Shown: positions 1 through 64,000 of the stretch, piece by piece | Layout: each line of letters begins with the position of its first letter | Numbering within the stretch: the first letter of the stretch is position 1 | IMG/VR virus record: IMGVR_UViG_3300006923_000006 | Span: 62,001 to 126,000 of that record | Length of the DNA: 64,000 nucleotides | Reading direction: 5' to 3' (one strand) | Source: a virus | Notes under the pieces: generated by a model | The model's input: the letters and a program-made list of their open reading frames with translations, nothing else | Told to the model about the DNA's origin: nothing | Database searches by the model: none | Made by a program: the position numbers and the translations under genes

Positions 1-1
1 A

Positions 2-247
2 AACGGCAACAAATTTGAAGTTGTAGAAATAAAAAACAATCGTGTTCGTAGACAAATAGAAAAAATTTACGATATGCAAGAAGACGAATACTTAATGTCT
101 GTTAGGCTAGATGGTCATAATTATACATACTATATTAACGGACAGCAAATTGGTTCTTGTTTTATTACTACTCAGTTACCTTTTAAAATTGGAATAATGG
201 CTGCAAGACTCTGTGAAATCAGAAATTTTGTAGCTGTTCAGGATTAA
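2..247 (+). CDS. C-terminal fragment of a lectin-fold (LamG/ConA-like) protein
   Basis: The reading frame is open from the window edge to a TAA at 245-247, giving the last 81 residues of a protein whose start lies outside. The fragment has the alternating beta-strand pattern of concanavalin/laminin-G jelly-roll domains, including 'YINGQQIGS' followed by 'FKIGIMAARLCEI', which is how such domains usually end. In phages these domains occur in tail or other carbohydrate-binding proteins. The fold assignment is inference from pattern; the protein family cannot be named from the fragment. Confidence 0.55.
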   Translation, partial: NGNKFEVVEIKNNRVRRQIEKIYDMQEDEYLMSVRLDGHNYTYYINGQQIGSCFITTQLPFKIGIMAARLCEIRNFVAVQD

Positions 248-265
248 ACAGGATAAATATCAAAC

Positions 266-667
266 ATGGGTAAACACAACAAAACAATAGCTTTAGATTT
301 AGATGCAACCATTGCTCAATATAATGGATTTAAGATTAACGGAAGATTTAATATTGGAGACCCAATTCCTGGTGCAAGAGAATTTGTAAAAACATTAAGG
401 AAAAAATATAGTATTTTGATTTACACATGTCGTTGTAATGTGTCTAGCAGCCGGGATTCGCAACAACATTCAGACCCTGCTAAGTTTCTTCAGGAAATTG
501 TTCAGGAATGGCTTGACAAACACGGAATTCCATACGATAATGTATACGTAGGACAAGGGAAACCACACGCGAATTATTTTATTGACGACCGTGGGGTGCG
601 GTGTAATCACAAGGAAGACCCCAATGCCTACGAGAATATTTTGAACTTTATTTTAGGAGATAAGTAA
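266..667 (+). CDS. HAD-superfamily phosphatase-like protein
   Basis: A 133-residue protein with HAD motifs: motif I D11-L-D13-A-T15 near the N-terminus, a Thr at the end of a hydrophobic strand (IYT54) as motif II, a possible motif III lysine at K99, and FID107-D108 as motif IV. It has no large cap domain, as in small phage HAD hydrolases that act on phosphates of nucleic acid ends or small molecules. The first motif is DLDAT rather than the usual DLDGT; both aspartates remain, so activity is plausible. It is followed by a gene that starts on its stop codon (TAATG). The substrate is unknown. Confidence 0.7.
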   Translation: MGKHNKTIALDLDATIAQYNGFKINGRFNIGDPIPGAREFVKTLRKKYSILIYTCRCNVSSSRDSQQHSDPAKFLQEIVQEWLDKHGIPYDNVYVGQGKPHANYFIDDRGVRCNHKEDPNAYENILNFILGDK

Positions 668-771
668 TGTGCTGTGGTCCTAAAATTCCGCAATTAATTG
701 ACGTTGTTTTAATTCCATATTTCTTCTTGAAGTTCTGTTGTAAAGAATATTGGAATAAGGAAAGATACTGA
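667..771 (+). CDS. Small hypothetical protein (34 aa)
   Basis: ATG at 667 overlaps the TAA of the HAD gene (TAATG), the usual arrangement for translational coupling in this genome. The product is cysteine-rich at its start (MCCGPK) and has a hydrophobic centre (DVVLIPYFFLKF), so it might associate with a membrane. I recognise no family. It ends 10 nt before the tRNA-Arg gene. The evidence is position and overlap only. Confidence 0.4.
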   Translation: MCCGPKIPQLIDVVLIPYFFLKFCCKEYWNKERY

Positions 772-781
772 TTAAAAATCA

Positions 782-852
782 GGACCATGAGTGTGATAGA
801 AGCACAATTCTCTTCTAAAGAATTAGAACTGGAGCGTAACCAGTATGGTCTA
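782..852 (+). tRNA. tRNA-Arg (anticodon TCT)
   Basis: A full cloverleaf can be drawn. Acceptor 782-788 pairs with 845-851 (one G-U), the D stem is 791-794/802-805, and the anticodon stem 807-811/819-823 is perfectly paired around a 7-nt loop with anticodon TCT at 814-816. The T stem 828-832/840-844 is perfect. The T loop is unusual (AGCGTAA instead of TTCRANY). No CCA is encoded. It reads AGA, a frequent arginine codon in this AT-rich genome. Confidence 0.8.
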
Positions 853-888
853 CTAGAGAAGTTAGAGTCCTCGCCATAAAACGGTATA

Positions 889-915
889 TTGACTAAGTAC
901 ACGTTAATATATTAT
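889..915 (+). promoter_or_regulatory. Possible promoter before tRNA-Met and sulfotransferase
   Basis: TTGACT at 889-894 and TATTAT at 910-915 resemble -35 and -10 boxes, but the 15-nt spacing is short. This 853-959 stretch has no gene and no other clear structure. Confidence 0.3.
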
Positions 916-959
916 TGTCACTAACAGTTATACTATCATCTTGTGATAAGGCGAGATAA

Positions 960-1028
960 GCCAAGATATGCTGGTGCAAAAGCTGCTTTCATAAGGCAGT
1001 ACTGAGGGTTCGTTTCCCTCTCTTGGCT
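960..1028 (+). tRNA. tRNA with anticodon CAT (Met, or Ile2)
   Basis: Acceptor 960-966 pairs perfectly with 1021-1027. The anticodon stem reads CTGCT/GGCAG around loop TTCATAA, giving anticodon CAT. The T arm GAGGG-TTCGTTT-CCCTC is perfect. The D stem has one mismatched pair (T-T) and then three good pairs. A G1-C72 pair argues against an initiator tRNA; elongator Met and lysidine-modified Ile2 cannot be separated by eye. No CCA is encoded. A coding gene begins only 3 nt after its 3' end. Confidence 0.85.
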
Positions 1029-1031
1029 CTT

Positions 1032-1967
1032 ATGAGACATTTATTTTTACTATCGCCCATGAAAACGGGTTCTACTATTATGTGGAAAATGCTACGCGAC
1101 TGTAGTAATGTTGCTGCAATGGAGTTAGACGAAGGTGAAAAATACTGGTGTCAATACCCACACTATCTACATCCTTGGGCACCCGTCACAGGTTGTCACG
1201 GCTTACCTACTAGGAATGTCGGTTTATACGAATCCGAATCAAGATACCCGTGGGACAGAATTAAAGAAGTATGGAACACAGCGTGGGATAAGAAAAACGA
1301 CGACAGACTTTATGTTGAAAAATCTCCACCAAATGTTTTCCGATGGGAAATGCTAGACAGAGAATTTGAAAACTGTTTCTTTATTGCGATATTAAGAAAT
1401 CCTTACTCTTGGATTGAGTCTATGATAGACCACTTTGGTAGTAAAGATAAAATAATGGCTGCTGAACATTTTGTAACAGACTGGGTAACATACACCTTGC
1501 GAGTTAAACAAGCAAAAGAAGCGTTGGGCGACCGAATGTTGATTACTCAATACGAAAATTTAGATGGTTTGCTGGATTTTGCAGAGATTGTGCCGGAAAT
1601 TTCCGAGATAAAACTTGACACCCTGGTGAACAACACGTATACTCGTATTGAACATATGACGTTGGCGAGATTGAAAATTATTTCTAAAACCTTTTTAGGT
1701 GATTGCAAGTCTTACAGACATGTCGCGTCATTACAGCAAATGCAAGAAGCGTTGTTATTTTCTAAGTACGGATTGTTGAATACAGAATACGGAACAGATA
1801 AGAGAGTTTTGCCTGTATCTCAAAAGTGGACTGGTGATTACTTGTTAAAGTATGAAAAGTTTAGAAACGACAGATTTACAGATTGGACAAACAATGGTAT
1901 GCCTGAATGGATGTTAAATTTAGGTATTTATGACAAAGTACTAGTTGATATTGTAGAAAGTTGTTAA
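1032..1967 (+). CDS. Sulfotransferase-like protein
   Basis: A 311-residue protein with the two PAPS-binding motifs of cytosolic/Stf0-type sulfotransferases: the 5'-phosphosulfate loop 'LLSPMKTGST' at residues 6-15 and the 3'-phosphate strand 'AILRNPYSW' near residues 119-127, plus an 'EKSPPN' segment (96-101). Such enzymes move sulfate from PAPS to a carbohydrate or other hydroxyl or amine. A second sulfotransferase lies at 47733 in the glycan island, so sulfated sugars are a reasonable guess for the target. The start is the ATG at 1032; an upstream in-frame TTG lies inside the tRNA. There is no ribosome-binding site: the start codon is 3 nt from the tRNA 3' end. Confidence 0.75.
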   Translation: MRHLFLLSPMKTGSTIMWKMLRDCSNVAAMELDEGEKYWCQYPHYLHPWAPVTGCHGLPTRNVGLYESESRYPWDRIKEVWNTAWDKKNDDRLYVEKSPPNVFRWEMLDREFENCFFIAILRNPYSWIESMIDHFGSKDKIMAAEHFVTDWVTYTLRVKQAKEALGDRMLITQYENLDGLLDFAEIVPEISEIKLDTLVNNTYTRIEHMTLARLKIISKTFLGDCKSYRHVASLQQMQEALLFSKYGLLNTEYGTDKRVLPVSQKWTGDYLLKYEKFRNDRFTDWTNNGMPEWMLNLGIYDKVLVDIVESC

Positions 1968-1968
1968 T

Positions 1969-2652
1969 ATGAAAGCTAAATTTTACCAAGTTGGTGGTTG
2001 TGTTCGGGACGAAATCCTTAACATTCCTTCTAAAGATGTTGACTACTCTGTTGAGTGTATGTCTTTTAACCATATGCGAGAATCTATTTTAGGACGTAAT
2101 GGTGAAATCTTTTTGGAAACTCCAGAATACTTTACTATTCGTGCTAAAGTTCCTGGTTTGGGTGCATGTGACTTTGTTATGTGTCGAAAAGACGGAGACT
2201 ACTCGGACGGTAGACGACCAGATAAAGTAATTCATGGTACTCTTCTCGATGACTTAAAACGAAGAGACTTTACGATGAATGCAATTGCTAAATGTGAGCA
2301 GGGTAATTTGATTGACCCTTTTAATGGTAAAAACGACATTGAACGTGGTGAAATTTGCCCTGTTGGGAATGCAAAAGACAGGTTTTGTGAAGACTCGCTA
2401 CGTATGATTCGTGCTATTCGATTTAGCATTACCAAAAACATGAATATGAACCCAGAAATTGTGCAGTGTCTGTTTAATTCTGAGTTGATTGCAAAATTAA
2501 AAAATGTTTCTGGTGAAAGAATTCGCGAAGAACTCCGAAAGTGTTTTAAGTTTAACACGATGAAAACGTTAGAAATGTTGCGGGATTTTCCAGAACTTTC
2601 TAATGCTATTTTTGAATGTGGTCTGTGGTTAGAGCCTACATTTAAAAGTTAG
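1969..2652 (+). CDS. cca: CCA-adding tRNA nucleotidyltransferase
   Basis: A 227-residue member of the polymerase-beta-like tRNA nucleotidyltransferase / poly(A) polymerase family. It shows VGG(8-10)...R13, catalytic D23-V-D25, the 'RRDFTMNAIA' motif (98-107) with 'DPFNG' after it, and the head-domain signature ED-S-LRMIRAIRF (141-152). These enzymes add or repair the 3'-CCA of tRNAs. It is much shorter than cellular enzymes (about 400 aa), lacking most of the C-terminal body and tail. None of the nearby tRNA genes encodes CCA, which fits a role in finishing phage tRNAs or repairing damaged host tRNAs. It starts one base after the preceding stop. Confidence 0.85.
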   Translation: MKAKFYQVGGCVRDEILNIPSKDVDYSVECMSFNHMRESILGRNGEIFLETPEYFTIRAKVPGLGACDFVMCRKDGDYSDGRRPDKVIHGTLLDDLKRRDFTMNAIAKCEQGNLIDPFNGKNDIERGEICPVGNAKDRFCEDSLRMIRAIRFSITKNMNMNPEIVQCLFNSELIAKLKNVSGERIREELRKCFKFNTMKTLEMLRDFPELSNAIFECGLWLEPTFKS

Positions 2653-2655
2653 GAT

Positions 2656-2725
2656 GGGGCGGGTGGTGGTTCCACAGTTAAGGCTTATATCCATGACTTC
2701 CTAGATTCAATTTCTAGTCGCCCTA
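2656..2725 (+). tRNA. Irregular tRNA, possibly tRNA-Ile (TAT)
   Basis: Acceptor 2656-2662 pairs with 2718-2724 (two G-U) and the T arm CTAGA-TTCAATT-TCTAG is perfect, so a tRNA is likely. The best anticodon arm is 2679-2683/2691-2695 with one A-A mismatch and anticodon TAT. The D arm is short: GTGG and CCAC can pair but leave almost no loop. It could be a divergent tRNA or one in decay. No CCA is encoded. Confidence 0.5.
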
Positions 2726-2740
2726 CTGAAAGGAAAAGAT

Positions 2741-3052
2741 ATGTTTAAAAATCTACTAATTTTGAGTGCGGGATTTATACTCTATTCTATGTGCGTTTAC
2801 GGGTCTTGTTTTATATCTGGTAATGGGTCAGAAGTTAAAGCTGGCGTGTCTAGTGTAGGTCACAAAATTTACGTTGATATTCCAGAGGTTAAAGATTTAC
2901 CAGTAGAGCAAGAACCAAAACTGCTAGAAGACACCGAACAGTACTCAGAAATTCCGCAACCTCAAACAGAACAGGTACAAACATACGAATACACAAAGTA
3001 TACAAGATATAGGAAAAGGTCTTGTGTTAGAAGACTACTTGGAAGACGTTAA
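2741..3052 (+). CDS. Hypothetical membrane-anchored or exported protein
   Basis: A 103-residue protein preceded by a GAAAGGA ribosome-binding site. Residues 4-22 are hydrophobic and end at 'YGSC', which is only loosely lipobox-like, so an N-terminal membrane anchor or signal peptide is likely. A proline/glutamate/glutamine-rich middle is followed by a strongly basic tail rich in Arg and Lys. No family is recognised. It sits between two tRNA genes; its stop codon is 1 nt from the tRNA-Gly. Confidence 0.5.
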   Translation: MFKNLLILSAGFILYSMCVYGSCFISGNGSEVKAGVSSVGHKIYVDIPEVKDLPVEQEPKLLEDTEQYSEIPQPQTEQVQTYEYTKYTRYRKRSCVRRLLGRR

Positions 3053-3053
3053 C

Positions 3054-3128
3054 GCGAGTGTAACTCAGTCTGGCCAGAGTAACTGACTTCCAATCAGACG
3101 GTCGCAGGTTCAAATCCTGTTACTCGCA
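3054..3128 (+). tRNA. tRNA-Gly (anticodon TCC)
   Basis: Acceptor GCGAGTG/TACTCGC (one G-U), D stem ACTC/GAGT with a GG-containing loop, anticodon stem with four pairs around CTTCCAA (anticodon TCC at 3089-3091), and T arm GCAGG-TTCAAAT-CCTGT. One mismatch sits at the base of the anticodon stem. No CCA is encoded. Confidence 0.88.
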
Positions 3129-3132
3129 AAAA

Positions 3133-3222
3133 ATGGTAAAAACAGAAATAAAAAAATGCGACGTTCTTTGTGCTAACTGTCATTTTAAACATCATTACAA
3201 CGAAAAAGAGAAGGAAGACTAA
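3133..3222 (+). CDS. Tiny HNH-like zinc-knuckle protein or remnant (29 aa)
   Basis: A 29-codon frame begins 4 nt after the tRNA-Gly and contains 'CDVLCANCHFKHHY', the CxxCH...H signature seen near the end of many HNH nucleases. On its own it is far too short for a nuclease, so it may be a leftover tail of a homing endonuclease or a miniature zinc protein. It lacks a ribosome-binding site, and its 3' end overlaps the irregular tRNA-Cys. Confidence 0.35.
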   Translation: MVKTEIKKCDVLCANCHFKHHYNEKEKED

Positions 3223-3286
3223 ATCTTCAGGGCGGAGAGAGAAATTGCAAATTTCTTGTCAGACGGTTCGACTCCGTTCCTTCTTT
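3208..3286 (+). tRNA. Probable tRNA-Cys (anticodon GCA) with irregular 5' half
   Basis: The 3' half is convincing: anticodon stem AGAAA/TTTCT around TTGCAAA (anticodon GCA at 3247-3249), T arm GACGG-TTCGACT-CCGTT, acceptor strand CCTTCTT and U73, the normal Cys discriminator. The matching 5' acceptor strand GAGAAGG is at 3208-3214, but then 25 nt instead of about 20 separate it from the anticodon stem, and the D arm (TCTT/GAGA at best) sits off register. The 5' boundary is therefore uncertain. Confidence 0.5.
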
Positions 3287-3293
3287 CTGTCGT

Positions 3294-3356
3294 GCGGTTG
3301 TGGTATTATGGGACATTGCCGATGTTCAGACCGGAGTTCGATTCTCCGCAGCCGCA
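3294..3356 (+). tRNA. Shortened tRNA-Gly-like gene (anticodon GCC)
   Basis: Acceptor GCGGTTG/CAGCCGC, T arm CGGAG-TTCGATT-CTCCG and an anticodon arm GGACA-TTGCCGA-TGTTC all pair, but only 10 nt separate the acceptor from the anticodon stem, so there is no room for a D arm. The total is 63 nt. The stretch TGGTATTATGG looks like the start of a normal D arm, which suggests a deletion of about 10 nt. It may be a D-armless tRNA or a tRNA pseudogene. Confidence 0.45.
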
Positions 3357-3411
3357 CTGAAAGTCGCAATTATAATTGTAAACAATTGGAAAAACTAAAG
3401 GAGAAAGTTTA

Positions 3412-3942
3412 ATGGGAATGGTGAATGTTCGTACATTAGTCGCTGGTGATACTTTTGTACATAACGAAAAAGAATGGACAGTAAAACCGTCTGGTAGAGC
3501 TACTACAGAAGATGGCGATATGCTTATTGTTAGGCAAGAAAGTTTTGACGTATTTGTTAAGGACGATGTTATTAGCAAAGAAGACCCCTACGCAAGCGTA
3601 GAAAAAGACGAAAAGGTTGTAGAATATACGTTTCCTGATGACAACCATTATGTCGAATCTGTTACTTTACAAGAAGGCAAAGTGTGGGCTAATCAAAAAG
3701 ACGCAGATAAAGTTCCAGAGTTTGATGAAGAAGCTGGACAAAAAGCATTAGAAGCTGTTGAAAATGGTGATTTTGTTACTGGTGAAGAACTTGAGCAAGA
3801 AGTTCAAAAAGCAGTAGAAGAAGGTTTTGCTCTAGTAGAAACTAGTGATGATTTAGACGTATCAAAAGACGATAATACCGATTCTGTAGAAGATGTAACA
3901 GAAGGAGATAGTAGTGACGAAAGCGACGAAGACGAAAATTAA
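3412..3942 (+). CDS. Hypothetical acidic protein
   Basis: A 176-residue protein whose ATG is preceded by AAAGGAG at a good distance. The first 55 residues look like a small folded domain; the rest is very acidic, ending in a run of Asp, Glu and Ser. No family is recognised. The GroES-like gene starts inside its 3' end, so the two are probably translated together. A role linked to protein folding or assembly would be guesswork. Confidence 0.55.
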   Translation: MGMVNVRTLVAGDTFVHNEKEWTVKPSGRATTEDGDMLIVRQESFDVFVKDDVISKEDPYASVEKDEKVVEYTFPDDNHYVESVTLQEGKVWANQKDADKVPEFDEEAGQKALEAVENGDFVTGEELEQEVQKAVEEGFALVETSDDLDVSKDDNTDSVEDVTEGDSSDESDEDEN

Positions 3943-4216
3943 TCCAATGTCTGATTATGTAGCTGTTAAAATTGATACAGCAGAAACACATACTCCTGGT
4001 GGATTGGCCTTGCCTGCTAGTTCTCAAGACAAACCTCAAGTTGGAACAGTAGTTGCTATTGGTCCTGGTGCGTTACACGATGGAAAACGCGGGAATATGC
4101 AAGTTTGCGTAAAAGACAGAGTGTATGTTAATAAATACTCTGGTAATGAAGTAGAAGTTAATAATGAGACATTGCTTATTATCAGACAAAACGATATTTT
4201 GTTAAGCTTGTCTTAA
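3914..4216 (+). CDS. GroES-like co-chaperonin
   Basis: A 100-residue protein with the GroES/Cpn10 pattern: 'INPMSDYVAVKI' matches the family's 'IRPLHDRVxVK' start, a Gly-rich mobile-loop region ('THTPGGLALP') follows, then 'GTVVAIGPG', 'VKDRVYVNKYSG' and a C-terminal 'LIIRQNDIL'. Family members cap the host GroEL chamber; phage versions such as T4 gp31 help fold capsid proteins. The GTG start at 3914 is chosen because AAGGAG lies 6 nt upstream and because starting at the later ATG (3948) would remove the first beta strand. It overlaps the preceding gene by 29 nt. No GroEL gene is present here. Confidence 0.82.
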   Translation: MTKATKTKINPMSDYVAVKIDTAETHTPGGLALPASSQDKPQVGTVVAIGPGALHDGKRGNMQVCVKDRVYVNKYSGNEVEVNNETLLIIRQNDILLSLS

Positions 4217-4223
4217 CTCGGCT

Positions 4224-4292
4224 GCTGGTGCGTCGTGGCGGCGACTTGTTCTTGTAAAACGAGTTTTTAGGATTCGATTTTCTACACCAGCT
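4224..4292 (+). tRNA. tRNA-Thr (anticodon TGT)
   Basis: Acceptor GCTGGTG/CACCAGC is perfect. The D stem is TCGT/GCGA with a very small GGCG loop; the anticodon stem TTGTT/AACGA encloses CTTGTAA (anticodon TGT at 4253-4255); the T arm is TAGGA-TTCGATT-TTCTA. No CCA is encoded. It starts 7 nt after the GroES-like gene and is followed by a terminator. Confidence 0.82.
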
Positions 4293-4296
4293 TTTC

Positions 4297-4327
4297 CTAA
4301 AAAATTGGTATTTTATCAATTTTTTAG
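4297..4327 (+). terminator. Palindromic hairpin terminator after tRNA-Thr
   Basis: CTAAAAAATTG and CAATTTTTTAG form an 11-bp perfect stem around a 9-nt AT loop. It ends exactly where the -35 box of the next promoter begins, so it separates the upstream operon from the noncoding RNA/Ro60 locus. Confidence 0.65.
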
Positions 4328-4356
4328 TTGTCAAACCGGCAAAAACCGTGTATACT
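4328..4356 (+). promoter_or_regulatory. Strong sigma70-type promoter of the ncRNA/Ro60 locus
   Basis: TTGTCA (4328-4333), a 17-nt spacer and TATACT (4351-4356). The spacer carries ACCGGCAAAAACCG, closely matching the spacer of the promoter at 49913. The transcription start is expected near 4362. Confidence 0.8.
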
Positions 4357-4364
4357 TTATTAGA

Positions 4365-4467
4365 GCAGTGAGGCAACGGGTTACTTCTCGAATTAGAAAC
4401 CAACACCCATGCCAATGTACTCTCATTTTATAGAAAAAATTAGGCAGTGAACGAAACGGGTTACTTC
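4365..4467 (+). repeat. Two direct repeats inside the candidate ncRNA
   Basis: GCAGTGA followed by a 3-4 nt variable piece and AACGGGTTACTTC occurs at 4365-4387 and again at 4444-4467, 79 nt apart. The constant parts are identical over 20 positions. I saw no third copy elsewhere in the window. Confidence 0.85.
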
Positions 4468-4524
4468 AAAATTTTACCTTTTTAAGACCAAACCCTTTCA
4501 TTAATTCTCCTATTTTTATAGTAT

Positions 4525-4570
4525 GAGGGTTTACAACCAGATATTTCTGGTCTGTAGCCCTCTTTTTTTA
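4525..4570 (+). terminator. Intrinsic terminator ending the candidate ncRNA
   Basis: GAGGGTT pairs with its complement ending CCCTC, enclosing a second 6-bp stem ACCAGA/TCTGGT with a TATT loop; seven T residues follow (4563-4569). The Ro60 ribosome-binding site begins 11 nt later. Confidence 0.85.
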
Positions 4571-4591
4571 TCTCTCGTAAGGAGTAGTGAA

Positions 4592-6175
4592 ATGCCAGTT
4601 AATCAAACACGACCAAAAAACAAAGTCAACAACCTAAATCCTCATACTAACCATATGAATGGTTTAAGTTTTGATATCTCAAATCCCCTACATAACCTAA
4701 GTTGTGCAGCTTCTAGCTGTTTCTTCGGGGAACCACAATATTATTTCCCAACTAAAGATTCTCGTAAGAAATCTACCAAGATTCAAGTGCAAATGCACAC
4801 TCGTGGTCTGATAGAAGAATATTTAGACGCAATCACTCCATCTGAGTGGTATTACGACAATACTCCAGCTAAATTGCTTGAAAAAGCTATTGACAAAGCG
4901 TTAGACTGGAACCCAGAAGCTACCCTAACGGAAGCTGTGCGTTTGCGTAATAAGGAAAATATCAGAACCACACCACAAGTTATCTTGGTGCGTGCTGCTA
5001 ATCACGTTAAGCTTAAAGGTACTGGATTGGTACGTAAATACGGAACAAATATTGTTAAAAGAGCAGACGAATTGTCTGTTTGTCTAGCATATCAGCTTCA
5101 GGCATACGGAAAACCAATTCCAAACTCTTTGAAAAAAGTACTACGTGATGGACTTGATAGGTTTACAGATTGCCAATTAGCTAAGTATCGTATGGAAAAT
5201 CGTACTGTAAAAACAGTAGACGTAATGAACATGGTACACCCAAGTCGTACAGACAAAATCGACAAACTAGCTAAAGGTATGCTAAAAACCACAGGTAATA
5301 CCTGGGAATCTATCCGTAGTAATGGTGGTAGCTGGGAAGATGCTATCGCTGTAATGGGACATATGGCTTTGTTAAGAAACTTGCGTAATTTTGGCAAGAA
5401 CGAAGTAAATCCAGACCTATATTTGGACAAGTTGGTAAATACCACCGTTGGTGGAAAACAACTACCATTCAGATATTTTTCTGCGTATAACGCTTTGAAA
5501 GAAGCTGATTTTAACAACCCAAGAGTATTGGACGCTGTAGAAAACTGCTTAAACATTAGCATTTCTAACATTCCATCAATCAAGGGAAAAACTATGTCAT
5601 TGTGTGATAATAGCGGGTCTGCACACGGAGCTATGACTTCTAGTGCTGGTACTATGACTATGGCTACCATTGGTAACCTAACTGGTGTTATTACCGGAAT
5701 TATGGCAGATGAAGGTTATGTTGGTACTTTTGGTGATAGACTAGAAGTAACACCTATTCGTAAGAACTCTAGTGTGTTTGACCAACTAAAAACCGTTAAT
5801 AAAACTGGACGCAGCGTTGGTGCTGCTACAGAAAATGGTGTGTGGTTATTTTGGGACAAAGCTATTAAAACCAAAGAACACTGGGACAATGTATTTATCT
5901 ACTCTGATATGCAAGCTGGTCACGGTGGATTGTATGGTTGTAACGCTAATGAATACTCAAATTATCAATGGGGTGGACGACATATCCACGTTCCTAAGTT
6001 AATTTCTGAATACAGAAACAAAGTTAACAAAAACGTTAACGTATTTTTGGTTCAAACTGCGGGTTACCAAGACACTATCGTTCCCGAATTTTACGATAGA
6101 ACTTACATCCTTGGTGGATGGGGTGATGGTATTTTACGTTTTGCGGCTACTATGATTGCGGCTAATAACCGATAG
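4592..6175 (+). CDS. Ro60/TROVE-domain protein with vWA domain
   Basis: A 527-residue protein in two parts. Residues about 1-325 form an alpha-helical TROVE (HEAT-like ring) domain with the conserved 'YFPTKDSRKKS' style opening; residues about 330-527 form a von Willebrand A domain with metal site D339-N-S341-G-S343 and a later 'VFIYSDMQAG' strand. Ro60 proteins are RNA-binding rings that hold Y RNAs and handle misfolded or structured RNA, in bacteria with PNPase or rRNA-processing RNases. ATG 4592 is chosen because AAGGAG lies 7 nt upstream; an in-frame ATG at 4523 lies before the terminator hairpin. It is preceded by the candidate ncRNA and followed by a small gene 10 nt away. Phage Ro60 homologues are known but uncommon. 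Confidence 0.88.
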   Translation: MPVNQTRPKNKVNNLNPHTNHMNGLSFDISNPLHNLSCAASSCFFGEPQYYFPTKDSRKKSTKIQVQMHTRGLIEEYLDAITPSEWYYDNTPAKLLEKAIDKALDWNPEATLTEAVRLRNKENIRTTPQVILVRAANHVKLKGTGLVRKYGTNIVKRADELSVCLAYQLQAYGKPIPNSLKKVLRDGLDRFTDCQLAKYRMENRTVKTVDVMNMVHPSRTDKIDKLAKGMLKTTGNTWESIRSNGGSWEDAIAVMGHMALLRNLRNFGKNEVNPDLYLDKLVNTTVGGKQLPFRYFSAYNALKEADFNNPRVLDAVENCLNISISNIPSIKGKTMSLCDNSGSAHGAMTSSAGTMTMATIGNLTGVITGIMADEGYVGTFGDRLEVTPIRKNSSVFDQLKTVNKTGRSVGAATENGVWLFWDKAIKTKEHWDNVFIYSDMQAGHGGLYGCNANEYSNYQWGGRHIHVPKLISEYRNKVNKNVNVFLVQTAGYQDTIVPEFYDRTYILGGWGDGILRFAATMIAANNR

Positions 6176-6185
6176 GAGAATTATT

Positions 6186-6443
6186 ATGGCAACTTTGCAA
6201 TGGAACAGACCAATACAACAAAAAGCTTTGTATTTTTCGGACATTCAAGTAAACGAGTCCTTTAAAATTACATCACCACACTCTCATGGAGCAGTCTACA
6301 GAAAAGTAGAAGACAGACATGGAAAAGGATTCTCTATGGAAGAAGCTACGGGTAAAATATATGACCCAACACCTTCTCCTATAGAACGAGTTGATGTAGA
6401 AGTTCATATTTGTAGGCCAAAACCGCAAATTAAAGGATATTAA
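6186..6443 (+). CDS. Hypothetical protein (85 aa)
   Basis: Start ATG 6186 follows TAGGAG at the proper distance; an upstream in-frame TTG lies within the Ro60 gene and has no ribosome-binding site. The product is a small soluble protein with His/Gly-containing beta-rich sequence. No family is recognised. It is probably co-transcribed with Ro60, so a link to that RNP is possible but unsupported. Confidence 0.5.
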   Translation: MATLQWNRPIQQKALYFSDIQVNESFKITSPHSHGAVYRKVEDRHGKGFSMEEATGKIYDPTPSPIERVDVEVHICRPKPQIKGY

Positions 6444-6493
6444 AGAGTCAGGTCAGTTGTCGGTAAACTCCCGGTTATGAGGAACCGTCTTTT

Positions 6494-6564
6494 GCTTCTG
6501 TGGTGTAATGGTAACATAAAATCTTGGTACGATTTAGATTCGGTTTCGACTACCGACAGAAGAT
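6494..6564 (+). tRNA. tRNA-Thr (anticodon GGT)
   Basis: D stem GTGT/ACAT, anticodon stem AAATC/GATTT around TTGGTAC (anticodon GGT) and T arm TCGGT-TTCGACT-ACCGA are good. The acceptor has six pairs (6495-6500 with 6557-6562) and a G-A clash at the outermost position, so the very end may need trimming or repair. No CCA is encoded. The preceding 6444-6493 holds a small hairpin (CGGTT/AACCG) and nothing else recognised. Confidence 0.75.
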
Positions 6565-6576
6565 TTAGGGATAATT

Positions 6577-6819
6577 ATGTGGGAAACAAGACAGTGTAAC
6601 ATGTGCCTATCGCACAACGAATTGTATATGGACAACCCACTGTGGATGGCATGGCAGTGTTGGAGTTGTCAAGACAACTATTGGCGTGATGAACAAACTC
6701 ATTATGACTACCTTATACTCCACGGTCTAACAGGAACGGAAGCTAATGCTAGAATAAATTCCGCCCACCATACTATATTTTTCCTTAATGGCAGTCCTGA
6801 AAGGACTGAAGACGTATGA
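6577..6819 (+). CDS. Small zinc-ribbon protein
   Basis: An 80-residue protein with two CxxC pairs close together ('CNMC' at residues 8-11 and 'CWSC' at 28-31), the pattern of a zinc ribbon. Function unknown. It begins 12 nt after the tRNA-Thr with an AGGGA ribosome-binding site, and its stop overlaps the start of the next gene (ATGA). Confidence 0.5.
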   Translation: MWETRQCNMCLSHNELYMDNPLWMAWQCWSCQDNYWRDEQTHYDYLILHGLTGTEANARINSAHHTIFFLNGSPERTEDV

Positions 6820-7019
6820 ACGAACATGAATTAATGAAACTCAAATTTGACGGTGGTTGGTATTACATGCAAATGTATGACGGAACTTTCGTTGTTGGGT
6901 ATTTGTTAGACATGAAAACTGGCGTGTTTGGAATAATTTATTCAGTCGTGTGTGCTGACGATAAAACAATTGTGGATGTTGACCCCGAAGAAATAGAAAG
7001 TGTGATGCAACTTATTTAG
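6816..7019 (+). CDS. Hypothetical protein (67 aa)
   Basis: ATG overlaps the preceding TGA (ATGA), implying translational coupling with the zinc-ribbon gene. The sequence is beta-rich ('GGWYYMQMYDGTFVVGYL') and ends acidic. No family is recognised. The stop codon overlaps the first base of a terminator stem. Confidence 0.5.
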   Translation: MNEHELMKLKFDGGWYYMQMYDGTFVVGYLLDMKTGVFGIIYSVVCADDKTIVDVDPEEIESVMQLI

Positions 7020-7041
7020 CTGGTTAACGCCAGCGTTTTTT
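7019..7041 (+). terminator. Intrinsic terminator
   Basis: GCTGG/CCAGC stem (7019-7023 with 7030-7034) followed by a run of T from 7036. It directly follows the stop codon at 7017-7019. Confidence 0.6.
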
Positions 7042-7054
7042 ATAGGATACTATA

Positions 7055-7864
7055 ATGCGCAGTCAACTAATAGTATGGAGTAAGGACAGAGCCTGTCAAT
7101 TACACCTATTGCTTGAAAGTATTAAAACATATGTTCCAGACCATTTTGAAATTGATATTATATACACATGGTCTAACGAAAAATACAAAGAAGCATATGA
7201 TAAGTTGATAAAAATATCTGATTCTCATATTCAATGGGTTATAGAAACTCGTGATTTACAGACAGAAACTGAATTTCTTATCAATCAAGAGAAAAATAAC
7301 CATATTTGCTTTAGCACAGACGATATGGTGTTTTGGCGAGAACCAGAAGGTTTGGCAAAATTGCCGGAATTTGACCACGAAGTTTTTTCTTACCGTTTAG
7401 GTCAAAACACAGTAGTTCAGGATTGTCACAGACGTACTTTCCAGCCTCCTTTATGCCAACCTCACAGAGTAGATTGTTACGTGGGTTGGGATATTCGCGG
7501 ATATCATCCCTTGCATAATTACGGGTATCCACTTGCACTTGACACCCACGTTTTTACTAAGCGTAAGTTTCTTGAATTATCAGAAAGATTTGTCTGGAAC
7601 AACACGAACTCCCTAGAAAGTGGTTTGCATAAATATTCAAACGAGACTTATATAATATATTCTTACGAAACCAGCACAGCGGTCAATATTCCGGCCAATA
7701 ACATGAGTAGGATTACGATTGCTGGACAAGAATTCGGATATACAACCAGTTTTTTAAATGATTTGTTCCTTGAAGGAAAAAAGATTAGTCTTGCAGAAGT
7801 AAGTAAACAAAAAATTATTGGGTGTCATCAGGAAATGCCTTACGTGTTTATAGGGAGAAAATAA
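7055..7864 (+). CDS. GT-A-like glycosyltransferase
   Basis: A 269-residue protein with a nucleotide-sugar transferase (GT-A) outline: an N-terminal 'QLIVWSKDRACQLHLLLESI' strand-helix typical of these folds and 'FSTDDMVFW' near residue 88 in place of the DxD metal site. The rest is rich in aromatic residues, as in sugar-handling enzymes. Donor and acceptor are unknown. It lies far from the main glycan island (35-50 kb) but may serve the same purpose. The next gene starts on its stop (TAATG). Confidence 0.6.
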   Translation: MRSQLIVWSKDRACQLHLLLESIKTYVPDHFEIDIIYTWSNEKYKEAYDKLIKISDSHIQWVIETRDLQTETEFLINQEKNNHICFSTDDMVFWREPEGLAKLPEFDHEVFSYRLGQNTVVQDCHRRTFQPPLCQPHRVDCYVGWDIRGYHPLHNYGYPLALDTHVFTKRKFLELSERFVWNNTNSLESGLHKYSNETYIIYSYETSTAVNIPANNMSRITIAGQEFGYTTSFLNDLFLEGKKISLAEVSKQKIIGCHQEMPYVFIGRK

Positions 7865-8163
7865 TGACAATGGATATCGAAGTAAAAGGTTCTCATACAG
7901 AAGAAAAACGAGTTAAAGCAAAGGATTGTTTTGGTGCTGATTACGGTGTTGTGTTTCAACAATATTTTCATGGTAAACCACAAAAAACGTACTTGATTGG
8001 AACAGGACATGCAGACAGACCTATTAGTGTCTGGTGGGACGAAGAAGAAAAAGAATACAAAATCTCTTCAGAATCTAAAAAAGAACTAAAAGAATATCTG
8101 CCCTGGGTCCAATTCAAAAAACTTCCTAATGCTCGTGTCAGACTGGAGTTAGACTGTGGATAG
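7864..8163 (+). CDS. Hypothetical protein (99 aa)
   Basis: ATG 7864 shares a base with the preceding TAA. The product is a small charged protein with aromatic strands ('YGVVFQQYFHGK', 'SVWWDEEEKEY'). No family is recognised. The next gene overlaps its end by 8 nt. Confidence 0.5.
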   Translation: MTMDIEVKGSHTEEKRVKAKDCFGADYGVVFQQYFHGKPQKTYLIGTGHADRPISVWWDEEEKEYKISSESKKELKEYLPWVQFKKLPNARVRLELDCG

Positions 8164-8563
8164 ATTAAAATTTCGTGTTTGGTCTAAAAGTCAGGAAAGA
8201 TTTTTAAATCATACAGAACAAGACCCGATGATTGATTGTCAGGGAGATGTTTCTGTTTATGATAGAGAAACTAAAGAATGGCATTGTGTGGTACATAATC
8301 CAGATTTTGTAGTACAACAATGTACTGGTGTTAAAGATATTAACGGAGAATTAATTTATGAGGGAGATATTTGCAAAGCCAAAAAACCAAACTCTTATCT
8401 TAATAATGAAGATTGTGAAATTAGATGGGACGAGAGAGGAAGATGGGTTTACTTTTTACCTAGAATAAATAGATATGCTACAGCCGGAAACAAAACACCA
8501 TATCAAATTGGATGTCAAGGAAATTCTAGATGTGAAATCATAGGAAATATTTTTATCAAATGA
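8156..8563 (+). CDS. YopX-family protein
   Basis: A 135-residue protein with the recurrent YopX pattern: 'KFRVWSKSQERF' near the start, 'QCTGVKDINGELIYEGDIC' in the middle and a closing 'CEIIGNIF'. YopX proteins are common in phages and have no settled function. The GTG start is supported by GGAG 7 nt upstream and by overlap with the preceding gene; the stop overlaps the dCMP deaminase start (ATGA). Confidence 0.8.
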   Translation: MDRLKFRVWSKSQERFLNHTEQDPMIDCQGDVSVYDRETKEWHCVVHNPDFVVQQCTGVKDINGELIYEGDICKAKKPNSYLNNEDCEIRWDERGRWVYFLPRINRYATAGNKTPYQIGCQGNSRCEIIGNIFIK

Positions 8564-9129
8564 CTTTAATTAATAAAATACAAAAAGAAAGACCAGATTG
8601 GACATCACAGTTCATTCTTCATGCTTTTCACTGTTCTTTACGTAGTCATGATGCTCAAACTCAATGTGGTGCTGTACTGGTTGCTTCAGACAATACTATT
8701 ATTAGCGATGGTTATAACGGTTTTATTCGTGGGATTGACGACAACAAACTACCTAACCTACGACCAACCAAACCAAAAGATTACGGTAACCCAACTCAAG
8801 ATAAATACATCTTTATGATTCATAGTGAACACAACGCTATACTTAACGCAGCCAGACAAGGTAAAAGTACTTTAGGAGCAACAGTTTACGTAACGGGTGA
8901 GCCTTGTTGTAATTGTTTGCAGTATATGATACAAGCTGGTATCACAAAAATCGTTTTTACTAATGTTAATAAAGCTAATATGACGGTTGTAAATCCAGAC
9001 TACAAAAAGACTTTTGACTTAATAGTAGAACTTACTGGTATAGACATAGAAGAAATAGACATAGATAAAATTAACCCACAGTTCTTGTTAGAAAAACTTT
9101 CCAAAATTTTTGTTGACAAACCAACGTAA
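8560..9129 (+). CDS. Deoxycytidylate (dCMP) deaminase
   Basis: A 189-residue member of the zinc-dependent cytidine/deoxycytidylate deaminase family, which converts dCMP to dUMP for dTMP synthesis. Metal and catalytic motifs are present: H-S-E in 'HSEHNAIL' (near residue 87) and 'EPCCNC' (near 113). The insertion around 'LRPTKPKDYGNP' is normal for phage dCMP deaminases. Its extra C-terminal helix-rich tail of about 40 residues is not recognised. It starts on the stop of the YopX gene, and its 3' end contains the -35 box of the RNR promoter. Confidence 0.85.
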   Translation: MTLINKIQKERPDWTSQFILHAFHCSLRSHDAQTQCGAVLVASDNTIISDGYNGFIRGIDDNKLPNLRPTKPKDYGNPTQDKYIFMIHSEHNAILNAARQGKSTLGATVYVTGEPCCNCLQYMIQAGITKIVFTNVNKANMTVVNPDYKKTFDLIVELTGIDIEEIDIDKINPQFLLEKLSKIFVDKPT

Positions 9130-9141
9130 GTGGCGTATATA
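9113..9141 (+). promoter_or_regulatory. Promoter of the RNR leader/gene
   Basis: TTGACA (9113-9118), 17-nt spacer, TATATA (9136-9141). It overlaps the last codons of the dCMP deaminase. The -10 region lies in TGGCGTATATA, shared with sites at 14973 and (minus strand) 55330-55340. Transcription should begin near 9148. Confidence 0.75.
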
Positions 9142-9147
9142 TTAGTA

Positions 9148-9385
9148 GCCGGGGACAAAAAACCTTTGGGTAAATCCCAAAGGATAAAGGCAACACACCC
9201 TCGGATTGCTTAATCGCTCTTAGCAAATTAAATTACTTACTGACTATCTTGTCAGAATACTTGGGTTCGACTCCCACAATTTATAAATAGGCAAATAACT
9301 ATGGTACTTGAAGCTAAGATTTAAACGTGTTGTCTCAAAACCAACAAGACTCGTCTTTTAAAAGAGGCGAGTCTTTTCTTATTAA
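9148..9385 (+). ncRNA. Structured leader or ncRNA upstream of the class II RNR
   Basis: Between promoter and terminator, about 230 nt show strong structure: hairpin 9163-9170/9176-9183 (8 bp), a long-range helix GGGACAA (9152-9158) with TTGTCTC (9330-9336), and a three-way junction formed by TAAATT/AATTTA (9229-9234/9278-9283) enclosing hairpin CTGAC/GTCAG (9240-9255) and a tRNA T-arm-like hairpin TGGG-TTCGACT-CCCA (9262-9276). A terminator closes it just before the nrdJ ribosome-binding site, so it may be a riboswitch or attenuator controlling nrdJ, or an independent small RNA. I see no B12-riboswitch consensus. Confidence 0.5.
9346..9380 (+). terminator. Terminator in the RNR leader
   Basis: AAGACTCG (9346-9353) pairs with CGAGTCTT (9368-9375), with a further TCTTTT/AAAAGA inside, followed by TTTTCTT. 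It lies 30 nt before the nrdJ start. Confidence 0.75.
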
Positions 9386-9409
9386 TACCAACATTTTAGA
9401 GGATAATAA

Positions 9410-12400
9410 ATGCACACTTATGAAGAGGCGTATGAGACAAGTAAAGAATATTTTGGTGGTAATGAGTTAGCAGCTAAGGTTTTTGTAGATAAATATTCGT
9501 TAAAAAATGAGATAGGTGAAATTCTTGAAAAAACACCTACAAGTATGCATAAAAGATTGGCTAAAGAATTTGCTCGAATAGAAAAAAAGAAATTCAAAAC
9601 ACCATTAACCAAAGAAGAAATATTTGACTTGTTTGATAATTTTAAATATATTGTTCCTCAAGGTAGTCCAATGAGTGGGATTGGCAATAACTATAACTAT
9701 CAATCATTAGGTAATTGTTTTACTTTAGGCAATCATCCTGTAGATTCATATGGCGGTATTTTATATGCTGACCAAATGTTAGTACAGTTAAGTAAAAGGC
9801 GATGCGGTGTTGGTGCTCATATAAACAATATTAGACCAAAAGGTTTGCCAACAAAAAATGCAGCTATTACTACAGATGGTATTTCTGTATTTATGGAGCG
9901 ATTCTCTAACAGTATTCGCGAAGTCGCACAATCAGGCAGAAGAGGAGCACTTCTTTTAGGATTGTCTGCATACCATCCAGAGATAGAAACTTTTATCAAT
10001 ATCAAAAAAGATAAGACAAAAGTTACAGGTGCTAATCTATCTGTGCTATTACCTAATAATTTTATACAAGCGGTGGAACAAGACGAAGAATACGAACAAA
10101 AATGGCCAATTGATTCTGAGACTCCGTTAGTTTCTCAAATGGTTAACGCTAAAAAAATATGGAATCAAATCATTAATGCTGCTTGGGAATCTGCCGAACC
10201 AGGACTATTGTTTATTGACAACATACAAAAATATAGCACTTCACACTGTTATGGTAAGGTAGATGAAAGGTTTTTAGACCTAATCCCAAATCCGTGTTTT
10301 CCAGCAAGCGAATATTTACTAACAAATAAAGGATATGTATCTTTTGGACAATTGTTTAAACAAGGTAATAATAATAAGATATTAGCAGACGCTCGTATAT
10401 CTTATAATAATGTTGGAGAAGAACGTGTTGAAAATTGGAAAATAAACTCCCAAAAACACGGAACAATTCAAAGAAATGCTAGTCATGTATTTTTAACACA
10501 AAAAAAAGCTGACACAATAGAAATAGAAACCAAAAAAGGATTTAAACTGTCGTGTACGCCAGACCATCATATTGCAACAACTACAGGTATGATTGAAGCA
10601 AGTCAATTAATTAAAAATGATGATATACTAATATCGATTCCTAATCAAAATACAAAATCAATTAAAAACAGATTACCAAAAACAGAAAAAGAAATATTGT
10701 CATTTCTAATAGGTTTGATTTCTGGAGACGGATGTATTGATAATAGTAAAAAAAATATACATCTTGATTTTTGGGAAGATGATAGATATCGTATGACAGA
10801 CATAGTTGTAAAGCTTATTAAAAAACTTCACAATAAATTAGGAGACAGATATGGATTGTCTAACAGAAAATTAAAAATATCTAGAATTTATGATGTACAA
10901 AAAGAAAGAAAAATAAGAATTTCATCTTCTTGGTTGTTTAATGTACTTTCAGAATATGGTTTTAATAAACAAACAAAACATATGGTTCCTGATTTTATAT
11001 TAAATAATTGTGTAGGTAATATAGGCAAATATTATTTGTCTGGTATGATGTATACAGATGGAACTATTGGAGGAAGTGTAAGTTCTGGATATTCGGTAAG
11101 ATTAAATCAAAGTAATAAAAAAATGCTACATAAAATACAAATGATTTTTCATGCTAATGGTATTTTAATGGGTTTATACAAAAGAAGAGACGAACAAAAC
11201 CGTATGATGCCGGACGGCAAAGGCGGATATAAATCATATAAAACAAAAACAAATTATGAATTAATTAGTATATGTGGTAGTATAGTTAAATATATGTCAG
11301 AAATAGGGTTTTTTGGAGACAAAAACAAAGAGTCTAAATTTAATAAAAATCATAATTATAGAATCAAATTAAATTACACAGATAAAATTAAAAAAATAAC
11401 ATTTAAAAATCAAGAACCAGTATTTTGCATTAAAGAAGATATTGGAAGGAATATTATTGTTAATGGTATTTCTGCAAGAAGATGCGGCGAAGTACCAATG
11501 GGATTTGATGCATGTAGGCTAATGTTATTAAATCTGTTTTCTTATGTAGATAAACCTTTTACTAAATCCGCTAAGTTTGATTACAAAAAATTTGATGAAC
11601 ATTGTATTACAGCACAAAGACTAATGGATGACATGGTAGATTTAGAATTAGAAAAAATGGATAAGATAATCAAAAAGATTAAATCTGACCCAGAACCTGA
11701 TAATATTAAACAATTAGAACTTGAAATGTGGGAGTCATATAAAGAAACTGCCGAACTAGGACGTAGAACTGGACTTGGTATTACTGGACTTGGCGATTGT
11801 TTAGCTGCTTTAGGAATTCAATACGGTTCTAAAAAATCTATTAGAAAAACAGAAGAAATATACAAGAGAATGGCTATATCTTCTATGAAATCGTCATGTC
11901 TACTAGCTAAAGAACTTGGTGCTTTTCCTTTGTTTAATCCCACCGTTGAACAAGATAACATTTTCATGAATCGTATTTTTGATGCGTCTGAAGAAGTTAA
12001 AATTTTACACCAACAGTATGGCAGACGTAATATTTCCTTGACAACCACCGCTCCTGCCGGTAGTGTTAGTATTATGACCCAAACGACTTCTGGTATTGAA
12101 CCTGCTTTTATGTTAGAATATACCCGAAGAAGAAAAATAAATAACGATTCTGAAAAATGTGATTTCGTGGATGCTTCTGGCGATAAGTGGGAACATAACA
12201 AAGTAGTCCATCATCACTTGCAGACATGGCGGGATTTAAGTCAAAAAGACAATATTGAGGATTCTCCGTATCATAAGGCTACTTCAAACGACATTGACTG
12301 GAAAGCTAGTGTAGAATTACAGTCTGTTGCTCAAAAGTGGATTACTCACTCTATTAGTAAAACATGTAATATTCCTAGCGATTCCACAAAAGAACTAGTT

Positions 12401-13006
12401 GCGGAAATTTACTTGGCTGCTGCTAAAAGTGGATGTAAAGGCTTTACTGTATATCGCGATGGTTGTAGAGACGGTGTTTTAGTTGCTGACACAGAAGTAA
12501 AGTTACCACCCAATAGGCCAAAAGAACTAGATTGTGATGTTTACCACACTACAGTTCGCGGACAAGAATATTTTGTGTTAGTTGGATTGTACAAAAACAA
12601 ACCATACGAAGTATTCGCTGGTAAGAATGGTATTATTCACAAAAAAGTTAAGACTGGCAAAATTACTAGGAAACGTAAAGATTTTTACAAAGCGGTGTTT
12701 GATGACGAAAATGAACTATCTCCAATTACGGCATGTATGGAAGAAATGGAAGAATGTATTTCCAGACTTACGTCTAGTCTTTTACGTAGTGGTTCAGATA
12801 TGAACTTTATTGTAACACAACTAGAAAAGGTTGGTGAAAGACAAACAGAAATGCATACTTTTGCTAAGTGTCTTGCTCGCGTACTCAAAAAGTATATTCC
12901 AGACGGGACAGAAACTGGAGATAAATGCCCAGAATGTGGTGATAAACTTATTAGGGAAAGTGGTTGCCAATCGTGTAAATCATGCCCTTATGCTAAATGT
13001 GGTTAA
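9410..13006 (+). CDS. nrdJ: Class II (adenosylcobalamin-type) ribonucleotide reductase with intein
   Basis: A 1198-residue precursor. Without the intein it would be about 802 residues, normal for NrdJ. Recognised parts are 'PQGSPMSGIGN' and 'SLGNC103F' (disulfide-forming Cys), the finger-loop 'NP|CGEVPMG' with the radical cysteine, and the NrdJ-type 'SGCKGFTVYRDGCRDGVLV' followed by a C-terminal cysteine-rich tail ('CPECGDKL...CQSCKSCPYAKCG') that recycles the active-site disulfide. It reduces ribonucleotides to deoxyribonucleotides and needs host vitamin B12. An intein of 396 residues (296-691) separates NP from CGE. The start has GAGG 8 nt upstream. A structured leader with a terminator precedes it, suggesting regulation. 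The next gene follows after 11 nt. Confidence 0.92.
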   Translation: MHTYEEAYETSKEYFGGNELAAKVFVDKYSLKNEIGEILEKTPTSMHKRLAKEFARIEKKKFKTPLTKEEIFDLFDNFKYIVPQGSPMSGIGNNYNYQSLGNCFTLGNHPVDSYGGILYADQMLVQLSKRRCGVGAHINNIRPKGLPTKNAAITTDGISVFMERFSNSIREVAQSGRRGALLLGLSAYHPEIETFINIKKDKTKVTGANLSVLLPNNFIQAVEQDEEYEQKWPIDSETPLVSQMVNAKKIWNQIINAAWESAEPGLLFIDNIQKYSTSHCYGKVDERFLDLIPNPCFPASEYLLTNKGYVSFGQLFKQGNNNKILADARISYNNVGEERVENWKINSQKHGTIQRNASHVFLTQKKADTIEIETKKGFKLSCTPDHHIATTTGMIEASQLIKNDDILISIPNQNTKSIKNRLPKTEKEILSFLIGLISGDGCIDNSKKNIHLDFWEDDRYRMTDIVVKLIKKLHNKLGDRYGLSNRKLKISRIYDVQKERKIRISSSWLFNVLSEYGFNKQTKHMVPDFILNNCVGNIGKYYLSGMMYTDGTIGGSVSSGYSVRLNQSNKKMLHKIQMIFHANGILMGLYKRRDEQNRMMPDGKGGYKSYKTKTNYELISICGSIVKYMSEIGFFGDKNKESKFNKNHNYRIKLNYTDKIKKITFKNQEPVFCIKEDIGRNIIVNGISARRCGEVPMGFDACRLMLLNLFSYVDKPFTKSAKFDYKKFDEHCITAQRLMDDMVDLELEKMDKIIKKIKSDPEPDNIKQLELEMWESYKETAELGRRTGLGITGLGDCLAALGIQYGSKKSIRKTEEIYKRMAISSMKSSCLLAKELGAFPLFNPTVEQDNIFMNRIFDASEEVKILHQQYGRRNISLTTTAPAGSVSIMTQTTSGIEPAFMLEYTRRRKINNDSEKCDFVDASGDKWEHNKVVHHHLQTWRDLSQKDNIEDSPYHKATSNDIDWKASVELQSVAQKWITHSISKTCNIPSDSTKELVAEIYLAAAKSGCKGFTVYRDGCRDGVLVADTEVKLPPNRPKELDCDVYHTTVRGQEYFVLVGLYKNKPYEVFAGKNGIIHKKVKTGKITRKRKDFYKAVFDDENELSPITACMEEMEECISRLTSSLLRSGSDMNFIVTQLEKVGERQTEMHTFAKCLARVLKKYIPDGTETGDKCPECGDKLIRESGCQSCKSCPYAKCG
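10295..11482 (+). mobile_element. Intein with LAGLIDADG homing endonuclease, inserted at the RNR radical cysteine
   Basis: The 396-residue insert begins with Cys ('CFPASEYLLTNKG'), carries the block-B signature 'TPDHHIA', two LAGLIDADG motifs ('LIGLISGDGCI' near residue 432 and 'SGMMYTDGTI' near 544 of the precursor) and a C-terminal 'NIIVNGISA' block. The insertion splits NP from CGE, so the +1 residue is the catalytic cysteine. The last two residues before it are Arg-Arg (AGA AGA) where inteins normally end in His-Asn. Codon use in the insert is even richer in A/T than in the flanks. Splicing competence is therefore uncertain. Confidence 0.9.
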
Positions 13007-13017
13007 AGGAAAATATT

Positions 13018-13575
13018 ATGGATATTGCTTGTAGCGAAACTTACAACTTCGATGATGTGTATTTAGCTCCACCAATAGATTTAACTAGACAACATCATAT
13101 ACACAGCATAGAAGTTAGTAAGGATTTAGGAAGAGAAGAAATCAACGAACTAGGTAGAAGAGGACCATATTTTAAATATGTAAATTTTCCAATTGGAATT
13201 ACAAAGGAGTTAGGACTTGTGGCAATAGTACCAGACGTATCGAAATTTGGCGGATTTGATTTATACCAACATTTAGCTTCTGAAACTGCAATTTATCCAG
13301 AAGAACAACGCATTACTTACCCCGCTTTGGGATTGTGTGGTGAATCTGGAGAAGTTGCTGAGAAAGTTAAAAAACTATTTCGGGATGATAATGGCGAATT
13401 ATCAGAAGAAAGACGAGAAGCACTTAAAAAAGAAATTGGTGATTGTTTCTGGTATTTAGCTGCTCTTGCTAAGGATTTAGACATTAGTTTGGCTGATGCT
13501 GCTCATGCCAATCTGGTTAAACTATTTGACCGCAGAGACAGAGGAGTACTCAAAGGCGACGGCGATAATCGTTAA
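13018..13575 (+). CDS. MazG-like nucleotide pyrophosphohydrolase
   Basis: A 185-residue protein. The C-terminal half (from about residue 95) matches the MazG/all-alpha NTP-PPase pattern: 'ALGLCGESGEVAEKVKK' with the paired E-x-x-E, then 'KKEIGDCFWYLAALA' with E-x-x-D. Such enzymes hydrolyse (d)NTPs or ppGpp-like nucleotides and are frequent in phages. The first 80 residues are not recognised and may be a phage-specific addition. Start ATG 13018 has AAAGGA upstream. It lies directly downstream of nrdJ, fitting a nucleotide-metabolism operon. Confidence 0.7.
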   Translation: MDIACSETYNFDDVYLAPPIDLTRQHHIHSIEVSKDLGREEINELGRRGPYFKYVNFPIGITKELGLVAIVPDVSKFGGFDLYQHLASETAIYPEEQRITYPALGLCGESGEVAEKVKKLFRDDNGELSEERREALKKEIGDCFWYLAALAKDLDISLADAAHANLVKLFDRRDRGVLKGDGDNR

Positions 13576-13591
13576 AATTTGATTTTTTTGT

Positions 13592-13619
13592 TTGACAAAA
13601 GCCAGTAAAGAGGTATATT
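13592..13619 (+). promoter_or_regulatory. Promoter before the HNH/phoH pair
   Basis: TTGACA (13592-13597), 16-nt spacer, TATATT (13614-13619). A 6-bp hairpin TTTCCC/GGGAAA (13637-13652) lies in the untranslated leader between this promoter and the ATG at 13679. Confidence 0.7.
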
Positions 13620-13678
13620 TTCCTAGAAGACGTTGTTTTCCCGCTTGGGAAATTGTATTAAAACAAGAAAGTATTATC

Positions 13679-14254
13679 ATGAAAAATCATTCAGTACTAG
13701 TATTAAACTCGAATTGGCAACCTTTTGATATCTGGGGATGGCAAAGAGCTATGGTCAAATTACTTAAGGGGAATGTGTACATGGCGGAAAAATATGATTG
13801 GACCATTAGGGATGGTAAAGGTCAAGAATACGATGTTCCTTGTGTGTTGGTTTTAAAGAAGTATATTAATGCTCATAATAAACCAGCACCTTACGGCAAA
13901 AGAAACATTGCTGCTCGTGATGGATATACGTGTCAATACTGCGGAGAAATGTTTCCTAGTAGAGAATTAACTATCGACCACGTTATTCCTAGGTCTAAGT
14001 GGAAAAAGCTTGGAAGTGGAGGAAGTCCAAATAAGATGACTAATGCTGTTGCTAGTTGTGAAACCTGCAATAGAAAAAAGGGAGATAGGACTCCGAAAGA
14101 AGCAAATATGATGCTTTTAAGTGAGCCTAAGAATATACTTCAGAGTAAAGCTTTTGTTTTAAAGTTCATTCATACTAAGATTCCACAAGAATGGCTAGAC
14201 TACATTACAATTGAAGGTAAAAAACATATAGATGGCAAGAAAAAGAAAGCGTAA
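13679..14254 (+). CDS. HNH endonuclease
   Basis: A 191-residue protein with a central HNH fold: 'CQYCG' zinc knuckle, 'LTIDHVIPRSK' with the catalytic histidine, and 'NAVASCETCNRKKGDRTP'. The N-terminal 75 residues ('VLVLNSNWQPFDIWGWQRAM...') are the usual partner of this HNH group found in many bacteria and phages. It may be a free-standing homing or packaging-related nuclease. ATG 13679 is used because an earlier in-frame TTG lies inside the -35 box. The ribosome-binding site is weak. It overlaps phoH by 23 nt. Confidence 0.85.
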   Translation: MKNHSVLVLNSNWQPFDIWGWQRAMVKLLKGNVYMAEKYDWTIRDGKGQEYDVPCVLVLKKYINAHNKPAPYGKRNIAARDGYTCQYCGEMFPSRELTIDHVIPRSKWKKLGSGGSPNKMTNAVASCETCNRKKGDRTPKEANMMLLSEPKNILQSKAFVLKFIHTKIPQEWLDYITIEGKKHIDGKKKKA

Positions 14255-14927
14255 GAATCAAGTTACACAACAAAGAAAAGACCAAGATTTTAAAGCAAAA
14301 ACAAGTGGTCAAACAGAATACGTTAGAGCTATCGCAGAAAACAGATTGGTAATATGCACTGGTCCTCCAGGCACAGGTAAAACTAGCTGTGCTATTGGAG
14401 TCGCTTGCGAAAGATTAAAAGCCAATCAAATTAAGCGTATCGTTATTTCTAGACCAACTGTTGAAACTTCTAAAAGGGGTTTGGGTTTTATACCTGGAAA
14501 ACTAGAAGAAAAATTCAGTGCTTATACTAGACCAGTAATAGCCGAACTTAAGAAGTATCTAGGTATAACCAAATACAATTCTCATTGTTATGCTGGTTCT
14601 ATTATTTTTGAGCCACTAGAATATATGAGAGGAATGAACTATCATGACTCTTTTGTTATTCTGGACGAAGGTCAAAACGCGGAATATGAACAGCTTAAAA
14701 TGTTCGTGACTCGTATGGGTCAAAACTCAACCTTTGTTATAAACGGAGACCTTAAACAAAACGACTTATGGGATAGAAACGACAAGCTATTCCACGACGA
14801 AATTGGTCTTTATGATGTGATTACTAAATTGGAAAACATTAATGGCGTATCTCATGTTAAGTTACAAAACTCTGATATTGTCAGAGACCCATTTATTGGG
14901 GTTTTAGCTCAAGCGTTAGATGAATAA
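14232..14927 (+). CDS. phoH: PhoH-like P-loop ATPase
   Basis: A 231-residue protein with Walker A 'GPPGTGKTS' (residues about 43-51), Walker B 'FVILDEGQN' and a following 'NGDLKQND' motif, the PhoH signature order. PhoH-like proteins are RNA-associated ATPases, very common in phages; their job in infection is unsettled. A lysine/arginine-rich N-terminus (about 10 residues) may bind nucleic acid. It overlaps the HNH gene and is followed by a 144-nt intergenic control region. Confidence 0.9.
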   Translation: MARKRKRKNQVTQQRKDQDFKAKTSGQTEYVRAIAENRLVICTGPPGTGKTSCAIGVACERLKANQIKRIVISRPTVETSKRGLGFIPGKLEEKFSAYTRPVIAELKKYLGITKYNSHCYAGSIIFEPLEYMRGMNYHDSFVILDEGQNAEYEQLKMFVTRMGQNSTFVINGDLKQNDLWDRNDKLFHDEIGLYDVITKLENINGVSHVKLQNSDIVRDPFIGVLAQALDE

Positions 14928-14971
14928 AAACTTTGCAAAAAGTTGGAATTTTTCTGAGAATAAAAAGAAAA

Positions 14972-15004
14972 ATGGCGTATACAAGGGATAGACGAAGGAA
15001 ATAA
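14972..15004 (+). CDS. Possible 10-codon leader peptide rich in arginine
   Basis: ATG at 14972 opens a 10-codon frame with four Arg codons (AGG, AGA, CGA, AGG) that ends inside the attenuator-like region. Its last codons overlap the GAAGGAA arm of the competing hairpin. The ribosome-binding site is weak, and the same bases also look like a -10 box (TATACA 14978-14983), in which case it would not be translated. Confidence 0.2.
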   Translation: MAYTRDRRRK

Positions 15005-15052
15005 CGTACTTATTTTAAAGATTCCTTCATGTGTTTGAGGGAGTCTTTTTTT
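14994..15052 (+). promoter_or_regulatory. Attenuator-like leader with mutually exclusive hairpins
   Basis: GAAGGAA (14994-15000) is perfectly complementary to TTCCTTC (15022-15028), while that same TTCCTTC, as part of 15019-15028, pairs over 10 positions with 15037-15046. The second hairpin is followed by T residues 15046-15052 and is a good terminator. The two structures cannot coexist, the hallmark of transcription attenuation. It lies 20 nt before the next start codon. Confidence 0.65.
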
Positions 15053-15071
15053 ATTAAATGGAGAAAATTAA

Positions 15072-15320
15072 ATGATTGAAGCAGGATTTGTATTATTTAT
15101 GGAAAATCATTTTGGTCGTAAACCCAATATGTCAGAGGGTAAAGACCGAGATTTATACTCAGCGTGGAAACACGGCAGAGACCACGAAGACGTAGTGTTC
15201 GAGAAAGTTACAGAAACTGATGACAAATGGGCAAAATCCAAAAGCCTTGGAGCATACGAAGTGGACATGGACAGCATGTTAAAAGACACCAAAAATTTAC
15301 GAAGTGATTTTCAAAAATAA
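15072..15320 (+). CDS. Hypothetical protein (82 aa)
   Basis: A small acidic/charged protein with a clear GGAG ribosome-binding site, immediately downstream of the attenuator-like leader, so its expression is probably the one controlled. 'GFVLFMENHFGRKP' at the start could be a short helix; no family is recognised. It is followed after 17 nt by a gene that begins at ATT. Confidence 0.5.
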   Translation: MIEAGFVLFMENHFGRKPNMSEGKDRDLYSAWKHGRDHEDVVFEKVTETDDKWAKSKSLGAYEVDMDSMLKDTKNLRSDFQK

Positions 15321-15337
15321 CTTAAAGGAAAAATAAC

Positions 15338-15766
15338 ATTAAGACAATAATAGCTGGCGACCGTAATTTAAAAGAATACCAACACATAGTGGATGCTGTT
15401 AATATTTCCAAGTTTGAGATTACGGAAATAGTATCTGGAAAAGCCAGAGGGGCAGACGAACTTGGTGAACAGTGGGCCACAGAGAATGGTGTGCCAATTA
15501 AACCGTTTGCTGCTAACTGGAATAATCTTACTCAGCCAGGAGCAGTAATTAAAATCAACAAGTGGGATAAAAAATACAACGCAAATGCCGGATTTTATCG
15601 AAACCAAAAAATGGCTGAGTATGCTGATGCTTTGATTGCAATTCAAGTTGATGGTGATACTCCTGGTACTGGTGATATGATTAAAAGAGCTAAAGCAGAA
15701 GGATTGTCGGTCTTTGTGTATGAAGGGCCAGAAGAAAAAGACAAAGTATTTGCTTTTAGTTTTTAA
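15338..15766 (+). CDS. DUF2493/SLOG-family protein starting at an ATT codon
   Basis: The product (142 aa) matches the DUF2493 (YpsA-related, SLOG) pattern: a start 'KTIIAGDRNL', then 'IVSGKARGADELGEQWA', 'YRNQKMAEYADALIA' and 'GTGDMIKRAKAEGLSVFVY'. Such proteins bind nucleotides or ADP-ribose derivatives. The family start 'MKxIIAGxR' aligns with ATT AAG ACA at 15338. AAAGGA lies 8 nt upstream of this ATT, and an in-frame stop at 15323 leaves no ATG, GTG or TTG between. The first methionine-like alternative would cut off the first strand and nucleotide loop. Confidence 0.72.
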   Translation: MKTIIAGDRNLKEYQHIVDAVNISKFEITEIVSGKARGADELGEQWATENGVPIKPFAANWNNLTQPGAVIKINKWDKKYNANAGFYRNQKMAEYADALIAIQVDGDTPGTGDMIKRAKAEGLSVFVYEGPEEKDKVFAFSF

Positions 15767-15777
15767 GGAGAATAACA

Positions 15778-16209
15778 ATTCCTACATACATTTTAGAATG
15801 CGGTGAATGCAATATATACTGGGAAAGAAAAATGCCCATGGCAGATACGGAAAAAATTGGCAAATACATTCCGTGTCCTAAATGTAAAAAGAAAAAGTCA
15901 GTTAGTCAAGACTTTTCTGAATCTGGCCAACATATCCAAGTCTCTAGGGACGCTTCTACAGTTGGTGAAATCGCGGAAAGAAATACCAAAAACATGGGCA
16001 CATACGAACTAGAAGATAAACGTAAAGCTTATTTTGACAGTAAGAAGAAAGCCAAACGAACCATGTTAACGGAAAATGGTATAATTAAACCGGGAGACCC
16101 TTTACCAGAAGACAGTAAACCATGGTATGGAAAAATGGACAAGGAAACTAAAAAACAAATTGAAACAAATCCAGCCAGAGCGGAAAAATATATTATGGAG
16201 GGGAAATAA
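15778..16209 (+). CDS. FmdB-like zinc-ribbon protein starting at an ATT codon
   Basis: The product (143 aa) begins 'xPTYILECGEC', the classic FmdB/zinc-ribbon opening MPTY-x-x-x-C-x-x-C, and completes the zinc site with 'CPKC' near residue 35. The codon in place of the initiator is ATT at 15778, with AAGGAG 7 nt upstream. The first ATG (15832) would lose the first two zinc ligands. The remainder is Lys/Glu-rich and probably extended. Its stop overlaps the next ATG (TAATG). Function is unknown; FmdB-type domains occur in regulators and small phage proteins. Confidence 0.72.
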   Translation: MPTYILECGECNIYWERKMPMADTEKIGKYIPCPKCKKKKSVSQDFSESGQHIQVSRDASTVGEIAERNTKNMGTYELEDKRKAYFDSKKKAKRTMLTENGIIKPGDPLPEDSKPWYGKMDKETKKQIETNPARAEKYIMEGK

Positions 16210-16421
16210 TGTCAGCGAAAAGTCCACATAAAGCGATACTAAATGTTAATGTCAAAGTTTACGAAGTTAGACCTGACGGTACATGTGGTCAAGAAATATC
16301 TAGAGAAGACATGGACAATGTAAATGTCAAACCTGATTTTCTTCTTAATGTAGATGGATTTGATAGGTTTGATTGTTTAAAAAGGCTTAAAAAAGAAATT
16401 GAGGAGTTTGGCAATGGGTAA
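16209..16421 (+). CDS. Hypothetical protein (70 aa)
   Basis: It starts on the preceding stop codon with a GGAGGGG ribosome-binding site. The product has a beta strand opening ('AILNVNVKVYEVRPDG') and a helical end. No family is recognised. It overlaps the next gene by 8 nt. Confidence 0.5.
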   Translation: MSAKSPHKAILNVNVKVYEVRPDGTCGQEISREDMDNVNVKPDFLLNVDGFDRFDCLKRLKKEIEEFGNG

Positions 16422-16824
16422 ATTTCAACCAAGAGAAACGACAGACGAAGACATCAGACTTAAAGTTTCAGAATTTGCTGAGACAGACGACCCGAAAGAC
16501 CACGAAGAAGATATTGTTGTGCGTGCTAAATACGGGTATGAAGACCTAGACGAACATACTATGATATGTGCTAATTGCGAAAAAAAACTAGCTGTTATTA
16601 AAAAAGTCGCAAAAGAGTCTATGGTTAATATTTTTAAAGCAGAGTGTCCATTTTGTAATGATAGTTCTTTTAAATATAAAGTCACCGGCAAAACATACGT
16701 TGGTGGTACTGACATTACGTCTTTGAAAGATATTCAAATGACCAACAGTTATGTTGATAATGATGTTCTTATAATGGAAGCTACTATTACGCTCTGTATA
16801 CATGAGGATAAATATAGTGAGTAG
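16414..16824 (+). CDS. Hypothetical zinc-knuckle protein (136 aa)
   Basis: ATG 16414 has GAGGAG 7 nt upstream. The middle carries two CxxC pairs ('CANC' and 'CPFC') spaced about 30 residues apart, consistent with a structural zinc site; the flanks are acidic. No family is recognised. It lies in the run of small overlapping genes between phoH and the recombinase. Confidence 0.5.
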   Translation: MGKFQPRETTDEDIRLKVSEFAETDDPKDHEEDIVVRAKYGYEDLDEHTMICANCEKKLAVIKKVAKESMVNIFKAECPFCNDSSFKYKVTGKTYVGGTDITSLKDIQMTNSYVDNDVLIMEATITLCIHEDKYSE

Positions 16825-17182
16825 AGACGAAAAAGACATTAGTCATATAGATTTACCAGATGTTAATCAGTATCTGGCTGTGTTTACGTTAAAAGACGGT
16901 ACGGAATTGTCACAAACATATGACGAACAAACAAAACCCAAAGAACCAGTATATGCGTGTGCAAAAACTGTGACCAACTTGACAAAAAACACTGTTTCGT
17001 TTTTTGTTAGGTCAGACGGCGGTAGTTTATACAATCCAAGGTTGTCTTCTTTTAGTTACGAAAAAAGAAAAAACTGGCAATGGAAAAAACTACACAAACA
17101 AGAAGGCACTTTTAATTTTTATGTTAAATTTTTACAAACAAATAGAGAAACAGACCTAAGATATGCAGAAAGGTCTCTCTAA
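16817..17182 (+). CDS. Hypothetical protein (121 aa)
   Basis: GTG 16817 is preferred because GAGGA sits 8 nt upstream and it overlaps the preceding stop; an in-frame ATG at 16802 has no ribosome-binding site. The C-terminal part is Arg/Lys and aromatic-rich. No family is recognised. Confidence 0.45.
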   Translation: MSRDEKDISHIDLPDVNQYLAVFTLKDGTELSQTYDEQTKPKEPVYACAKTVTNLTKNTVSFFVRSDGGSLYNPRLSSFSYEKRKNWQWKKLHKQEGTFNFYVKFLQTNRETDLRYAERSL

Positions 17183-17192
17183 GGAGAATATT

Positions 17193-17570
17193 ATGGCTAA
17201 AAAAGGCAGACTATCAGACGTAGAAAAATTCTATATCGAAAACAATCTTCAGCTTAGTGATGAAAAGCTTGGAGAAATATTAGACAGAACACCAAACACT
17301 GTTAAGAAGGTTAGAGATATGACTCCAGAAGTAGAGCCAAAACCAGAAGTAGAAAAAGCAGAATTGGCTGAATCTGAAAAAACGGTTATTACTAAACAAG
17401 AAGCATTGAGTAAAGGATATAATGTTAGTGACCTTATGGGACGTAAACGCGAAGCAACCGTTATGACCCCAGCAGCAAGCGAAATGGCTGATGATGCAAA
17501 TGCTCTTAATCGCTCACAAAGTAAAAACCATCGTTTCGCATCAAATATTCACAATCCCAAAGGAGGCTAA
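17193..17570 (+). CDS. Hypothetical protein with possible N-terminal helix-turn-helix
   Basis: A 125-residue protein with AAGGAG upstream of ATG 17193. Residues 6-40 ('LSDVEKFYIENN...SDEKLGEILDRTPNTVKKVRD') look like a small helix-turn-helix, the type that recognises DNA or acts in sigma-like proteins; a Pro/Glu-rich linker and a basic tail follow. A regulatory role is possible but not shown. Confidence 0.45.
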   Translation: MAKKGRLSDVEKFYIENNLQLSDEKLGEILDRTPNTVKKVRDMTPEVEPKPEVEKAELAESEKTVITKQEALSKGYNVSDLMGRKREATVMTPAASEMADDANALNRSQSKNHRFASNIHNPKGG

Positions 17571-17571
17571 T

Positions 17572-18006
17572 ATGGACAGTAGAATCTGTACTGAACCAGA
17601 CCAATATGTTAACGACAGATTTGAAGGACATACTCATTGGATTATTGAATTAAGTAATGGTCAAACTGTTTATCAAGACGAAGACAGGCCAGACCACGAC
17701 CCTAGTGCTTGGGTTAGGTTAAAAAACCATTGTCAAGAAAACAATATTCATATTGTTAAAATGTACTTACGCTTTCGTTCTCATAAAGAATTCTTACCAG
17801 ATAATGCACAGGGATATTTTTTCGTCAAAGTAGCTCGCGGTAACTGGGGAAGTACAAAAACTTTACACAAGTACATTGTTGGTCATATTGATGATGATGG
17901 AATATTACATACTACTAAGTATAGAATTCCAGAACTACTACCAGAAAACCATGAAAGACGTAAATGGAAACCAGAAGACTTATCAGTGATTGTTAAGAAA
18001 GGATAA
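17572..18006 (+). CDS. Hypothetical protein (144 aa)
   Basis: The start has a near-perfect AAGGAGG ribosome-binding site, implying strong translation. The product is soluble, rich in His, Asp and aromatic residues, with 'THWIIELSNGQTVYQDEDRP' early on. No family is recognised; similar small proteins are common in large phages. Confidence 0.55.
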   Translation: MDSRICTEPDQYVNDRFEGHTHWIIELSNGQTVYQDEDRPDHDPSAWVRLKNHCQENNIHIVKMYLRFRSHKEFLPDNAQGYFFVKVARGNWGSTKTLHKYIVGHIDDDGILHTTKYRIPELLPENHERRKWKPEDLSVIVKKG

Positions 18007-18009
18007 TAT

Positions 18010-18423
18010 ATGACCAATTATCATTCAAGAAATACCAAAGAACCATGTAGTGCTGCGCATCTATTAACAGAAATAATGTGCGAAAGAAAGTCTAAGAAAG
18101 ACAATATGGTTTTAGGACATAAATTTTGGAACAAAGAAGAATGGAAACTCTTTTACCGAAGAACCATAATTGCAGCAAACAAAACGTTTAAATTGTATAG
18201 CTCAGAAGTTGTTTTCAGAGTTCTTAAGCATAAAAAACATCAGTGGCAATATTCATTGCATGAAAAAACACTAAACGAAGCTTTAAGAATTGAACAACGT
18301 AATTTTGACAAAGAACAGCAAAGTTTAAAAAAGGCCAAAACAATTGATATTCAACCAACTGTAATCGATGTTAAAAAGAATACAGATGGTAGTAAGAACA
18401 AATTTAATAAACTCAGGGATTAA
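18010..18423 (+). CDS. Hypothetical basic protein (137 aa)
   Basis: Starts 3 nt after the preceding stop. The protein is Lys-rich with a likely helical C-terminal half. No family is recognised. It directly precedes the recombinase gene, separated by one base. Confidence 0.5.
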   Translation: MTNYHSRNTKEPCSAAHLLTEIMCERKSKKDNMVLGHKFWNKEEWKLFYRRTIIAANKTFKLYSSEVVFRVLKHKKHQWQYSLHEKTLNEALRIEQRNFDKEQQSLKKAKTIDIQPTVIDVKKNTDGSKNKFNKLRD

Positions 18424-18424
18424 A

Positions 18425-19459
18425 ATGGCTAAAAAGAAAGTGACAGCAAAAGAAACAAAAACATCACCAGCAATAACAGCAACAGATAAACTAGCAAACG
18501 AAATTAACAAAGAATACGGGATTGGTATTTGCGTAGACGCTAATGAAATTTTAGATAAAGAACAAATAATCATACCAGTCAGTCCTAGAATTGATGCAGG
18601 AATTCACGGAGGCATTCCAGAGGGTTCGTGGGTAATTATGTCCGGTCCTCCTAAGTGTGGTAAAAGCACTACGTGTTTAGAATTTGCAGCTACATGTCAA
18701 CAGTCTGAATACGGTGATAGAGAAATTTATTACTTTGATGTTGAAGGTCGTCTTAAAAAGATGAACTTAGAACAAATCCCAAACTTAAATCTTAAAAAAT
18801 TTCATATAATAAAATCAACTAAGGAAAAAATATTAGCAGCCGAAGACCACCTTACTATTGCTGTTAACGTATTGAAAAATGTACCCAGAGCCATTGTAAT
18901 TATAGACTCAACTTCCGCAATGGCTGGCGTATCAACATTAGAGGATAGAGTTAGAGGAGACGGTAGAGAACCAGCACCACGGATTTTATCTAACTTCTGC
19001 AAACAAATGGGTGGAGTCGTACCTATTCAGGACTCTATTGTAATTCTAGTTCAACACCTGATTACAAATACAAGTGGTAAGGGTGCCATGTATATGGAAG
19101 ACGGGGGAAGAAAAATTCAGTATCAAGTTGACGTGAAGCTCAGATGCACGTACTTTGAAAGGTGGGAGGACACTAGTAAAACCCAAATAGGGCAAAAAGC
19201 ACACTGGAACGTCCTGTCTTCTGCTCTTGGTCCTCCTGGGGCAAAAATTGAAAGCTATCTTAGATATGGTGAAGGTATTGATATGATATACGAAACCATG
19301 AAAATTGCAGAAGAAATCGGAATTATTGCTAAAGCTGGCTCTTGGTATACTTATGAGGAATACAAAGTACAAGGTGCGGAAAAATTACGACAGTATTTTG
19401 TAGACAATCCTGATAAGTATAAAGAACTAACCAAAGAAGTACAGGAAATGTTATCATGA
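18425..19459 (+). CDS. uvsX: RecA/UvsX-like recombinase
   Basis: A 344-residue RecA-fold ATPase. Walker A is 'GPPKCGKST' (about residue 75), Walker B is the hydrophobic strand 'AIVIIDSTSAM', and 'VIILVQHLI' style strands follow with a Gln (motif III). Length and architecture resemble T4 UvsX more than bacterial RecA. It would coat single-stranded DNA for strand exchange in replication restart and repair. The lysine-rich first 20 residues are probably disordered. The next gene overlaps by 4 nt (ATGA). Confidence 0.85.
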   Translation: MAKKKVTAKETKTSPAITATDKLANEINKEYGIGICVDANEILDKEQIIIPVSPRIDAGIHGGIPEGSWVIMSGPPKCGKSTTCLEFAATCQQSEYGDREIYYFDVEGRLKKMNLEQIPNLNLKKFHIIKSTKEKILAAEDHLTIAVNVLKNVPRAIVIIDSTSAMAGVSTLEDRVRGDGREPAPRILSNFCKQMGGVVPIQDSIVILVQHLITNTSGKGAMYMEDGGRKIQYQVDVKLRCTYFERWEDTSKTQIGQKAHWNVLSSALGPPGAKIESYLRYGEGIDMIYETMKIAEEIGIIAKAGSWYTYEEYKVQGAEKLRQYFVDNPDKYKELTKEVQEMLS

Positions 19460-19845
19460 GAGTAATTGGATTGCACGGTCAGGAAATGACTCTGAATTTC
19501 AATAAATCCGGCACTAGAAAAAACGCATCGTCATATCATACTAAAGCAAGAGAACTACTTAATGATTATTTTTCTCTTGAGGTAATTTATGAAGAACTAG
19601 GAATTCCAGGTACTTTATTGACTTTGGATTTTTTTATACCTAGGTACAAGGTAGCTGTTGAGGTACAAGGCGAACAACATTATAAATTTATTGGACATTT
19701 TCACAAAAACAAATTAGAATTTTACAGAGCAAAAAAACGAGACCAAGACAAACGCAATTGGTGCGAAGTTAATAATTTTGATTTGATTGAATTTCCATAT
19801 AATGAGGATAAAAACGAATGGCTGACGAGAATACAGGAAAGATAG
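19456..19845 (+). CDS. PD-(D/E)XK endonuclease-like protein
   Basis: A 129-residue protein whose core reads 'LDFFIPRYKVAVEVQGEQHY' then 'RDQDKRNWCEVNNFDLIEFPY', matching the Vsr/DUF559-like PD-(D/E)XK nuclease pattern (D in the first strand, E-x-Q in the second, later helix). Expected to cut DNA; many phage relatives lie in recombination modules as here. It starts on the stop of the recombinase gene. Confidence 0.7.
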   Translation: MRVIGLHGQEMTLNFNKSGTRKNASSYHTKARELLNDYFSLEVIYEELGIPGTLLTLDFFIPRYKVAVEVQGEQHYKFIGHFHKNKLEFYRAKKRDQDKRNWCEVNNFDLIEFPYNEDKNEWLTRIQER

Positions 19846-20306
19846 AATCACAGTGGAACGAAATTGACCAATTACTAAACGACTATGACGAAAGGTTGTG
19901 TTTAAAACATATAACTCATAGTCCAGAAGTTGAAAAGATTCTGACCATTTCTTATGTCGAATTAAAAGCGTTGTCTGCCGAAAGATGCGGAGAGTGTGCT
20001 GTTTTATTAGCTCAGTATGGTATATTTGTACAAAAAGAAATAAATCGTCAGACAGCTAAAATGAAATGGGCGGAAAAAGGCATTCACATAATGGCTGCTA
20101 AATATGGCAAAAACTACAGTCAGTATATGAAATTTGAAGAAAAACAAGCAACAATCATATCAGACAACAGTGCTGCGTTTAAACTTCATAAACTCAAACA
20201 AATATCTCAAGCTATAGTTGACGAATTGTCTTACATTACCAGTCGAATAAATACTATGGGACAGTCTTTTATAGAGCTTCAAAACACCAAAAGGAGAACG
20301 CAATGA
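19818..20306 (+). CDS. Hypothetical helical protein (162 aa)
   Basis: Predicted mostly alpha-helical with several Cys and a regular heptad-like charge pattern. It overlaps the nuclease gene by 28 nt and the next gene by 4 nt, so it is part of the recombination/replication operon. No family is recognised. Confidence 0.5.
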   Translation: MADENTGKIESQWNEIDQLLNDYDERLCLKHITHSPEVEKILTISYVELKALSAERCGECAVLLAQYGIFVQKEINRQTAKMKWAEKGIHIMAAKYGKNYSQYMKFEEKQATIISDNSAAFKLHKLKQISQAIVDELSYITSRINTMGQSFIELQNTKRRTQ

Positions 20307-20935
20307 GTATTATAACAGATACCAAACAAATGATAGAAACCGCTATGAACAGCGGAGATAAAGACCTAATGAAGATGGCTATGTTGATGCAGTCTAAAAT
20401 AGTAGACAATCTGCCAGAGCCAACACAAGAACCAACACAAGAACCGTATTACACTTGTGATGCTTGTGGTGAAAGATTTCCGTTTGATAAAAAAAGAAAA
20501 CGTTGCCCTTCTTGTAAGAAACATAAACTAGTTTTGGTTGATGTTGCAAAAGAGCCAGAGCCAGTAATTGACACAAGAAGTAAAAGACTACGAGCAACAG
20601 ATGTTGAAAATTTTACTATGACCCGTGACCCTAATTTTGACAGAGAAGTTAGAGACGAAGAAGGTAATGTGATTGGCACTAAAACTTTATCTCAGAGTAT
20701 TCAAGTTACTGGTAATCAATTTCAAGACAACAACGATGATTGTTCTGCTGACAGAGACTTTACCAAACAGGTTAAGTTTAATGTTAGCCAACGTAGAGGT
20801 AAGGTCAATATGGTAAATTGGCAATGTGAATCATGTAATAAACAGGAACAAAAACACCCCGCGTTTTCTAAAGAATTGTATTGTGATAAATGTTTAATCA
20901 AAGGGAAAGGAAGAGGGCGAAATAAACGTGTCTGA
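20303..20935 (+). CDS. Zinc-ribbon protein of the replication operon
   Basis: A 210-residue protein with two zinc ribbons: 'CDACG...CPSC' near residues 51-72 and 'CESC...CDKC' near the C-terminus (about 177-200), separated by an acidic linker. The start region contains a short PTQE duplication. The tail is basic (KGKGRGRNKR). Its place between recombination and helicase genes and its two zinc ribbons suggest DNA binding, for example a helicase loader or late regulator; this is a guess. Confidence 0.5.
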   Translation: MSIITDTKQMIETAMNSGDKDLMKMAMLMQSKIVDNLPEPTQEPTQEPYYTCDACGERFPFDKKRKRCPSCKKHKLVLVDVAKEPEPVIDTRSKRLRATDVENFTMTRDPNFDREVRDEEGNVIGTKTLSQSIQVTGNQFQDNNDDCSADRDFTKQVKFNVSQRRGKVNMVNWQCESCNKQEQKHPAFSKELYCDKCLIKGKGRGRNKRV

Positions 20936-22400
20936 TAAACAAGGTAATACGGGTGTAGAAAGAGCGGTAGTGTCTGGGTTATGTCAATATGGTAAAGACG
21001 CATGGATTGATGTATCTGACATAATAGATTCATCGTCGTTTGTAGAACAACATAATCAAATGATTTTTAGAGTCATAGACAATATAATAAACATTCAAGG
21101 GATTGAAACTATTGATTTGTCTTCTATTGTCGCAACAGCCGAAACTCTTGGTTTTTCATCAACTATATCTGATAGGAAATACAACGATTATATTAGGTCT
21201 ATATTCAACTTTCCTGTTGAATTAGCAAATGTTAGAGTCCATGCTAAAAAACTCGCCAAACTTGAAATCGCAAGAAAATGGAAAAACAAACTTAAAGACA
21301 TATACAACAAGATGGCAGAAGTTACTGGTGATGAAACTATTGACGAAATAGTTAACATTCCAGAATCTGCATTGTTTGATATGGTTCATAATTTATATCA
21401 CAATACCGATAACAATCCCGTTCAAATAGCAGAAGGAAACTCAGAACTTTTAAACGACTTGATAAACAACCCAATTGAAATGATTGGTGTTCCTACTCCT
21501 TGGCCAATTTATAACGAAATTATTGGTGGTGGTTTGCGTCCTGGTGTTTCATTAATTGCTGCTAGACCAAAAATTGGTAAGTCATCACTTGCTAAAGATG
21601 CGTTACTTCATATTTCTGGTAAAATGAATATTCCAACTCTGTACATTGATACAGAAATGGATAAGACAGAACAGGTTTTTAGAATGTTGGCAACACTATC
21701 AGACGTTCCAACTAAAAGAATTGAGACAGGATATTTCGGTCAAGACGATGATGAAAAAGAACGAGTTTTTCTAGCTAATAAAGAATTAGAAGCAATGCCG
21801 CTATCTCATAAAAGGGTTGGTGGAATGGATTTTAAAGAAATATTAAGTATTGTTAGACGATGGATTTTTAAAGATGTTGGATTTGACGATTCGGGTGAAG
21901 CCAATCCTTGTGTGATAGTTTATGATTACTTTAAGCTTATGAATGTTGAAACACTACAAAAAATGCAAGAATTTCAAGCTTTGGGTTTTCAAATATCAGA
22001 ATTGAGTGACTTTACTAAACAATATAGTATTCCTTGTCTAGCTTTTGTACAAACAAACAGAGAAGGTATTAAAGAAACTGGTGGTAGTGTATTATCAGGT
22101 TCTGACCGTTTGTTGTGGTTGTGCATTTCTGCGTGTGACTTCAAGAGAAAAACATCAGAAGAAATTGAAGAAGATGGGCCAGAATTTGGCAATAGAAAAC
22201 TTGTACCTATCGAATGTCGTTATGGTAGTAGTTTATCAGACAACGATTATATACATATGAACTTACAAGGTAATATTTCAAAGGTTACGGAATTAGGTAC
22301 GAAATCTGCTAGTATTAAAGATGAAGATGATTCTGGATTTACTGGAGGAAAACCAATACCTGTTGAAGACGACGAGGAGGAAGACGATTGTCCTTTCTAG
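20928..22400 (+). CDS. Replicative DnaB-like DNA helicase
   Basis: A 490-residue protein with an N-terminal helical DnaB domain and a RecA-fold C-terminal helicase domain (Walker A 'ARPKIGKSS' near residue 217, Walker B strand 'CVIVYDYFKL', then 'FVQTNR'). It should unwind DNA at the fork with the primase encoded next. The GTG start overlaps the upstream gene by 8 nt. The last residues, an acidic run ending 'DDCPF', resemble the SSB C-terminal tip, and the phage's own SSB ends 'DDAPF'. The primase gene overlaps its end. Confidence 0.85.
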   Translation: MSDKQGNTGVERAVVSGLCQYGKDAWIDVSDIIDSSSFVEQHNQMIFRVIDNIINIQGIETIDLSSIVATAETLGFSSTISDRKYNDYIRSIFNFPVELANVRVHAKKLAKLEIARKWKNKLKDIYNKMAEVTGDETIDEIVNIPESALFDMVHNLYHNTDNNPVQIAEGNSELLNDLINNPIEMIGVPTPWPIYNEIIGGGLRPGVSLIAARPKIGKSSLAKDALLHISGKMNIPTLYIDTEMDKTEQVFRMLATLSDVPTKRIETGYFGQDDDEKERVFLANKELEAMPLSHKRVGGMDFKEILSIVRRWIFKDVGFDDSGEANPCVIVYDYFKLMNVETLQKMQEFQALGFQISELSDFTKQYSIPCLAFVQTNREGIKETGGSVLSGSDRLLWLCISACDFKRKTSEEIEEDGPEFGNRKLVPIECRYGSSLSDNDYIHMNLQGNISKVTELGTKSASIKDEDDSGFTGGKPIPVEDDEEEDDCPF

Positions 22401-23524
22401 TATCAGACGAAAGCATTGAAAATATCTTATACGGATTGTCTGAGCGTATGGAAGATGTATTAGATGAATTTGGATTGGAATACGAAATTTATGATAACAG
22501 AATATGTACAAATTGTGAAATTCATGGTGGGGATAAAAAAGAAGCGTTAGTAGTTTATACTAATAATGATTTAGGAATATGGAAATGTTATACAGCAGAA
22601 TGTCATGAAACCTACGGTAAAGATGGCATTGGCTTAATTCGCGGTCTACTTAGCGTCGAAAAAAGTAAAGAAATTTCGAGATTCGATGCAATAAAGTGGG
22701 CTGCGAATTTTTTAGGAGAATCCATTAATTATGAAGAAAATAAGAATTTCAAAGACCAGCGTAATTATACCAAAATGGCTAAGGCTTTACTAAAAACTAA
22801 TAAAACTACAACAGTACAAATAAAACGAGAGCAAGCAATCAAGAGTTTACGGATTCCAGCGACTTTTTATGTGCGACAGGGATTCAGCAAAAAGATTCTA
22901 ACGAAGTACGATGTTGGATATTGTGCGACTGCGGGCAAAGAAATGTTTGACAGAGTTGTATTTCCTGTGTATGATGATATGCATGAACACATTGTCGGTG
23001 TTGTGGGACGAACGATTCAGCCGTATTGTAAAAAGTGTAAAAAATATCATTATACTAATCGTCATTGTCCAACAAACAGAGTCGAAGAACTATGGGCATC
23101 TAAATGGAGAAACAGTAAAGGGTTTCGTGCTGAATCGTTTTTCTTTAACTACTGGTTTGCTGCAAAGCATATTAAACAATGTGGTTGTGCAATACTTGTT
23201 GAAGGACAAGGAGATGTATTAAGATTAGAAGAGGCGGGTATTAAAATAGCTTTAGGAATGTTTGGTACTTCAATAACTGATGACCAGCTTATGTTATTAG
23301 AAAAAAGTGGTGCTACGACACTGGTAATTTTTACCGATAACGACAACGCTGGTAAAAAAGCTAGAGAAGACATTAAAGAGAAATGTGGACTGTGTTTTAA
23401 TATTATTACGGAAGATTTACCAAAAAAAGATTTTGGTATAATGAAAGTAGCAGAAACACGAACTTTTGTTAATCCAATACTTAAAAGAATAGGAGTTAGT
23501 AATGCTTTGGGAATTCACTGTTGA
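22388..23524 (+). CDS. DnaG-type DNA primase
   Basis: A 378-residue protein. The N-terminal zinc module is visible as 'CTNCEIHG...WKCYTAECHETYG'; the TOPRIM core has 'AILVEGQGDVLRLEEAG' (glutamate) and 'IFTDNDNAGKKA' (DxD-type acidic pair). A second Cys/His cluster ('CKKCKKYHYTNRHCP') sits between them. It makes RNA primers for the polymerase. TTG 22388 is the start: GAGGAGG is 7 nt upstream and no ATG precedes the zinc motif in frame. It overlaps the helicase gene. Confidence 0.85.
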   Translation: MSFLVSDESIENILYGLSERMEDVLDEFGLEYEIYDNRICTNCEIHGGDKKEALVVYTNNDLGIWKCYTAECHETYGKDGIGLIRGLLSVEKSKEISRFDAIKWAANFLGESINYEENKNFKDQRNYTKMAKALLKTNKTTTVQIKREQAIKSLRIPATFYVRQGFSKKILTKYDVGYCATAGKEMFDRVVFPVYDDMHEHIVGVVGRTIQPYCKKCKKYHYTNRHCPTNRVEELWASKWRNSKGFRAESFFFNYWFAAKHIKQCGCAILVEGQGDVLRLEEAGIKIALGMFGTSITDDQLMLLEKSGATTLVIFTDNDNAGKKAREDIKEKCGLCFNIITEDLPKKDFGIMKVAETRTFVNPILKRIGVSNALGIHC

Positions 23525-23837
23525 ACTAGAGGAAATTAAAGACAAAGACAAAAATGTTACACAAAAGTCTGGCACAGAAGTAGTAGTAGTTGAGGCAAAT
23601 ATTTTAAATACTGCTGCGTATAGAGTGTTTAGACAACTGACTAATTCTGGACGTATGCTTCGTAAACCAAAATGGGTTACCCCCAAAAACCAAAACAGAA
23701 AACATCCACAAGAAGTAGAATTTGCGTGGAAAGGTGTTACTGTCAAAACGCTTCAACCCGTAAAGACAGTAAACATTACTGAGTTGGGCTATGAAGCTAA
23801 AAAAGACAAAAGGAGTATGAAGCAAGACAATGGGTGA
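23502..23837 (+). CDS. Hypothetical protein (111 aa)
   Basis: It overlaps the primase gene end and has GGAG upstream of its ATG. The sequence is beta-rich and Lys-rich ('TGAxxVF' like strands, 'MLRKPKWVTPKNQNR'). No family is recognised; its position suggests a replication accessory role. Confidence 0.5.
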   Translation: MLWEFTVELEEIKDKDKNVTQKSGTEVVVVEANILNTAAYRVFRQLTNSGRMLRKPKWVTPKNQNRKHPQEVEFAWKGVTVKTLQPVKTVNITELGYEAKKDKRSMKQDNG

Positions 23838-24651
23838 CCAAAACATATTAGTATTCTTTGGTGAAAAACAATCGGGTAAAGACAGTGGTGCAAACTTTAT
23901 TTCTGGTTGGGTAATGCGAGAATACGCAGGATTAATGGAAAGGTTTGAGATTGACCCAGAAACAGGAAAACTAGTTACGTCAGTTAATACCCAAAATGAA
24001 AAAGGTGAAACTATTAAAGGCGAAGCTATTTTAGACTTTGAACAGCATTGGGTAGACCCAGACTTAAGACGATGGCTTGCCGCAAATGTATGGCCATATG
24101 TTAAAAAATACAGCTTTGCTGACAATCTAAAAATGGCATGTATGAAAATCTTTGGGCTGACATTTGAGCAATGTTATGGTAGTGACGACGATAAAAACAC
24201 AGAGACAAAAATACTCTGGTCTGATATGTTTAAGTTCTTACCAGACGAAACAGTTGCTGAACTTGGTGATAAAAAACATCAAAAAATGACAGCAAGAGAA
24301 GTTATGCAATATTTTGGCACTGATGTTTGTCGTGGACTAATGGACGAGTGTTGGGTAAAGTCTACTTTTGATAAAATCAAAGAAGAAGGTGTGCCGTTTG
24401 CGTTAATTTCAGATGGTAGATTTTTAAACGAATTAGAATATTCTAATCGAGTTGATGCAAAAACTCTCTTTTTAGAAAAGAAATTAGAAACTAATACTAC
24501 CCACGCAAGCGAACAGGCTGGACAATTACCAAAAAACCAGTTTAGTAAAATCATCGCTAACGCAAACATGGACATTGTAGCTAAAAATCTTCAGTTGTTA
24601 GAAACATTAGGAGAATGGGGATGGATAAATTGGACAGTAACTTCTCAGTAA
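23830..24651 (+). CDS. Deoxynucleoside monophosphate kinase-like P-loop protein
   Basis: A 273-residue protein beginning with a P-loop 'FFGEKQSGKDSGANF' of the type found in phage dNMP kinases (T4 gene 1 group), where GKD replaces GKT. A later 'ALISDGRFLNEL' segment fits the nucleotide-binding core. It would phosphorylate dNMPs to dNDPs, supporting dNTP supply with the deaminase and RNR. The start overlaps the preceding gene by 8 nt. Family-level identity is moderately sure; the substrate is not. Confidence 0.65.
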   Translation: MGDQNILVFFGEKQSGKDSGANFISGWVMREYAGLMERFEIDPETGKLVTSVNTQNEKGETIKGEAILDFEQHWVDPDLRRWLAANVWPYVKKYSFADNLKMACMKIFGLTFEQCYGSDDDKNTETKILWSDMFKFLPDETVAELGDKKHQKMTAREVMQYFGTDVCRGLMDECWVKSTFDKIKEEGVPFALISDGRFLNELEYSNRVDAKTLFLEKKLETNTTHASEQAGQLPKNQFSKIIANANMDIVAKNLQLLETLGEWGWINWTVTSQ

Positions 24652-25061
24652 GACCACTTGCTTTTAGGGATTTAAATGAAGATTACTTTAAACTTATGAG
24701 TCAATTAACAGATTCTCCTTATTGGAACGTATCTTTACGCGAATGGAATGTCTATAAACATTCAAATAAATGTATAGTTGTAACAGTAGACAAAAAAGAC
24801 AAGATAGTAGGAACTGCCTCTATATTTTTTGAAAAGAAATTTACCAGAGGAGGTTCTACCGTTGGGCATATTGAAGACGTAGTGGTTGATGTCGCCTATA
24901 GAAAAAAAAGTATAGCTTTAACAATGCTAAACTTTCTTCGACTAATGGCAAAAGGAATTGGAGCATATAAATTGATTTTAAACTGTAGTGACGATAATAT
25001 TGATTTTTACACAAAGTGCGGTTTCTACAAACATGAAAACGAAATGAGGTTAGATATTTGA
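24621..25061 (+). CDS. GNA1-like GNAT acetyltransferase (glucosamine-6-phosphate N-acetyltransferase type)
   Basis: A 146-residue GNAT protein whose C-terminal half follows the eukaryotic GNA1 pattern: 'VGHIEDVVVDVAYR' acetyl-CoA binding strand and loop, then 'YKLILNCSDDNIDFYTKCGF' and a final 'EMRLDI'. GNA1 acetylates glucosamine-6-phosphate, the step after GlmS, and glmS lies 5.4 kb downstream. The normal pyrophosphate-loop glycines are weakened ('YRKKSIAL' instead of RGxGxG). ATG 24621 is preferred: AGGAG is 7 nt upstream, whereas the earlier ATG at 24615 is too close. Confidence 0.7.
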   Translation: MDKLDSNFSVRPLAFRDLNEDYFKLMSQLTDSPYWNVSLREWNVYKHSNKCIVVTVDKKDKIVGTASIFFEKKFTRGGSTVGHIEDVVVDVAYRKKSIALTMLNFLRLMAKGIGAYKLILNCSDDNIDFYTKCGFYKHENEMRLDI

Positions 25062-26182
25062 TAGTAACATATTACAGAAGTAGTAGCTATTCCAATCTGT
25101 CGTTTTGTGAAATGCAATATTTTCAAACATACGTTTTGGGTATGCCTCGCGTAGCTGGACTAAAAGCAGACAAAGGCACTACCACACATAAAGCATTAGA
25201 ATGTTTAGCTTGTATTAAAAAACTAATTCAAGATGGGCAAACAAAAGGAATCTATCAAGATAGTCAACTTGGACCAATCGAATACGACGAACAGACATGG
25301 ATGAAACCGCATCATTTATCTGATGATGAAGTTGACGCTATTAATAAGACAAGACGAAATAAGCAAACCTACAAAAGTTTGTGTAAAATTCCGTATGGAA
25401 CAGTACACTATGGTGTAGATTTGGTTAATGAACTTGCCCAAAAATCTTCTGATTATTATGCCGAAAGAGGAGCACATAAGTGGAAACCAGTTGATTTCAA
25501 AGATGTCAAAAACTTTACATATATTCCACTAGAATATAAAGACGGTATGTTTGACCCAAGACGTAGAACAATTGTTGAAGCAGAACCTCACTTTGACATC
25601 ACTATTGACAAGCCTTGGGCTAATTATCAGTACGAACATCAAGGAAAAATATTAGATGGACAACTGGCAATTAAGGGTACGGTTGACCTAATTACTGATA
25701 TTGGTGGCGGAATTTACGAGATTGTTGACTGGAAAACTGGCCAACGTATTGACTGGGGAGCAAAGGGCACACCAGAAAAGACGTATGATAAGTTGTGTGA
25801 AGACCCGCAGTTGATGTTGTATTACTATGCTTGTCGTAATATGTATCCAGACGTTAAGGGAATTATCTTAAGTATTTTCTTTGTTCGTGACGGTGGGCCG
25901 TTTAGTATATGTTTTGATGAACACCACTTAGCACATATGGAAAAACTATTAGAAAAGAAATTTAAGTATACACAAAATTGTACACTACCCGAAATGTGTG
26001 ACCCAAATCAGAAAGATTTTAAATGTACTAGAATCTGTGATTTTTACAAACAAAAAAAGAACGACAAAAACATGTGTAGATTTATTCATGACGAAATCAA
26101 AGATAAAGGTATGCAACACGTAATAGACAATCATACGGAAGATGGTCACAACGTAGGATTCTATCAAAACCCAGGAGAATAG
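25058..26182 (+). CDS. Cas4/RecB-like PD-(D/E)XK exonuclease
   Basis: A 374-residue protein with the Cas4/RecB nuclease core: 'SSYSNLSFCEMQYFQTYVLG' opening with a conserved Cys, 'KGTTTHKALE' (His), 'KGTVDLITDIGGGIYEIVDWKTG' with D and D-x-K, and 'QLMLYYYACRN'. C-terminal cysteines ('CTRICDFY...MCRF') together with the first Cys could hold an iron-sulfur cluster as in Cas4 and AddB. Probably processes DNA ends for recombination. The TTG start overlaps the previous stop and has GAGG 8 nt upstream. Confidence 0.72.
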   Translation: MIVTYYRSSSYSNLSFCEMQYFQTYVLGMPRVAGLKADKGTTTHKALECLACIKKLIQDGQTKGIYQDSQLGPIEYDEQTWMKPHHLSDDEVDAINKTRRNKQTYKSLCKIPYGTVHYGVDLVNELAQKSSDYYAERGAHKWKPVDFKDVKNFTYIPLEYKDGMFDPRRRTIVEAEPHFDITIDKPWANYQYEHQGKILDGQLAIKGTVDLITDIGGGIYEIVDWKTGQRIDWGAKGTPEKTYDKLCEDPQLMLYYYACRNMYPDVKGIILSIFFVRDGGPFSICFDEHHLAHMEKLLEKKFKYTQNCTLPEMCDPNQKDFKCTRICDFYKQKKNDKNMCRFIHDEIKDKGMQHVIDNHTEDGHNVGFYQNPGE

Positions 26183-26191
26183 GAAAACAAC

Positions 26192-28087
26192 ATGCCAAAA
26201 TGGACCCCATTACACCTACATAGTTATTATTCGTTGCTTGATGGTCTACAGAGTCCAACGCAGATAGCTAGTAAATGTGAAGAGTATGGATATACATCGT
26301 GTGCTATTACTGACCACGGAGTATTATCTGGGAGTGTTCAGTTTACACAAGCACTTAAAAAGAAAAACATAAAACCAATATTGGGTTGCGAATTCTACCT
26401 TAGTAGTCAAGACCCAACGATTCAATCTCAAGAAAATAGAAAGCTATCTCACCTATGCCTTTTGGCTAAAAACAAAAAAGGTTGGTTACAGCTTATTGCC
26501 GCGTCATCCCGAAGTAACGAAGATGACGTTTTTTATTATAAACCGCGATTAAGTCTTGATATGTTGGCACCCTACTGTGGTGACTTAATATCGTTTTCTG
26601 GTCATCCTGGCAGTGATATGTGTAACGTATTGTTTGATGGAAATCCGTATGCGTGTAAAACCGCAGATGAAGTAAGAAAAATACTACATCCAGACTGGAG
26701 AAAAAGAGCCGCAAGCTTAGCGAATAAATACCAAGACATATTTGGTAAAGGTAATTTTTTCCTTGAAGTACAATTAATTGACCAACACCAATTGCCAGTA
26801 CAAATTGTCATAGCAGACTGTTTGAGACAGGTCGGTAAGGACACCGGAATTTTATGTGTGGCTACTGCTGATTCTCATTACACTAACAAAACAGATACTT
26901 TTGACCATCGTGTGATTTTGTGTTCTGGTTTAAAAACAACATTACCAAAAGTCAATTCTAAGTTAGCAGCCGGAAATGACGTTGGATTAGGAGGATTCTT
27001 TAAAACAGACCAGTATCATATTCCTAGTCCTGACGAAATTGAAGCTATTAATACACAGGAAGAAATAGACAACACAGGCGTAATTGCTGGTATGTGCGAA
27101 GATTATGACATCCTTAGTAGACCAAGACTTCCTAAGTTTGAATGGACAGAAGGTATGTCAGAGTCTGGTTATGTGCGTCATTTGTGCAGAAAAGGTTGGA
27201 CAAACAGAGTCTGTTCGGAGTGGGACCAAAATATCTATTCGGATAGAATCAAAAAAGAACTTGGCGTGTTTGACAAAGCCGACTTAAATGGGTATTTTTT
27301 AATTGTCCAAGACTACGTCAACGAAGCAAAAAATCGCGGCATTCTGGTCGGCCCTGGTCGTGGTAGTGGTGCTGGCTCACTAGCCGCTTATTTGTTAAAC
27401 ATTACAAACGTAGACCCTATCCCAGAAGGTTTGTTATTTGAAAGATTTTACAACGACGGTAGAAATACTGCCGAAAGAGTTTCATTGCCTGACTTTGATA
27501 TTGATTTTCCTATTAAAGAAAGAGAGGAAATGATTGAATATGTCAAAGACAAATATGGTCATGATAGAGTTTGTCAAATGGTTACGTTTGGAAGAATGCA
27601 AGGTAGAGGAGCAATCAAAGAAGTTTTAAGAGTACACGAAGCTTGTGGATATGATATCATGAATGATATTACCAGAAATATTCCACAAGAGCATATAATT
27701 GATGACCAAATGAAAGCGTCTGGCGAAACATCAATTTTAAACTGGACACTTGAAAACGAGCCAGAAGCAATAGCTGACTTTTGCAGAAAAGAAGACGACG
27801 GTACTTTGACTGGAGATTATGCTAGATACTTTGAACAGGCTATTAGATTAGAAGGAACTTATAAGACTCAAGGTAAACATGCTGCTGGTATCATTATTGC
27901 TGCCGAACCTCTTGCTGGCATTTGTCCAATGGTTAGAGATAAAACAGGTGGTATGATTGCCGGTATGGATATGAACGACTTAGAAGAAATGGGACACGTT
28001 AAGTTTGACTTTCTCGGAATCTCCTCCTTAAGTAAGCTGATGGCAGTAAATAACCTGTTAATGTATGGGAGAATTAACGTTGATTAA
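26192..28087 (+). CDS. dnaE: DNA polymerase III alpha subunit, N-terminal half (PHP and palm)
   Basis: 631 residues covering the start of a bacterial-type C-family polymerase: PHP domain ('HLHSYYSLLDG', 'ITDHGVLSG'), then the palm with the catalytic acids in 'PDFDIDF' (residues 433-439) and 'KFDFLG' (third Asp at 606). It stops normally shortly after the third acid, where E. coli DnaE continues. The second half is a separate gene 4.1 kb downstream (32178). Both pieces have good starts, no frameshift and no intein motifs, so the enzyme is likely assembled from two chains. Confidence 0.88.
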   Translation: MPKWTPLHLHSYYSLLDGLQSPTQIASKCEEYGYTSCAITDHGVLSGSVQFTQALKKKNIKPILGCEFYLSSQDPTIQSQENRKLSHLCLLAKNKKGWLQLIAASSRSNEDDVFYYKPRLSLDMLAPYCGDLISFSGHPGSDMCNVLFDGNPYACKTADEVRKILHPDWRKRAASLANKYQDIFGKGNFFLEVQLIDQHQLPVQIVIADCLRQVGKDTGILCVATADSHYTNKTDTFDHRVILCSGLKTTLPKVNSKLAAGNDVGLGGFFKTDQYHIPSPDEIEAINTQEEIDNTGVIAGMCEDYDILSRPRLPKFEWTEGMSESGYVRHLCRKGWTNRVCSEWDQNIYSDRIKKELGVFDKADLNGYFLIVQDYVNEAKNRGILVGPGRGSGAGSLAAYLLNITNVDPIPEGLLFERFYNDGRNTAERVSLPDFDIDFPIKEREEMIEYVKDKYGHDRVCQMVTFGRMQGRGAIKEVLRVHEACGYDIMNDITRNIPQEHIIDDQMKASGETSILNWTLENEPEAIADFCRKEDDGTLTGDYARYFEQAIRLEGTYKTQGKHAAGIIIAAEPLAGICPMVRDKTGGMIAGMDMNDLEEMGHVKFDFLGISSLSKLMAVNNLLMYGRINVD

Positions 28088-28301
28088 GATAAAAATTAGC
28101 GGGCCAGGAGGCACATTTGGTTCTATTGCTTTTCAGATTATGAAAGTATTAGAAAACAACGGAGCGATAGTGACTATTGATGAACATTACGAAAATACAG
28201 ATTTACCATTTAATAACGAAAACACGGAAAACGCTACAGTAAGACAATTTAGAAACAAAGAAGTACATATCCATTTACAGCAATTGCCATGGGGAGGATA
28301 A
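28080..28301 (+). CDS. Small protein with degenerate P-loop-like start
   Basis: A 73-residue protein starting at TTG 28080, which has GGGAG 8 nt upstream and overlaps the DnaE stop; an in-frame ATG at 28065 lies further inside dnaE. The start 'IKISGPGGTFGSIAFQIMKVL' resembles P-loop NTPases ('ISGPxGxGKST') but lacks the GKT, so nucleotide binding is doubtful. Function unknown. Confidence 0.45.
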   Translation: MIKIKISGPGGTFGSIAFQIMKVLENNGAIVTIDEHYENTDLPFNNENTENATVRQFRNKEVHIHLQQLPWGG

Positions 28302-28302
28302 A

Positions 28303-28545
28303 GTGAACGAACTAAACGTATTAAAAGAACTATTAGAATCTGGTCATTCTATCTCATATAAGAGATTGACAGTATGTAAGATTACCAGACCTTTTGGAAA
28401 ACACAAAAATGTTTTTCAAGTACACTGCGAAGATTCTAGTTTTAAACATAGTCAACTATATTTTGATGTTGAGTCTGCAATTATAACTTTTTGTGAACAC
28501 AGACAGAAATTGGTCAAAAAATATAAAAATGCATATCTTAAATGA
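28303..28545 (+). CDS. Hypothetical protein (80 aa)
   Basis: GTG start with GGGGAGG directly upstream. Small, mixed alpha/beta, with several Lys, His and Cys. No family is recognised. It overlaps the glycosylase gene by 17 nt. Confidence 0.5.
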   Translation: MNELNVLKELLESGHSISYKRLTVCKITRPFGKHKNVFQVHCEDSSFKHSQLYFDVESAIITFCEHRQKLVKKYKNAYLK

Positions 28546-29098
28546 GAACATACACAAGTGTAATATGTGTCCTTTGCGTGCTTTGCTACCAGACACATGT
28601 CAACCACTTGTCGGAGTTGGGCAACCTTCTCCTTTAATGATTGTCGGTGACGCTCCTTCTGAAAACGAAATATTGACTCAGACTACTTTTTATGATTCTA
28701 GTTTGTATCTAGAAAAAATGCTAGAAAGCACAGGATTAGATATTGGTCAGTGTTATATAACAAATTTGATGAAATGCAAACCAAAAAGAGCAGCTAAAAA
28801 AGATGAAATAGACTCATGTAAGAAATGGTTATGGAAAGAAATCAAAAAAACCAAACCCAGAGTAATTGTAACGATGGGAAAAATTTCATCTATATCTTTG
28901 TTAAAAGGACAGATAAAACAAAACTTCACTATGAAAGACCTAATAAGTAGAGAGTTTTCTGTTTCTTATTGTGATGCAAAAATTTTACCGTGTTATGGAC
29001 CATTGTATTTATTAAACCAAGGAAAACAACTCAACGACCAAGCACGTATGGTATTGAAATACGCTGCGTTTTTATCAGGAATTAGGACACAAATATGA
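28529..29098 (+). CDS. Uracil-DNA glycosylase family 4-like protein
   Basis: A 189-residue protein with the family-4 (iron-sulfur) UDG layout: C11-x-x-C14 opening, 'PLMIVGDAPSENE' in the place of GEAPG, 'CYITNLMKCKP' and a later Cys ('DSCKKW') completing a likely 4Fe-4S cluster, then 'PRVIVTMGKIS' and a 'PCYGP' where the family has PTYHP. The active-site loops are altered, so base specificity may differ or activity may be lost. It sits among polymerase genes, consistent with DNA repair or handling of uracil. The start ATG 28529 lacks a strong ribosome-binding site. Confidence 0.72.
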   Translation: MHILNENIHKCNMCPLRALLPDTCQPLVGVGQPSPLMIVGDAPSENEILTQTTFYDSSLYLEKMLESTGLDIGQCYITNLMKCKPKRAAKKDEIDSCKKWLWKEIKKTKPRVIVTMGKISSISLLKGQIKQNFTMKDLISREFSVSYCDAKILPCYGPLYLLNQGKQLNDQARMVLKYAAFLSGIRTQI

Positions 29099-29598
29099 GT
29101 TTTACAGAGGATATTCGAGTAGGTACGGCAGGCGAAAGATTTATCAAAAAATTATTCAAGATGCATAAAGTCGATGTAGAATTTGGCAAAGACAAAAAAC
29201 ACCGCGAATCTTATGACTTGATTGGTAAGATTGGAAGAAGTAAATTAACCATAGAAGTTAAATTTGACAAGATGGCAGAAAAGACTGGAAATCTTGCAAT
29301 TGAATACCACAACCCCAAATCTGGAAAACCAAGTGGAATTAGCGTAACTAAAGCTAAACTGTGGGCACACGTTGTTCTTGACTGTGGACATATGACAGCT
29401 TGGTTGGCGTCTACTAAAGAATTGAAAGCATACATTGAAATGTACGAACCTAGAAAAATGGTCTTCTTTGGTGGCGATAAGAACGCTAATTTGTATTTGT
29501 ATGAAGATATACATATCCTTAAAACCGTTTTTAATCGTATTGATACAATATTTGATGAAAGTAAATTTCAAAAACTAGTCAAAAAACTCATAAAATAA
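29095..29598 (+). CDS. PD-(D/E)XK nuclease, Holliday-junction-resolvase-like
   Basis: A 167-residue protein with 'GTAGERFIKKLF' helix (conserved Glu), 'SYDLIGKIG' (Asp) and 'LTIEVKFDKMAEKTGNLAIEY' (E-x-K), the order seen in archaeal-type Hjc resolvases and related phage nucleases. Likely resolves branched DNA during recombination or packaging. It starts on the preceding stop (ATGA). Confidence 0.65.
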   Translation: MSFTEDIRVGTAGERFIKKLFKMHKVDVEFGKDKKHRESYDLIGKIGRSKLTIEVKFDKMAEKTGNLAIEYHNPKSGKPSGISVTKAKLWAHVVLDCGHMTAWLASTKELKAYIEMYEPRKMVFFGGDKNANLYLYEDIHILKTVFNRIDTIFDESKFQKLVKKLIK

Positions 29599-29610
29599 CA
29601 AGGAAAAACA

Positions 29611-30414
29611 ATGAACTTCAACGACTTCATCTTCTACGATTTTGAAACAGGCAGCAAAAGTGCTCGCAAATGCCAACCTTTACAATTGGCTGCTGTGGTT
29701 ATTGATGCTAGAAAACTAACAATCAGACCAAACAGTGTATTTAATACTTTAATTAAACCACTCAGCGATAGCCAAGCAGAAGCTTGTGGTATAGACCCCG
29801 TAAGCGACGAAGCTTTAGAAGTCAATCATATTAAACGAGAAGACTTAAAAAGTGCTCCGTCTTGTAAACTAGCATGGTCTCAATTTGTAGAATATGTAAA
29901 CAAGTACAACAGACGTAAAAATAGATGGGCAGCACCAATCAAAGCTGGTTACAACAATTGTAATTATGACGACATTATTCTAGACAGATTGTGTTGTGGA
30001 CAATATTGTGGTAACATTACCATGACTAGAGATAGTTTTAAGACAGTCAAAAAAGGCCCGCATGACGAAGTTCATGTTAAAGACTATGTCCTAAAAGAAC
30101 CGTATGGTTTTGGTCCGTCTGACGACGTATATGGAGGAGAGGCACTGTTTCATCCTTTTAACAACATCGACGTTATGAAAGAAGTCTTTAGTTGGATTTA
30201 TGAAAACGACAAAAAGGTTACGTCAATTAGTATGGATACTATGAGAGAGTATCTTGGTATGCCAGCAGACAAGGCACACGACGCGGAGTACGATGTCTTA
30301 CAAGGTGCAGAAATGTTGGTTAGATTCTTAAAGCTTAAAAGAAACATCATGAAAAGCAGTATTGGTGTTAAGTTTAAAGGCACCTGTTCTGAGAGTAAGT
30401 TAGGAGTTTACTAA
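29611..30414 (+). CDS. DnaQ-like 3'-5' exonuclease (proofreading subunit type)
   Basis: A 267-residue DEDDh exonuclease: motif I 'FYDFETGS' (residues 8-15), motif II in 'AGYNNCNYDDIILDR', motif III 'HDAEYDVLQG'. In cellular replisomes this activity proofreads for polymerase III alpha; here it lies between the two halves of that polymerase, supporting the same role. The stop overlaps the glmS start (TAATG). Confidence 0.85.
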   Translation: MNFNDFIFYDFETGSKSARKCQPLQLAAVVIDARKLTIRPNSVFNTLIKPLSDSQAEACGIDPVSDEALEVNHIKREDLKSAPSCKLAWSQFVEYVNKYNRRKNRWAAPIKAGYNNCNYDDIILDRLCCGQYCGNITMTRDSFKTVKKGPHDEVHVKDYVLKEPYGFGPSDDVYGGEALFHPFNNIDVMKEVFSWIYENDKKVTSISMDTMREYLGMPADKAHDAEYDVLQGAEMLVRFLKLKRNIMKSSIGVKFKGTCSESKLGVY

Positions 30415-32075
30415 TGTGTGGCATATATGCTAGAGTTGGTACACATAAAATTAAAGAAAGTTGTCAAAGACTTAAAAAACTTTCCTATAGAGGATATGAC
30501 GCACATGGTTATCGCGTTGTGTGCAACGGTGGTCTTTATGCATATACTCATAAGAGACTGGGAGAAATAAAACCCACTGGTGGTGCTGATGCTCAATTAT
30601 TTTTAGGACACACTAGGTGGGCTACTAGTGGCACCAACCATGAGGAACTAGCACATCCACACAATTTTGACAACAACTATATAGTACATAACGGAATATT
30701 AAACTGTCCACCAGATAACCAAGCTGTAGAAACAGATTCTCAAATCATACCTGTTTTGATAAATAAATATATTACAGATGAAAAATCTATAGACGCTTTA
30801 GAATTGGCTTTAAAAGAACTATATAAGTACAATACAGAAATAGGAGCTATAGTCTACTACGATGAAACACATGGTCACACAAAAGAACTGATTGTTTATA
30901 CTGATTCTTTACCTCTGTTTACAAATTGTCGTGGGGTTGTGGCATCCGATACTTCTGCGTTTGAAGACGATGAAAACATATATGCCGTTCCAAAACACAT
31001 AGCTTTCACTCTTACTGAAGAAGGTCTAATTGATAATGGTCTTGTGGCTATAGGTCTAGAAAAAGCATCAAGGAAAAAATCTGATAAAACCAAGCATACG
31101 GAAAATTTCACACTAAACGAGATTGCAGAACAGGCGGATTTAATCAAAGAAATAGAACAACGCAATGTTAGTCCTTTGACAGATTTGATATACTCTGACC
31201 GTAGGATTATGACAATTGCTTGTGGTAGTAGTCATTATGCGGGAATGTTAGGCGGCTTATATTTAGGTAACACGGGCGTAAGGTGTAATCAGAGATACGC
31301 AAGCGAAATACAAGACGGTCTTTACTATTCTGACGAGTATACAACCCATATGCTGATTTCTCAGAGTGGTGAGACAAAAGACGTGATAGATTCCGCCAAA
31401 ATAATCAAAAAAGGCTTTGCGTTAATTAACAGGAGTAACAGTTCTTTATCTCATATTTTTCCTTCATATATGATGGGCGTAGGCGAAGAAATTGGCGTTG
31501 CTGCAACTAAGTCTTTTATGGCTACAGCTTTATTGATGTATAAATGCGGACATATTACATCTTTTAAAAATCTAGCGACCTGTGTCAGAGATTTGACAAG
31601 TCCACAAACTTCGGGTATTATTAAAGGGTACGCGAAGCAGTTTAAAAATTATCGCAATATGCTGATTCTGGGAACAGGACTGAATTACCCAATCGCTCTT
31701 GAAGCGGCGTTGAAAATTAAAGAAGTATCTTATATCCATGCAGAGGGTATGCCTTCGTCAGAAATTAAACATGGTCCATTAGCTCTTATAGATGATGATA
31801 CGTTGTCTGTATGTATAGTTGACAAGACAGACCCTAAAGTAGTGGAATCAATCAGAAATATAGAACAGATTAAAACCCGTGGTGGTGAAGTATTAGTCAT
31901 TGGCAACAATAATTATACAAGTAAAAATCAAATATTAACTATACCATGTGACAATAAAGACCTACAACCTTTGGTTAATTTGGTTGTACTACAATTGTTT
32001 GCATGTTATTTAGCTGAAGCCAAAGGATTAAATGTAGACAAACCAAGGAATTTAGCTAAGTCGGTGACTGTATGA
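30414..32075 (+). CDS. glmS: Glutamine-fructose-6-phosphate aminotransferase
   Basis: A 553-residue enzyme making glucosamine-6-phosphate from fructose-6-phosphate and glutamine. The N-terminal glutaminase starts with the catalytic Cys2 ('MCGIYARVG') and has 'GHTRWATSG' and 'HNGIL'; two SIS domains follow ('ACGSSHYAG', 'SQSGETKDVIDS') and the C-terminal tail 'DKPRNLAKSVTV' is the classic GlmS ending. Somewhat shorter than cellular GlmS (about 600). It sits inside the replication cluster between dnaQ-like and the second polymerase gene, and together with the GNA1-like gene points to N-acetylglucosamine production. Confidence 0.93.
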   Translation: MCGIYARVGTHKIKESCQRLKKLSYRGYDAHGYRVVCNGGLYAYTHKRLGEIKPTGGADAQLFLGHTRWATSGTNHEELAHPHNFDNNYIVHNGILNCPPDNQAVETDSQIIPVLINKYITDEKSIDALELALKELYKYNTEIGAIVYYDETHGHTKELIVYTDSLPLFTNCRGVVASDTSAFEDDENIYAVPKHIAFTLTEEGLIDNGLVAIGLEKASRKKSDKTKHTENFTLNEIAEQADLIKEIEQRNVSPLTDLIYSDRRIMTIACGSSHYAGMLGGLYLGNTGVRCNQRYASEIQDGLYYSDEYTTHMLISQSGETKDVIDSAKIIKKGFALINRSNSSLSHIFPSYMMGVGEEIGVAATKSFMATALLMYKCGHITSFKNLATCVRDLTSPQTSGIIKGYAKQFKNYRNMLILGTGLNYPIALEAALKIKEVSYIHAEGMPSSEIKHGPLALIDDDTLSVCIVDKTDPKVVESIRNIEQIKTRGGEVLVIGNNNYTSKNQILTIPCDNKDLQPLVNLVVLQLFACYLAEAKGLNVDKPRNLAKSVTV

Positions 32076-32185
32076 ATAAAGAAGAGATAACAAAATTGTT
32101 GGTATATACCTTGGACCATTGTCTTAATGGAGACAAGACTATTATCTTAGAAAAAAAAGATATGGACAAAATAATAAATGACTGA
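32072..32185 (+). CDS. Small hypothetical protein (37 aa)
   Basis: ATG overlaps the glmS stop (ATGA) and its own stop overlaps the next start, so it is tightly coupled on both sides. The pattern 'KLLVYTLDH...GDKTIILEKKDMDKI' resembles the 51-aa protein at 47585, suggesting a small paralogous pair. Function unknown. Confidence 0.5.
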   Translation: MNKEEITKLLVYTLDHCLNGDKTIILEKKDMDKIIND

Positions 32186-33986
32186 ATATTACGAAATGTC
32201 GTGTGGTTGTAAGTTTCCGATTCAAGATGTTAAAAAAAGAGACAATTGTGATTCATTACCACCAATACAAATAGACTACGAAAATATTAGATATGACTGT
32301 CCAGCTACTTGGGAACTCCTACAAAGCGGACAAACTAAAGGGGTCTTTCAATTAGAAACCAGACTTGGTCAAGGGTGGTCTAAAAAAATATCACCAGAAA
32401 ATCTAGGTCACCTATCTGCTTTGGGTGCTTTGCTGCGTCCTGGTTGTTTGAAGTCTAAAATTTCTGGCAAGTCTATGACAGAACTATATGCAGATAGAAA
32501 AGCCGGATTAGAAAAGACAGAATATATCCACGAGTCATTAAAGTCTATATTGTCTTCGACACATGGTGTATTAACTTTTCAGGAGCAGGCTATGGCTATT
32601 GCTCAGAAACTAGCAGGGTTTAATCTACAAGAAGCTGATGTTTTGCGTAAAGCTATTGGTAAGAAAAAAGCCGATATTATGACGAAAGTTAAAAAAACTT
32701 TCATGGACGGTTGTGCAAAAACTAAAGTAGTTCCTGTAGAAATTGCAGAACAGATTTTTGGCTGGATTCAAGAGTCACAAAAATATTCGTTCAATGCAAG
32801 CCATAGTTATTCGTATGGTATGATTGGCTACTGGACAGCTTATGCTAAAGCACATTTTCCACAACACTTTTTTACAGCATGGTTGTATTACGCTAAAGAA
32901 AAGATTGACCCGCACGCAGAGACCAAACAGTTAGTTGCTGATGCCAAAAATTTTGAAGTAGACATATGTCCTCCTTTGTTGGAGACAACAGAAAAAGGAG
33001 ACCCTGGTGATTTTACTCTATATGAGAATAAAGTATACTTTGGTATTAGAAATGTTAAAAGAGTAGGCGATTCGCATATCAAAAAACTCCTTTCTCACGT
33101 AGTGAGTAACGAAGAAGCATTAGACAAAGACATCAAAGATTTTAATTGGTATGAATTCCTGTGTTCTTTTGGTAGGCAAATCAACAAAAATACTATCCAA
33201 GGTATCATGTCTGTCGGAGGGTTAGACGGACTTAATAAATCTAGAACTAGTATGTTATTTGAATATCATCTGTATACTAAATTAACTTCAAGAGAAAAAG
33301 AACTACTTAGTATACTAGGCGGATTTAGCCCAGAAGAAATCCAGGTAAAGGTTGATGGCGAATTATACGGTATAAACCCCGCAAGTCCTGATGTAATCAA
33401 TCAAATGAATATATTGGGTGTTAAAGCTGCTGCTAGGAAAAAAATTGCTTATGTGGCGGATTTATATAATTCTGACGAAAGATGCGACAATTTGCGAGAC
33501 GGGTTGGTAATTTTATCTGAATGCGAGATAATATCTAAAAATAGACAAAATAAAATCGGTGAAATGATTATTTCTCTTGATGAACCTCCTCATTCCCTAG
33601 TTGATGATTCCAAATGGATAAATCGCACAGAGTCTGAACTTTTAGGTATTTCTATCACCTGTAGCAACCTAGATGTTGTTGACCAATCGTTTGCTGTTAC
33701 TGCTACTTGTAAAGAATTTGTGGATGGACGTGTTGGACTAATGAGTTTAGGTGTAGAAATTAATGAAGTCAAAGAACACGTAATTAAAAAGAAGGGAAAC
33801 ATGGAAGGAATGACCATGGCGTTTTTGACCGTACAAGACGATTCGGGTGTGGTTGATTCTATTATTATGTTTCCAGATGCTTACGAAAGTTTTAAGCATT
33901 TATTATATCCAGAAAATACTGTCTTATTAGTCGGAGAGCGTTCTGACCGGGACTCTTTAATAGTAAAAAAGGTACGACAAATTTAA
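32178..33986 (+). CDS. dnaE: DNA polymerase III alpha subunit, C-terminal half (fingers to OB domain)
   Basis: 602 residues continuing where the 26192 gene stops: 'TWELLQSGQTKGVFQLET' matches the DnaE segment 'SFDMLQRSETTAVFQLES', then 'LGALLRPGCLKS', 'ILSSTHGVLTFQEQ', 'LRKAIGKKK' and 'FNASHSYSYGMIGYWTAYAKAHFP' (fingers), helix-hairpin-helix-like region, and an OB-type C-terminus. It carries no catalytic acid; those are in the first half. The extra N-terminal 30 residues contain 'CGC' and may help joining. The start ATG overlaps the small upstream gene. Confidence 0.88.
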   Translation: MTEYYEMSCGCKFPIQDVKKRDNCDSLPPIQIDYENIRYDCPATWELLQSGQTKGVFQLETRLGQGWSKKISPENLGHLSALGALLRPGCLKSKISGKSMTELYADRKAGLEKTEYIHESLKSILSSTHGVLTFQEQAMAIAQKLAGFNLQEADVLRKAIGKKKADIMTKVKKTFMDGCAKTKVVPVEIAEQIFGWIQESQKYSFNASHSYSYGMIGYWTAYAKAHFPQHFFTAWLYYAKEKIDPHAETKQLVADAKNFEVDICPPLLETTEKGDPGDFTLYENKVYFGIRNVKRVGDSHIKKLLSHVVSNEEALDKDIKDFNWYEFLCSFGRQINKNTIQGIMSVGGLDGLNKSRTSMLFEYHLYTKLTSREKELLSILGGFSPEEIQVKVDGELYGINPASPDVINQMNILGVKAAARKKIAYVADLYNSDERCDNLRDGLVILSECEIISKNRQNKIGEMIISLDEPPHSLVDDSKWINRTESELLGISITCSNLDVVDQSFAVTATCKEFVDGRVGLMSLGVEINEVKEHVIKKKGNMEGMTMAFLTVQDDSGVVDSIIMFPDAYESFKHLLYPENTVLLVGERSDRDSLIVKKVRQI

Positions 33987-34499
33987 ATGTTCAAAAAACA
34001 AATAGACGAAATGCATGAAAAAGCAGGTTTTTTGGTTTATGTCACAGAAAACAAACACGGTTGTACAGCTATGTTCCCTTGTGCTGTTATAAGACAGTAC
34101 AATTTTGATAAATTATGTAGAGAATATGTTATAAACAACAATCAACTAACCATCAAAGACAAGGATTATAAAGTAGAATACACATATAAGCCTTATATGA
34201 TACGTGTTTTAATATTGTTAGATATTACAATTCAGGCTAGTTGTAGAGGAATTTCTAGTTCTCAGCTTTATTTTTCTAAAAACAAAGAAAAAAGATTGAC
34301 AAGAGGGCGAGAATCGGTATTATCTCTAATGAGCCCCCCAACAGATGAAAACGAACAAAAATTAGAAAACAAACTAAAACAACTATTTGACGCATTATTG
34401 TTGGGTGATGGCTCACACGCAGAAGAATTGGCTCGCAAGTTTGACTTGCAAGATGGCTACAATGAAATTTTGATTCTATTTGAAAACGGAGGATTTTAA
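33987..34499 (+). CDS. Hypothetical protein (170 aa)
   Basis: Begins immediately after the polymerase stop and ends immediately before ssb, all in one operon. Mixed alpha/beta, with a C-terminal helical part. No family is recognised; a replisome accessory role is suggested only by position. Confidence 0.5.
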   Translation: MFKKQIDEMHEKAGFLVYVTENKHGCTAMFPCAVIRQYNFDKLCREYVINNNQLTIKDKDYKVEYTYKPYMIRVLILLDITIQASCRGISSSQLYFSKNKEKRLTRGRESVLSLMSPPTDENEQKLENKLKQLFDALLLGDGSHAEELARKFDLQDGYNEILILFENGGF

Positions 34500-34910
34500 A
34501 TGTTAAATTTAACAGGAACAGGAAGATTTACGGCTGACCCTGAATTGAGAACTACCAAAGACGGTGTTTCTGTATGTGATTTTGTGTTGGCTCACAATGA
34601 GTATCGTAAAGACGCTAATGGAGAACGAAAGTCTTTTGCAGGATTTTTCAACTTTGTTATTTGGGACAAAGCAGCAGAAATTGTATGCAAGTATGCTAAA
34701 AAAGGTGACTTGATTGAAATTCGAGCTACACCTAGACAAGACAAGTGGGAAACTGAAGAAGGAGACAAGCGTTCCAAGATTGTTTTTCGTGTCGATGCGT
34801 TCAACTTTATCTCAACAGGACGTAAGAATTCTGAAACGGAAACTAAAGCTGAAGAAACAAAGGAACCAGTAACACCAGCGGGAGAACCAATAGATGACGC
34901 ACCATTCTAG
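34500..34910 (+). CDS. ssb: Single-stranded DNA-binding protein
   Basis: A 136-residue SSB of bacterial type: OB fold starting 'LNLTGTGRFTADPELRTT', aromatic residues in 'GFFNFVIWDKAAE', strand 'IEIRATPRQDKWE', a disordered Glu/Thr-rich linker and the acidic tip 'DDAPF'. The tip recruits repair and replication proteins in bacteria. It coats single-stranded DNA at the fork. The sigma-factor gene begins inside its last codons. Confidence 0.92.
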   Translation: MLNLTGTGRFTADPELRTTKDGVSVCDFVLAHNEYRKDANGERKSFAGFFNFVIWDKAAEIVCKYAKKGDLIEIRATPRQDKWETEEGDKRSKIVFRVDAFNFISTGRKNSETETKAEETKEPVTPAGEPIDDAPF

Positions 34911-35391
34911 TAATGGTGGTGCTCCAAATATAAGCGGACCTGACGATATTATTAAACTCAATATGGGACTAATAGTATCTCAGGTCCGCTCTTTTTGTGG
35001 ACCACGACATAATGACTTTGAGGATTATATACAAATTGGATGTATGGCTGTTGTAAAATGTTATGATAGTTATGATGAAAGCAAAGCAAGATGGACGACA
35101 TATGCGTGTAGTTGTATCAGAAACGCTCTTAAAAATGAACTCAGAAAAAAACAACGAAACATTAAAACAGTTAATATAGACAACATAGACGAAGAAAAAT
35201 GGTATTACGACACCAACATTAATGATTCCATTCCAGAAAACCTAGAAGACAACGAACGACAAATTCTAGATTTAAAAATAGCGGGTTATACTCGTAAAGA
35301 AATAGCAGAAATTACTGGGCAATCATCTAAAAGTGTAAGATATCAAATTACAAGACTTCTTAAAAAACTGAGGCAAATAAATGAAACCTAG
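34894..35391 (+). CDS. Sigma-70-family RNA polymerase sigma factor
   Basis: A 165-residue protein with sigma region 2 ('DFEDYIQIGCMAVVKCYDSYDESK...WTTYACSCIRNALKNELRKKQR') and region 4 helix-turn-helix ('GYTRKEIAEITGQSSKSVRYQI'). It lacks regions 1 and 3, like ECF and phage late sigma factors such as T4 gp55. It probably directs host RNA polymerase to phage promoters; recurrent promoter-like motifs exist in this window. It overlaps ssb by 17 nt and the next gene by 11 nt. Confidence 0.82.
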   Translation: MTHHSSNGGAPNISGPDDIIKLNMGLIVSQVRSFCGPRHNDFEDYIQIGCMAVVKCYDSYDESKARWTTYACSCIRNALKNELRKKQRNIKTVNIDNIDEEKWYYDTNINDSIPENLEDNERQILDLKIAGYTRKEIAEITGQSSKSVRYQITRLLKKLRQINET

Positions 35392-37012
35392 AATATTAAT
35401 GTGCAATGAAGCATCTTTTTTATCTACTGGTTACGCTACATATGGCAGAGAAGTTTTGAAAAGACTGTATGCTTCTGGTAGGTATGAAATAGCTGAATTT
35501 GCTAGTTATGCAAAAAAAACAGATGTAAGACTAAATACTATTCCTTGGAGGGTATATTGTAATCTTCCAGACACAGAAGAAGAACAGCAAGCTTTTAATT
35601 CACAGCCAATTAATCAATTTGGTGCTTGGAGATTTGAACAAGTATGTTTGGATTTTAAACCACATTGCGTATTCAATATTTTAGATTGGTGGATGATGTC
35701 TTTTCAAGAAGAAAGTCCTTTTAAAAAATGTTTTAAATGGGCAATCATGCCAACAGTAGACAGTGTTCCACAACACGAACAATGGTTAGCTACGTATGCA
35801 AATGCAGATGCTGTTTTTACATATCAAGACTGGTCATATAAGGTTTTGGAAAAACAAGGAGGAGGTAACATCAATCTATTAGGCACAGCTTCTCCTGCTG
35901 CCGACGATTGTTATTTTCCTGTGGAGAACAAAGACGAAATCAAACAACAGCTAGGTATTGGTAACTACAAAGTAATCGGTACAATTATGCGAAATCAAAG
36001 ACGTAAATTGTTTCCAGATTTATTTCAAGCTTTTCGCAAATTCTTAGACCAATCAAAAAAGAAAGACGTGCTGTTATATTGTCACACTAGCTATCCAGAC
36101 AACGGGTGGGACATACCAAAAATACTTCTTGACAATGGTATAGCATCTAAGGTTTTATTTACTTACAAATGTAAAAGTTGTCAATCTGCATATCCAGCAT
36201 TTTTTAGCGATGCTGTTTCTATATGTATTCAATGTGGTCAACCAACAGCCAGTCCGTGTAATGTACAAGATGGTGTATCCCCAGAGATAATGTCAAAGAT
36301 TATTAACATTTTTGACTTATATGTACAGCCTGCTAATTCAGAAGGTTTGGGTATGCCTCAACTAGAAGCTGCAATGTGTGGTGTCCCAATAATGTCTACT
36401 AACTTTTCTGCTATGGAAGATGTTGTTAAAAAACTAAAAGGATATCCAATTCCTGTTGTCGGCTACCAATGGGAAGTAGAGACAGGATGTAAAAGAGCAT
36501 TACCAGATATTGATTGGATGGCAAATAAATTTGAAGAGTTTTTTGACATGCCAAAAGCTATGCAATTAGCTAAAGGTAAACAAACAAGAAATTTAGCAGA
36601 AAAATATTCAAGTTGGGACCAAACAGCCGAAACATGGGCAAGCTTTTTTAACACAATTGATACAACACAAGCTGAACAACTATGGAAACTACCCCCAGAT
36701 ATTGCACAACCACATGCTGATATTGATAGTTCTCGTATGTCTAATAGAGAATATGTAAGATTTTTGATTACCAAAGTGTTATGTGATACTAGTAAATTAG
36801 GTAGTTATCTAGAACTAAGAATGACCAGAGACTTAAATTGTCAACAAACAGAAATTGGTCGTACCAATCTTAGTTACATGAACGACGATTCTATGATGGC
36901 TATTAAATCAGACTTTATTCCTTTTACTAGAGAAAACGCATATAATGCTATGGTTAATTCTCGTGATAAAATCAACCAATGGGAGCAAGCAAGACATGCC
37001 AGCAACGCCTAA
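35381..37012 (+). CDS. GT4-like glycosyltransferase with inserted zinc ribbon
   Basis: A 543-residue GT-B enzyme: N-domain 'MCNEASFLSTGYATYGREVLKRL', C-domain sugar-nucleotide motif 'DLYVQPANSEGLGMPQLEAAMCGVPIMSTNF' (E-x7-E type). Between them, around residues 264-290, lies 'CKSCQ...CIQCG', a CxxC...CxxC zinc ribbon not usual for the family. First gene of the glycan island. Donor unknown. Confidence 0.8.
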   Translation: MKPRILMCNEASFLSTGYATYGREVLKRLYASGRYEIAEFASYAKKTDVRLNTIPWRVYCNLPDTEEEQQAFNSQPINQFGAWRFEQVCLDFKPHCVFNILDWWMMSFQEESPFKKCFKWAIMPTVDSVPQHEQWLATYANADAVFTYQDWSYKVLEKQGGGNINLLGTASPAADDCYFPVENKDEIKQQLGIGNYKVIGTIMRNQRRKLFPDLFQAFRKFLDQSKKKDVLLYCHTSYPDNGWDIPKILLDNGIASKVLFTYKCKSCQSAYPAFFSDAVSICIQCGQPTASPCNVQDGVSPEIMSKIINIFDLYVQPANSEGLGMPQLEAAMCGVPIMSTNFSAMEDVVKKLKGYPIPVVGYQWEVETGCKRALPDIDWMANKFEEFFDMPKAMQLAKGKQTRNLAEKYSSWDQTAETWASFFNTIDTTQAEQLWKLPPDIAQPHADIDSSRMSNREYVRFLITKVLCDTSKLGSYLELRMTRDLNCQQTEIGRTNLSYMNDDSMMAIKSDFIPFTRENAYNAMVNSRDKINQWEQARHASNA

Positions 37013-38111
37013 AGTTCTATTTGTAGGACATTATAGAGAACAATCAGGTTGGGGTAATGCCGCACAGGACTATATTTTGGCAATGGATAGGGCTGGCGTC
37101 GATGTTGTTCCTAGGCCAATTAAACTAAACAACGTTCAAGCAAAAGTACATCCTAGAATTTTAGCATTGGAACGTAACAGGTCACCACAAGATTGTGATG
37201 TTTGTATTCAAAACGTTTTACCACACTTTATGAAATACGATGGTAGATTCAAAAAGAATATTGGTATATGCTTTACAGAAACAACAGAAAGAGGAATCAG
37301 TGATTGGCATGACCATATGGAATTAATGGATGAAATATGGGCTCCAAACAACGACATGCCTGCTCAATCAAACTTAAATGTTCCTGTTTATCCAATTGGG
37401 GTTCCTTGTAATCCAAGTAAATATCATAACGAATATCCTGATATACCACAACTCTCTCAAGAGACGATGGGTAATTACGTATTTTATTACATTGGTGAAT
37501 TTAGCAGAAAGAAAAATATTACAAGTATTTTAAGAGCGTTTCATTCTGAGTTCGACTTCGATGAACCAGTGTCTTTAGTTTTAAAGTGTAATAAATTTGG
37601 CGTAGACCATACACAACTTGCTGAAGAAATCGCTGGCAATTGCACTAAAGTTAAAGAAAATCTTAAAAAGTATTCTGATTTAAATAGATACAAAAAAGAA
37701 ATAACTATAACACAATATCTACAAGAAGACCAAATTATGTCTTTACACAATCAATTTGATTGTTTTGTAACAACCAGCTTTGGAGAAGGATGGTGTGTTC
37801 CTGCTTTTGATGCCTTGTCTATGGGAAACATGGTTTTAGCACCTAATTTTGGTGGACCAACAGACTATTTAAATGATAGAATTTCTGTACACAAAGAACC
37901 AGCTTTTGGTATGACAGAAACTTTTCCAGACATTTTTACTTGTAAAGAAAATTGGCACAGAATGGATATCTCCGCATTAATGAAAGGTATGAGAAAAATG
38001 TTCAATCAAGGAAAAAATAGCAATAAAACAACAAATGCGGGAATTATCGACGAATACAGTTATGACAATGTTGGCAATCTAATGAAAGAGTTGTTGGAGG
38101 GTTCGGTATGA
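36996..38111 (+). CDS. GT4-family glycosyltransferase
   Basis: A 371-residue GT-B enzyme: 'VLFVGHYREQSGWGNAAQDYI' start and 'FDCFVTTSFGEGWCVPAFDALSMGNMVLAPNFGGPTDYL' as the donor-binding region, with 'YIGEFSRKKNI' at the domain hinge. ATG 36996 is chosen (MPATPKVLFVGHY); it overlaps the previous gene by 17 nt. Donor and acceptor unknown. Confidence 0.82.
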   Translation: MPATPKVLFVGHYREQSGWGNAAQDYILAMDRAGVDVVPRPIKLNNVQAKVHPRILALERNRSPQDCDVCIQNVLPHFMKYDGRFKKNIGICFTETTERGISDWHDHMELMDEIWAPNNDMPAQSNLNVPVYPIGVPCNPSKYHNEYPDIPQLSQETMGNYVFYYIGEFSRKKNITSILRAFHSEFDFDEPVSLVLKCNKFGVDHTQLAEEIAGNCTKVKENLKKYSDLNRYKKEITITQYLQEDQIMSLHNQFDCFVTTSFGEGWCVPAFDALSMGNMVLAPNFGGPTDYLNDRISVHKEPAFGMTETFPDIFTCKENWHRMDISALMKGMRKMFNQGKNSNKTTNAGIIDEYSYDNVGNLMKELLEGSV

Positions 38112-39115
38112 TAAATCCTATTAAGTCTATATTTAGACAATCTCATAGAAGTGATACATGTAAGTTAAACATTCTTTGTGGAGCAACCCACGAGAGAACG
38201 GAGACAAACATGGCGAAAACTGGACATAACTTTTATGCTATTGATGGAGAACATATTAAAGGATGGAATACTGACTTTGCTCCTATGCCTAGTAATTACA
38301 CCTTACTTAATAGTCCAGAACCACCTGCTTGGGTGGAGTTCGATTTGGTATTATCCCAGAATAAGTTTGGACAGTTTGAACCACTAAGTAATTTAGCTAG
38401 GCAAATGCACCTACCTTTAGTTAGTCTGGAACACACTTTACCTTTTATTGGCTGGTCAGAAGAACATGTAGAACATCTACGTAATTTACGTGGTGATATT
38501 AATGTGTTTATTTCTGATTTTAGCATAAAAGAATGGGGATGGACAACAGAAAAAGACGATACCGTTGTTGTCACACATATGGTTGATACGGATTTATTTA
38601 AACCATCTGACCACGACGTTAGAAATCAATACGGACTATCTGTGGTAAACGATTGGATAAATCGAGATTGGTGCTGTGGATTTAAAATTTGGCAACGAGT
38701 CACAAAAGACATGCCTGTTAAAGTACGTGGCGATACCGAAGGATTATCAACGTCAACAAAGACTACGGCAGAGTTAATACAGGAATATCAACAAGCAAGT
38801 ATTTTTGTCAATACGTCAACAATTAGTCCTGTTCCAACAGTTATGCTAGAAGCAATGGCGTGTGAATGTGCCGTTGTAACTACAGCAACGTGTATGATTC
38901 CAGAGATTATTATTGATGGACACAATGGTTTTATCTCAAATGACGAAACAGAACTTAGAGAAAAATTTCAGTATTTATTAGATAACCCTAAAGTAGCAAG
39001 AGAGTTAGGACAAAACGCCAGAAAAACCATATTAAACAATTTTGCAGAAGATAGATATGTCAAACAATGGAACGACATATTCAATCAAGTCAAAAACACA
39101 GTATTTACAGGATAA
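38108..39115 (+). CDS. GT4-family glycosyltransferase
   Basis: A 335-residue GT-B enzyme with 'ASIFVNTSTISPVPTVMLEAMACECAVVTT' and 'IPEIIIDGHNGFI' typical of GT4 donor sites, and 'NARKTILNNF' helix at the end. GGAGG precedes the ATG, which overlaps the prior stop (ATGA). Confidence 0.82.
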   Translation: MINPIKSIFRQSHRSDTCKLNILCGATHERTETNMAKTGHNFYAIDGEHIKGWNTDFAPMPSNYTLLNSPEPPAWVEFDLVLSQNKFGQFEPLSNLARQMHLPLVSLEHTLPFIGWSEEHVEHLRNLRGDINVFISDFSIKEWGWTTEKDDTVVVTHMVDTDLFKPSDHDVRNQYGLSVVNDWINRDWCCGFKIWQRVTKDMPVKVRGDTEGLSTSTKTTAELIQEYQQASIFVNTSTISPVPTVMLEAMACECAVVTTATCMIPEIIIDGHNGFISNDETELREKFQYLLDNPKVARELGQNARKTILNNFAEDRYVKQWNDIFNQVKNTVFTG

Positions 39116-39119
39116 CAAA

Positions 39120-39569
39120 ATGAAAAAAGTAAGAATATCTGTCGGATTAAACCAACTAAACGGTTATGTGAATATTGACCCCTTACATGGTAAAAATCCC
39201 GAAAACTTCGACGAAGACGTATTGCCATCGGAATGTAATGAAATAATTCTAGAAAACATCTTAGAATATATACCCCAAGAACAATTACCTAGCATGATGG
39301 AATACTGGGTATCCAAAATGAGACATAAAGGAAAAATATCAGTAAAATTTACTAATTTGGCAGCTATATGCAGAAAATATTTGTATAATAGATTGACGGC
39401 GGCTCAAATAAATGAATTACTATATGGTTCTGGACAACATGTGTGGGATGTTAGACGCGGGAATTATGAAGCTCAATACATAGAAGAGATATTACTACAT
39501 ATGGGATTAGTCATAACAGGAAAAGAAATTTCTGGAACAGACGTATTATTAACTGCGGAGAGACCATGA
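39120..39569 (+). CDS. Methyltransferase-like protein lacking the SAM glycine loop
   Basis: A 149-residue protein similar in layout to small SAM-dependent methyltransferases next to glycosyltransferases: 'GLNQLNGYVNIDP', 'ENILEYIPQEQLPSMMEYWVSKMRHKGKISVKF'. The usual LNLGCG start is replaced by 'ISVGLNQ', so cofactor binding may be lost. ATG 39120 has AGGA upstream. Confidence 0.5.
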   Translation: MKKVRISVGLNQLNGYVNIDPLHGKNPENFDEDVLPSECNEIILENILEYIPQEQLPSMMEYWVSKMRHKGKISVKFTNLAAICRKYLYNRLTAAQINELLYGSGQHVWDVRRGNYEAQYIEEILLHMGLVITGKEISGTDVLLTAERP

Positions 39570-40369
39570 CCGACGAAAAAACCCTTGAGATTACAACTCA
39601 TTGCTCAGATTGTTATTTTACAGAAATAGAAGACGGTATACAAACAGGATGTCGTCTCAATAGAATTGATAAATTCATCGAATACGACAAAGCAGAGTTT
39701 GATGAAGAAGGCATCCCGCAGGCATACGTAGTTAACACTATGTGTTCAGCTAAAAGGTCAGACATTTGGGCAAACGCACATAAAGACCCAGAAGCTAGAA
39801 TTAAGACAGAAACGCAAGTGCCGTTGGACTGGGTTGTATTACATGTGGGAAACGATGAAAAACAATTATATTTTTCTCTTAAAGAAATTAAAAAACATAC
39901 TATTCAACCACGGCGAGTTATGTTTGTAGTTAAAGGTAGTATACAATTTTCAAAATTTCTCGAAGATGCTAAAAATTGCCTATCAGATTCAATTGTTCAG
40001 ATTACGAGAGTGATTGAAAACGCTAACACAAGAAAGTGTTTAGATATTGGGGTTAAAAAAATAGATTCTAAAGGACCGTTTTATGTCATGATTAAAGCAG
40101 GAGAGTCTTTTAATACCGACTTAAACGAAAGACTTAATACCGCAATTAATGAGGAACTTTTAACACCTTTGTGTATTACTGGAGATTGTGAATATCATGG
40201 CACAATCATATCAACGCAACTACACAAAATGGTTGGTGGTAATAAAGAAGCGGAAATGGTGTATAACGAGACCAAACGGACTCTTTATAGAGTAGAAGAC
40301 AAAATTAAAGCAATCGCTATAGAACAAGATAAACAACAAAGCTTTATTTATACATGGGGTCAAATATGA
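39566..40369 (+). CDS. Putative GT-A-like protein with N-terminal cysteine cluster
   Basis: A 267-residue protein. The first 75 residues carry Cys at 'HCSDCYF', 'GCRLN' and 'MCSAKR', possibly zinc-binding; the following part ('LDWVVLHVGNDEKQLYFSLKEI') resembles GT-A strands but no DxD is clear. Overlaps its neighbours by 4 nt each. Confidence 0.45.
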   Translation: MTDEKTLEITTHCSDCYFTEIEDGIQTGCRLNRIDKFIEYDKAEFDEEGIPQAYVVNTMCSAKRSDIWANAHKDPEARIKTETQVPLDWVVLHVGNDEKQLYFSLKEIKKHTIQPRRVMFVVKGSIQFSKFLEDAKNCLSDSIVQITRVIENANTRKCLDIGVKKIDSKGPFYVMIKAGESFNTDLNERLNTAINEELLTPLCITGDCEYHGTIISTQLHKMVGGNKEAEMVYNETKRTLYRVEDKIKAIAIEQDKQQSFIYTWGQI

Positions 40370-41151
40370 GTTTGCCAGCGGTAACGGTTTTAATTACGAA
40401 CTACAACTACGGAAAATATATATCTAAAGCTATTAGGTCTGCGTTATTACAGGACTATAAAGGTGTTGTTAATATTGTGGTAGTAGACGATTGTTCTACA
40501 GACAGTTCTGTTAAATCAGCACAAGAGACATTGTGTTTATCAAATCCGCCAGAACCATGGACAAAAAACGGAGACATATCTTATACATCATTAGTAACAG
40601 ACAATGATGGCGTACACATGATAGTTAAGTTAAACAAAAACTCTGGACCAAGCACAGGTAGAAATATTGGTATAGAAGTATCTAAAGACTTTACAGATGT
40701 TTATGCTGTTCTAGACGCTGATGATATGATGATGTCAAATAAAATATCTGCATGTGTCACAGTTATGCAAGCAACGCCACAGATAGGAGTGGTGTATGCA
40801 GATTATAACATCGTAAATGTAAACACAGGCAATGTCGTCAGAGAATATAAAGAACCGTTTAGTTTTAAAAGACTGTCTGAAGAATGTATAGTTCATAGCG
40901 GAAGTCTTATTACTAAACAGGCTTTATTAGAATGTGCTGACCAATTCGGTTATTATGACAGTCAAATGAGAACATGTGAAGACTATGATTTATGGTTACG
41001 TGTTGCCGAAAAATTTATGATTGTACATATTGCAGAACCCTTAACACTAGTAAGAGCAACTGATATGTGTTCTTCTGCTACGGTTCCTACAGAAATATGG
41101 CAACAAAATTGGGCTCGCGTCCAACAAAAGGCTCAAAACAGAAATGGTTAA
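40366..41151 (+). CDS. GT2-family glycosyltransferase
   Basis: A 261-residue GT-A enzyme: 'VTVLITNYNYGKYISKAIRSALLQDY', 'VVVDDCSTDSS', 'SGPSTGRNIG' and 'YAVLDADDMM' (DxDD metal site), followed by 'EDYDLWLRVAEKF' (ED base and WL). Start ATG 40366 overlaps the preceding stop. Adds a sugar by inversion; donor unknown. Confidence 0.88.
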   Translation: MSLPAVTVLITNYNYGKYISKAIRSALLQDYKGVVNIVVVDDCSTDSSVKSAQETLCLSNPPEPWTKNGDISYTSLVTDNDGVHMIVKLNKNSGPSTGRNIGIEVSKDFTDVYAVLDADDMMMSNKISACVTVMQATPQIGVVYADYNIVNVNTGNVVREYKEPFSFKRLSEECIVHSGSLITKQALLECADQFGYYDSQMRTCEDYDLWLRVAEKFMIVHIAEPLTLVRATDMCSSATVPTEIWQQNWARVQQKAQNRNG

Positions 41152-41860
41152 AAGAAGAGATTGTGTAACAACGACGAGAAAAAAGGTAGGAGAAAAGCAG
41201 CTTTTACCAATTGTTTTTTTGTCTTCAGGTATAGGCTATAGAATGAAAGGCTATGGCCCAAAACCTTTGATTAAAATACATAAAGAACAAAATATATTAG
41301 AAAAGCAAATAGAAGAAGTAGAAAAAGTATATCCAAACTCTGAAATTATTTTAGTTACCGGCTTTGAATCTGAAAAAATAGCCAGAAATGTAGACCAAAA
41401 AATTCGTATAGTTGAGAACCGATTGTATCAGACTACAAATGAAGCAGAAGAATTACGACTTGCTTTGCAAAATATAATATCAGACCAAGCGTTGGTTATT
41501 CAAGGCGATATAGTATTTGACTACTTTGCCGTTGAGGGACTGTGTAATGATAATTCGTCAGTGTTGGTTGATAGTTTAAATCGTATGCCAAAAGACAATG
41601 TTGGAGTAACATCTGTTAATAATGTGGCTACGATTTTTTCTTATGGATTAGACATCAAATGGGGAGGAATGGTTTATCTTGCTGGTAAGGAATTTAAATT
41701 AGCAAAAAAAATATGTTCAATCACAAATGAAAAATTGTATTTGCATGAAATCTTAAACAGAATCATAGAAAAAAGCGGAAGCTTTAAAACCATAGAACAA
41801 AACCAAATGAAGATACACAAAATAGATTCTAAAAACATTGAAACACTAAGGAATGAATAA
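41144..41860 (+). CDS. Sugar-phosphate nucleotidyltransferase
   Basis: A 238-residue enzyme of the GlmU/LicC/RmlA nucleotidyltransferase fold: 'PIVFLSSGIGYRM...PKPLIKI' (the GxGxRM...PK loop), 'IILVTGFESEKI', and 'LVIQGDIVFD' (metal Asp). It activates a sugar or choline phosphate with NTP. With GlmS and GNA1-like it could make UDP-GlcNAc, but the substrate is not shown. Confidence 0.7.
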   Translation: MVKRRDCVTTTRKKVGEKQLLPIVFLSSGIGYRMKGYGPKPLIKIHKEQNILEKQIEEVEKVYPNSEIILVTGFESEKIARNVDQKIRIVENRLYQTTNEAEELRLALQNIISDQALVIQGDIVFDYFAVEGLCNDNSSVLVDSLNRMPKDNVGVTSVNNVATIFSYGLDIKWGGMVYLAGKEFKLAKKICSITNEKLYLHEILNRIIEKSGSFKTIEQNQMKIHKIDSKNIETLRNE

Positions 41861-42909
41861 TGAAAATTTTAATTAGTAGCGATTCGCCAACCGCACATTA
41901 TTATATTAGACTGGCTATAGCTAGAGTTTTAACGTATATGGGTCACGAAGTAATTTTGTGGGACATTACAAAAAAATCAGCTTTCGATGCTTTCGATGAA
42001 TTTGAACCAGATATTTTTATGGGCCAAACATACAATATTGATAGTGCATTAATTAAGTGTATTGCAGAACGTCCTTTGTTAAAAGTATTTATGAAAGCTG
42101 CTGATTGGGGCGAAACATCAGACTATATTGATAGAAAGAAATATCCAATATTGTTTGCAACAACAGAAGAACAAAAACGAGTTATCGAGTTAGCAGACAG
42201 AACAGGCAAGCCAGACTTTTTATATATACACTATCATAAAGATTGGCTAGAAGAAACACACGGCAATTGGATGAAACTTGGTTTTAAAGTTGATTCTTTA
42301 ATGAATGCTGCTGATATTTTTGATTTTACTAAAGGTAAGTTTAATCCCGATTTTGCAAGTGACGTTGCTTTTGTTGGCGGGTATTGGCCGTATAAGGCTA
42401 TTACTTTAGATAGGTATATAACTCCTTTGTGTAATCCCGATATGGATATTAATGTTAAAATCTTTGGTAACCAAGGATGGTCAGTGCCTCAGTATTGTGG
42501 GTATATTGAAAACAATCTAGCAAAGGACGTACTGGCATCTGCTAAAGTCTGCCCTAACATCAGCGAATTACATTCTCAAGATTTTGGCTTTGATATTGTA
42601 GAAAGACCGTTCAAATTATTAAGTAATAAGTGTTTTGTGATTTCTGACTACGTACAAGGAGCAGAAGAAGTGTTTGGAGATTCTGTAGTATTTGCAAAGA
42701 CACCAGACGAATTTAAAAAACTAGTCTTGCACTATATTTCGCACCCAAACGAAAGAGACTATCATATAAACAAAGGGTATGAATTAGTAATGCAAAAACA
42801 CACATATTTTCATCGGGTACATCAAATATTAAACAACCTTAGACTACACGACGAAGCAAACAAATGTTTAGAATTGTTTAATAACTTAAAACAAAAATTA
42901 TCACTTTAG
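41860..42909 (+). CDS. CgeB-like glycosyltransferase
   Basis: A 349-residue GT-B-like protein of the CgeB/DUF3880 kind: 'VAFVGGYWPYKAITLDRYITPL', 'KVCPNISELHSQDFGFDIVERPFKLLSNKCFVISDY', and 'HPNERDYHINKGYELVMQKHTYFHRVHQIL' closing helix. It starts on the preceding stop. Role in glycan building inferred from context. Confidence 0.75.
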   Translation: MKILISSDSPTAHYYIRLAIARVLTYMGHEVILWDITKKSAFDAFDEFEPDIFMGQTYNIDSALIKCIAERPLLKVFMKAADWGETSDYIDRKKYPILFATTEEQKRVIELADRTGKPDFLYIHYHKDWLEETHGNWMKLGFKVDSLMNAADIFDFTKGKFNPDFASDVAFVGGYWPYKAITLDRYITPLCNPDMDINVKIFGNQGWSVPQYCGYIENNLAKDVLASAKVCPNISELHSQDFGFDIVERPFKLLSNKCFVISDYVQGAEEVFGDSVVFAKTPDEFKKLVLHYISHPNERDYHINKGYELVMQKHTYFHRVHQILNNLRLHDEANKCLELFNNLKQKLSL

Positions 42910-42917
42910 GAGAAATC

Positions 42918-43838
42918 ATGAGAGTCTTAATTACTGGTAGTACTGGATTTATTGGTCATCATGTTACCAAACATGTTCTTAAAGATAATAAAATTACCAG
43001 CGTATTATTACCGTCTAGAAACACAACGACTCTACGCAGTGTGTTAAAGAGCAATAAAATATCTAGATGTTGGTACACTCCTGGTGATTTACACGACCTT
43101 GGAAGAATAGTTAAAAACTATAATCCACACTATGTGTTGCACCTAGCAGCAAATCCTTCTCCTCGTCCTGGTGGTGTTGGTAATATGATTGACGATAACA
43201 TAAAGCTAACCAAAGTATTACTTGATAATGTACAAAAAAAATGTAAATTTCTATACGCTTCTAGTGTTGTCGTTTACGGCAATCAGTCTGGTCAATGTGA
43301 TGAAAGCACTTTGTTAGAACCAACATCATTGTATGGAGCGACAAAAGCAGCATCAGAAGCTTTAATTAGTGCATATCACCACATGGGATATATTAGAGGT
43401 ACTAATTTAAGATTGTGTGCTACCGTTGGTAAGGGTTTGACTCATGGTATTATTTTTGATTTTATTAAAAAACTAAAAGCAAAATCTGATGAATTAGAAA
43501 TGTTTGGAGATTGTCCAGGTAGTTCTAAACCTTTTATACACGTAAGTGACGTAGTAAAAGCGTTTCATATGGCTATGTATAATTGTAACACTAATCTTAA
43601 AACATATAACGTATGTCCAAACGATTATATTAGTGTGAGTGGAATTGCTGATGTTGTTATGTCAACATTAGATATTAAGAAGAAAAAGAAATGGATGGGC
43701 TCAACATCAGTATGGAAAGGTGATAATAAATATATTCATTGTAGTAATAATAGAATTAGATTTGCGGGATGGATGTCAGATTACCCAACATCTAGAGAAG
43801 CTATCTGCCAAGCAGTAAAGGAAGAAAATGAATCTTAA
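42918..43838 (+). CDS. NAD-dependent sugar epimerase/dehydratase (extended SDR)
   Basis: A 306-residue Rossmann enzyme: 'GSTGFIGHHV' cofactor loop, 'HLAANPSPRPGGV', catalytic 'SLYGATKAASEAL' (Y-x3-K) and 'FIHVSDVVKAFH'. Typical of UDP-sugar 4-epimerases. AGGAG precedes the ATG; it overlaps the next gene by 11 nt. Confidence 0.85.
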   Translation: MRVLITGSTGFIGHHVTKHVLKDNKITSVLLPSRNTTTLRSVLKSNKISRCWYTPGDLHDLGRIVKNYNPHYVLHLAANPSPRPGGVGNMIDDNIKLTKVLLDNVQKKCKFLYASSVVVYGNQSGQCDESTLLEPTSLYGATKAASEALISAYHHMGYIRGTNLRLCATVGKGLTHGIIFDFIKKLKAKSDELEMFGDCPGSSKPFIHVSDVVKAFHMAMYNCNTNLKTYNVCPNDYISVSGIADVVMSTLDIKKKKKWMGSTSVWKGDNKYIHCSNNRIRFAGWMSDYPTSREAICQAVKEENES

Positions 43839-44517
43839 TCGAATAGTTGACAAAGCCATATGTTTAGTTTTAGACAAAAGATACGATGACTGGTCACAAA
43901 AAGTTTTGCCACAATTAAAAATCTTAGGCGTAGAAGTCGAAGCTTTTATTGCTGGCGACGGTGGTTATAATTTGGAATACGACCATATAGACAGTCAGGA
44001 ATTGCCTGTATATTGTGGAGGAATAGATTATCCAACGTGGTATAAAAGACCAAACGCTTACAACGCTTGGAAATGTCATAAAAAAATGCTAGAACAATGT
44101 GTTGAACAAGATGTAGAATATGTTTTGTTTCTTGAAGACGACGTACAAGTACACGAAGATTATGAAGAAGTAACAAGACAAGCAATTAGAGACCTGTCTT
44201 ATAACCATATTGACATGTTATATCTAGGACATTATGGAACCAAACACAATAGTAGAAAAACTAATGTGCCCAATGTTGTTAGAATGAGTGGTGGTGGTGG
44301 ATGGCATTCTGTAATTATACACAATCGCGTAATGAAACAATTACTTAGAATTAACGATGTTCCGTATGGCCCATTTGATTGGCAGTGTGGACAACAGATT
44401 CATAAACAGTTCGATTGTTATGGATTAAACCCGTCTGTTATTACTCAAATAGACGGACATAGTTATGTTGAAGGACACCATTTGGATAAACCAGGGAGAC
44501 ACATACAATGGGACTAG
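43828..44517 (+). CDS. GT25-like glycosyltransferase
   Basis: A 229-residue GT-A enzyme with 'KAICLVLDKRYDDW' opening, 'VEYVLFLEDDVQVH' (ExDD metal site) and 'LYLGHYGTKH', as in LPS/GT25 enzymes. Overlaps both neighbours. Donor unknown. Confidence 0.72.
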   Translation: MNLNRIVDKAICLVLDKRYDDWSQKVLPQLKILGVEVEAFIAGDGGYNLEYDHIDSQELPVYCGGIDYPTWYKRPNAYNAWKCHKKMLEQCVEQDVEYVLFLEDDVQVHEDYEEVTRQAIRDLSYNHIDMLYLGHYGTKHNSRKTNVPNVVRMSGGGGWHSVIIHNRVMKQLLRINDVPYGPFDWQCGQQIHKQFDCYGLNPSVITQIDGHSYVEGHHLDKPGRHIQWD

Positions 44518-45173
44518 TACCTTGTGATGTTAACACACACAGCACTGCTGTAATGATGCGACAATTTGAAATCAACCCAAAATACGTTATGCATATTGGT
44601 GCTCATGACGGTATTGAGGCAGATATTTACGACCACTTTAATGCTAAGTCTGTCATATGGTTTGAGTGTAACGATAAGCTATTTGAAGACCTGTGGACAA
44701 GATTAGAAGGTAGAAAAAACCACGTAGTTGAACCATACTGCTTGTGGCATAAAGATGGTGAAACTCTTGATTTTCATTATTACAGAGACGAAAAAGACGG
44801 TGCTTCTGGACTATTTGAAAATGATAAAATGTTTGATTATATTAAAGATTGCCCAATTGTTGGAAAAACCCAAGTACACACATTAACCTTTGATACATGG
44901 GCAGAAGAAGCCGAAGGTGTACCTTGGAATGAAACAGATTTTCTAAATATCGACGTTCAAGGAGCAGAATTAAATGTCTTTAAAGGGGCACAAAAATTAC
45001 TTAACCTCTCTTCTCTTAAATATATATGGTGTGAAGTATCTTGGGACCATGTTTACAAAAATGCACCGCTTATGGAAGATATTGACAAATGCTTGGAACA
45101 ATACGGATTTGTCAAAATCGGAGTTAGAAAAGATTGGGAAATTCACGGAGACGCATTGTATGTTAAAGCATGA
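44508..45173 (+). CDS. FkbM-family methyltransferase
   Basis: A 221-residue SAM methyltransferase of the FkbM type: 'YVMHIGAHDGIEADIY' SAM loop, 'VIWFECND', 'VHTLTFDTWAEE' and 'FLNIDVQGAELNVFKGA' (IDVEG-like motif). FkbM enzymes O-methylate sugars or lipids. It overlaps the GT25-like gene by 10 nt. Confidence 0.85.
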   Translation: MGLVPCDVNTHSTAVMMRQFEINPKYVMHIGAHDGIEADIYDHFNAKSVIWFECNDKLFEDLWTRLEGRKNHVVEPYCLWHKDGETLDFHYYRDEKDGASGLFENDKMFDYIKDCPIVGKTQVHTLTFDTWAEEAEGVPWNETDFLNIDVQGAELNVFKGAQKLLNLSSLKYIWCEVSWDHVYKNAPLMEDIDKCLEQYGFVKIGVRKDWEIHGDALYVKA

Positions 45174-45231
45174 TAAAGGATTCCACGGAGTACCAGCAAA
45201 CCCAAAGAGTATTATATTAGAGGAGGATAAG

Positions 45232-45573
45232 ATGCAACCCAGAGATTTTTGTTATTGGCTCAAAGGTTATTTTGAATTAAGAAAAGACCAAGGTGAAGAT
45301 AAACACTATTTAGATGAAGTACAAACCCAAATCATTGAAGACCATCTTGACTTGGTTTTTAAAAAGGAAACACCAGATAGACAACCCAGAAAAGAAGATG
45401 TAGTACAACTACGTTCTATACTGGCACAAAATGGTGTCCCAAACAAAAATGACGACATTTATTGTACAAGTTCTTTTACTATGCCACCAGACCAAGTCGC
45501 TCGTCAGGACCAATTAAAACACGATAATTTTCCAACCATATTTTGGCCAGATGGTCCACCAGCAAGTTGCTAG
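45232..45573 (+). CDS. Hypothetical phage protein (113 aa)
   Basis: AGGAGG precedes ATG 45232; an earlier in-frame ATG at 45160 overlaps the FkbM gene and has no ribosome-binding site. 'RDFCYWLKGYFEL' at the start is a motif I have seen in small phage proteins of unknown function. The end is Pro/Asp-rich. Function unknown. Confidence 0.55.
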   Translation: MQPRDFCYWLKGYFELRKDQGEDKHYLDEVQTQIIEDHLDLVFKKETPDRQPRKEDVVQLRSILAQNGVPNKNDDIYCTSSFTMPPDQVARQDQLKHDNFPTIFWPDGPPASC

Positions 45574-45583
45574 GAGAAATAAT

Positions 45584-46495
45584 ATGAAACTAATTGACAC
45601 ATTCTTATTTTCCGAACCTTACGAATCAGACCTGTTGTGGTTAAAGTTTAAACTTGAAACACCATTTGTGGACGAATGGATTATTCAAGAATGTGACCAC
45701 ACCACGCAGGGAGATTTTAAAGGATTATTTGCCAACGGAATATTAGAGGAAGAGAGATTTAAACCATATCTAAACAGAATTAAGATTTTTCAACATCATG
45801 GAAATCCCGCAATAAAAGACGGTAAAGAAAACACCAACTTTATGCGAGAAAACTTTCAAAGAACTTTATGTGCTGAATATCTGTCTACGCAACATGACGA
45901 CACTCTGGTTATTGTTTCTGATACTGATGAAATGATTGATTGTACAGACGAAGATAAAAGATTGTGGCGATTTAAAGAAATACTCAAACGACACCATAAT
46001 GAGTATTTTTTTCTTGGTAGAATGCGTTATTGGTTTGATTATGACAATAGGTGTTACCTTCCAAATATTAGAATTCCTATTGCGAACGTTGGAATGATGA
46101 AACGTAGTGGCGGATTAAAACAATGTTTATCTACCTTAAGACATATTCAAGGACAAGGACCAACCTACGACGTTGGTGAGACTCCAATTGCTTTTGAGTA
46201 CTCTTACGTATTTAAAAGCTTAGAAGACTTATGGAGAAAGAAAACTACATACGCTCATAATAACTTTGATGTAGAATGTTTAGAAAAAGCATTAAAATAC
46301 AATCATTGGCCAAGGACATCCAAAAGAGGAGAACGTGTTGGTCAAGAGCCATATGATTTCTTTGAAAAAGTTACACTCACAGAAGAAAACTCGCCAAAAT
46401 ATGTGCGAGAAAATATAGAGAAATTGCGTACAAACATAGTAAGTTCGGTGTATAGATTAAATAGGACTAATGATAGGATAGGACCAAATGAATAA
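45584..46495 (+). CDS. GT17-like N-acetylglucosaminyltransferase
   Basis: A 303-residue protein with the GT17 pattern: 'LIDTFLFSEPYESDLLWLKFKL' start, 'VDEWIIQECDHTTQGDFKG' and the 'LVIVSDTDEMI' acidic metal site. Characterised GT17 enzymes use UDP-GlcNAc, which fits the presence of GlmS and a GNA1-like enzyme. ATG 45584 has TAGGAG upstream. Confidence 0.8.
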   Translation: MKLIDTFLFSEPYESDLLWLKFKLETPFVDEWIIQECDHTTQGDFKGLFANGILEEERFKPYLNRIKIFQHHGNPAIKDGKENTNFMRENFQRTLCAEYLSTQHDDTLVIVSDTDEMIDCTDEDKRLWRFKEILKRHHNEYFFLGRMRYWFDYDNRCYLPNIRIPIANVGMMKRSGGLKQCLSTLRHIQGQGPTYDVGETPIAFEYSYVFKSLEDLWRKKTTYAHNNFDVECLEKALKYNHWPRTSKRGERVGQEPYDFFEKVTLTEENSPKYVRENIEKLRTNIVSSVYRLNRTNDRIGPNE

Positions 46496-46577
46496 TTATT
46501 GGGATTTTTACGCAGACGGCGATTTGATTATTTGTCATCCATCTAACTACAATCTTATATGTGACGAAATCAACTGA
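46488..46577 (+). CDS. Small hypothetical protein (29 aa)
   Basis: ATG overlaps the previous stop. The short product is 'MNNYWDFYADGDLIIC...', aromatic and acidic, ending in DEIN. The 91 nt after it hold no gene; a TTGTCA/TATATG pair (46532-46561) could be a promoter for the next gene but is weak. Confidence 0.4.
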   Translation: MNNYWDFYADGDLIICHPSNYNLICDEIN

Positions 46578-46668
46578 AAGAATAACTGAAGATAAGCCAG
46601 TATATGGTATATGATTAATACAAAGCCTTTACGCAGAATATTAACATTGCCAATCGACGGAGATAAAG

Positions 46669-47592
46669 ATGAAAGTATTAGTCAGCGGAGCGGGTGGGTT
46701 CGTGGGAAATGTTTTGTGCCGCCAACTTCTGTACAAAGGACATCAAGTAGTAGCTTTTGACAATTTTCATAAGGGCCAATGCGATGCGTTAATTCCACTG
46801 GTCAGTAATGATAATTTTTCCTTCATATATGGAGACGTAACAAATAAATCAGACGTTACTAAAGCAATGTCTGGAATAGACGGAATTATCCACCTAGCAG
46901 CAATAGTTGGTGTTCCCGCATGTAATCGCCATCCAGCATTAGCAAAAGCGGTTAATGTAGAAGGAACGCAAAATATAGTAAATGCCAAATCTCAAGATAT
47001 GCCGATTGTGTATGCTTCTACTGGTTCTGTTTATGGAGCAGTTGAAGGAACATGTACAGAACGTAGTCCAACAAACACAAATACGCTTTATGGTATTACA
47101 AAACTAAATGCAGAAAAAATTATTAGAGATACTACAAATTCCGTATCTTTAAGATTTGCAACAGGTTTTGGTTTAAGTCCGTGTATGCGAGTAAATTTAT
47201 TAGTTAATGACTTTGTTTATAGAGCTAAAAACGAAGGTTGCTTAACTGTGTTTCAAAAATCTTTCAGAAGAACTTTTATTCATGTTACAGACATGGCACG
47301 AGCACTAATTTTTTCTTTAGAACACAACAAAACATTTAAAAACGACGTTTATAATTGTGGTGACAATAATTTAAACTGGACCAAAGAACAACTATCGGAG
47401 TATGTTAAAGAAAGGACTGGATGTTATGTTAGTTATGCAGAGTTTGGAACAGACGCTGACCTTAGAGATTATGCTTGTGATTTTAGCCTGTTAAATGAAG
47501 AAGGGTTCTTTTGTACGGTTACCATGGAAGAAGGTATAGACGAACTTATTAAAGCAACACCGTTATTACAAATAAGACATCAATATGAATAA
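46669..47592 (+). CDS. NAD-dependent sugar epimerase/dehydratase (extended SDR)
   Basis: A 307-residue Rossmann enzyme: 'GAGGFVGNVLCRQLL', 'HLAAIVGVPACNRHP', 'STGSVYG', catalytic 'TLYGITKLNAEK' (Y-x3-K), 'FRRTFIHVTDMARAL'. GGAG precedes the start. Substrate probably a nucleotide sugar. It overlaps the next small gene by 8 nt. Confidence 0.85.
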   Translation: MKVLVSGAGGFVGNVLCRQLLYKGHQVVAFDNFHKGQCDALIPLVSNDNFSFIYGDVTNKSDVTKAMSGIDGIIHLAAIVGVPACNRHPALAKAVNVEGTQNIVNAKSQDMPIVYASTGSVYGAVEGTCTERSPTNTNTLYGITKLNAEKIIRDTTNSVSLRFATGFGLSPCMRVNLLVNDFVYRAKNEGCLTVFQKSFRRTFIHVTDMARALIFSLEHNKTFKNDVYNCGDNNLNWTKEQLSEYVKERTGCYVSYAEFGTDADLRDYACDFSLLNEEGFFCTVTMEEGIDELIKATPLLQIRHQYE

Positions 47593-47740
47593 ACAAGAAG
47601 AACATGTGTATTGGATGACACAAAAAGAACTAGTAACTTGGTTATTAAGAAATTCTGCTCATAATTCTGATGGTTCTATAACTATACCAAAAACAAAAGT
47701 AGACTTTTTAGAAAAGAAACTAGGATTTAGAAATGAATAA
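47585..47740 (+). CDS. Small hypothetical protein (51 aa)
   Basis: Overlaps genes on both sides (8 nt each). The segment 'LVTWLLRN...GSITIPKTKVDFLEKKL' parallels the 37-aa protein at 32072. No family is recognised. Confidence 0.5.
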   Translation: MNKQEEHVYWMTQKELVTWLLRNSAHNSDGSITIPKTKVDFLEKKLGFRNE

Positions 47741-48512
47741 ATTAATAAATTTCATAGGACTACAAAGATGCGGTACTCACGCGGTTGCAAACTGGATTAT
47801 TCATCAAAGTGAAAACGCAGAAAAAGAACAACATCCAACACACTTTCATGATGATGTTTGGTATTATGATTGGGGCTCTTTTACATGTGGCATAATGTTT
47901 AACTCTAGATTTCCACATAATCCAGAGATTGGATATAATCATCTTAAAAAAATCAAAGAATATTTAGGCAATCCAACTGTTGATGTGTGTCTTTTGTGTT
48001 ATGAGTGTTCTTTAGTTTATATGCATTATGATTGTAAAGCAGAACCCGATTTATATGAAACAGATAGAAAAAACTTTCAATCTAATAACGAACAAACAGT
48101 TATATTACTTAGGGATGTTAAAAATTGTTTTGCTAGTTTCTACAAAAAATACGGTCATGTACCTCAACATATTATAGGACATTGGGAAGCTAGAGCTAAT
48201 GAAATACTTGGAAAAACGAAAAATGTTCCAAATCATGTATTCTTAAATTACAACAAATGGTTTATTGACAAAAAATATAGACAACAACTATGTAATGATT
48301 TAAGTTTATATTTTACTGACATTGGCAAAAGTCAAGTTCCAAATTTTGGTGGTGGTTCCTCTTTTTCTGGCAGACAAGCAGATGGTAACGCAAGTTCTAT
48401 GGACGTACTAACCAGATTTAGAAATTTTGATAAAAACGCAGGATTCCAACGAACACTGCAAACCCATAAACACTTAGTTGAATTATCGGACGAAATTTTT
48501 GGAGAAATGTAG
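47733..48512 (+). CDS. Sulfotransferase-like P-loop protein
   Basis: A 259-residue protein with a sulfotransferase-type P-loop 'FIGLQRCGTHAVANWI' (5'-phosphosulfate motif) and 'VILLRDVKNCFASFYKK' (3'-phosphate motif). Second sulfotransferase in the window and within the glycan island, so a sugar sulfation step is likely. Confidence 0.72.
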   Translation: MNKLINFIGLQRCGTHAVANWIIHQSENAEKEQHPTHFHDDVWYYDWGSFTCGIMFNSRFPHNPEIGYNHLKKIKEYLGNPTVDVCLLCYECSLVYMHYDCKAEPDLYETDRKNFQSNNEQTVILLRDVKNCFASFYKKYGHVPQHIIGHWEARANEILGKTKNVPNHVFLNYNKWFIDKKYRQQLCNDLSLYFTDIGKSQVPNFGGGSSFSGRQADGNASSMDVLTRFRNFDKNAGFQRTLQTHKHLVELSDEIFGEM

Positions 48513-48518
48513 ACAATA

Positions 48519-49460
48519 ATGGAAATTAACTTAAAGGAAAAAAAATGTTTAATTACGGGTTCTGGCTCAATGATTGGGCTCGCTGTTGTAAAATCTTTGA
48601 AAAGACGTGGTGCTGACTGTATTGAAGTTTATCATAAGGACTGGGATTTAGAGTACGGACCTGAAGTTGATGACATTTTCCGACTTATGCAACCAGATTA
48701 CGTATTTCACTTGGCTGGATATAACGGCGGAATTGAATGGAATAGAAAATATCCAGCAGACATTTTTAAACGCAACGTTCAAATGGGTTTAAACATCCTT
48801 AATAGCTGTGTAACATACAATACCAAAAAAATAGTATCAGTTATGGCATCTTGTGCTTACCCAGATATGCCCGCAGAAGAATACGAAGAAAAAGATTTCT
48901 GGGCAGGCTTACCAAACTCAAGCGTAGAATGTCATGGACTGGCCAAACGAATGCTACACGCTTATTCTCGACAGATTAACAAACAATACGGAGACCAAGC
49001 TACAACCGTTATTTTAACTAACTCATACGGTCCTCACGACAGTTACCATCCAGAAAAAACCAAAGTTGTTGGAGCAGCAATTAAAAGAATAGTTGAAGCT
49101 CAACAGAACAACACGGATTGTACGTTTTGGGGCAGTGGCAAACCATTGCGAGAATTTATGTTTTCTCTTGATGCAGGCGAAGCCATTGTACAGACCATGG
49201 AAAAATACGACAATTTTGAGTCTCCTTTAAACTTGGGTTCTGGACAAGAAGTATCCATTCAGAGATTGGCTTATACCATATCTAAAATAGTAGGATATGA
49301 CAGTAACAGAATACATTGGGACACAACCAAACAGGATGGCCAAATGAGAAAAAGATTAAATACTACCAAAATGAGAGAATATCTTAATGTCCCAATTACT
49401 AGACTAGAAGACGGATTGTTCAAAACTATCGAATGGTATAAGGAGACATATTGTGACTAA
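48519..49460 (+). CDS. GDP-fucose synthase-like epimerase/reductase (extended SDR)
   Basis: A 313-residue enzyme with the WcaG/Fcl pattern: 'ITGSGSMIGLAVVKSLKRRG', 'NVQMGLNILNSC', 'VMASCAYPD' (Ser and Cys), 'TNSYGPHDSYHPEKTKVVGAAIKRI' and 'FWGSGKPLREFMFSLD'. The catalytic Tyr of Y-x3-K appears as His ('HGLAK'), so chemistry may differ. No GDP-mannose dehydratase is seen in the window. Confidence 0.8.
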   Translation: MEINLKEKKCLITGSGSMIGLAVVKSLKRRGADCIEVYHKDWDLEYGPEVDDIFRLMQPDYVFHLAGYNGGIEWNRKYPADIFKRNVQMGLNILNSCVTYNTKKIVSVMASCAYPDMPAEEYEEKDFWAGLPNSSVECHGLAKRMLHAYSRQINKQYGDQATTVILTNSYGPHDSYHPEKTKVVGAAIKRIVEAQQNNTDCTFWGSGKPLREFMFSLDAGEAIVQTMEKYDNFESPLNLGSGQEVSIQRLAYTISKIVGYDSNRIHWDTTKQDGQMRKRLNTTKMREYLNVPITRLEDGLFKTIEWYKETYCD

Positions 49461-49929
49461 AAAAGTCGGATTAGTTCTTCCTCATTTACATTCGTCTCAG
49501 ATTGCCTTTTTTGGATTGAGTTATATCAACAATATTGTCAGTCAAACCAACGAGTATGATTTTGCTGTTTTTTATCAAGATTTGTTACCTGCGTGCGTGC
49601 GTCCTAATTGTGCTATTATGAACTACAACGAAATATGGACCCATAATGGACTATTGATTGCTACTAATTTAGATACCGCCGATGCTTGTTTACGAACAGT
49701 GTCATCGTCAAAAACATTATTTTATGTTAATGACTTAGAATGGTTGCGAAAAGATAGACATAATTTCTTACGAAACATCAACATATATCGCAATGTAAGC
49801 TATCTCGTATGCAGAAGCGAACACCACGCCAAGCAACTACAACACTACTGCAATCGCAAAGCTGACGCCGTAATTTCTTTGTTTAATTTGACACAAATTC
49901 TTGACTTCGCATTTGACAAAACCGTCTAA
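49453..49929 (+). CDS. Short glycosyltransferase-like protein
   Basis: A 158-residue protein with GTG start overlapping the previous gene. 'KVGLVLPHLHSSQIAFFGLSYINNIV' and 'TLFYVNDLEWLRKDRHNFLRNINIYRNVSYLVCRSEHHAKQL' resemble a GT-B N-terminal domain without the donor-binding half. Could be a truncated or accessory glycosyltransferase. Last gene of the glycan island. Confidence 0.55.
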   Translation: MTKKVGLVLPHLHSSQIAFFGLSYINNIVSQTNEYDFAVFYQDLLPACVRPNCAIMNYNEIWTHNGLLIATNLDTADACLRTVSSSKTLFYVNDLEWLRKDRHNFLRNINIYRNVSYLVCRSEHHAKQLQHYCNRKADAVISLFNLTQILDFAFDKTV

Positions 49930-49940
49930 AACCGTATACT
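49913..49940 (+). promoter_or_regulatory. Strong promoter before the Rad52/Erf-like gene
   Basis: TTGACA (49913-49918), 16-nt spacer, TATACT (49935-49940). The spacer contains ACCGTCTAAAACCG, nearly the same as in the ncRNA promoter at 4328, which suggests a shared promoter class. Confidence 0.78.
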
Positions 49941-49985
49941 GTATTGTACAGAAAATTAGATGTTTTTGAAGAATCGGAGAAAATG

Positions 49986-50912
49986 ATGACAATCCCACAA
50001 GAATACAAAAGCGTGACCGTTGCAGACCTACGAGCAGAATTGGTTTTACTTGACGTAGACGACGATATCGTAAACGCTCTTAAAGGCAAACAAGCTCTTG
50101 TAGATTACTTGGTAGATACTAAAAACGCTAATGTAAATCTAGAGGAAGTAAAAGAAGTAGAAGAAGCACAAGTAGATACTGACCAAGACGAAGTAATTCC
50201 AGATTACAACTCTCCAGAATGGCAAGATTTTGTAATGTCTAAATTTACTGATAGTGAAACAGTAGAAAACTCTAAAGGTAAACCAGAACCAAAAGTAGGT
50301 GGCTTACGTAGAGTAGTTGGATTACTAATTGGTGATATCCTTGAAAGCTATCCTCAACATTACACACCTTCGTTAGACGCTGGTGTAGACGGTAGAGCAA
50401 GTTGCTCTTATATTATCAAAGTAGATTTTGGTAATGAAGTTAGAACATTTGGTGCTGTTGCTGACAGTTGTATTAATAACACTGACGATTTCGTGGCTGG
50501 ATATCCATTAGCGGTAGCCGAAACACGAGCAGAAAGCAGAGCACTTAAAAAGATTTTGCGGCTTGAGGGTCTAGCAGCAGAAGAAACAACCAGAGACAAA
50601 GACCCCACAATATTTGCCAGAACGGCAAAAAAGGAAGCAAGTGTGAATATTGATAATGATACTCCAACAAGTATTACTTCTGCTCAAATTAATATGATTA
50701 CTAAAAAATGTGAATCGTTTAAAATAGATGTAGAGAAGTTCATTAATTCAGGAGTAAACAAATACAATAAATTTGAAGACGTACCTTATGAAACAGCACA
50801 AAGAATGATTAAGCGTCTAAATGATTATCAATCCAACACTTCTACAACCAAGCACATTGATGTACCTGACGGGTTAAAACTTGTCGATATTGACGCGAAA
50901 AACGCAAACTAG
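49986..50912 (+). CDS. Rad52/Erf-like single-strand annealing protein
   Basis: A 308-residue protein whose centre has 'KVGGLRRVVGLLIGDILESYPQHYTPSLD' and 'PLAVAETRAESRALKKILRLEGLAAEE', the A-x-T-x-A-x2-RAL...EE arrangement seen in Rad52-, Sak- and Erf-type annealing proteins. The C-terminal part ('ITSAQINMITKKCESF') looks like a small helical binding domain. Expected to anneal complementary single strands. ATG 49986 is 6 nt from GGAG. Its own strong promoter suggests early, high expression. Confidence 0.6.
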   Translation: MTIPQEYKSVTVADLRAELVLLDVDDDIVNALKGKQALVDYLVDTKNANVNLEEVKEVEEAQVDTDQDEVIPDYNSPEWQDFVMSKFTDSETVENSKGKPEPKVGGLRRVVGLLIGDILESYPQHYTPSLDAGVDGRASCSYIIKVDFGNEVRTFGAVADSCINNTDDFVAGYPLAVAETRAESRALKKILRLEGLAAEETTRDKDPTIFARTAKKEASVNIDNDTPTSITSAQINMITKKCESFKIDVEKFINSGVNKYNKFEDVPYETAQRMIKRLNDYQSNTSTTKHIDVPDGLKLVDIDAKNAN

Positions 50913-50921
50913 GAGAAAGTG

Positions 50922-51290
50922 ATGAAAGTAACTTATGATAGCAATACCAAAGGTCTTAAAGCAGAATTTGATTGTGCAACACAACAAGAGTTGTTTAAAG
51001 AATTGTCTGAATTTCAAGAAGTCTTTGAAGATGTCCCTACTAGAAAAGATAGTAACGGAAATCTAATGAGTCCGAAAGATTTGCGGTTTAACATCCGTAA
51101 AAACGGTGATGACGAATACTTTGAAGTTCGATACGTTGGCGACAACAAAGAATTTTGGGGTGTGAGAAAAGCTTTTGGTTGCCATAAGAAAGGTGGAGGA
51201 CTATTCCCACAACGTAAGGATAAAGACGGAGAATACCTACCCCACAAAGGTTGGGTAAAATGGGACAAGGAATCAGAAAAATACGTGTAA
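50922..51290 (+). CDS. Hypothetical protein (122 aa)
   Basis: AGGAG lies 6 nt before ATG 50922. The product is Lys/Asp-rich with 'FEVRYVGDNKEFWGVRKAFGCHKKGGGLFPQRK', perhaps a small nucleic-acid-linked fold. No family is recognised. It ends 19 nt before a terminator. Confidence 0.5.
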   Translation: MKVTYDSNTKGLKAEFDCATQQELFKELSEFQEVFEDVPTRKDSNGNLMSPKDLRFNIRKNGDDEYFEVRYVGDNKEFWGVRKAFGCHKKGGGLFPQRKDKDGEYLPHKGWVKWDKESEKYV

Positions 51291-51309
51291 CAGCGTAATA
51301 TACTACAAA

Positions 51310-51338
51310 AATAGGTCAGAGAAATCTGGCCTATTTTT
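51310..51338 (+). terminator. Strong intrinsic terminator
   Basis: An 11-bp stem (51310-51320 with 51325-51335) capped by a GAAA tetraloop and followed by T residues. It ends the Rad52/Erf-like operon. Confidence 0.85.
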
Positions 51339-51352
51339 ATAGAGGGACTTCA

Positions 51353-51562
51353 ATGAGTAAACAAAAAACACATACACCAAGAACACTATGTAAATCATTA
51401 ACACAATTGAGAAATATAGCTAAAAACTCACATTACAACGAACATTTTACAAAAGAAGAATCTAAATTTATATACGATATTTATAATAAATCATTTGATA
51501 TAAGAAGAAGGCTAATGTTAGAACATAATTTAGATATACACAACGATTATAGGGACGTATAA
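51353..51562 (+). CDS. Hypothetical protein (69 aa)
   Basis: Basic, helical small protein with GAGGGA upstream; the stop overlaps the next ATG (TAATG). No family is recognised. Confidence 0.45.
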   Translation: MSKQKTHTPRTLCKSLTQLRNIAKNSHYNEHFTKEESKFIYDIYNKSFDIRRRLMLEHNLDIHNDYRDV

Positions 51563-51897
51563 TGTACGTAGTATACAGAAAACACCTTTGGAAAATACCC
51601 AAAAGAAAGCTTAGAAAATCTAGGTCTAGAAAAGGTCTTAAAAAATGTCTGGATAAAATACTAGATAGTAGACCACAACCAGAATTTGACATTGGAACAG
51701 CTTGCGGTTGGATAATTAAATTCGGCAATCAAAAAAGTTTCGACGCTGTATCTAGGTCAATGAAAATAATGGAAGAGGGTTTCAAAAACAAAAAACCGTC
51801 ACCTTATACAGACAAACTTAACCAATGGGCAAAGGAAGGTTTAAAAGATGAACAACGACGAATCGACAAAATTGTTGCCAAAGCAAAAAAACTTTAA
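51562..51897 (+). CDS. Hypothetical basic protein (111 aa)
   Basis: The first 35 residues are strongly basic (KRKLRKSRSRKG), suggesting nucleic-acid or membrane-surface binding; the rest is helical and charged. Overlapped by the membrane-protein gene at its end. No family is recognised. Confidence 0.45.
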   Translation: MYVVYRKHLWKIPKRKLRKSRSRKGLKKCLDKILDSRPQPEFDIGTACGWIIKFGNQKSFDAVSRSMKIMEEGFKNKKPSPYTDKLNQWAKEGLKDEQRRIDKIVAKAKKL

Positions 51898-52051
51898 TGA
51901 ATGGTCGTGGAGAATCCTAGCTGCCTTTAGTTTTTCTGGTTTAATGTTTCTTGCTATATTAAAACTATCTCCTGCGTGGTTGATAGGTATCTGCGGGATT
52001 CTTTCGCTTTATAATTTTATAAGATGTTTATTACTTGCTAACAATCTATAA
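51848..52051 (+). CDS. Small membrane protein with two predicted transmembrane helices
   Basis: A 67-residue protein: a charged N-terminus followed by hydrophobic segments 'ILAAFSFSGLMFLAIL' and 'WLIGICGILSLYNFI'. The size and topology would fit a holin or other small phage membrane protein, but nothing nearby (no endolysin) supports lysis. It overlaps the preceding gene by 50 nt. Confidence 0.5.
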   Translation: MNNDESTKLLPKQKNFNEWSWRILAAFSFSGLMFLAILKLSPAWLIGICGILSLYNFIRCLLLANNL

Positions 52052-52060
52052 AGGAAACAA

Positions 52061-53452
52061 ATGACAATTAAAGACGCAGTAAATACAGCAAACGAAGTAT
52101 TTGCGTGGTGGAAAACCGTACCTGCCCCACAAAGGGGTGACTTGATTAGGGAGTTCGGGAATACTTTAAGGAAAAATAAGTCTAAACTTGCGGAAATTAT
52201 CACGGAAGAGTCTCGCAAACCTATATCGGAAGCTTTGGGTGAGGTACAGGAAGCTATTGATATGTGTGACTTTGCTTGTGGTTTGAGTAGACAACTGTAT
52301 GGTCTGACTATGGGAAGTGAACGACCTAACCACAGACTACAGGAAATGTGGCACCCGCTAGGACCAGTTGGTGTTATCTCTGCGTTTAATTTTCCTTGTG
52401 CTGTTTGGGCATGGAACTTCTGTTTAGCTGTTGTGTGTGGAAATCCGGTTATCTGGAAACCAAGCGAAAAGACTGAAAAGACTGCGGAATTATGTAAAAA
52501 ACTATGGAACGATACGGTATTTGACACAGCAGAAAATAGAATTGGAGGTTTCAGTCCAGGTGCTGACTTTGATTTGGTACAAATAATCAAAGGAGGACAA
52601 GAAGCCGCAGAAGAAATGGCTGACCACCCAGGTATTAAATTAGTAAGTGCAACAGGCAGTACTAAAATGGGTAAGAACATTGCTGAAAGAGTTGCCAGAC
52701 GTTTGGGGCGTAGTCTATTAGAACTAGGCGGAAATAACGGCGGAATTATTTGTCCTAGTGCAGACCAAGACTTGGCATTACGCGGGGTTGTGTTCTCTGC
52801 TGTTGGAACTACCGGCCAAAGATGTACTACTTTACGTAGGTTATTTGTACATACCGACATCTACGACGAATTCGTAGGTAAGCTTAAAGCCGTATATCAT
52901 AAACTTGAGCCAGGAAATCCCGCAGAATCTAAAACACTGTTTGGACCATTGATTGACGAAGCAGCAGGCGATAAATATATAGACACTATAATTGATTCCA
53001 AAAACGTAACATCGAGAGGTATAATTTATGACAATATTAATGACAAAATCAAGTACGTACATCCAGCCTTAATAGAATTAGACAAACCTAACGAAGCTTG
53101 TAAAAAAGAAGTGTTTGCACCAATATTATATATTTTTCCTTACAGTAATTTGCGTGACGCTATATCGCTACACAACGATGTACCACAAGGTTTGAGTAGT
53201 TGTATATTTACTAGAGATATGCAAGAGGCAGAGTTGTTTATTGGACCAGAAGGAAGTGATTGCGGAATTGTTAATGTTAACATTGGTCCGAGTGGAGCAG
53301 AGATTGGTGGGGCGTTTGGTGGCGAGAAAGACACCGGAGGAGGGAGAGAAAGCGGAAGTGACGCTTGGAAAAATTACATGCGTAGAACTACCGTTACTAT
53401 TAATTACGGAAACGACTTACCGTTGGCTCAAGGAGTACAGTTTGAATTGTAA
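52061..53452 (+). CDS. ALDH7-type aldehyde dehydrogenase
   Basis: A 463-residue NAD(P)-dependent aldehyde dehydrogenase. Catalytic Cys255 is in 'TTGQRCTTLRR', general-base Glu221 in 'LELGGNNG', 34 residues apart as in ALDH7A1. The C-terminal third ('GSDCGIVNVNIGPSGAEIGG', 'GGGRESGSDAWKNYMRR', 'DLPLAQGVQF') closely follows the antiquitin/ALDH7 pattern. Family members oxidise alpha-aminoadipic semialdehyde/piperideine-6-carboxylate or betaine aldehyde. Slightly shorter than cellular ones (about 500). AAAGGA precedes the start. Base composition is like the neighbours, so it has been in the phage for some time. Confidence 0.93.
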   Translation: MTIKDAVNTANEVFAWWKTVPAPQRGDLIREFGNTLRKNKSKLAEIITEESRKPISEALGEVQEAIDMCDFACGLSRQLYGLTMGSERPNHRLQEMWHPLGPVGVISAFNFPCAVWAWNFCLAVVCGNPVIWKPSEKTEKTAELCKKLWNDTVFDTAENRIGGFSPGADFDLVQIIKGGQEAAEEMADHPGIKLVSATGSTKMGKNIAERVARRLGRSLLELGGNNGGIICPSADQDLALRGVVFSAVGTTGQRCTTLRRLFVHTDIYDEFVGKLKAVYHKLEPGNPAESKTLFGPLIDEAAGDKYIDTIIDSKNVTSRGIIYDNINDKIKYVHPALIELDKPNEACKKEVFAPILYIFPYSNLRDAISLHNDVPQGLSSCIFTRDMQEAELFIGPEGSDCGIVNVNIGPSGAEIGGAFGGEKDTGGGRESGSDAWKNYMRRTTVTINYGNDLPLAQGVQFEL

Positions 53453-53657
53453 ATATATAGATGTTCAAAAATATCTTCAAACAGATAGTTTATTTTCTCG
53501 TGAAGATATAGACAAATGTATCGCATCACAAGATATGATAGACGATTTTATTACAAACGGTAAATATATTTGTGTAGAAGGTTTAGACTTTATTATTGAA
53601 GGGTATTGTCAAAACGGCATATTTATGTTAACTAACATTACAAAAAAAGCCCGCTGA
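53442..53657 (+). CDS. Hypothetical protein (71 aa) with TTG start
   Basis: TTG 53442 has AGGAG 6 nt upstream (inside the aldehyde dehydrogenase gene) and overlaps that gene by 11 nt. The product is mixed alpha/beta with several Asp and Ile. Its last codons form part of the terminator hairpin. No family is recognised. Confidence 0.55.
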   Translation: MNCKYIDVQKYLQTDSLFSREDIDKCIASQDMIDDFITNGKYICVEGLDFIIEGYCQNGIFMLTNITKKAR

Positions 53658-53674
53658 TTAAAGCGGGCTTTTTT
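53642..53674. terminator. Bidirectional terminator between convergent gene blocks
   Basis: GCCCGC (53649-53654) and GCGGGC (53663-53668) form a GC-rich stem flanked by A7 on the left and T6 on the right, so it works on both strands where the plus and minus blocks meet. Confidence 0.9.
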
Positions 53675-53691
53675 ATTGTAGAATTCTTATA

Positions 53692-54561
53692 TTATCTCTG
53701 ATTCTTAAAATCTTCTATTATATTAGGATGATTTTCTGAAACATAATCATAAAATTGTTTAAAACACCTAAAATTCTCTGACGAACCCCTTTTAGATGGT
53801 GTAGATATTGCATCTTCTGGTTTCCAACCAGCTTCTCTAAGTCTATATATTAGTGAATTATAAGTACATTTACACCTACTATCTAATGACCAATTGTTGG
53901 CGTTTTTAGTTTCTCCCCATGCTGTTATGTTGATACTAACACTACGATTATCGCTTTGTTCTTTAGTAGTTGCCCATCTGCAATTTTCTGGACAATAATT
54001 TCCAAGATTGTCTTTTCTATCAATAGATAATTCGTCAGAATATCCGTTTTTCATAGCCCAATTGTAAAAATTATCAAAAACAAGCCATTCTTCGCATACT
54101 CTAATACCTTTGGCTCCATAATTTTTATAAGCTCTCTGGCTTTTATATATACATCTGGCTTTCATGCCATTCCAAATACTAAACAATCTATGGTCGGAAA
54201 GACCGTGTGTAGTATTTTTCTTTGTAACATCTGGTCTTCTACGGTCTGGCCAACCAACTTTTCCTTTATTAAGTTGTGTTAACTTATAAACAGATGTTTT
54301 ACCACATCCTAACGTAGATTTAACTTTTGCCATACTTATATGTGTGTTGCCGTCGTGTGTGATATATATATCTATAATTTCCCATCCTTTAACAACATCT
54401 CCAACAACACATGTTTCTTTTTCTAATCCAAGCTCGTTATACTTATGTCGAACAGACCTAGTTGTTCTTCCTAGTATCTTTGCTATGTCCTTACAAGCAA
54501 TACTTGGTCCATGTTTTGTTAAGTAATCCAATTCTTCTTGTGTCCAAATTCGTCCTGCCAT
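53692..54561 (-). CDS. HNH/AP2-type homing endonuclease-like protein
   Basis: A 289-residue protein. The N-terminus ('WTQEELDYLTKHGPSIACKDIAKILGRTTRSVRHKY') is a helix-turn-helix; residues about 118-205 carry the HNH-like pattern 'LFSIWNGMKARC...YGAKGIRVCEEW...FYNWAMKNGY...SIDRKDN...NCRWAT', common in phage HNH/AP2 proteins. Typical of mobile endonucleases. It has its own promoter and a perfect-quality operator-like inverted repeat, and its ribosome-binding site GGGAG lies within one repeat arm, so self-regulation is plausible. Confidence 0.8.
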   Translation of the reverse strand: MAGRIWTQEELDYLTKHGPSIACKDIAKILGRTTRSVRHKYNELGLEKETCVVGDVVKGWEIIDIYITHDGNTHISMAKVKSTLGCGKTSVYKLTQLNKGKVGWPDRRRPDVTKKNTTHGLSDHRLFSIWNGMKARCIYKSQRAYKNYGAKGIRVCEEWLVFDNFYNWAMKNGYSDELSIDRKDNLGNYCPENCRWATTKEQSDNRSVSINITAWGETKNANNWSLDSRCKCTYNSLIYRLREAGWKPEDAISTPSKRGSSENFRCFKQFYDYVSENHPNIIEDFKNQR

Positions 54562-54568
54562 AAAAAAT

Positions 54569-54626
54569 CTCCCATTCGTGTAAATAAAGTAAAAGTTTTC
54601 TCTACTTACTTATACACCAATGGGAG
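54569..54626 (-). repeat. Operator-like 14-bp inverted repeat at the HNH/AP2 promoter
   Basis: CTCCCATTCGTGTA (54569-54582) and TACACCAATGGGAG (54613-54626) are inverted copies matching at 13 of 14 positions, centres 44 bp apart, about four helix turns. One arm covers the ribosome-binding site, the other the promoter spacer. Confidence 0.8.
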
Positions 54627-54637
54627 CAAAATGTCAA
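54609..54637 (-). promoter_or_regulatory. Minus-strand promoter of the HNH/AP2 gene
   Basis: On the minus strand TTGACA (54632-54637), a 17-nt spacer and TATAAG (54609-54614). It lies between the structural operon and the endonuclease gene, giving the latter independent transcription. Confidence 0.75.
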
Positions 54638-54667
54638 TAAAATTTTATACATTTTTGGTATTATTCC

Positions 54668-55279
54668 TTATAAATATTCCAGCTCAACGTATAATCCGTA
54701 TAAATTCTTAGAGCCAATTGAGTCCGGTGAGGCACTAATAGCAACATAGTAATCGTGTCTATCAGCAGTAGTATCAGAACCATTAGGTCTCTGCCCCGAC
54801 ATACCAGGACTTGCAACCAAATCCATAATAACAGCACTACCAGTTGGTGTATTCCAGGTTGTATCACCAGAACCATTGTTGTTTTGTACAACGTCTGGGT
54901 GGATAATTTCAGCTACTTTGGTTGTAACACCAGAAGCTGGATTATTGATATTTGTACGGTCAAAAATTCTCAACTTACTATTCTGCGTTTTTACAGCAGA
55001 AGTATGAGAAAATCTAACATTCAAAGTAGCCAAAGCATTGGTAATTTGGGTCAAAGCAACAGAACCTAATCCGTTAATTGAACCGCTACCAGGGTGTTTC
55101 CACTTATTGTCATTAACCTGTGGACCCTGAATAGTACCGTTTGCATCAGTAATAAACGTTGAAGTTTGGTATGAACCAACCTCAACTGACGAACCGAAAG
55201 AACTACCATAAAAACCCAAACCTGAGCCATTTAAATTGGTGATTCCGTTGTCATCAGCATGAAAGCTAATAGTAGCCAT
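54668..55279 (-). CDS. Probable virion protein (203 aa)
   Basis: Gly/Ser/Thr/Asn-rich, beta-structured sequence without Cys, as is typical of capsid decoration or tail proteins, and located last in a run of structural genes. TAGGAG precedes the start. No family is recognised. Confidence 0.55.
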   Translation of the reverse strand: MATISFHADDNGITNLNGSGLGFYGSSFGSSVEVGSYQTSTFITDANGTIQGPQVNDNKWKHPGSGSINGLGSVALTQITNALATLNVRFSHTSAVKTQNSKLRIFDRTNINNPASGVTTKVAEIIHPDVVQNNNGSGDTTWNTPTGSAVIMDLVASPGMSGQRPNGSDTTADRHDYYVAISASPDSIGSKNLYGLYVELEYL

Positions 55280-55329
55280 ATCTTTATATCTCCTAATAAT
55301 TTGTGTTTAAAATAATAGAACTCTAGTGT

Positions 55330-55340
55330 ATTATACGCCA
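55330..55340 (-). promoter_or_regulatory. Possible minus-strand promoter -10 region (TGGCGTATAAT)
   Basis: On the minus strand TGGCGTATAAT ends in a perfect TATAAT 51 nt before the 54668-55279 gene. No good -35 box is present at normal distance. The TGGCGTATA core is shared with 9131 and 14973. Confidence 0.45.
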
Positions 55341-55342
55341 TT

Positions 55343-58300
55343 TTAAGCAATGTCTGTGTCATTTATCCAAACATTACCAGTTCTTTCAACAGTCATTCTA
55401 CCATATGCCTTGGTAGACCATTGGGTTTGTAAAAAAGAAGGAGGGTCTATTAATCTCATCATTATATCAACAGTGTCTCCACTGGCAAAATTAACCAAAA
55501 AGTCTGTAGAATATGACCCTAATCCTTTAGAACGTGTGTGTTGAGGAAAAATAGGCACATCCCAGGGCCATTTCCAGCCGTTTTTATTAATAATTGGTTC
55601 TGTACTCAAACCGTTTTTATAAACAAATGTTTTCATGGTGATAGTAGGATGAATAGTGGTTCTTAAACTATCAATATCGACTTGGTCAAAAACAACATCA
55701 TGTGTATGAGCAACTGTTGGTCCAGAGGCTCCATCGGTATCTACTGTGTATGATGTTAACCTTGGATAACTTGTTAAATCCCAATCAAAAGTGAAACCAA
55801 TTCTATAAACTCCAGATTTTTCTATCTTAACAGCATATGTGTCTGTGCTTAAGTCACTACTAACGGTTAAATCATTTTGATTTAAATTATCAGTATGTGA
55901 ATTAAAATACAAACCGTCTGAAATAGCCGCTGTTGTAATAACCGGAGGAACAACATTACCAACAACTCCTGAAGAAGCAAAATTTAAACCCCAAAATTCT
56001 GAAACAGATTTCTGTGTTGTTGTCCAAACCTTGGCGCTGTCATCCCATCTTAAATCAATAGGTCCAGCTTTCCATTTGTCCATACGAGAATGGTGGTCGT
56101 CTAAAAAATCGTCAGTTGGAGTATCAGGGTCTGAATTAGGTACAGGTTTTCCTTTGGTGTCATATCCCCAACCAACACCAATAGCAGGAAGTTTAATACC
56201 CATGGCTCTAACTTTTTCTGTGCCGTCAGCATCACCATTAGATAACAAAGTATCTGGTATTTCAGAACTATGAGTGACCAATGATATGTCGTGATTGGAA
56301 CCAAAAGGATTTAATGTTTGGGCATTAATATTGCCTGTTCCGGTTTCAAAGTGTGGTAAAACATCTGTATCTTCATCTACATCGTTTGAGTATGGTCTAA
56401 ACATACCGTCCAAAGACATAGCCGCTTTCTTGTCATAATCAACACCCATATGGCTACTAACATTATAATTAGGAGCAATAGCTGCCGTACCTTTTCTAGC
56501 GTCAGTATCAGTATTGGTTAACATCATACCCATAATTACTTGGGATGACGAAGCTGGTTTCTTACGATTAATTCCTGCTCTTTCTCTCAAGGCAAAAAAC
56601 TTACTAAAAGGTGGTGCTGGTTGCTTAAATAAATTTCTAAACATACGTCTTTGTTGTTGTTGTCTTTTAGAAATTCTTTGCATTCTATCAGCATTGGCTT
56701 TAGATATCTTACCAAATCTTCTAGTCCAAGTTTCCATTCTATATGTACTTGTTACACCATCAGCACCAATTTTAATAGTAATATCCGTAACGTAAGGACC
56801 GGCAGAAATAAGTTGTCCACCCAATTGTATAGTTGGGGCACCAGGAAATTCTAACAATCCTGTTTCACCAACCTGAGCATTAGAACTAGCGCCAACAACT
56901 TTAGCGTTACCAGCTAAGTTCATAGCAGAAAAACCACCATAGTTCCAAGGAACTAGTGATTCGTCCTGTTCAAATTCAACCTTACCTTCTGCACCCCATA
57001 GATACCATGGGCCATAAACATCGATATTACTCTTTAAAGGAACAGCAGCCATAGTAGGAATAACAGCAGCACCTCTGTTTTCAAAGAATAACTGTTCGCC
57101 CCCTGGTTGACCAATTAGTTTCGCAATTGTTTCTTCTACTTTTGCGTCTCCATGTGTTGTTAAAACTTCTCGAAGAACAGCTAACATAGCGCCAGCAAAA
57201 TCATTGCTGTCATCTAAATCACGAACCTGACCGCTTATAGTAACAATAGCTTTTGGACTAAAGTTTGTACTTCTGTTCAGATGAACAATTTCTGGATTGA
57301 CTTGACATTTAACAAAAACAGTTGTTCCATTAGGTTGCATAATAAGGTCATTCTCTGGAACGTCAGAAAAATCTAAGTTTTGAGCATTGTCATACTTAAC
57401 ATACGCTTCAACTCTACCGTCTTGTGTAGTGACGGAATTTACATCAAATGGCATTAAGTTTAAAGATACCGCAGATGCAAATTCATTTTCATCAATGTAT
57501 CCCGCGTCAGTAGTTTCGTAACTTGTAGTAATTAATCCGGTTTCATCATCCTGTGCGGTATATAAGAAAGGAATACTAACTAAAAATTGTTTACCATAAA
57601 ACTCACTAGCAAGTTTATACACAAAGTCATAAATGATTCTAATAGTTTCTTCGTGACCACCAGCAATGGCAGAATTAATTTGTTTACGTGAAAAACCACC
57701 AAACTCAATTGGCGACATAGCTTTGATTTCAGCCAAAGCTTTAGCTTCTAATGCTGTTTTTAGTTTTTCTAAACCATTGCCAATAATATTGAGCTTGGTT
57801 GCTCTTTTAAATTGTGGTGTATCTTTATTATCGTCTCTACCACTTAAAAATATTTCCCATGACTCTTGACCAGCTAGAGCAGCACGCATTTCAGCAACAT
57901 CTGACCAGTAAAAAGCACCAATACCAGGAACATTTAGTGTTCTGGAATCTACCGCAAACGTATGAGCATCATTAACACCGACACCATATACTGGATTTTG
58001 AGCCGCGTTTAAACCCCAAAAAGGCCAAATGGCTTGATTGCTACCAGCATACTGAAACCACGTAAGTAGTTTATTACCACCAACAGCAAACTTGCTTGTG
58101 GTCTCATTACGTAATTCTCTACCACTGTCTTTGACTACAGTTTCGGTATTGTTAACTACGTATTCGTCAATCTTACCTAGTTGCGGAGCATCGTTTCTAC
58201 TAATAGTTTGAAGTTTGATTACATTTCGGGTTTCAAATATATCCAAAACCGTGTTATATACTTCTTCTTCTTGAAGGATAAAAAAGTAATCATGAACACC

Positions 58301-58900
58301 GGCTTCGCAGATTTCATTGATATAATCCATTAAGCTGATGTTTGCGCCACCTATTCTATAAAAAGACGGAACTGAAGGCAAAGCCGATAGGTCTAATACA
58401 TACGTACTCCCTTTAAACACAACAGGGTCTAATGAACTATCGGCTATAGCATTCATGGCAAGTAGAACATTTCTCCAAGGCATACCACCTTCATTGACTC
58501 CAGCTTGACCAAATCCGTAATTAGACTCTAAGAATCCGTAAACATTATATATGTTGGGAACGTTATATGTACTGCCTGTATAGCCATCCAAAATCATTTG
58601 GACACCATCAAGAATTTCTCTTGGGTCTGTAATTACAATGTCATACAAAGGGTTGCCAGAAGTACCGTGTTTTCTCTTCCAGTTTTGAAGCAATCCACCA
58701 AAAGTCCATCCTTCATATTCAAAATATACAGGAGCACCCAGTGATTCTCTAAATTGGTTAATTGGTGGATTAAAACTATCTCCATTTGCGTTGTCTTCAA
58801 CTAGAGTTACATTCAGACTAGATGGCTGAGAACCCCAACCTAGACTTGCACTAAAGTTTACTATAGAAGCACCTAAAAAGCTTCCTCTACTTAAAGCCAT
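55343..58900 (-). CDS. Large virion structural protein (1185 aa), probably tail/baseplate
   Basis: A very long protein beginning 'MALSRGSFLGASIVNFSASLGWG', with mixed alpha/beta domains in the first half, a basic Arg/Gln-rich segment near residue 765 ('RISKRQQQQRRM') and a beta-rich C-terminal domain. Size, composition and neighbours indicate a tail hub, baseplate or other virion component; no specific family is recognised. The basic middle segment might be a processing or DNA-contacting region. Separated by 3 nt from the next gene upstream in the operon. Confidence 0.6.
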   Translation of the reverse strand: MALSRGSFLGASIVNFSASLGWGSQPSSLNVTLVEDNANGDSFNPPINQFRESLGAPVYFEYEGWTFGGLLQNWKRKHGTSGNPLYDIVITDPREILDGVQMILDGYTGSTYNVPNIYNVYGFLESNYGFGQAGVNEGGMPWRNVLLAMNAIADSSLDPVVFKGSTYVLDLSALPSVPSFYRIGGANISLMDYINEICEAGVHDYFFILQEEEVYNTVLDIFETRNVIKLQTISRNDAPQLGKIDEYVVNNTETVVKDSGRELRNETTSKFAVGGNKLLTWFQYAGSNQAIWPFWGLNAAQNPVYGVGVNDAHTFAVDSRTLNVPGIGAFYWSDVAEMRAALAGQESWEIFLSGRDDNKDTPQFKRATKLNIIGNGLEKLKTALEAKALAEIKAMSPIEFGGFSRKQINSAIAGGHEETIRIIYDFVYKLASEFYGKQFLVSIPFLYTAQDDETGLITTSYETTDAGYIDENEFASAVSLNLMPFDVNSVTTQDGRVEAYVKYDNAQNLDFSDVPENDLIMQPNGTTVFVKCQVNPEIVHLNRSTNFSPKAIVTISGQVRDLDDSNDFAGAMLAVLREVLTTHGDAKVEETIAKLIGQPGGEQLFFENRGAAVIPTMAAVPLKSNIDVYGPWYLWGAEGKVEFEQDESLVPWNYGGFSAMNLAGNAKVVGASSNAQVGETGLLEFPGAPTIQLGGQLISAGPYVTDITIKIGADGVTSTYRMETWTRRFGKISKANADRMQRISKRQQQQRRMFRNLFKQPAPPFSKFFALRERAGINRKKPASSSQVIMGMMLTNTDTDARKGTAAIAPNYNVSSHMGVDYDKKAAMSLDGMFRPYSNDVDEDTDVLPHFETGTGNINAQTLNPFGSNHDISLVTHSSEIPDTLLSNGDADGTEKVRAMGIKLPAIGVGWGYDTKGKPVPNSDPDTPTDDFLDDHHSRMDKWKAGPIDLRWDDSAKVWTTTQKSVSEFWGLNFASSGVVGNVVPPVITTAAISDGLYFNSHTDNLNQNDLTVSSDLSTDTYAVKIEKSGVYRIGFTFDWDLTSYPRLTSYTVDTDGASGPTVAHTHDVVFDQVDIDSLRTTIHPTITMKTFVYKNGLSTEPIINKNGWKWPWDVPIFPQHTRSKGLGSYSTDFLVNFASGDTVDIMMRLIDPPSFLQTQWSTKAYGRMTVERTGNVWINDTDIA

Positions 58901-58903
58901 TTT

Positions 58904-60400
58904 TTATTCCTCATATACCCAATCTATAGAATAAGAAAAACTCCCTTCTGTTGGGTTCCAGTTTGATTGTGGTTGATTTCTGAAAACCTGACTACCAGTT
59001 GGTTGAGCAGCTTGGATAAGACTTCTAATATCTCCCGAAGTGTTAGCTTTTTCCAATGGTGTTTTCATAAATTCCTTAATAGACGCTTGGTCTGTTCCCG
59101 ATAGGGTGTCTGGTTTAAATGCCACTTCGATATTAAGACTTCTATTCAACGCAGGACGAGTACCAATATCTTGCAATACTGGTCCTACTGCTCTTCCTAA
59201 TACCGGAATTTGAGCGAAAATATCACCATCCAAACCATCTCGAATACCAATAACTTCACTTAGAGAGCCTGACACTATGTTTGAGGGTCTATCGTCATAT
59301 AACAAGCTATAATTAATTGTGCCCGTCACAGGGTTTCTAGCAGTCGTTTGTGATAAAGGATTGATATTTAATGAAGTGTTTTCAGAATATGCCCGAGCAC
59401 GACCAAACGCCATGCCAGACGCAACAAGATATGCTTCCTTAGCACTGTCCCATTTACTTTTAGTAATTAGATGACTGGTTGAATCTCTTAATTCTAAACC
59501 AGCAATGTTACCATCTATATTAACTTGTACTCTACCGCCATTATTGTTAGTAGATACATTCAACGTTTCAACAGCAGAACCACTAGACGCCATAAGCCAA
59601 GTCTCTACCAATGCGTATGCACCACCAAGTTCGTCTACATTTTCATTAATAATGTGATTAAATGCTTGGTATGTATCATTAAAGCTATGTAGATTAAATT
59701 CACCAGAATTAAACGTAGGATTAAATCTTTCTCCTTTTTTAGAATGTACATAATCTCTAGCTTGTTGCCATGCGGGTTTAGCTAATGTTCCAGTATCATC
59801 ATAAAAAGCTTTGCCTACAGCACTTAAATTATGAGTCAAAACATAGGTTGGAATATTTCCACCAGAACCAAAAACAACCTGTTCTTCATTAGTGTCTATC
59901 GACCAGTTTTCACTTGCGGTACTCACATACACACCAGATGGTGCCAAACCCAACTGAGCTACATAGTCTTCTTGACCTGGATATAAAATATCCGTATCTA
60001 AAACTATAGAATAAGTACTTGTATTAAAGTGTTGACCTTGAGGAAAAACAATGGAAACAATCCTAGGATTACACTTAATTGATTGTTGCCCGTCTGCACT
60101 TTGGACTTCAAACTGTAAACCTTGTTGAGAAAACAACGAACGAATAGATTCTTGCTTTCTTTGAATATTTCCAAGTCTACTATCTCCATCAACAGTTTCG
60201 TCTGGAGGGAATCCGCCAACAGTATGAAAAGTGCCACTTCCACTAGGCGAACCTTTGAAAGAACAAATAGTTCCATTAATAGTGATACTATATTTAGAAC
60301 CTATTTGTGTACTATCACCCGTTGTTTCATACTGTTTAGATACAGCAATAAACGGAGCAGGAATCAACCTGTTTCCATTATACATAACTCTAGTAGACAT
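58904..60400 (-). CDS. Virion structural protein (498 aa)
   Basis: A beta-rich protein with few Cys ('STRVMYNGNRLIPAPFIAVSKQY' start), Gly/Ser/Asn-rich loops and a closing 'GSFSYSIDWVYEE' strand. Located between two giant structural genes, so a tail or baseplate component is likely. AGAGGTAATT precedes the start. No family is recognised. Confidence 0.55.
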   Translation of the reverse strand: MSTRVMYNGNRLIPAPFIAVSKQYETTGDSTQIGSKYSITINGTICSFKGSPSGSGTFHTVGGFPPDETVDGDSRLGNIQRKQESIRSLFSQQGLQFEVQSADGQQSIKCNPRIVSIVFPQGQHFNTSTYSIVLDTDILYPGQEDYVAQLGLAPSGVYVSTASENWSIDTNEEQVVFGSGGNIPTYVLTHNLSAVGKAFYDDTGTLAKPAWQQARDYVHSKKGERFNPTFNSGEFNLHSFNDTYQAFNHIINENVDELGGAYALVETWLMASSGSAVETLNVSTNNNGGRVQVNIDGNIAGLELRDSTSHLITKSKWDSAKEAYLVASGMAFGRARAYSENTSLNINPLSQTTARNPVTGTINYSLLYDDRPSNIVSGSLSEVIGIRDGLDGDIFAQIPVLGRAVGPVLQDIGTRPALNRSLNIEVAFKPDTLSGTDQASIKEFMKTPLEKANTSGDIRSLIQAAQPTGSQVFRNQPQSNWNPTEGSFSYSIDWVYEE

Positions 60401-60412
60401 AATTACCTCTTA

Positions 60413-63400
60413 TTAAAAACCGTGAGTATAAAGTTCCATACTGCCAGAAGGTTGTGATTCAAGAATATTTGGCATTACAAGTGGCATATTATTATTTACA
60501 CCACTTTCACCACCTTCGACAAATAAATTCATATTATTATTTTCACCAGATTGAGCCAACAAGTGTAACGACACACGATGATGAACACCATTAAACTGTC
60601 GGTTAATAAACAAATTCATATTATCATTAAACGGTACAGCACCTAAAGTTCCAGAAGGAGCAGCCATAAACAACGGAATATTTCCAGATTCTAAAACATA
60701 ATCGTTTTGCAAGAACAATGGAATATTATCATTAACAGAATTGTCGTTTTCTAAGAACAAATTCATGTTAGAAGTTAAATCAGATGAAGCATCTCCTTGC
60801 ATAACCAAATTAAGCTGATAATCAGGGTCTGGTGTTCCTGATATTCCAATATGTAATGGTGTTGTGTTAAATACGCCAGAATTAGTGGTAGACCACATAA
60901 ACAATGAAATGTCACCACTACTTTCTAATGGTGTTAAACCACTAGAATAAAGATTCATAGAAGCATTGTCATACAAACCACCTTTAATATATAGTGGAAT
61001 ACTACCAGAAATAGGTGCTCCGTTAATATATAAAGTAGTATCATCAAATTTAGTACCAGCTAAAGTATATAAAGGAATAAATTCATTTAGAATAGAACCA
61101 GAAATATATACCGGAACACCAGAGGGTCCATTATTAACATGAACTCCTCCCAAAACGTGTAATGGCATATTGTCGTTGCTGGCTAAACTACCATCAATAA
61201 ATAAATCTAAATTTTCAGCAGCACCGCGATTTTTGATGAACAAGTCTAATTCATTGTCGTCAAAATCACCCAGAGTAAACAAAGGCATACTGCCAGTACC
61301 AGTAGCAGGAATACACAAAGCATCAAAGCCAACATTGTAAGAAAATAGTTTTAAATCGCCAAAATAATTCTCATTACCGTCTTGGTTGTATTGTAAGTCT
61401 ACGGTTAGGTCATTGTCGTGAATCTCGCTTGCTAATATTTCTCCAATATCATTACTATTGTATAATCTGTATACCTGTTTTTCACCTGAAGGAAAAAATG
61501 TACTAAATTCTGCGAAATTAATAGGAAATCCGCCAGCATCTTCAAATATAACAGCACCATCAAACTTAACACCAGATACGTGATTAGTTGTGTGTTCTAC
61601 ACATACGTCCATCCATATAGAACTCGGACTTAATTGTAATGTATTATATAAAATACTGTCAGTGCCACCAATAGCGTATAAATTGTCAATATTCTTAATA
61701 ATATTAGTATTATAGGCAGTATAACCAGTGACATCGGCTTTGGTGTTACCGCTTGGTAATATCCACCTAATAAACGAACTATCACCAGAACATTCGGCGG
61801 CTGTCGTTACAACATCACCAACATATTGTGCCGTATTTACTGTCTGCATAACAGTGCCAGACAATTCTGGTGTTGTTGCAGAAATCGGATTTCCACTACC
61901 TATTCCAAAATCAGTAATCCATCCACCAAAAGAATTATTGCTAAAAAGTGTTGGATATCCAGACGGCACACCACCAACTGTCATTTTAGGATTGGGATTG
62001 TTGATATATCTATTATTTGGGAAACTAACTGAACCCTTATTCTGTAAAAATCCATTTGCTGGTGAACCACCGTCTGTCCAAATATCAATACTATCTTCGT
62101 CAAAAACAAGTACAATAGTTGTAGTATATATATCTATAGCAGATGCAGAACTAGTCAAAGTAATCGGATTTAGTAAATCGTCATATCCACCAATAAGAAT
62201 AGTATCATCTAACAAAGACACCTGAAGTTCAGCTTGTGATGGAAATCCTCTATAGAGAATAGTTTCATTTTGTGGAGTCTTACCGCCACTAGGAGCTACT
62301 CGTAGCATAACAAAATAGTTAGTAGGATTCGGAATAACAACCCTTTCACTAAAATCAATGTAAGCTTCCCCGAATGTACCACTAGACAAAGTTCCAGTAG
62401 GACCATAAATAGGTCCATGTGATTCTCTAAATTGGTCTCCCCAAACACCACTAAAGCCAGGAAAATAATCATGAGTCAAAATACCACTTGTGGCACCATT
62501 TGTTGAATTGACTATTTTTCCTTGATATTCATTTATTGGCCAATATCCAACATCATAAATATTGTCTAATGATTGTTTACCAAAGTCATCACCACTTCCT
62601 CTTAAGGTCCAATATGCATTACCACCACCAGAAGGAGTTATTTCTTTTTGACACGCAAAAGTATGACCAAAAACATTCAGTCCCATCGTGTCATCTTCTG
62701 CATAATGCACATTTAAATGTGTGGCAGAAACTTGTACGCCAGATGGTAAACCAATAACTTTAAGTTCTAAATCACGAAACGCTTCTATAACATCATGATG
62801 TCTGCGTTGTTGTGTACCGCTTCCATCTCCCCATGGAGTAGGTTGAAAAGCTTGATGTAAAGGATTATACCAGTTTAACTCACATGTGTAATTTTTAAAT
62901 CCAGAATATTCAACAATCTGACCAACACCATATAGTTCTGGTGCGATATGTAGTTTTTTACCAACGCCAGCATAGTAACTTTTAATACAATGCGAAATAC
63001 CATATACTTCAAATTCATCACGTAAATTTACACCAGAAGTTGGAACATTCATTCTCATATTAAGAATAGCTCTACCAATTCTTGTATAATTTCCGCTACC
63101 TTGTAAAGCGCCAAAATATAAACTAAGATAATCTGTTTTTTTTGCAGATGACACTCCAAATGAATTTAATTGAAGATATTCAGTATCCGTATCAACACCA
63201 CTCACAGGATGTGAAACTCTGCCTATATCGCTTGCACTTACAACAGCCGCAACATCGTTTCTCCAATCTCCACAATGTCCAATAAGACCACTTGGATAAA
63301 CTTCTGTCTCATATTGCATACTGTTGAAGTGGTTATTTCTAAATTGTCCACCAGAATAATATATTTCTACAGCATTTAATCGAGTACCAGAAGAAGCTGG

Positions 63401-64000
63401 AAAATCTATTCTTAATGATTCATAACGACTTTTTACATTACCATTATCGGCAGACGTAGGATAACAATTAAAGTCTAACAAACGAAAAATATCATCTCTA
63501 GTTCCATCTGTTAAGTCAATATGTCTAGTAGTAATGCCTTCATCAAAATCTACAGTGGTTAAAAACTTTTCATTTAACCAAAAATCTGTTGTGGCAGAAG
63601 AAGTAGTATTCACGCCACTAACTTTAACGGTGATTCTATCTGGAATTCTATTCGTCTTTTCTATTTTGAACAATGCAGTAACAGCACTACTGGTTGTTGT
63701 TTGCATATACTCATTTGCTGCATCTGCATTAACATCTACATCAATTTTTTCATATAACGAATTAGTATGACTTCTAAAATTATGATTTTGGTCAACATAG
63801 CCATCTTCATCATGTTCAAGAATGTCTCTTACAAATCTAACACGGTCTTGACTAGCAAGAGCTAAACAAGCATTGTATTCGCCAGAATTACTACACAGGC
63901 ACAAAGGTGTACCAGAATCTGTTACAGAAATAGGTCCAGATATATATAACGGTATATTATCGTTTAAGTCTACAAAAGACTCGCCAGAGGCAACCACATT
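60413..64000 (-). CDS. Giant tail-fibre-like protein, start outside the window
   Basis: At least 1195 residues, with the frame still open at the right edge, so the N-terminus lies beyond the window; the GTG at 63997 is not necessarily the start. The middle (about residues 600-700) has a concanavalin-type lectin domain pattern ('YFVMLRVAPSGG', 'DSIDIWTDGGSPANG'). The last 350 residues are a string of short beta repeats of the form N-x-L-F/Y plus hydrophobic. This suits a fibre or adhesin binding host surface sugars. Confidence 0.65.
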   Translation of the reverse strand, partial: NVVASGESFVDLNDNIPLYISGPISVTDSGTPLCLCSNSGEYNACLALASQDRVRFVRDILEHDEDGYVDQNHNFRSHTNSLYEKIDVDVNADAANEYMQTTTSSAVTALFKIEKTNRIPDRITVKVSGVNTTSSATTDFWLNEKFLTTVDFDEGITTRHIDLTDGTRDDIFRLLDFNCYPTSADNGNVKSRYESLRIDFPASSGTRLNAVEIYYSGGQFRNNHFNSMQYETEVYPSGLIGHCGDWRNDVAAVVSASDIGRVSHPVSGVDTDTEYLQLNSFGVSSAKKTDYLSLYFGALQGSGNYTRIGRAILNMRMNVPTSGVNLRDEFEVYGISHCIKSYYAGVGKKLHIAPELYGVGQIVEYSGFKNYTCELNWYNPLHQAFQPTPWGDGSGTQQRRHHDVIEAFRDLELKVIGLPSGVQVSATHLNVHYAEDDTMGLNVFGHTFACQKEITPSGGGNAYWTLRGSGDDFGKQSLDNIYDVGYWPINEYQGKIVNSTNGATSGILTHDYFPGFSGVWGDQFRESHGPIYGPTGTLSSGTFGEAYIDFSERVVIPNPTNYFVMLRVAPSGGKTPQNETILYRGFPSQAELQVSLLDDTILIGGYDDLLNPITLTSSASAIDIYTTTIVLVFDEDSIDIWTDGGSPANGFLQNKGSVSFPNNRYINNPNPKMTVGGVPSGYPTLFSNNSFGGWITDFGIGSGNPISATTPELSGTVMQTVNTAQYVGDVVTTAAECSGDSSFIRWILPSGNTKADVTGYTAYNTNIIKNIDNLYAIGGTDSILYNTLQLSPSSIWMDVCVEHTTNHVSGVKFDGAVIFEDAGGFPINFAEFSTFFPSGEKQVYRLYNSNDIGEILASEIHDNDLTVDLQYNQDGNENYFGDLKLFSYNVGFDALCIPATGTGSMPLFTLGDFDDNELDLFIKNRGAAENLDLFIDGSLASNDNMPLHVLGGVHVNNGPSGVPVYISGSILNEFIPLYTLAGTKFDDTTLYINGAPISGSIPLYIKGGLYDNASMNLYSSGLTPLESSGDISLFMWSTTNSGVFNTTPLHIGISGTPDPDYQLNLVMQGDASSDLTSNMNLFLENDNSVNDNIPLFLQNDYVLESGNIPLFMAAPSGTLGAVPFNDNMNLFINRQFNGVHHRVSLHLLAQSGENNNMNLFVEGGESGVNNNMPLVMPNILESQPSGSMELYTHGF
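60420..61300 (-). repeat. Protein-level beta repeats in the tail-fibre-like gene
   Basis: About 18 copies of a 17-25 residue unit with the core [N/S]-[M/I]-[P/N/S]-L-[F/Y/H]-hydrophobic, for example NMNLFLEN, NIPLFLQN, SIPLYIKGG, NMNLFVEGG. The DNA shows matching recurrences of AACAAATTCATATTAT-like words. One further copy (NIPLYISG) is near the right edge of the window. Confidence 0.75.

What the first reader, a model, noticed from the sequence alone, without database searches (positions are those of the whole stretch)
4297..6175. Self-contained phage Ro60 locus with a candidate Y-like RNA
Seen: terminator, then a consensus-like promoter (TTGTCA-17-TATACT), about 205 nt with no gene, a strong terminator, then a ribosome-binding site and a TROVE/vWA protein with an intact metal site. 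Known: bacterial Ro60 orthologues work with Y RNAs, in Deinococcus encoded beside the protein gene. Inference: the phage carries a complete Ro60 ribonucleoprotein that could steer host or phage RNA decay or handle its own unusual tRNAs, many of which lie just upstream. I do not see the exact bacterial Y RNA consensus, so this could be a new Y RNA class.
Basis: partly seen in the sequence, partly recalled or inferred. Interest (0 to 1): 0.87.

Follow-up and report, generated by a model that had tools for sequence, protein, structure and literature searches.

The report
Phage Ro60 with tandem Y RNAs
This phage carries its own Ro60 RNA-binding ring protein and, in a short transcript just upstream, two copies of the small "Y RNA" hairpin that Ro60 proteins bind in bacteria; this makes it a clear new example of a known kind of RNA-protein particle rather than a new class.

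Summary
Window 4592-6175 encodes a TROVE/vWA (Ro60) protein with an intact metal site. The gene-free 205 nt before it holds two tandem copies, not one, of a Ro60-binding stem: Y1 at 4359-4429 and Y2 at 4438-4516. A covariance model built only from other phages and bacteria finds both at E = 2.5e-9 and 5.4e-9. It finds nothing else convincing in the 163,651-base record. The same module occurs in arrays of up to six beside Ro60 in most phage loci tested with it, and in Verrucomicrobia, myxobacteria, Actinomycetes and Deinococcus plasmids. Both stems covary. In Deinococcus it coincides with sub-threshold matches to Rfam's YrlA (Y RNA) family, so this is not a new Y RNA class. Relatives usually also carry a Y RNA with a tRNA-like domain; the window has none, and the record shows no PNPase or RtcB. 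Likely mechanism: one promoter makes a two-headed Y RNA that binds the phage Ro60, and terminator read-through yields Ro60 mRNA. Phage Ro60 and phage Y RNA candidates are already in the literature, so this is a new member of a known kind.

The parts
4224..4292 (+). tRNA-Thr (TGT), directly upstream neighbour
   Evidence: ARAGORN
4297..4327 (.). AT-rich inverted repeat, possible end of the upstream transcript
   Evidence: 14-nt arms, 93% complementary
4328..4356 (+). sigma-70-type promoter, predicted start about 4362-4363
   Evidence: 10 of 12 consensus matches; position coincides with the 5' end of Y1
4359..4429 (+). Y RNA module 1 (Y1): Ro60-binding stem GAG-C-AGUGA..GGGUUACUUC / AACACCC..UACUCUC with a short inner loop
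   Evidence: held-out covariance model R1, 42.9 bits, E 2.5e-9; MFE fold agrees
4438..4516 (+). Y RNA module 2 (Y2): UAGG-C-AGUGA..GGGUUACUUC / AAACCC..AUUCUCCUA, short inner loop
   Evidence: held-out covariance model R1, 41.6 bits, E 5.4e-9
4525..4569 (+). intrinsic terminator between the Y RNAs and the Ro60 gene
   Evidence: fold z -6.1; hairpin -22.0 kcal/mol with T7; the same position is used in L130 and the L198/L200 type
4579..4584 (+). Shine-Dalgarno AAGGAG of the Ro60 gene
   Evidence: sequence
4592..6175 (+). Ro60 (TROVE + vWA) protein, 527 aa
   Evidence: Pfam PF05731; PHROG 850; Foldseek hits to 9l5y/9kop, 1YVP, 2NVO
5606..5620 (+). metal site DNSGS (residues 339-343) of the vWA domain; T413 and D439 complete it
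   Evidence: invariant in 31 homologues

Best explanation
The phage encodes a complete Ro60/Y RNA particle. One promoter produces a transcript of about 205 nt that carries two Y RNA modules and ends at a strong terminator. Phage Ro60, a ring-shaped HEAT/vWA protein, binds the bulged stem of each module on its outer face. Shown by computation: the two modules, their family-wide conservation and covariation, the intact Ro60, and the promoter-Y-Y-terminator-Ro60 order. Inferred: Ro60 is made by read-through of the terminator, so Y RNA is in excess and every Ro60 mRNA carries two Ro60-binding sites in its leader. Inferred: Y RNAs act as gates on the Ro60 ring and as stabilisers. Because both modules lack the tRNA-like domain, the particle is probably not tethered to PNPase in the way described for Deinococcus; it more likely binds structured or damaged host or phage RNA directly.
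For: Held-out model R1 finds only these two sites in the record. 93 same-strand against 1 opposite-strand motif hits in 111 Ro60 loci, and 1 in shuffled sequence. 68 of 68 further R1 matches lie on the Ro60 strand. Covariation: 83.8% of cells paired against 60.2% shuffled, score 0.657 against 0.225. With the 3' strand chosen by sequence alone, the outer stem pairs 3.88 of 5 against 3.0 permuted, 0 of 20,000. About 17 of 117 genome segments holding the motif also hold Ro60 on the same strand. R1 finds tandem modules beside Ro60 in two Deinococcus plasmids, one of each pair overlapping RF02553 YrlA. Ro60 fold: pLDDT 77.7, best PDB hits all Ro60.
Against: No transcript or binding data exist for this phage. 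A second contig with the region is nearly identical and adds no independent support. Promoter-like sites are not enriched over shuffles. The hairpins alone fold only modestly better than shuffles (z about -1.4). R1 finds nothing beside Ro60 of Thermus phage phiLo, so not every phage Ro60 locus has this module.
Confidence: 0.85

Rival explanations
1. The two modules are mainly a cis-acting leader: Ro60 binds its own mRNA leader and sets terminator read-through or translation, with little role as a free RNA.
For: In several relatives (L136, L138, L144, L149, L152) the last module sits 27-85 nt before Ro60 with no terminator. In the window one promoter would serve both.
Against: Arrays of up to six modules, modules downstream of Ro60 in other phages (L160, L166, L210) and tRNA-like domains in many of them fit trans-acting RNAs better. 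A strong terminator in the window makes a discrete RNA.
Confidence: 0.2
2. The locus works like Deinococcus RYPER: Y RNA tethers Ro60 to host PNPase for decay of structured RNA.
For: Same Ro60-binding module as in Deinococcus loci; RNase PH-type domains, which PNPase carries, are common in hosts (12 of 14 control genomes). The mechanism is described for D. radiodurans (PMC4726728, PMC8394870).
Against: Neither window module has the tRNA-like domain that binds PNPase; no phage PNPase in the record.
Confidence: 0.15
3. The repeats are an unrelated element, such as a tRNA intron, a ribozyme or a remnant of permuted tRNAs, that only happens to lie near Ro60.
For: In L003 and L008 the motif is fused to tRNA-like sequence.
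Against: Strand-specific linkage to Ro60 across many phages and several bacterial phyla; chance motif matches without Ro60 (L004, L009) score only 12 bits.
Confidence: 0.02

Closest known systems
Bacterial Y RNAs of Deinococcus (Rsr-associated) and YrlA, Rfam RF02553
   Same: Basal stem that binds Ro60, encoded beside Ro60, tandem copies; R1 finds such pairs in D. taeanensis and D. gobiensis plasmids, one of each pair overlapping a YrlA match of 40.8 and 49.6 bits.
   Different: The window modules have only short inner loops and no tRNA-like domain; RF02553 matches neither the window nor L008.
Phage Y RNA candidates (Chen et al. 2014, cited in PMC12282133 for mycobacteriophages)
   Same: Phage-encoded Ro60 with a nearby noncoding RNA.
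   Different: The original paper is not in the library, so its consensus could not be compared. The phages here are different, and this report supplies a shared covarying module.
Ro60 of Thermus phage phiLo (PDB 9l5y, 9kop)
   Same: Best structural and sequence matches of the window protein among solved structures.
   Different: 19-20% identical; no R1 module beside the phiLo gene.
Ro60 of Bacillus phage G and Desulfovibrio phage 7757
   Same: Closest annotated phage Ro60 proteins, 41% and 38% identical.
   Different: Phage G has only weak, variant modules upstream (23.6 bits); none was found for phage 7757.
Vertebrate Y RNA lower stem
   Same: Bulged-stem Ro60 site with a single bulged cytidine (PMC4726728).
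   Different: No sequence homology was tested; stem length and the second bulge differ.

Membership tests
Ro60/TROVE protein | TROVE domain above the curated cut-off | tested here: met
   PF05731 37.7 bits against 23
Ro60/TROVE protein | HEAT ring plus vWA domain fold | tested here: met
   AlphaFold model of moderate confidence; all 13 Foldseek hits at E <= 0.001 are Ro60 structures
Ro60/TROVE protein | vWA metal site DxSxS..T..D | tested here: met
   D339, S341, S343, T413, D439 invariant in 31 sequences
Bacterial/phage Y RNA | encoded beside a Ro60 gene | tested here: met
   75 nt between the end of Y2 and the Ro60 start
Bacterial/phage Y RNA | conserved, covarying Ro60-binding stem shared with known Y RNA loci | tested here: met
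   R1 E 2.5e-9 and 5.4e-9 in the window; 2e-10 to 5e-6 in Deinococcus; covariation
Bacterial/phage Y RNA | physical binding of Ro60 to the RNA | not testable with these tools
   needs pull-down or gel shift
YrlA (Rfam RF02553) | tRNA-like domain (D, T and acceptor-like arms) | tested here: not met
   inner loops too short, no T-arm pattern; no RF02553 match in the window
RYPER (Ro60/Y RNA/PNPase) | PNPase tethered through the Y RNA | not testable with these tools
   no PNPase in the phage record; the host is unknown
RNA repair operon (rsr-yrlBA-rtcBA) | linked RtcB/RtcA | tested here: not met
   no RtcB in the 163,651-base record, which may be incomplete; RtcA was not searched

The most novel reading that the evidence does not exclude
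A Ro60 particle with two tandem Y RNAs and no tRNA-like effector domain at all, in which the Y RNAs also form the leader of the Ro60 mRNA, so that free Ro60 controls its own expression at the intervening terminator while the particle works without PNPase tethering.
Probability: 0.2. Interest if true: 0.6.

Novelty: new member of a known kind. Interest (0 to 1): 0.45.

Why it matters
What phages gain from a Ro60 particle is unknown. A covariance model that reaches from Deinococcus to many phages lets Y RNAs be found beside many Ro60 genes where Rfam's YrlA model does not reach its threshold. It also suggests that phages often carry short Y RNAs without the tRNA-like domain, so PNPase tethering cannot be the whole story; this can be tested in a cultured phage.

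Tried and rejected
Group I-like intron, ribozyme or permuted tRNA gene: my first reading of the motif in L003 and L008 (note). Rejected once Ro60 was seen beside it in each case. Enterococcus sRNA_1300 (24.4 bits against a gathering score of 48.8): rejected as composition and a shared terminator shape. Listeria phage P100 as a transcript test: a 2025 paper suggests that very abundant transcripts of a P100-like phage are Y RNAs (PMC12282133), but P100 gp165 (taken as the counterpart of that paper's protein by size and position) matches DUF2828/DUF7788 rather than TROVE, and R1 finds nothing beside it, so it gives no support here. First unbiased pairing test: the outer stem was read one base out of register and looked weak; corrected. 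A sequence-only rule for the 3' strand often picked the next module; kept only as an unbiased test. Chen 2014, Sim and Wolin 2018 and Wang 2018 are not in the paper library, so the published consensus could not be compared. D. radiodurans itself could not be fetched; Deinococcus plasmids stood in.

Full report
The locus. The window is bases 62001-126000 of a 163,651-base virus record. A phage replication module lies downstream in it (DnaB-like helicase, DNA polymerase). The reading frame 4592-6175 is a Ro60 protein: Pfam TROVE 37.7 bits, PHROG 850 RNA-binding protein, 41% identical to Bacillus phage G gp540 and 54-58% to Sorangium and Polyangia Ro60. An AlphaFold model (mean pLDDT 77.7, weak in the first 90 residues) matches only Ro60 structures at E <= 0.001. 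The first is Thermus phage phiLo Ro60, then the Xenopus and human proteins and D. radiodurans Rsr. The five metal-site residues are invariant in 31 homologues.

The RNA. The 205 nt before the gene contain GCAGTGA-N4/5-ACGGGTTACTTC twice, 80 nt apart. A scan of phage contigs for this motif gave seven stretches. One is a near-identical copy of this locus, four (L003, L006, L007, L008) lie in phage tRNA clusters, and two (L004, L009) look like chance. Reading L003 and L008 showed a Ro60 gene beside the motif. About 17 hold a Ro60 gene, found with a profile grown from the window protein, and the motif is then on the same strand, typically within 1.4 kb upstream of it. Ro60 is rare (about 5% of bacterial genomes, PMC4726728), so chance would give almost none.

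Family. Searches with Ro60 alignments gave 109 phage loci. Over 111 loci the fuzzy motif occurs 93 times on the Ro60 strand, once on the other and once in shuffled sequence. Its 3' partner strand is AACACC-N-UUCUCC. I aligned 34 short modules without the window (A3). The 12 pairs give 83.8% paired cells against 60.2% shuffled, 110 two-sided changes against 40, and a covariation score of 0.657 against 0.225; sliding the partner by one to three columns lowers it to 0.13-0.33. Pairing had helped to choose the 3' strands, which favours this result. I therefore repeated the test with 3' strands chosen by sequence alone: the outer stem pairs 3.88 of 5 against 3.0 permuted (0 of 20,000) and the inner variable pairs 1.45 of 3 against 1.13 (110 of 20,000).

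Held-out test. The covariance model R1 from A3 finds the window sites at 4359-4429 (42.9 bits, E 2.5e-9) and 4438-4516 (41.6 bits, E 5.4e-9); the next match has E 1.1. In the whole record there are only these two. In 53 Ro60 loci where the simple motif had failed, all 68 matches at E <= 5 lie on the Ro60 strand, and 31 of the 53 loci have one at E <= 0.1. Two chance motif matches without Ro60 score 12 bits. Two Polyangium segments without Ro60 score about 52 bits, but their genomes each hold two Ro60 regions.

Same class as known Y RNAs. On D. taeanensis and D. gobiensis plasmids R1 finds two tandem modules just before the Ro60 gene (E 2e-10 to 5e-6). The tRNA-like one of each pair overlaps an Rfam YrlA match of 40.8 or 49.6 bits, below the gathering score of 69. 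So the window modules share their Ro60-binding stem with Deinococcus Y RNAs and are not a new class. RF02553 misses the window and L008.

What differs. Of 32 loci with at least two modules, 21 have a T-arm pattern in at least one and 11, the window among them, have none (a strict pattern, so approximate). The tRNA-like domain is what binds PNPase in RYPER (PMC8394870). The record has no PNPase or RtcB match, with the reservation that it may be incomplete. A terminator between the Y RNAs and Ro60 is seen in the window, L130, L198, L200, L232 and probably L208, but not in L136, L138, L144, L149 or L152, where the module sits in the Ro60 leader.

Mechanism. Established for the families (PMC4726728): Ro60 is a ring that binds Y RNA on its outer face and single-stranded RNA in its channel, and prokaryotic Y RNA regulates access to it; Ro60 in turn stabilises its Y RNA. 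From the anatomy here, by inference: transcription begins at the first base of Y1, runs through Y2 and mostly stops at 4563-4569; read-through yields Ro60. What the particle acts on in the infected cell is unknown.

Novelty. Phage Ro60 proteins (PMC7824862, PMC7765460; PDB 9l5y) and phage Y RNA candidates (Chen et al. 2014 as cited in PMC12282133) are already reported. From memory, that paper found likely Y RNAs near Ro60 in over 250 bacterial and phage species, at least one per species with a tRNA-like domain; I could not read it. This is a new member of a known kind. The points of interest are the missing tRNA-like domain and the wide-reaching model.

Noticed in passing
L003 minus strand, around 6100-5978, 5970-5845 and 4560-4430 (also L006, L007; L256 has the same pattern): Y modules in tRNA order: acceptor 5' strand, D arm, Y 3' strand, GNRA loop, Y 5' strand, T arm, acceptor 3' strand and an encoded CCA end. 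The Ro60-binding stem stands where the anticodon arm would be and the tail is free, whereas L008 and L130 show the circular permutation, as I remember it from YrlA. Folds give a closed acceptor stem with a free CCA in three cases. Worth its own study.
   Followed up: partly
window 4519-4533 and 4635-4649: The terminator's 5' arm is complementary over 15 nt (one mismatch) to codons near the start of Ro60; probably more than chance would give in 500 nt. Meaning unknown, conservation not tested.
   Followed up: no
window 1969-2652: CCA-adding/poly(A) polymerase head domain gene (PF01743) amid tRNA genes, some atypical (for example a possible tRNA-Cys at about 3213-3285 with an odd D arm).
   Followed up: no
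window 3914-4216: GroES-like co-chaperonin (PF00166, 89 bits) directly upstream.
   Followed up: no
window 9410-13006: 1198-aa ribonucleotide-reductase-like frame that seems to hold an intein (read from the translation).
   Followed up: no
window 26192-33986: DNA polymerase in two pieces (26192-28087 and 32178-33986, PHROG 405 positions 43-612 and 620-1067), separated by other genes including an aminotransferase-like one.
   Followed up: no
L035 4096 and 6443, L072 2600: Polyangium Y RNA pairs, duplicated in L035, with no Ro60 inside the 8-kb segment; each genome has two TROVE regions elsewhere.
   Followed up: partly
L253 31571-33091 (Listeria phage P100 gp165): The likely P100 counterpart of the protein proposed as a Ro60 relative in PMC12282133 matches DUF2828/DUF7788, not TROVE, and has no R1 module nearby.
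   Followed up: partly

Follow-up and report, generated by a model that had tools for sequence, protein, structure and literature searches.

Two neighbouring genes of an uncultured phage, encoding a YspA-like SLOG (DUF2493) protein and a zinc-ribbon protein, almost certainly start at ATT codons, as judged from their sequences. Both are probably translated from AUU, with a strong Shine-Dalgarno (SD) sequence and the weak start codon acting together as a cis-acting throttle. The pattern reaches beyond this pair, which a preliminary description had singled out: to judge by sequence patterns, the zinc-ribbon family is recurrently ATT/ATC-started in diverse phages. The analysed stretch of 64,000 nt (the window, to which plain positions refer) corresponds to G000:62001-126000 of a 163,651-bp virus record.

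The two start sites and their gene products

The genes are located in a cassette (14.2-19.5 kb) composed, in order, of phoH, a terminator-like hairpin, an 82-aa ORF, the SLOG gene, the zinc-ribbon gene, several small ORFs and a RecA-like gene; the cassette features given below are all on the plus strand. The hairpin (15017-15048, 3' of phoH), recognized by consensus match only, has a 13-pair stem and a TTTTATT tail, and likely separates off the downstream operon. The ATG-started 82-aa ORF (15072-15320), for which Pfam-type profile and PHROG comparison found no family, ends 17 nt before the first ATT. The SLOG gene (15338-15766; 142 aa) starts at ATT (15338-15340), which aligns with M1 of its relatives and follows the SD sequence AAAGGA (15324-15329) with an 8 nt spacer, in the context CTTAAAGGAAAAATAAC ATT AAG ACA ATA ATA GCT GGC GAC CGT. 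The zinc-ribbon gene (15778-16209; 143 aa) starts at ATT (15778-15780), 11 nt downstream of the SLOG stop codon and 7 nt after the SD sequence TAAGGAG (15764-15770), which overlaps that stop codon, in the context TTTTAAGGAGAATAACA ATT CCT ACA TAC ATT TTA GAA TGC GGT GAA TGC. This ATT aligns with ATG in three relatives (L005-L007) and with ATT in a fourth (L320). In-frame stops lie 4 codons (SLOG) and 6 codons (zinc ribbon) upstream. Both genes thus have AUU as first codon, a well-spaced SD and no usable AUG, GUG or UUG upstream. The preliminary description was correct in placing ATT 7-8 nt after a good SD at the family N-terminus of both proteins, and in stating that no canonical start precedes their essential residues.

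The first canonical in-frame codons are GTG 15389 (codon 18) in the SLOG gene and ATG 15832 (codon 19) in the zinc-ribbon gene, and a gene caller would annotate these as the starts of shorter proteins. It is very unlikely that they are the true starts, since neither has a good SD, and initiation there would remove the IIAGDR strand/loop of the SLOG protein or the first CxxC of the zinc ribbon; moreover, the codons that would be skipped are conserved, with synonymous changes relative to relatives. The predicted mRNA structure is unusually weak at the SLOG start (z +1.8) and ordinary at the zinc-ribbon start (z -0.3), so a structured regulatory RNA element is not evident at either site.

Both ATTs are also present in two further IMG/VR contigs, 3300010151_003753 and 3300025141_000575, which represent the same virus and overlap this region (99.97-100% identical, with few SNPs elsewhere). 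This agreement concerns assembled contigs rather than raw reads, from samples that are perhaps not fully independent, but the three assemblies are concordant and unrelated contigs show the same codon change at the corresponding position of the family, and the probability that errors in sequencing or assembly created both start codons is practically negligible.

The SLOG protein matches PF10686 (YspA/YAcAr; E 2.8e-11, 43.5 bits vs. a cut-off of 28.2), contains the N-terminal IIAGxR motif, and matches PHROG 289 over residues 2-136. The second protein, with a Zn_ribbon_8/FmdB-like N-terminus, fits the pattern MPxYxxxCxxC followed by a second CPxC ([M/I]PTY...C8xxC11...C33PKC36), and its residues 2-40 match PF09723 below the curated cut-off (E 0.024; 15.1 vs. 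34.4 bits). Syntenic homologues exceed this cut-off (41.5 bits in L056 and 42.5 bits in L320), and the profile was matched at least weakly by all nine zinc-ribbon proteins scanned, five of them above the cut-off. Motif and homology together mark the second protein as Zn_ribbon_8-like but divergent. Roles are assigned at family level only: a putative SLOG nucleotide-binding type and a putative zinc-ribbon regulator type.

Non-AUG starts in relatives and across phages

The preliminary description had pointed to the start codons of relatives as informative; these are mostly ATG at the same position, with ATT recurring in three contigs (L056 and L076 for SLOG, L320 for the zinc ribbon). In cultivated phages, M1 of the SLOG homologues falls exactly at the ATT position, and the start is ATG in seven of the eight readable records and TTG in the other; two further records, in which M1 gave no alignment, were left out. 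Of the viral contigs, L005 (phoH, SLOG, zinc ribbon) has ATG at both starts, while the zinc ribbons of L006, with phoH directly upstream, and L007 also start at ATG. Contig L056 is syntenic with the cassette region (14 homologous genes); its SLOG gene (58% identity) starts at ATT and its zinc-ribbon gene at ATG. A GTG two codons upstream of the L056 ATT is unlikely to serve as the start because it is just 1 nt from GGAG. Codons 5-9 of the window and L056 SLOG genes differ synonymously at conserved residues (ATA/ATC, GCT/GCC, GGC/GGG, CGT/AGA), and such changes right after the ATT fit translation of these codons. The SLOG gene of L076, another phage contig, begins at ATT and is the only gene shared with the cassette, and in the syntenic L320 (phoH, then zinc ribbon) the zinc ribbon starts at ATT. 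The zinc-ribbon ATT of the window is absent from its closest syntenic relatives (L056, L005, L006 and L007), all of which have ATG. Either gene of the cassette is thus ATT-started in several lineages. A search of genome contigs for SLOG relatives yielded one weak relative and nothing more.

IMG/VR was scanned with patterns composed of an SD (exact AGGA/GGAG), ATH and the family N-terminus, and matches internal to long ORFs or with an ATG just upstream were discarded. For the SLOG motif KxIIAG, the complete ATH scan gave 44 matches, including three ATT lineages; the ATG scan gave at least 54 genes (47 clusters), so the true ATT share among SLOG genes is at most ~6%. The corresponding scan with the zinc-ribbon motif PxYxxxCxxC gave at least 26 ATT, at least 4 ATC and at least 3 ATA distinct genes. 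Removal of genes with a reachable ATG or GTG left, among the matches listed, at least ~28 ATT/ATC genes in diverse phages and ~0-1 with ATA; the listed ATT/ATC genes have strong, well-spaced SDs and mostly a stop 3-14 codons upstream with no canonical start. An ATN scan that followed the same file order, and was taken as an unbiased sample, contained ~109 ATG and 3-4 ATT zinc-ribbon starts (3-4/~113), a rate of ~3% that is based on 3-4 sampled events and on exact patterns with an AGGA/GGAG SD. A background set of 4,982 further ORFs from these contigs yielded 746 canonical starts with a preceding SD, as well as 2 distinct ATT candidates; ATT was no commoner than codons unable to start, and hence not enriched. 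The zinc-ribbon ATT rate differs from this background with a Fisher p of 0.003-0.03, the range reflecting how a single doubtful case on either side is counted. The same pattern in 395 Bacillota genomes matched ~72 zinc ribbons with ATG but none convincingly with ATT; against a rate of 3%, this is suggestive without reaching significance. No ATT was found among the FmdB-like homologues read in cultivated phages; all start at ATG (Serratia phage phiMAM1, Klebsiella phage vB_KpnM-20, Salmonella phage S16, Caudovirales ct2KA10 and Streptomyces phage Sham).

Non-AUG starts are retained between several syntenic orthologs: (i) L256 (ATC) and L267 (ATT), with five collinear genes at 41-57% identity, where both starts are non-AUG and the third base differs; (ii) L199 and L294, both ATT, with three more homologous genes nearby (33-45% identity); and (iii) L200 and L240, both ATT, with 85% nucleotide identity over 7.5 kb. 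On an approximate tree of 129 zinc ribbons, 23 switches between AUG and non-AUG are needed, pointing to many origins of the non-AUG starts; the number is a guide only, given the short alignment and the undersampling of ATG genes.

These data bear on the possibility that both ATTs are recent G-to-T mutations which weaken or silence the genes, reflecting decay rather than regulation. ATG in most relatives, and a zinc-ribbon ATT not common to L056 or L005, would agree with it. However, the two reading frames are uninterrupted for 142-143 codons and retain the family residues, L056 has the SLOG ATT as well in spite of the divergence of the two genes, and syntenic orthologs retain their non-AUG starts. 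In the zinc-ribbon family, among the matches listed, ATT and ATC together clearly outnumber ATA even though a transition would give ATA, and this bias argues against decay or error. We consider decay unlikely.

Recurrence and conservation of the weak start suggest that phages may keep zinc-ribbon proteins scarce in this way. We tentatively propose, with slightly more doubt than confidence, that phage zinc-ribbon genes (SLOG genes less so) form an undescribed class selected for AUU/AUC starts, in which ~3% of the genes use such starts, conserved across syntenic orthologs, as an IF3-sensitive throttle hidden by gene callers. No report of a zinc-ribbon ATT/ATC start pattern was found in a literature search that mainly covered freely accessible papers. 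That one family should arrive at ATT/ATC repeatedly and retain it in orthologs points to the start codon itself as the target of selection, and opens the regulatory role of near-cognate starts to direct tests. In practice, a set of small phage regulators is missed or shortened by gene callers that accept only ATG, GTG and TTG.

Two further observations were made during the survey. Two different phage contigs, L401 and L322, each carry a small cysteine-motif ORF (..DIRGxxT..CPCG and ..DARGxPT..CPNCGG.., respectively) with an apparent ATC start after a good SD, which may represent a second zinc-binding family that uses non-AUG codons. In Ackermannviridae (e.g. L433, L435 and L436; 361 records matched), an FmdB-like zinc-ribbon gene, left unannotated in some records such as that of phiMAM1, lies directly upstream of the gene for a gp33-type late transcription coactivator, a position that hints at a transcription-related role.

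Initiation at the ATT codons

The preliminary description had offered deliberate low-level translation or a phage change in initiation as explanations; the former is still the best reading, while the latter found no support as a phage-wide phenomenon. When the starts of all ~168 genes in the 163,651-bp record were surveyed, no third convincing non-canonical start emerged, the others appearing to be ATG, GTG or TTG, and no IF3 gene was found. The one CAT tRNA (960-1029) has a paired acceptor end (G1-C72), unlike bacterial initiator tRNA. With ordinary starts elsewhere, no phage IF3 and no initiator-like tRNA, phage-wide rewiring is unlikely, and it was rejected as an explanation of the two ATT genes.

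An ATC candidate at G000:33943 was also rejected, since it belongs to a frameshifted metallophosphoesterase with an ATG upstream. This metallophosphoesterase-like gene (L012; G000:33920-34521, outside the window) has a one-base frameshift after the SDSHF motif, with the ATG-started N-terminus in one frame and GHRNI... in the next; sequencing error, decay and frameshifting are all possible causes. Within the window, Rfam identifies a tRNA at 3294-3356 (41.7 bits) that is absent from the ARAGORN list and overlaps a short ORF, and a ribonucleotide reductase ORF (9410-13006) has, by eye, an apparent intein-like insertion between its NPC and RRCGEVPMG segments.

For the two ATT genes, a strong, well-spaced SD beside the stop codon of the preceding gene would recruit the 30S subunit, where fMet-tRNA would mispair partly with AUU and initiate inefficiently. 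Initiation would probably be limited by IF3 proofreading, as at known AUU starts, leaving the SLOG and zinc-ribbon proteins scarce relative to the products of surrounding genes; the nearby upstream stops could let re-initiation contribute. The combination of strong SD and AUU is read as a throttle because known AUU starts give about one-tenth of the AUG yield, can still produce functional protein, and are of the non-canonical type against which IF3 discriminates. We infer low yield, a benefit of scarcity and, from infC and general work on IF3, IF3 dependence.

Re-initiation could also be the main route: ribosomes that finish the upstream gene would remain bound to the mRNA and tolerate AUU, in which case the genes would simply be coupled and the identity of the start codon would matter little. 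The short stop-to-start gaps and the overlap of the second SD with a stop codon are compatible with this, as is the reported non-canonical initiation downstream of stops upon loss of ribosome recycling (PMC2268962), but re-initiation in that model system also required initiator tRNA and was reduced by IF3 (PMC2268962). Among the matches listed, moreover, zinc-ribbon starts at ATT/ATC/ATA have a stop close upstream no more often (22/33) than those at ATG (76/101), and special translational coupling of the ATT starts was rejected on this ground. We regard re-initiation as a serious but rather improbable alternative to the cis-acting throttle.

Comparison with known AUU starts

AUU starts have been reported for just a handful of bacterial genes, and Escherichia coli pcnB is one such case. 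In phage T4, gene 26 contains an internal AUU start that yields a shorter product; the window genes share AUU initiation in a phage with this example, but each of them is a whole gene with no start other than AUU. Reconstructions in bacteria indicate one AUG-to-AUU switch per 61,358 AUG starts (PMC5622118), compared with ATT at ~3% of the phage zinc-ribbon starts sampled here.

IF3 discriminates against non-canonical starts (PMC2268962), and E. coli infC, with its AUU start, has a role in IF3-sensitive initiation (Sacerdot, 1996, as cited in PMC2268962). The phage genes resemble infC in their AUU start, but infC belongs to the host and is autogenously controlled; as the phage genes do not encode IF3, an infC-type feedback loop is not expected. 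To present infC as the known case, as the preliminary description did, is too narrow, since AUU starts have been shown experimentally in two other bacteria. In Yersinia pestis, an AUU with an RBS starts the functional RcsD-Hpt protein, and an AUG swap raises its function (PMC10191623); the phage genes likewise combine AUU with an RBS, although the Y. pestis start is internal to a frameshifted bacterial gene. In Staphylococcus aureus, cvfC1 has AUU and a strong SD, encodes a small zinc-finger-like protein conserved among staphylococci, and gives ~10% of the AUG reporter yield (PMC13009471). Although cvfC1 is located on a bacterial chromosome, unlike the phage genes, its AUU and strong SD on a small zinc-finger-like protein are, by description, matched in the phage zinc ribbon.
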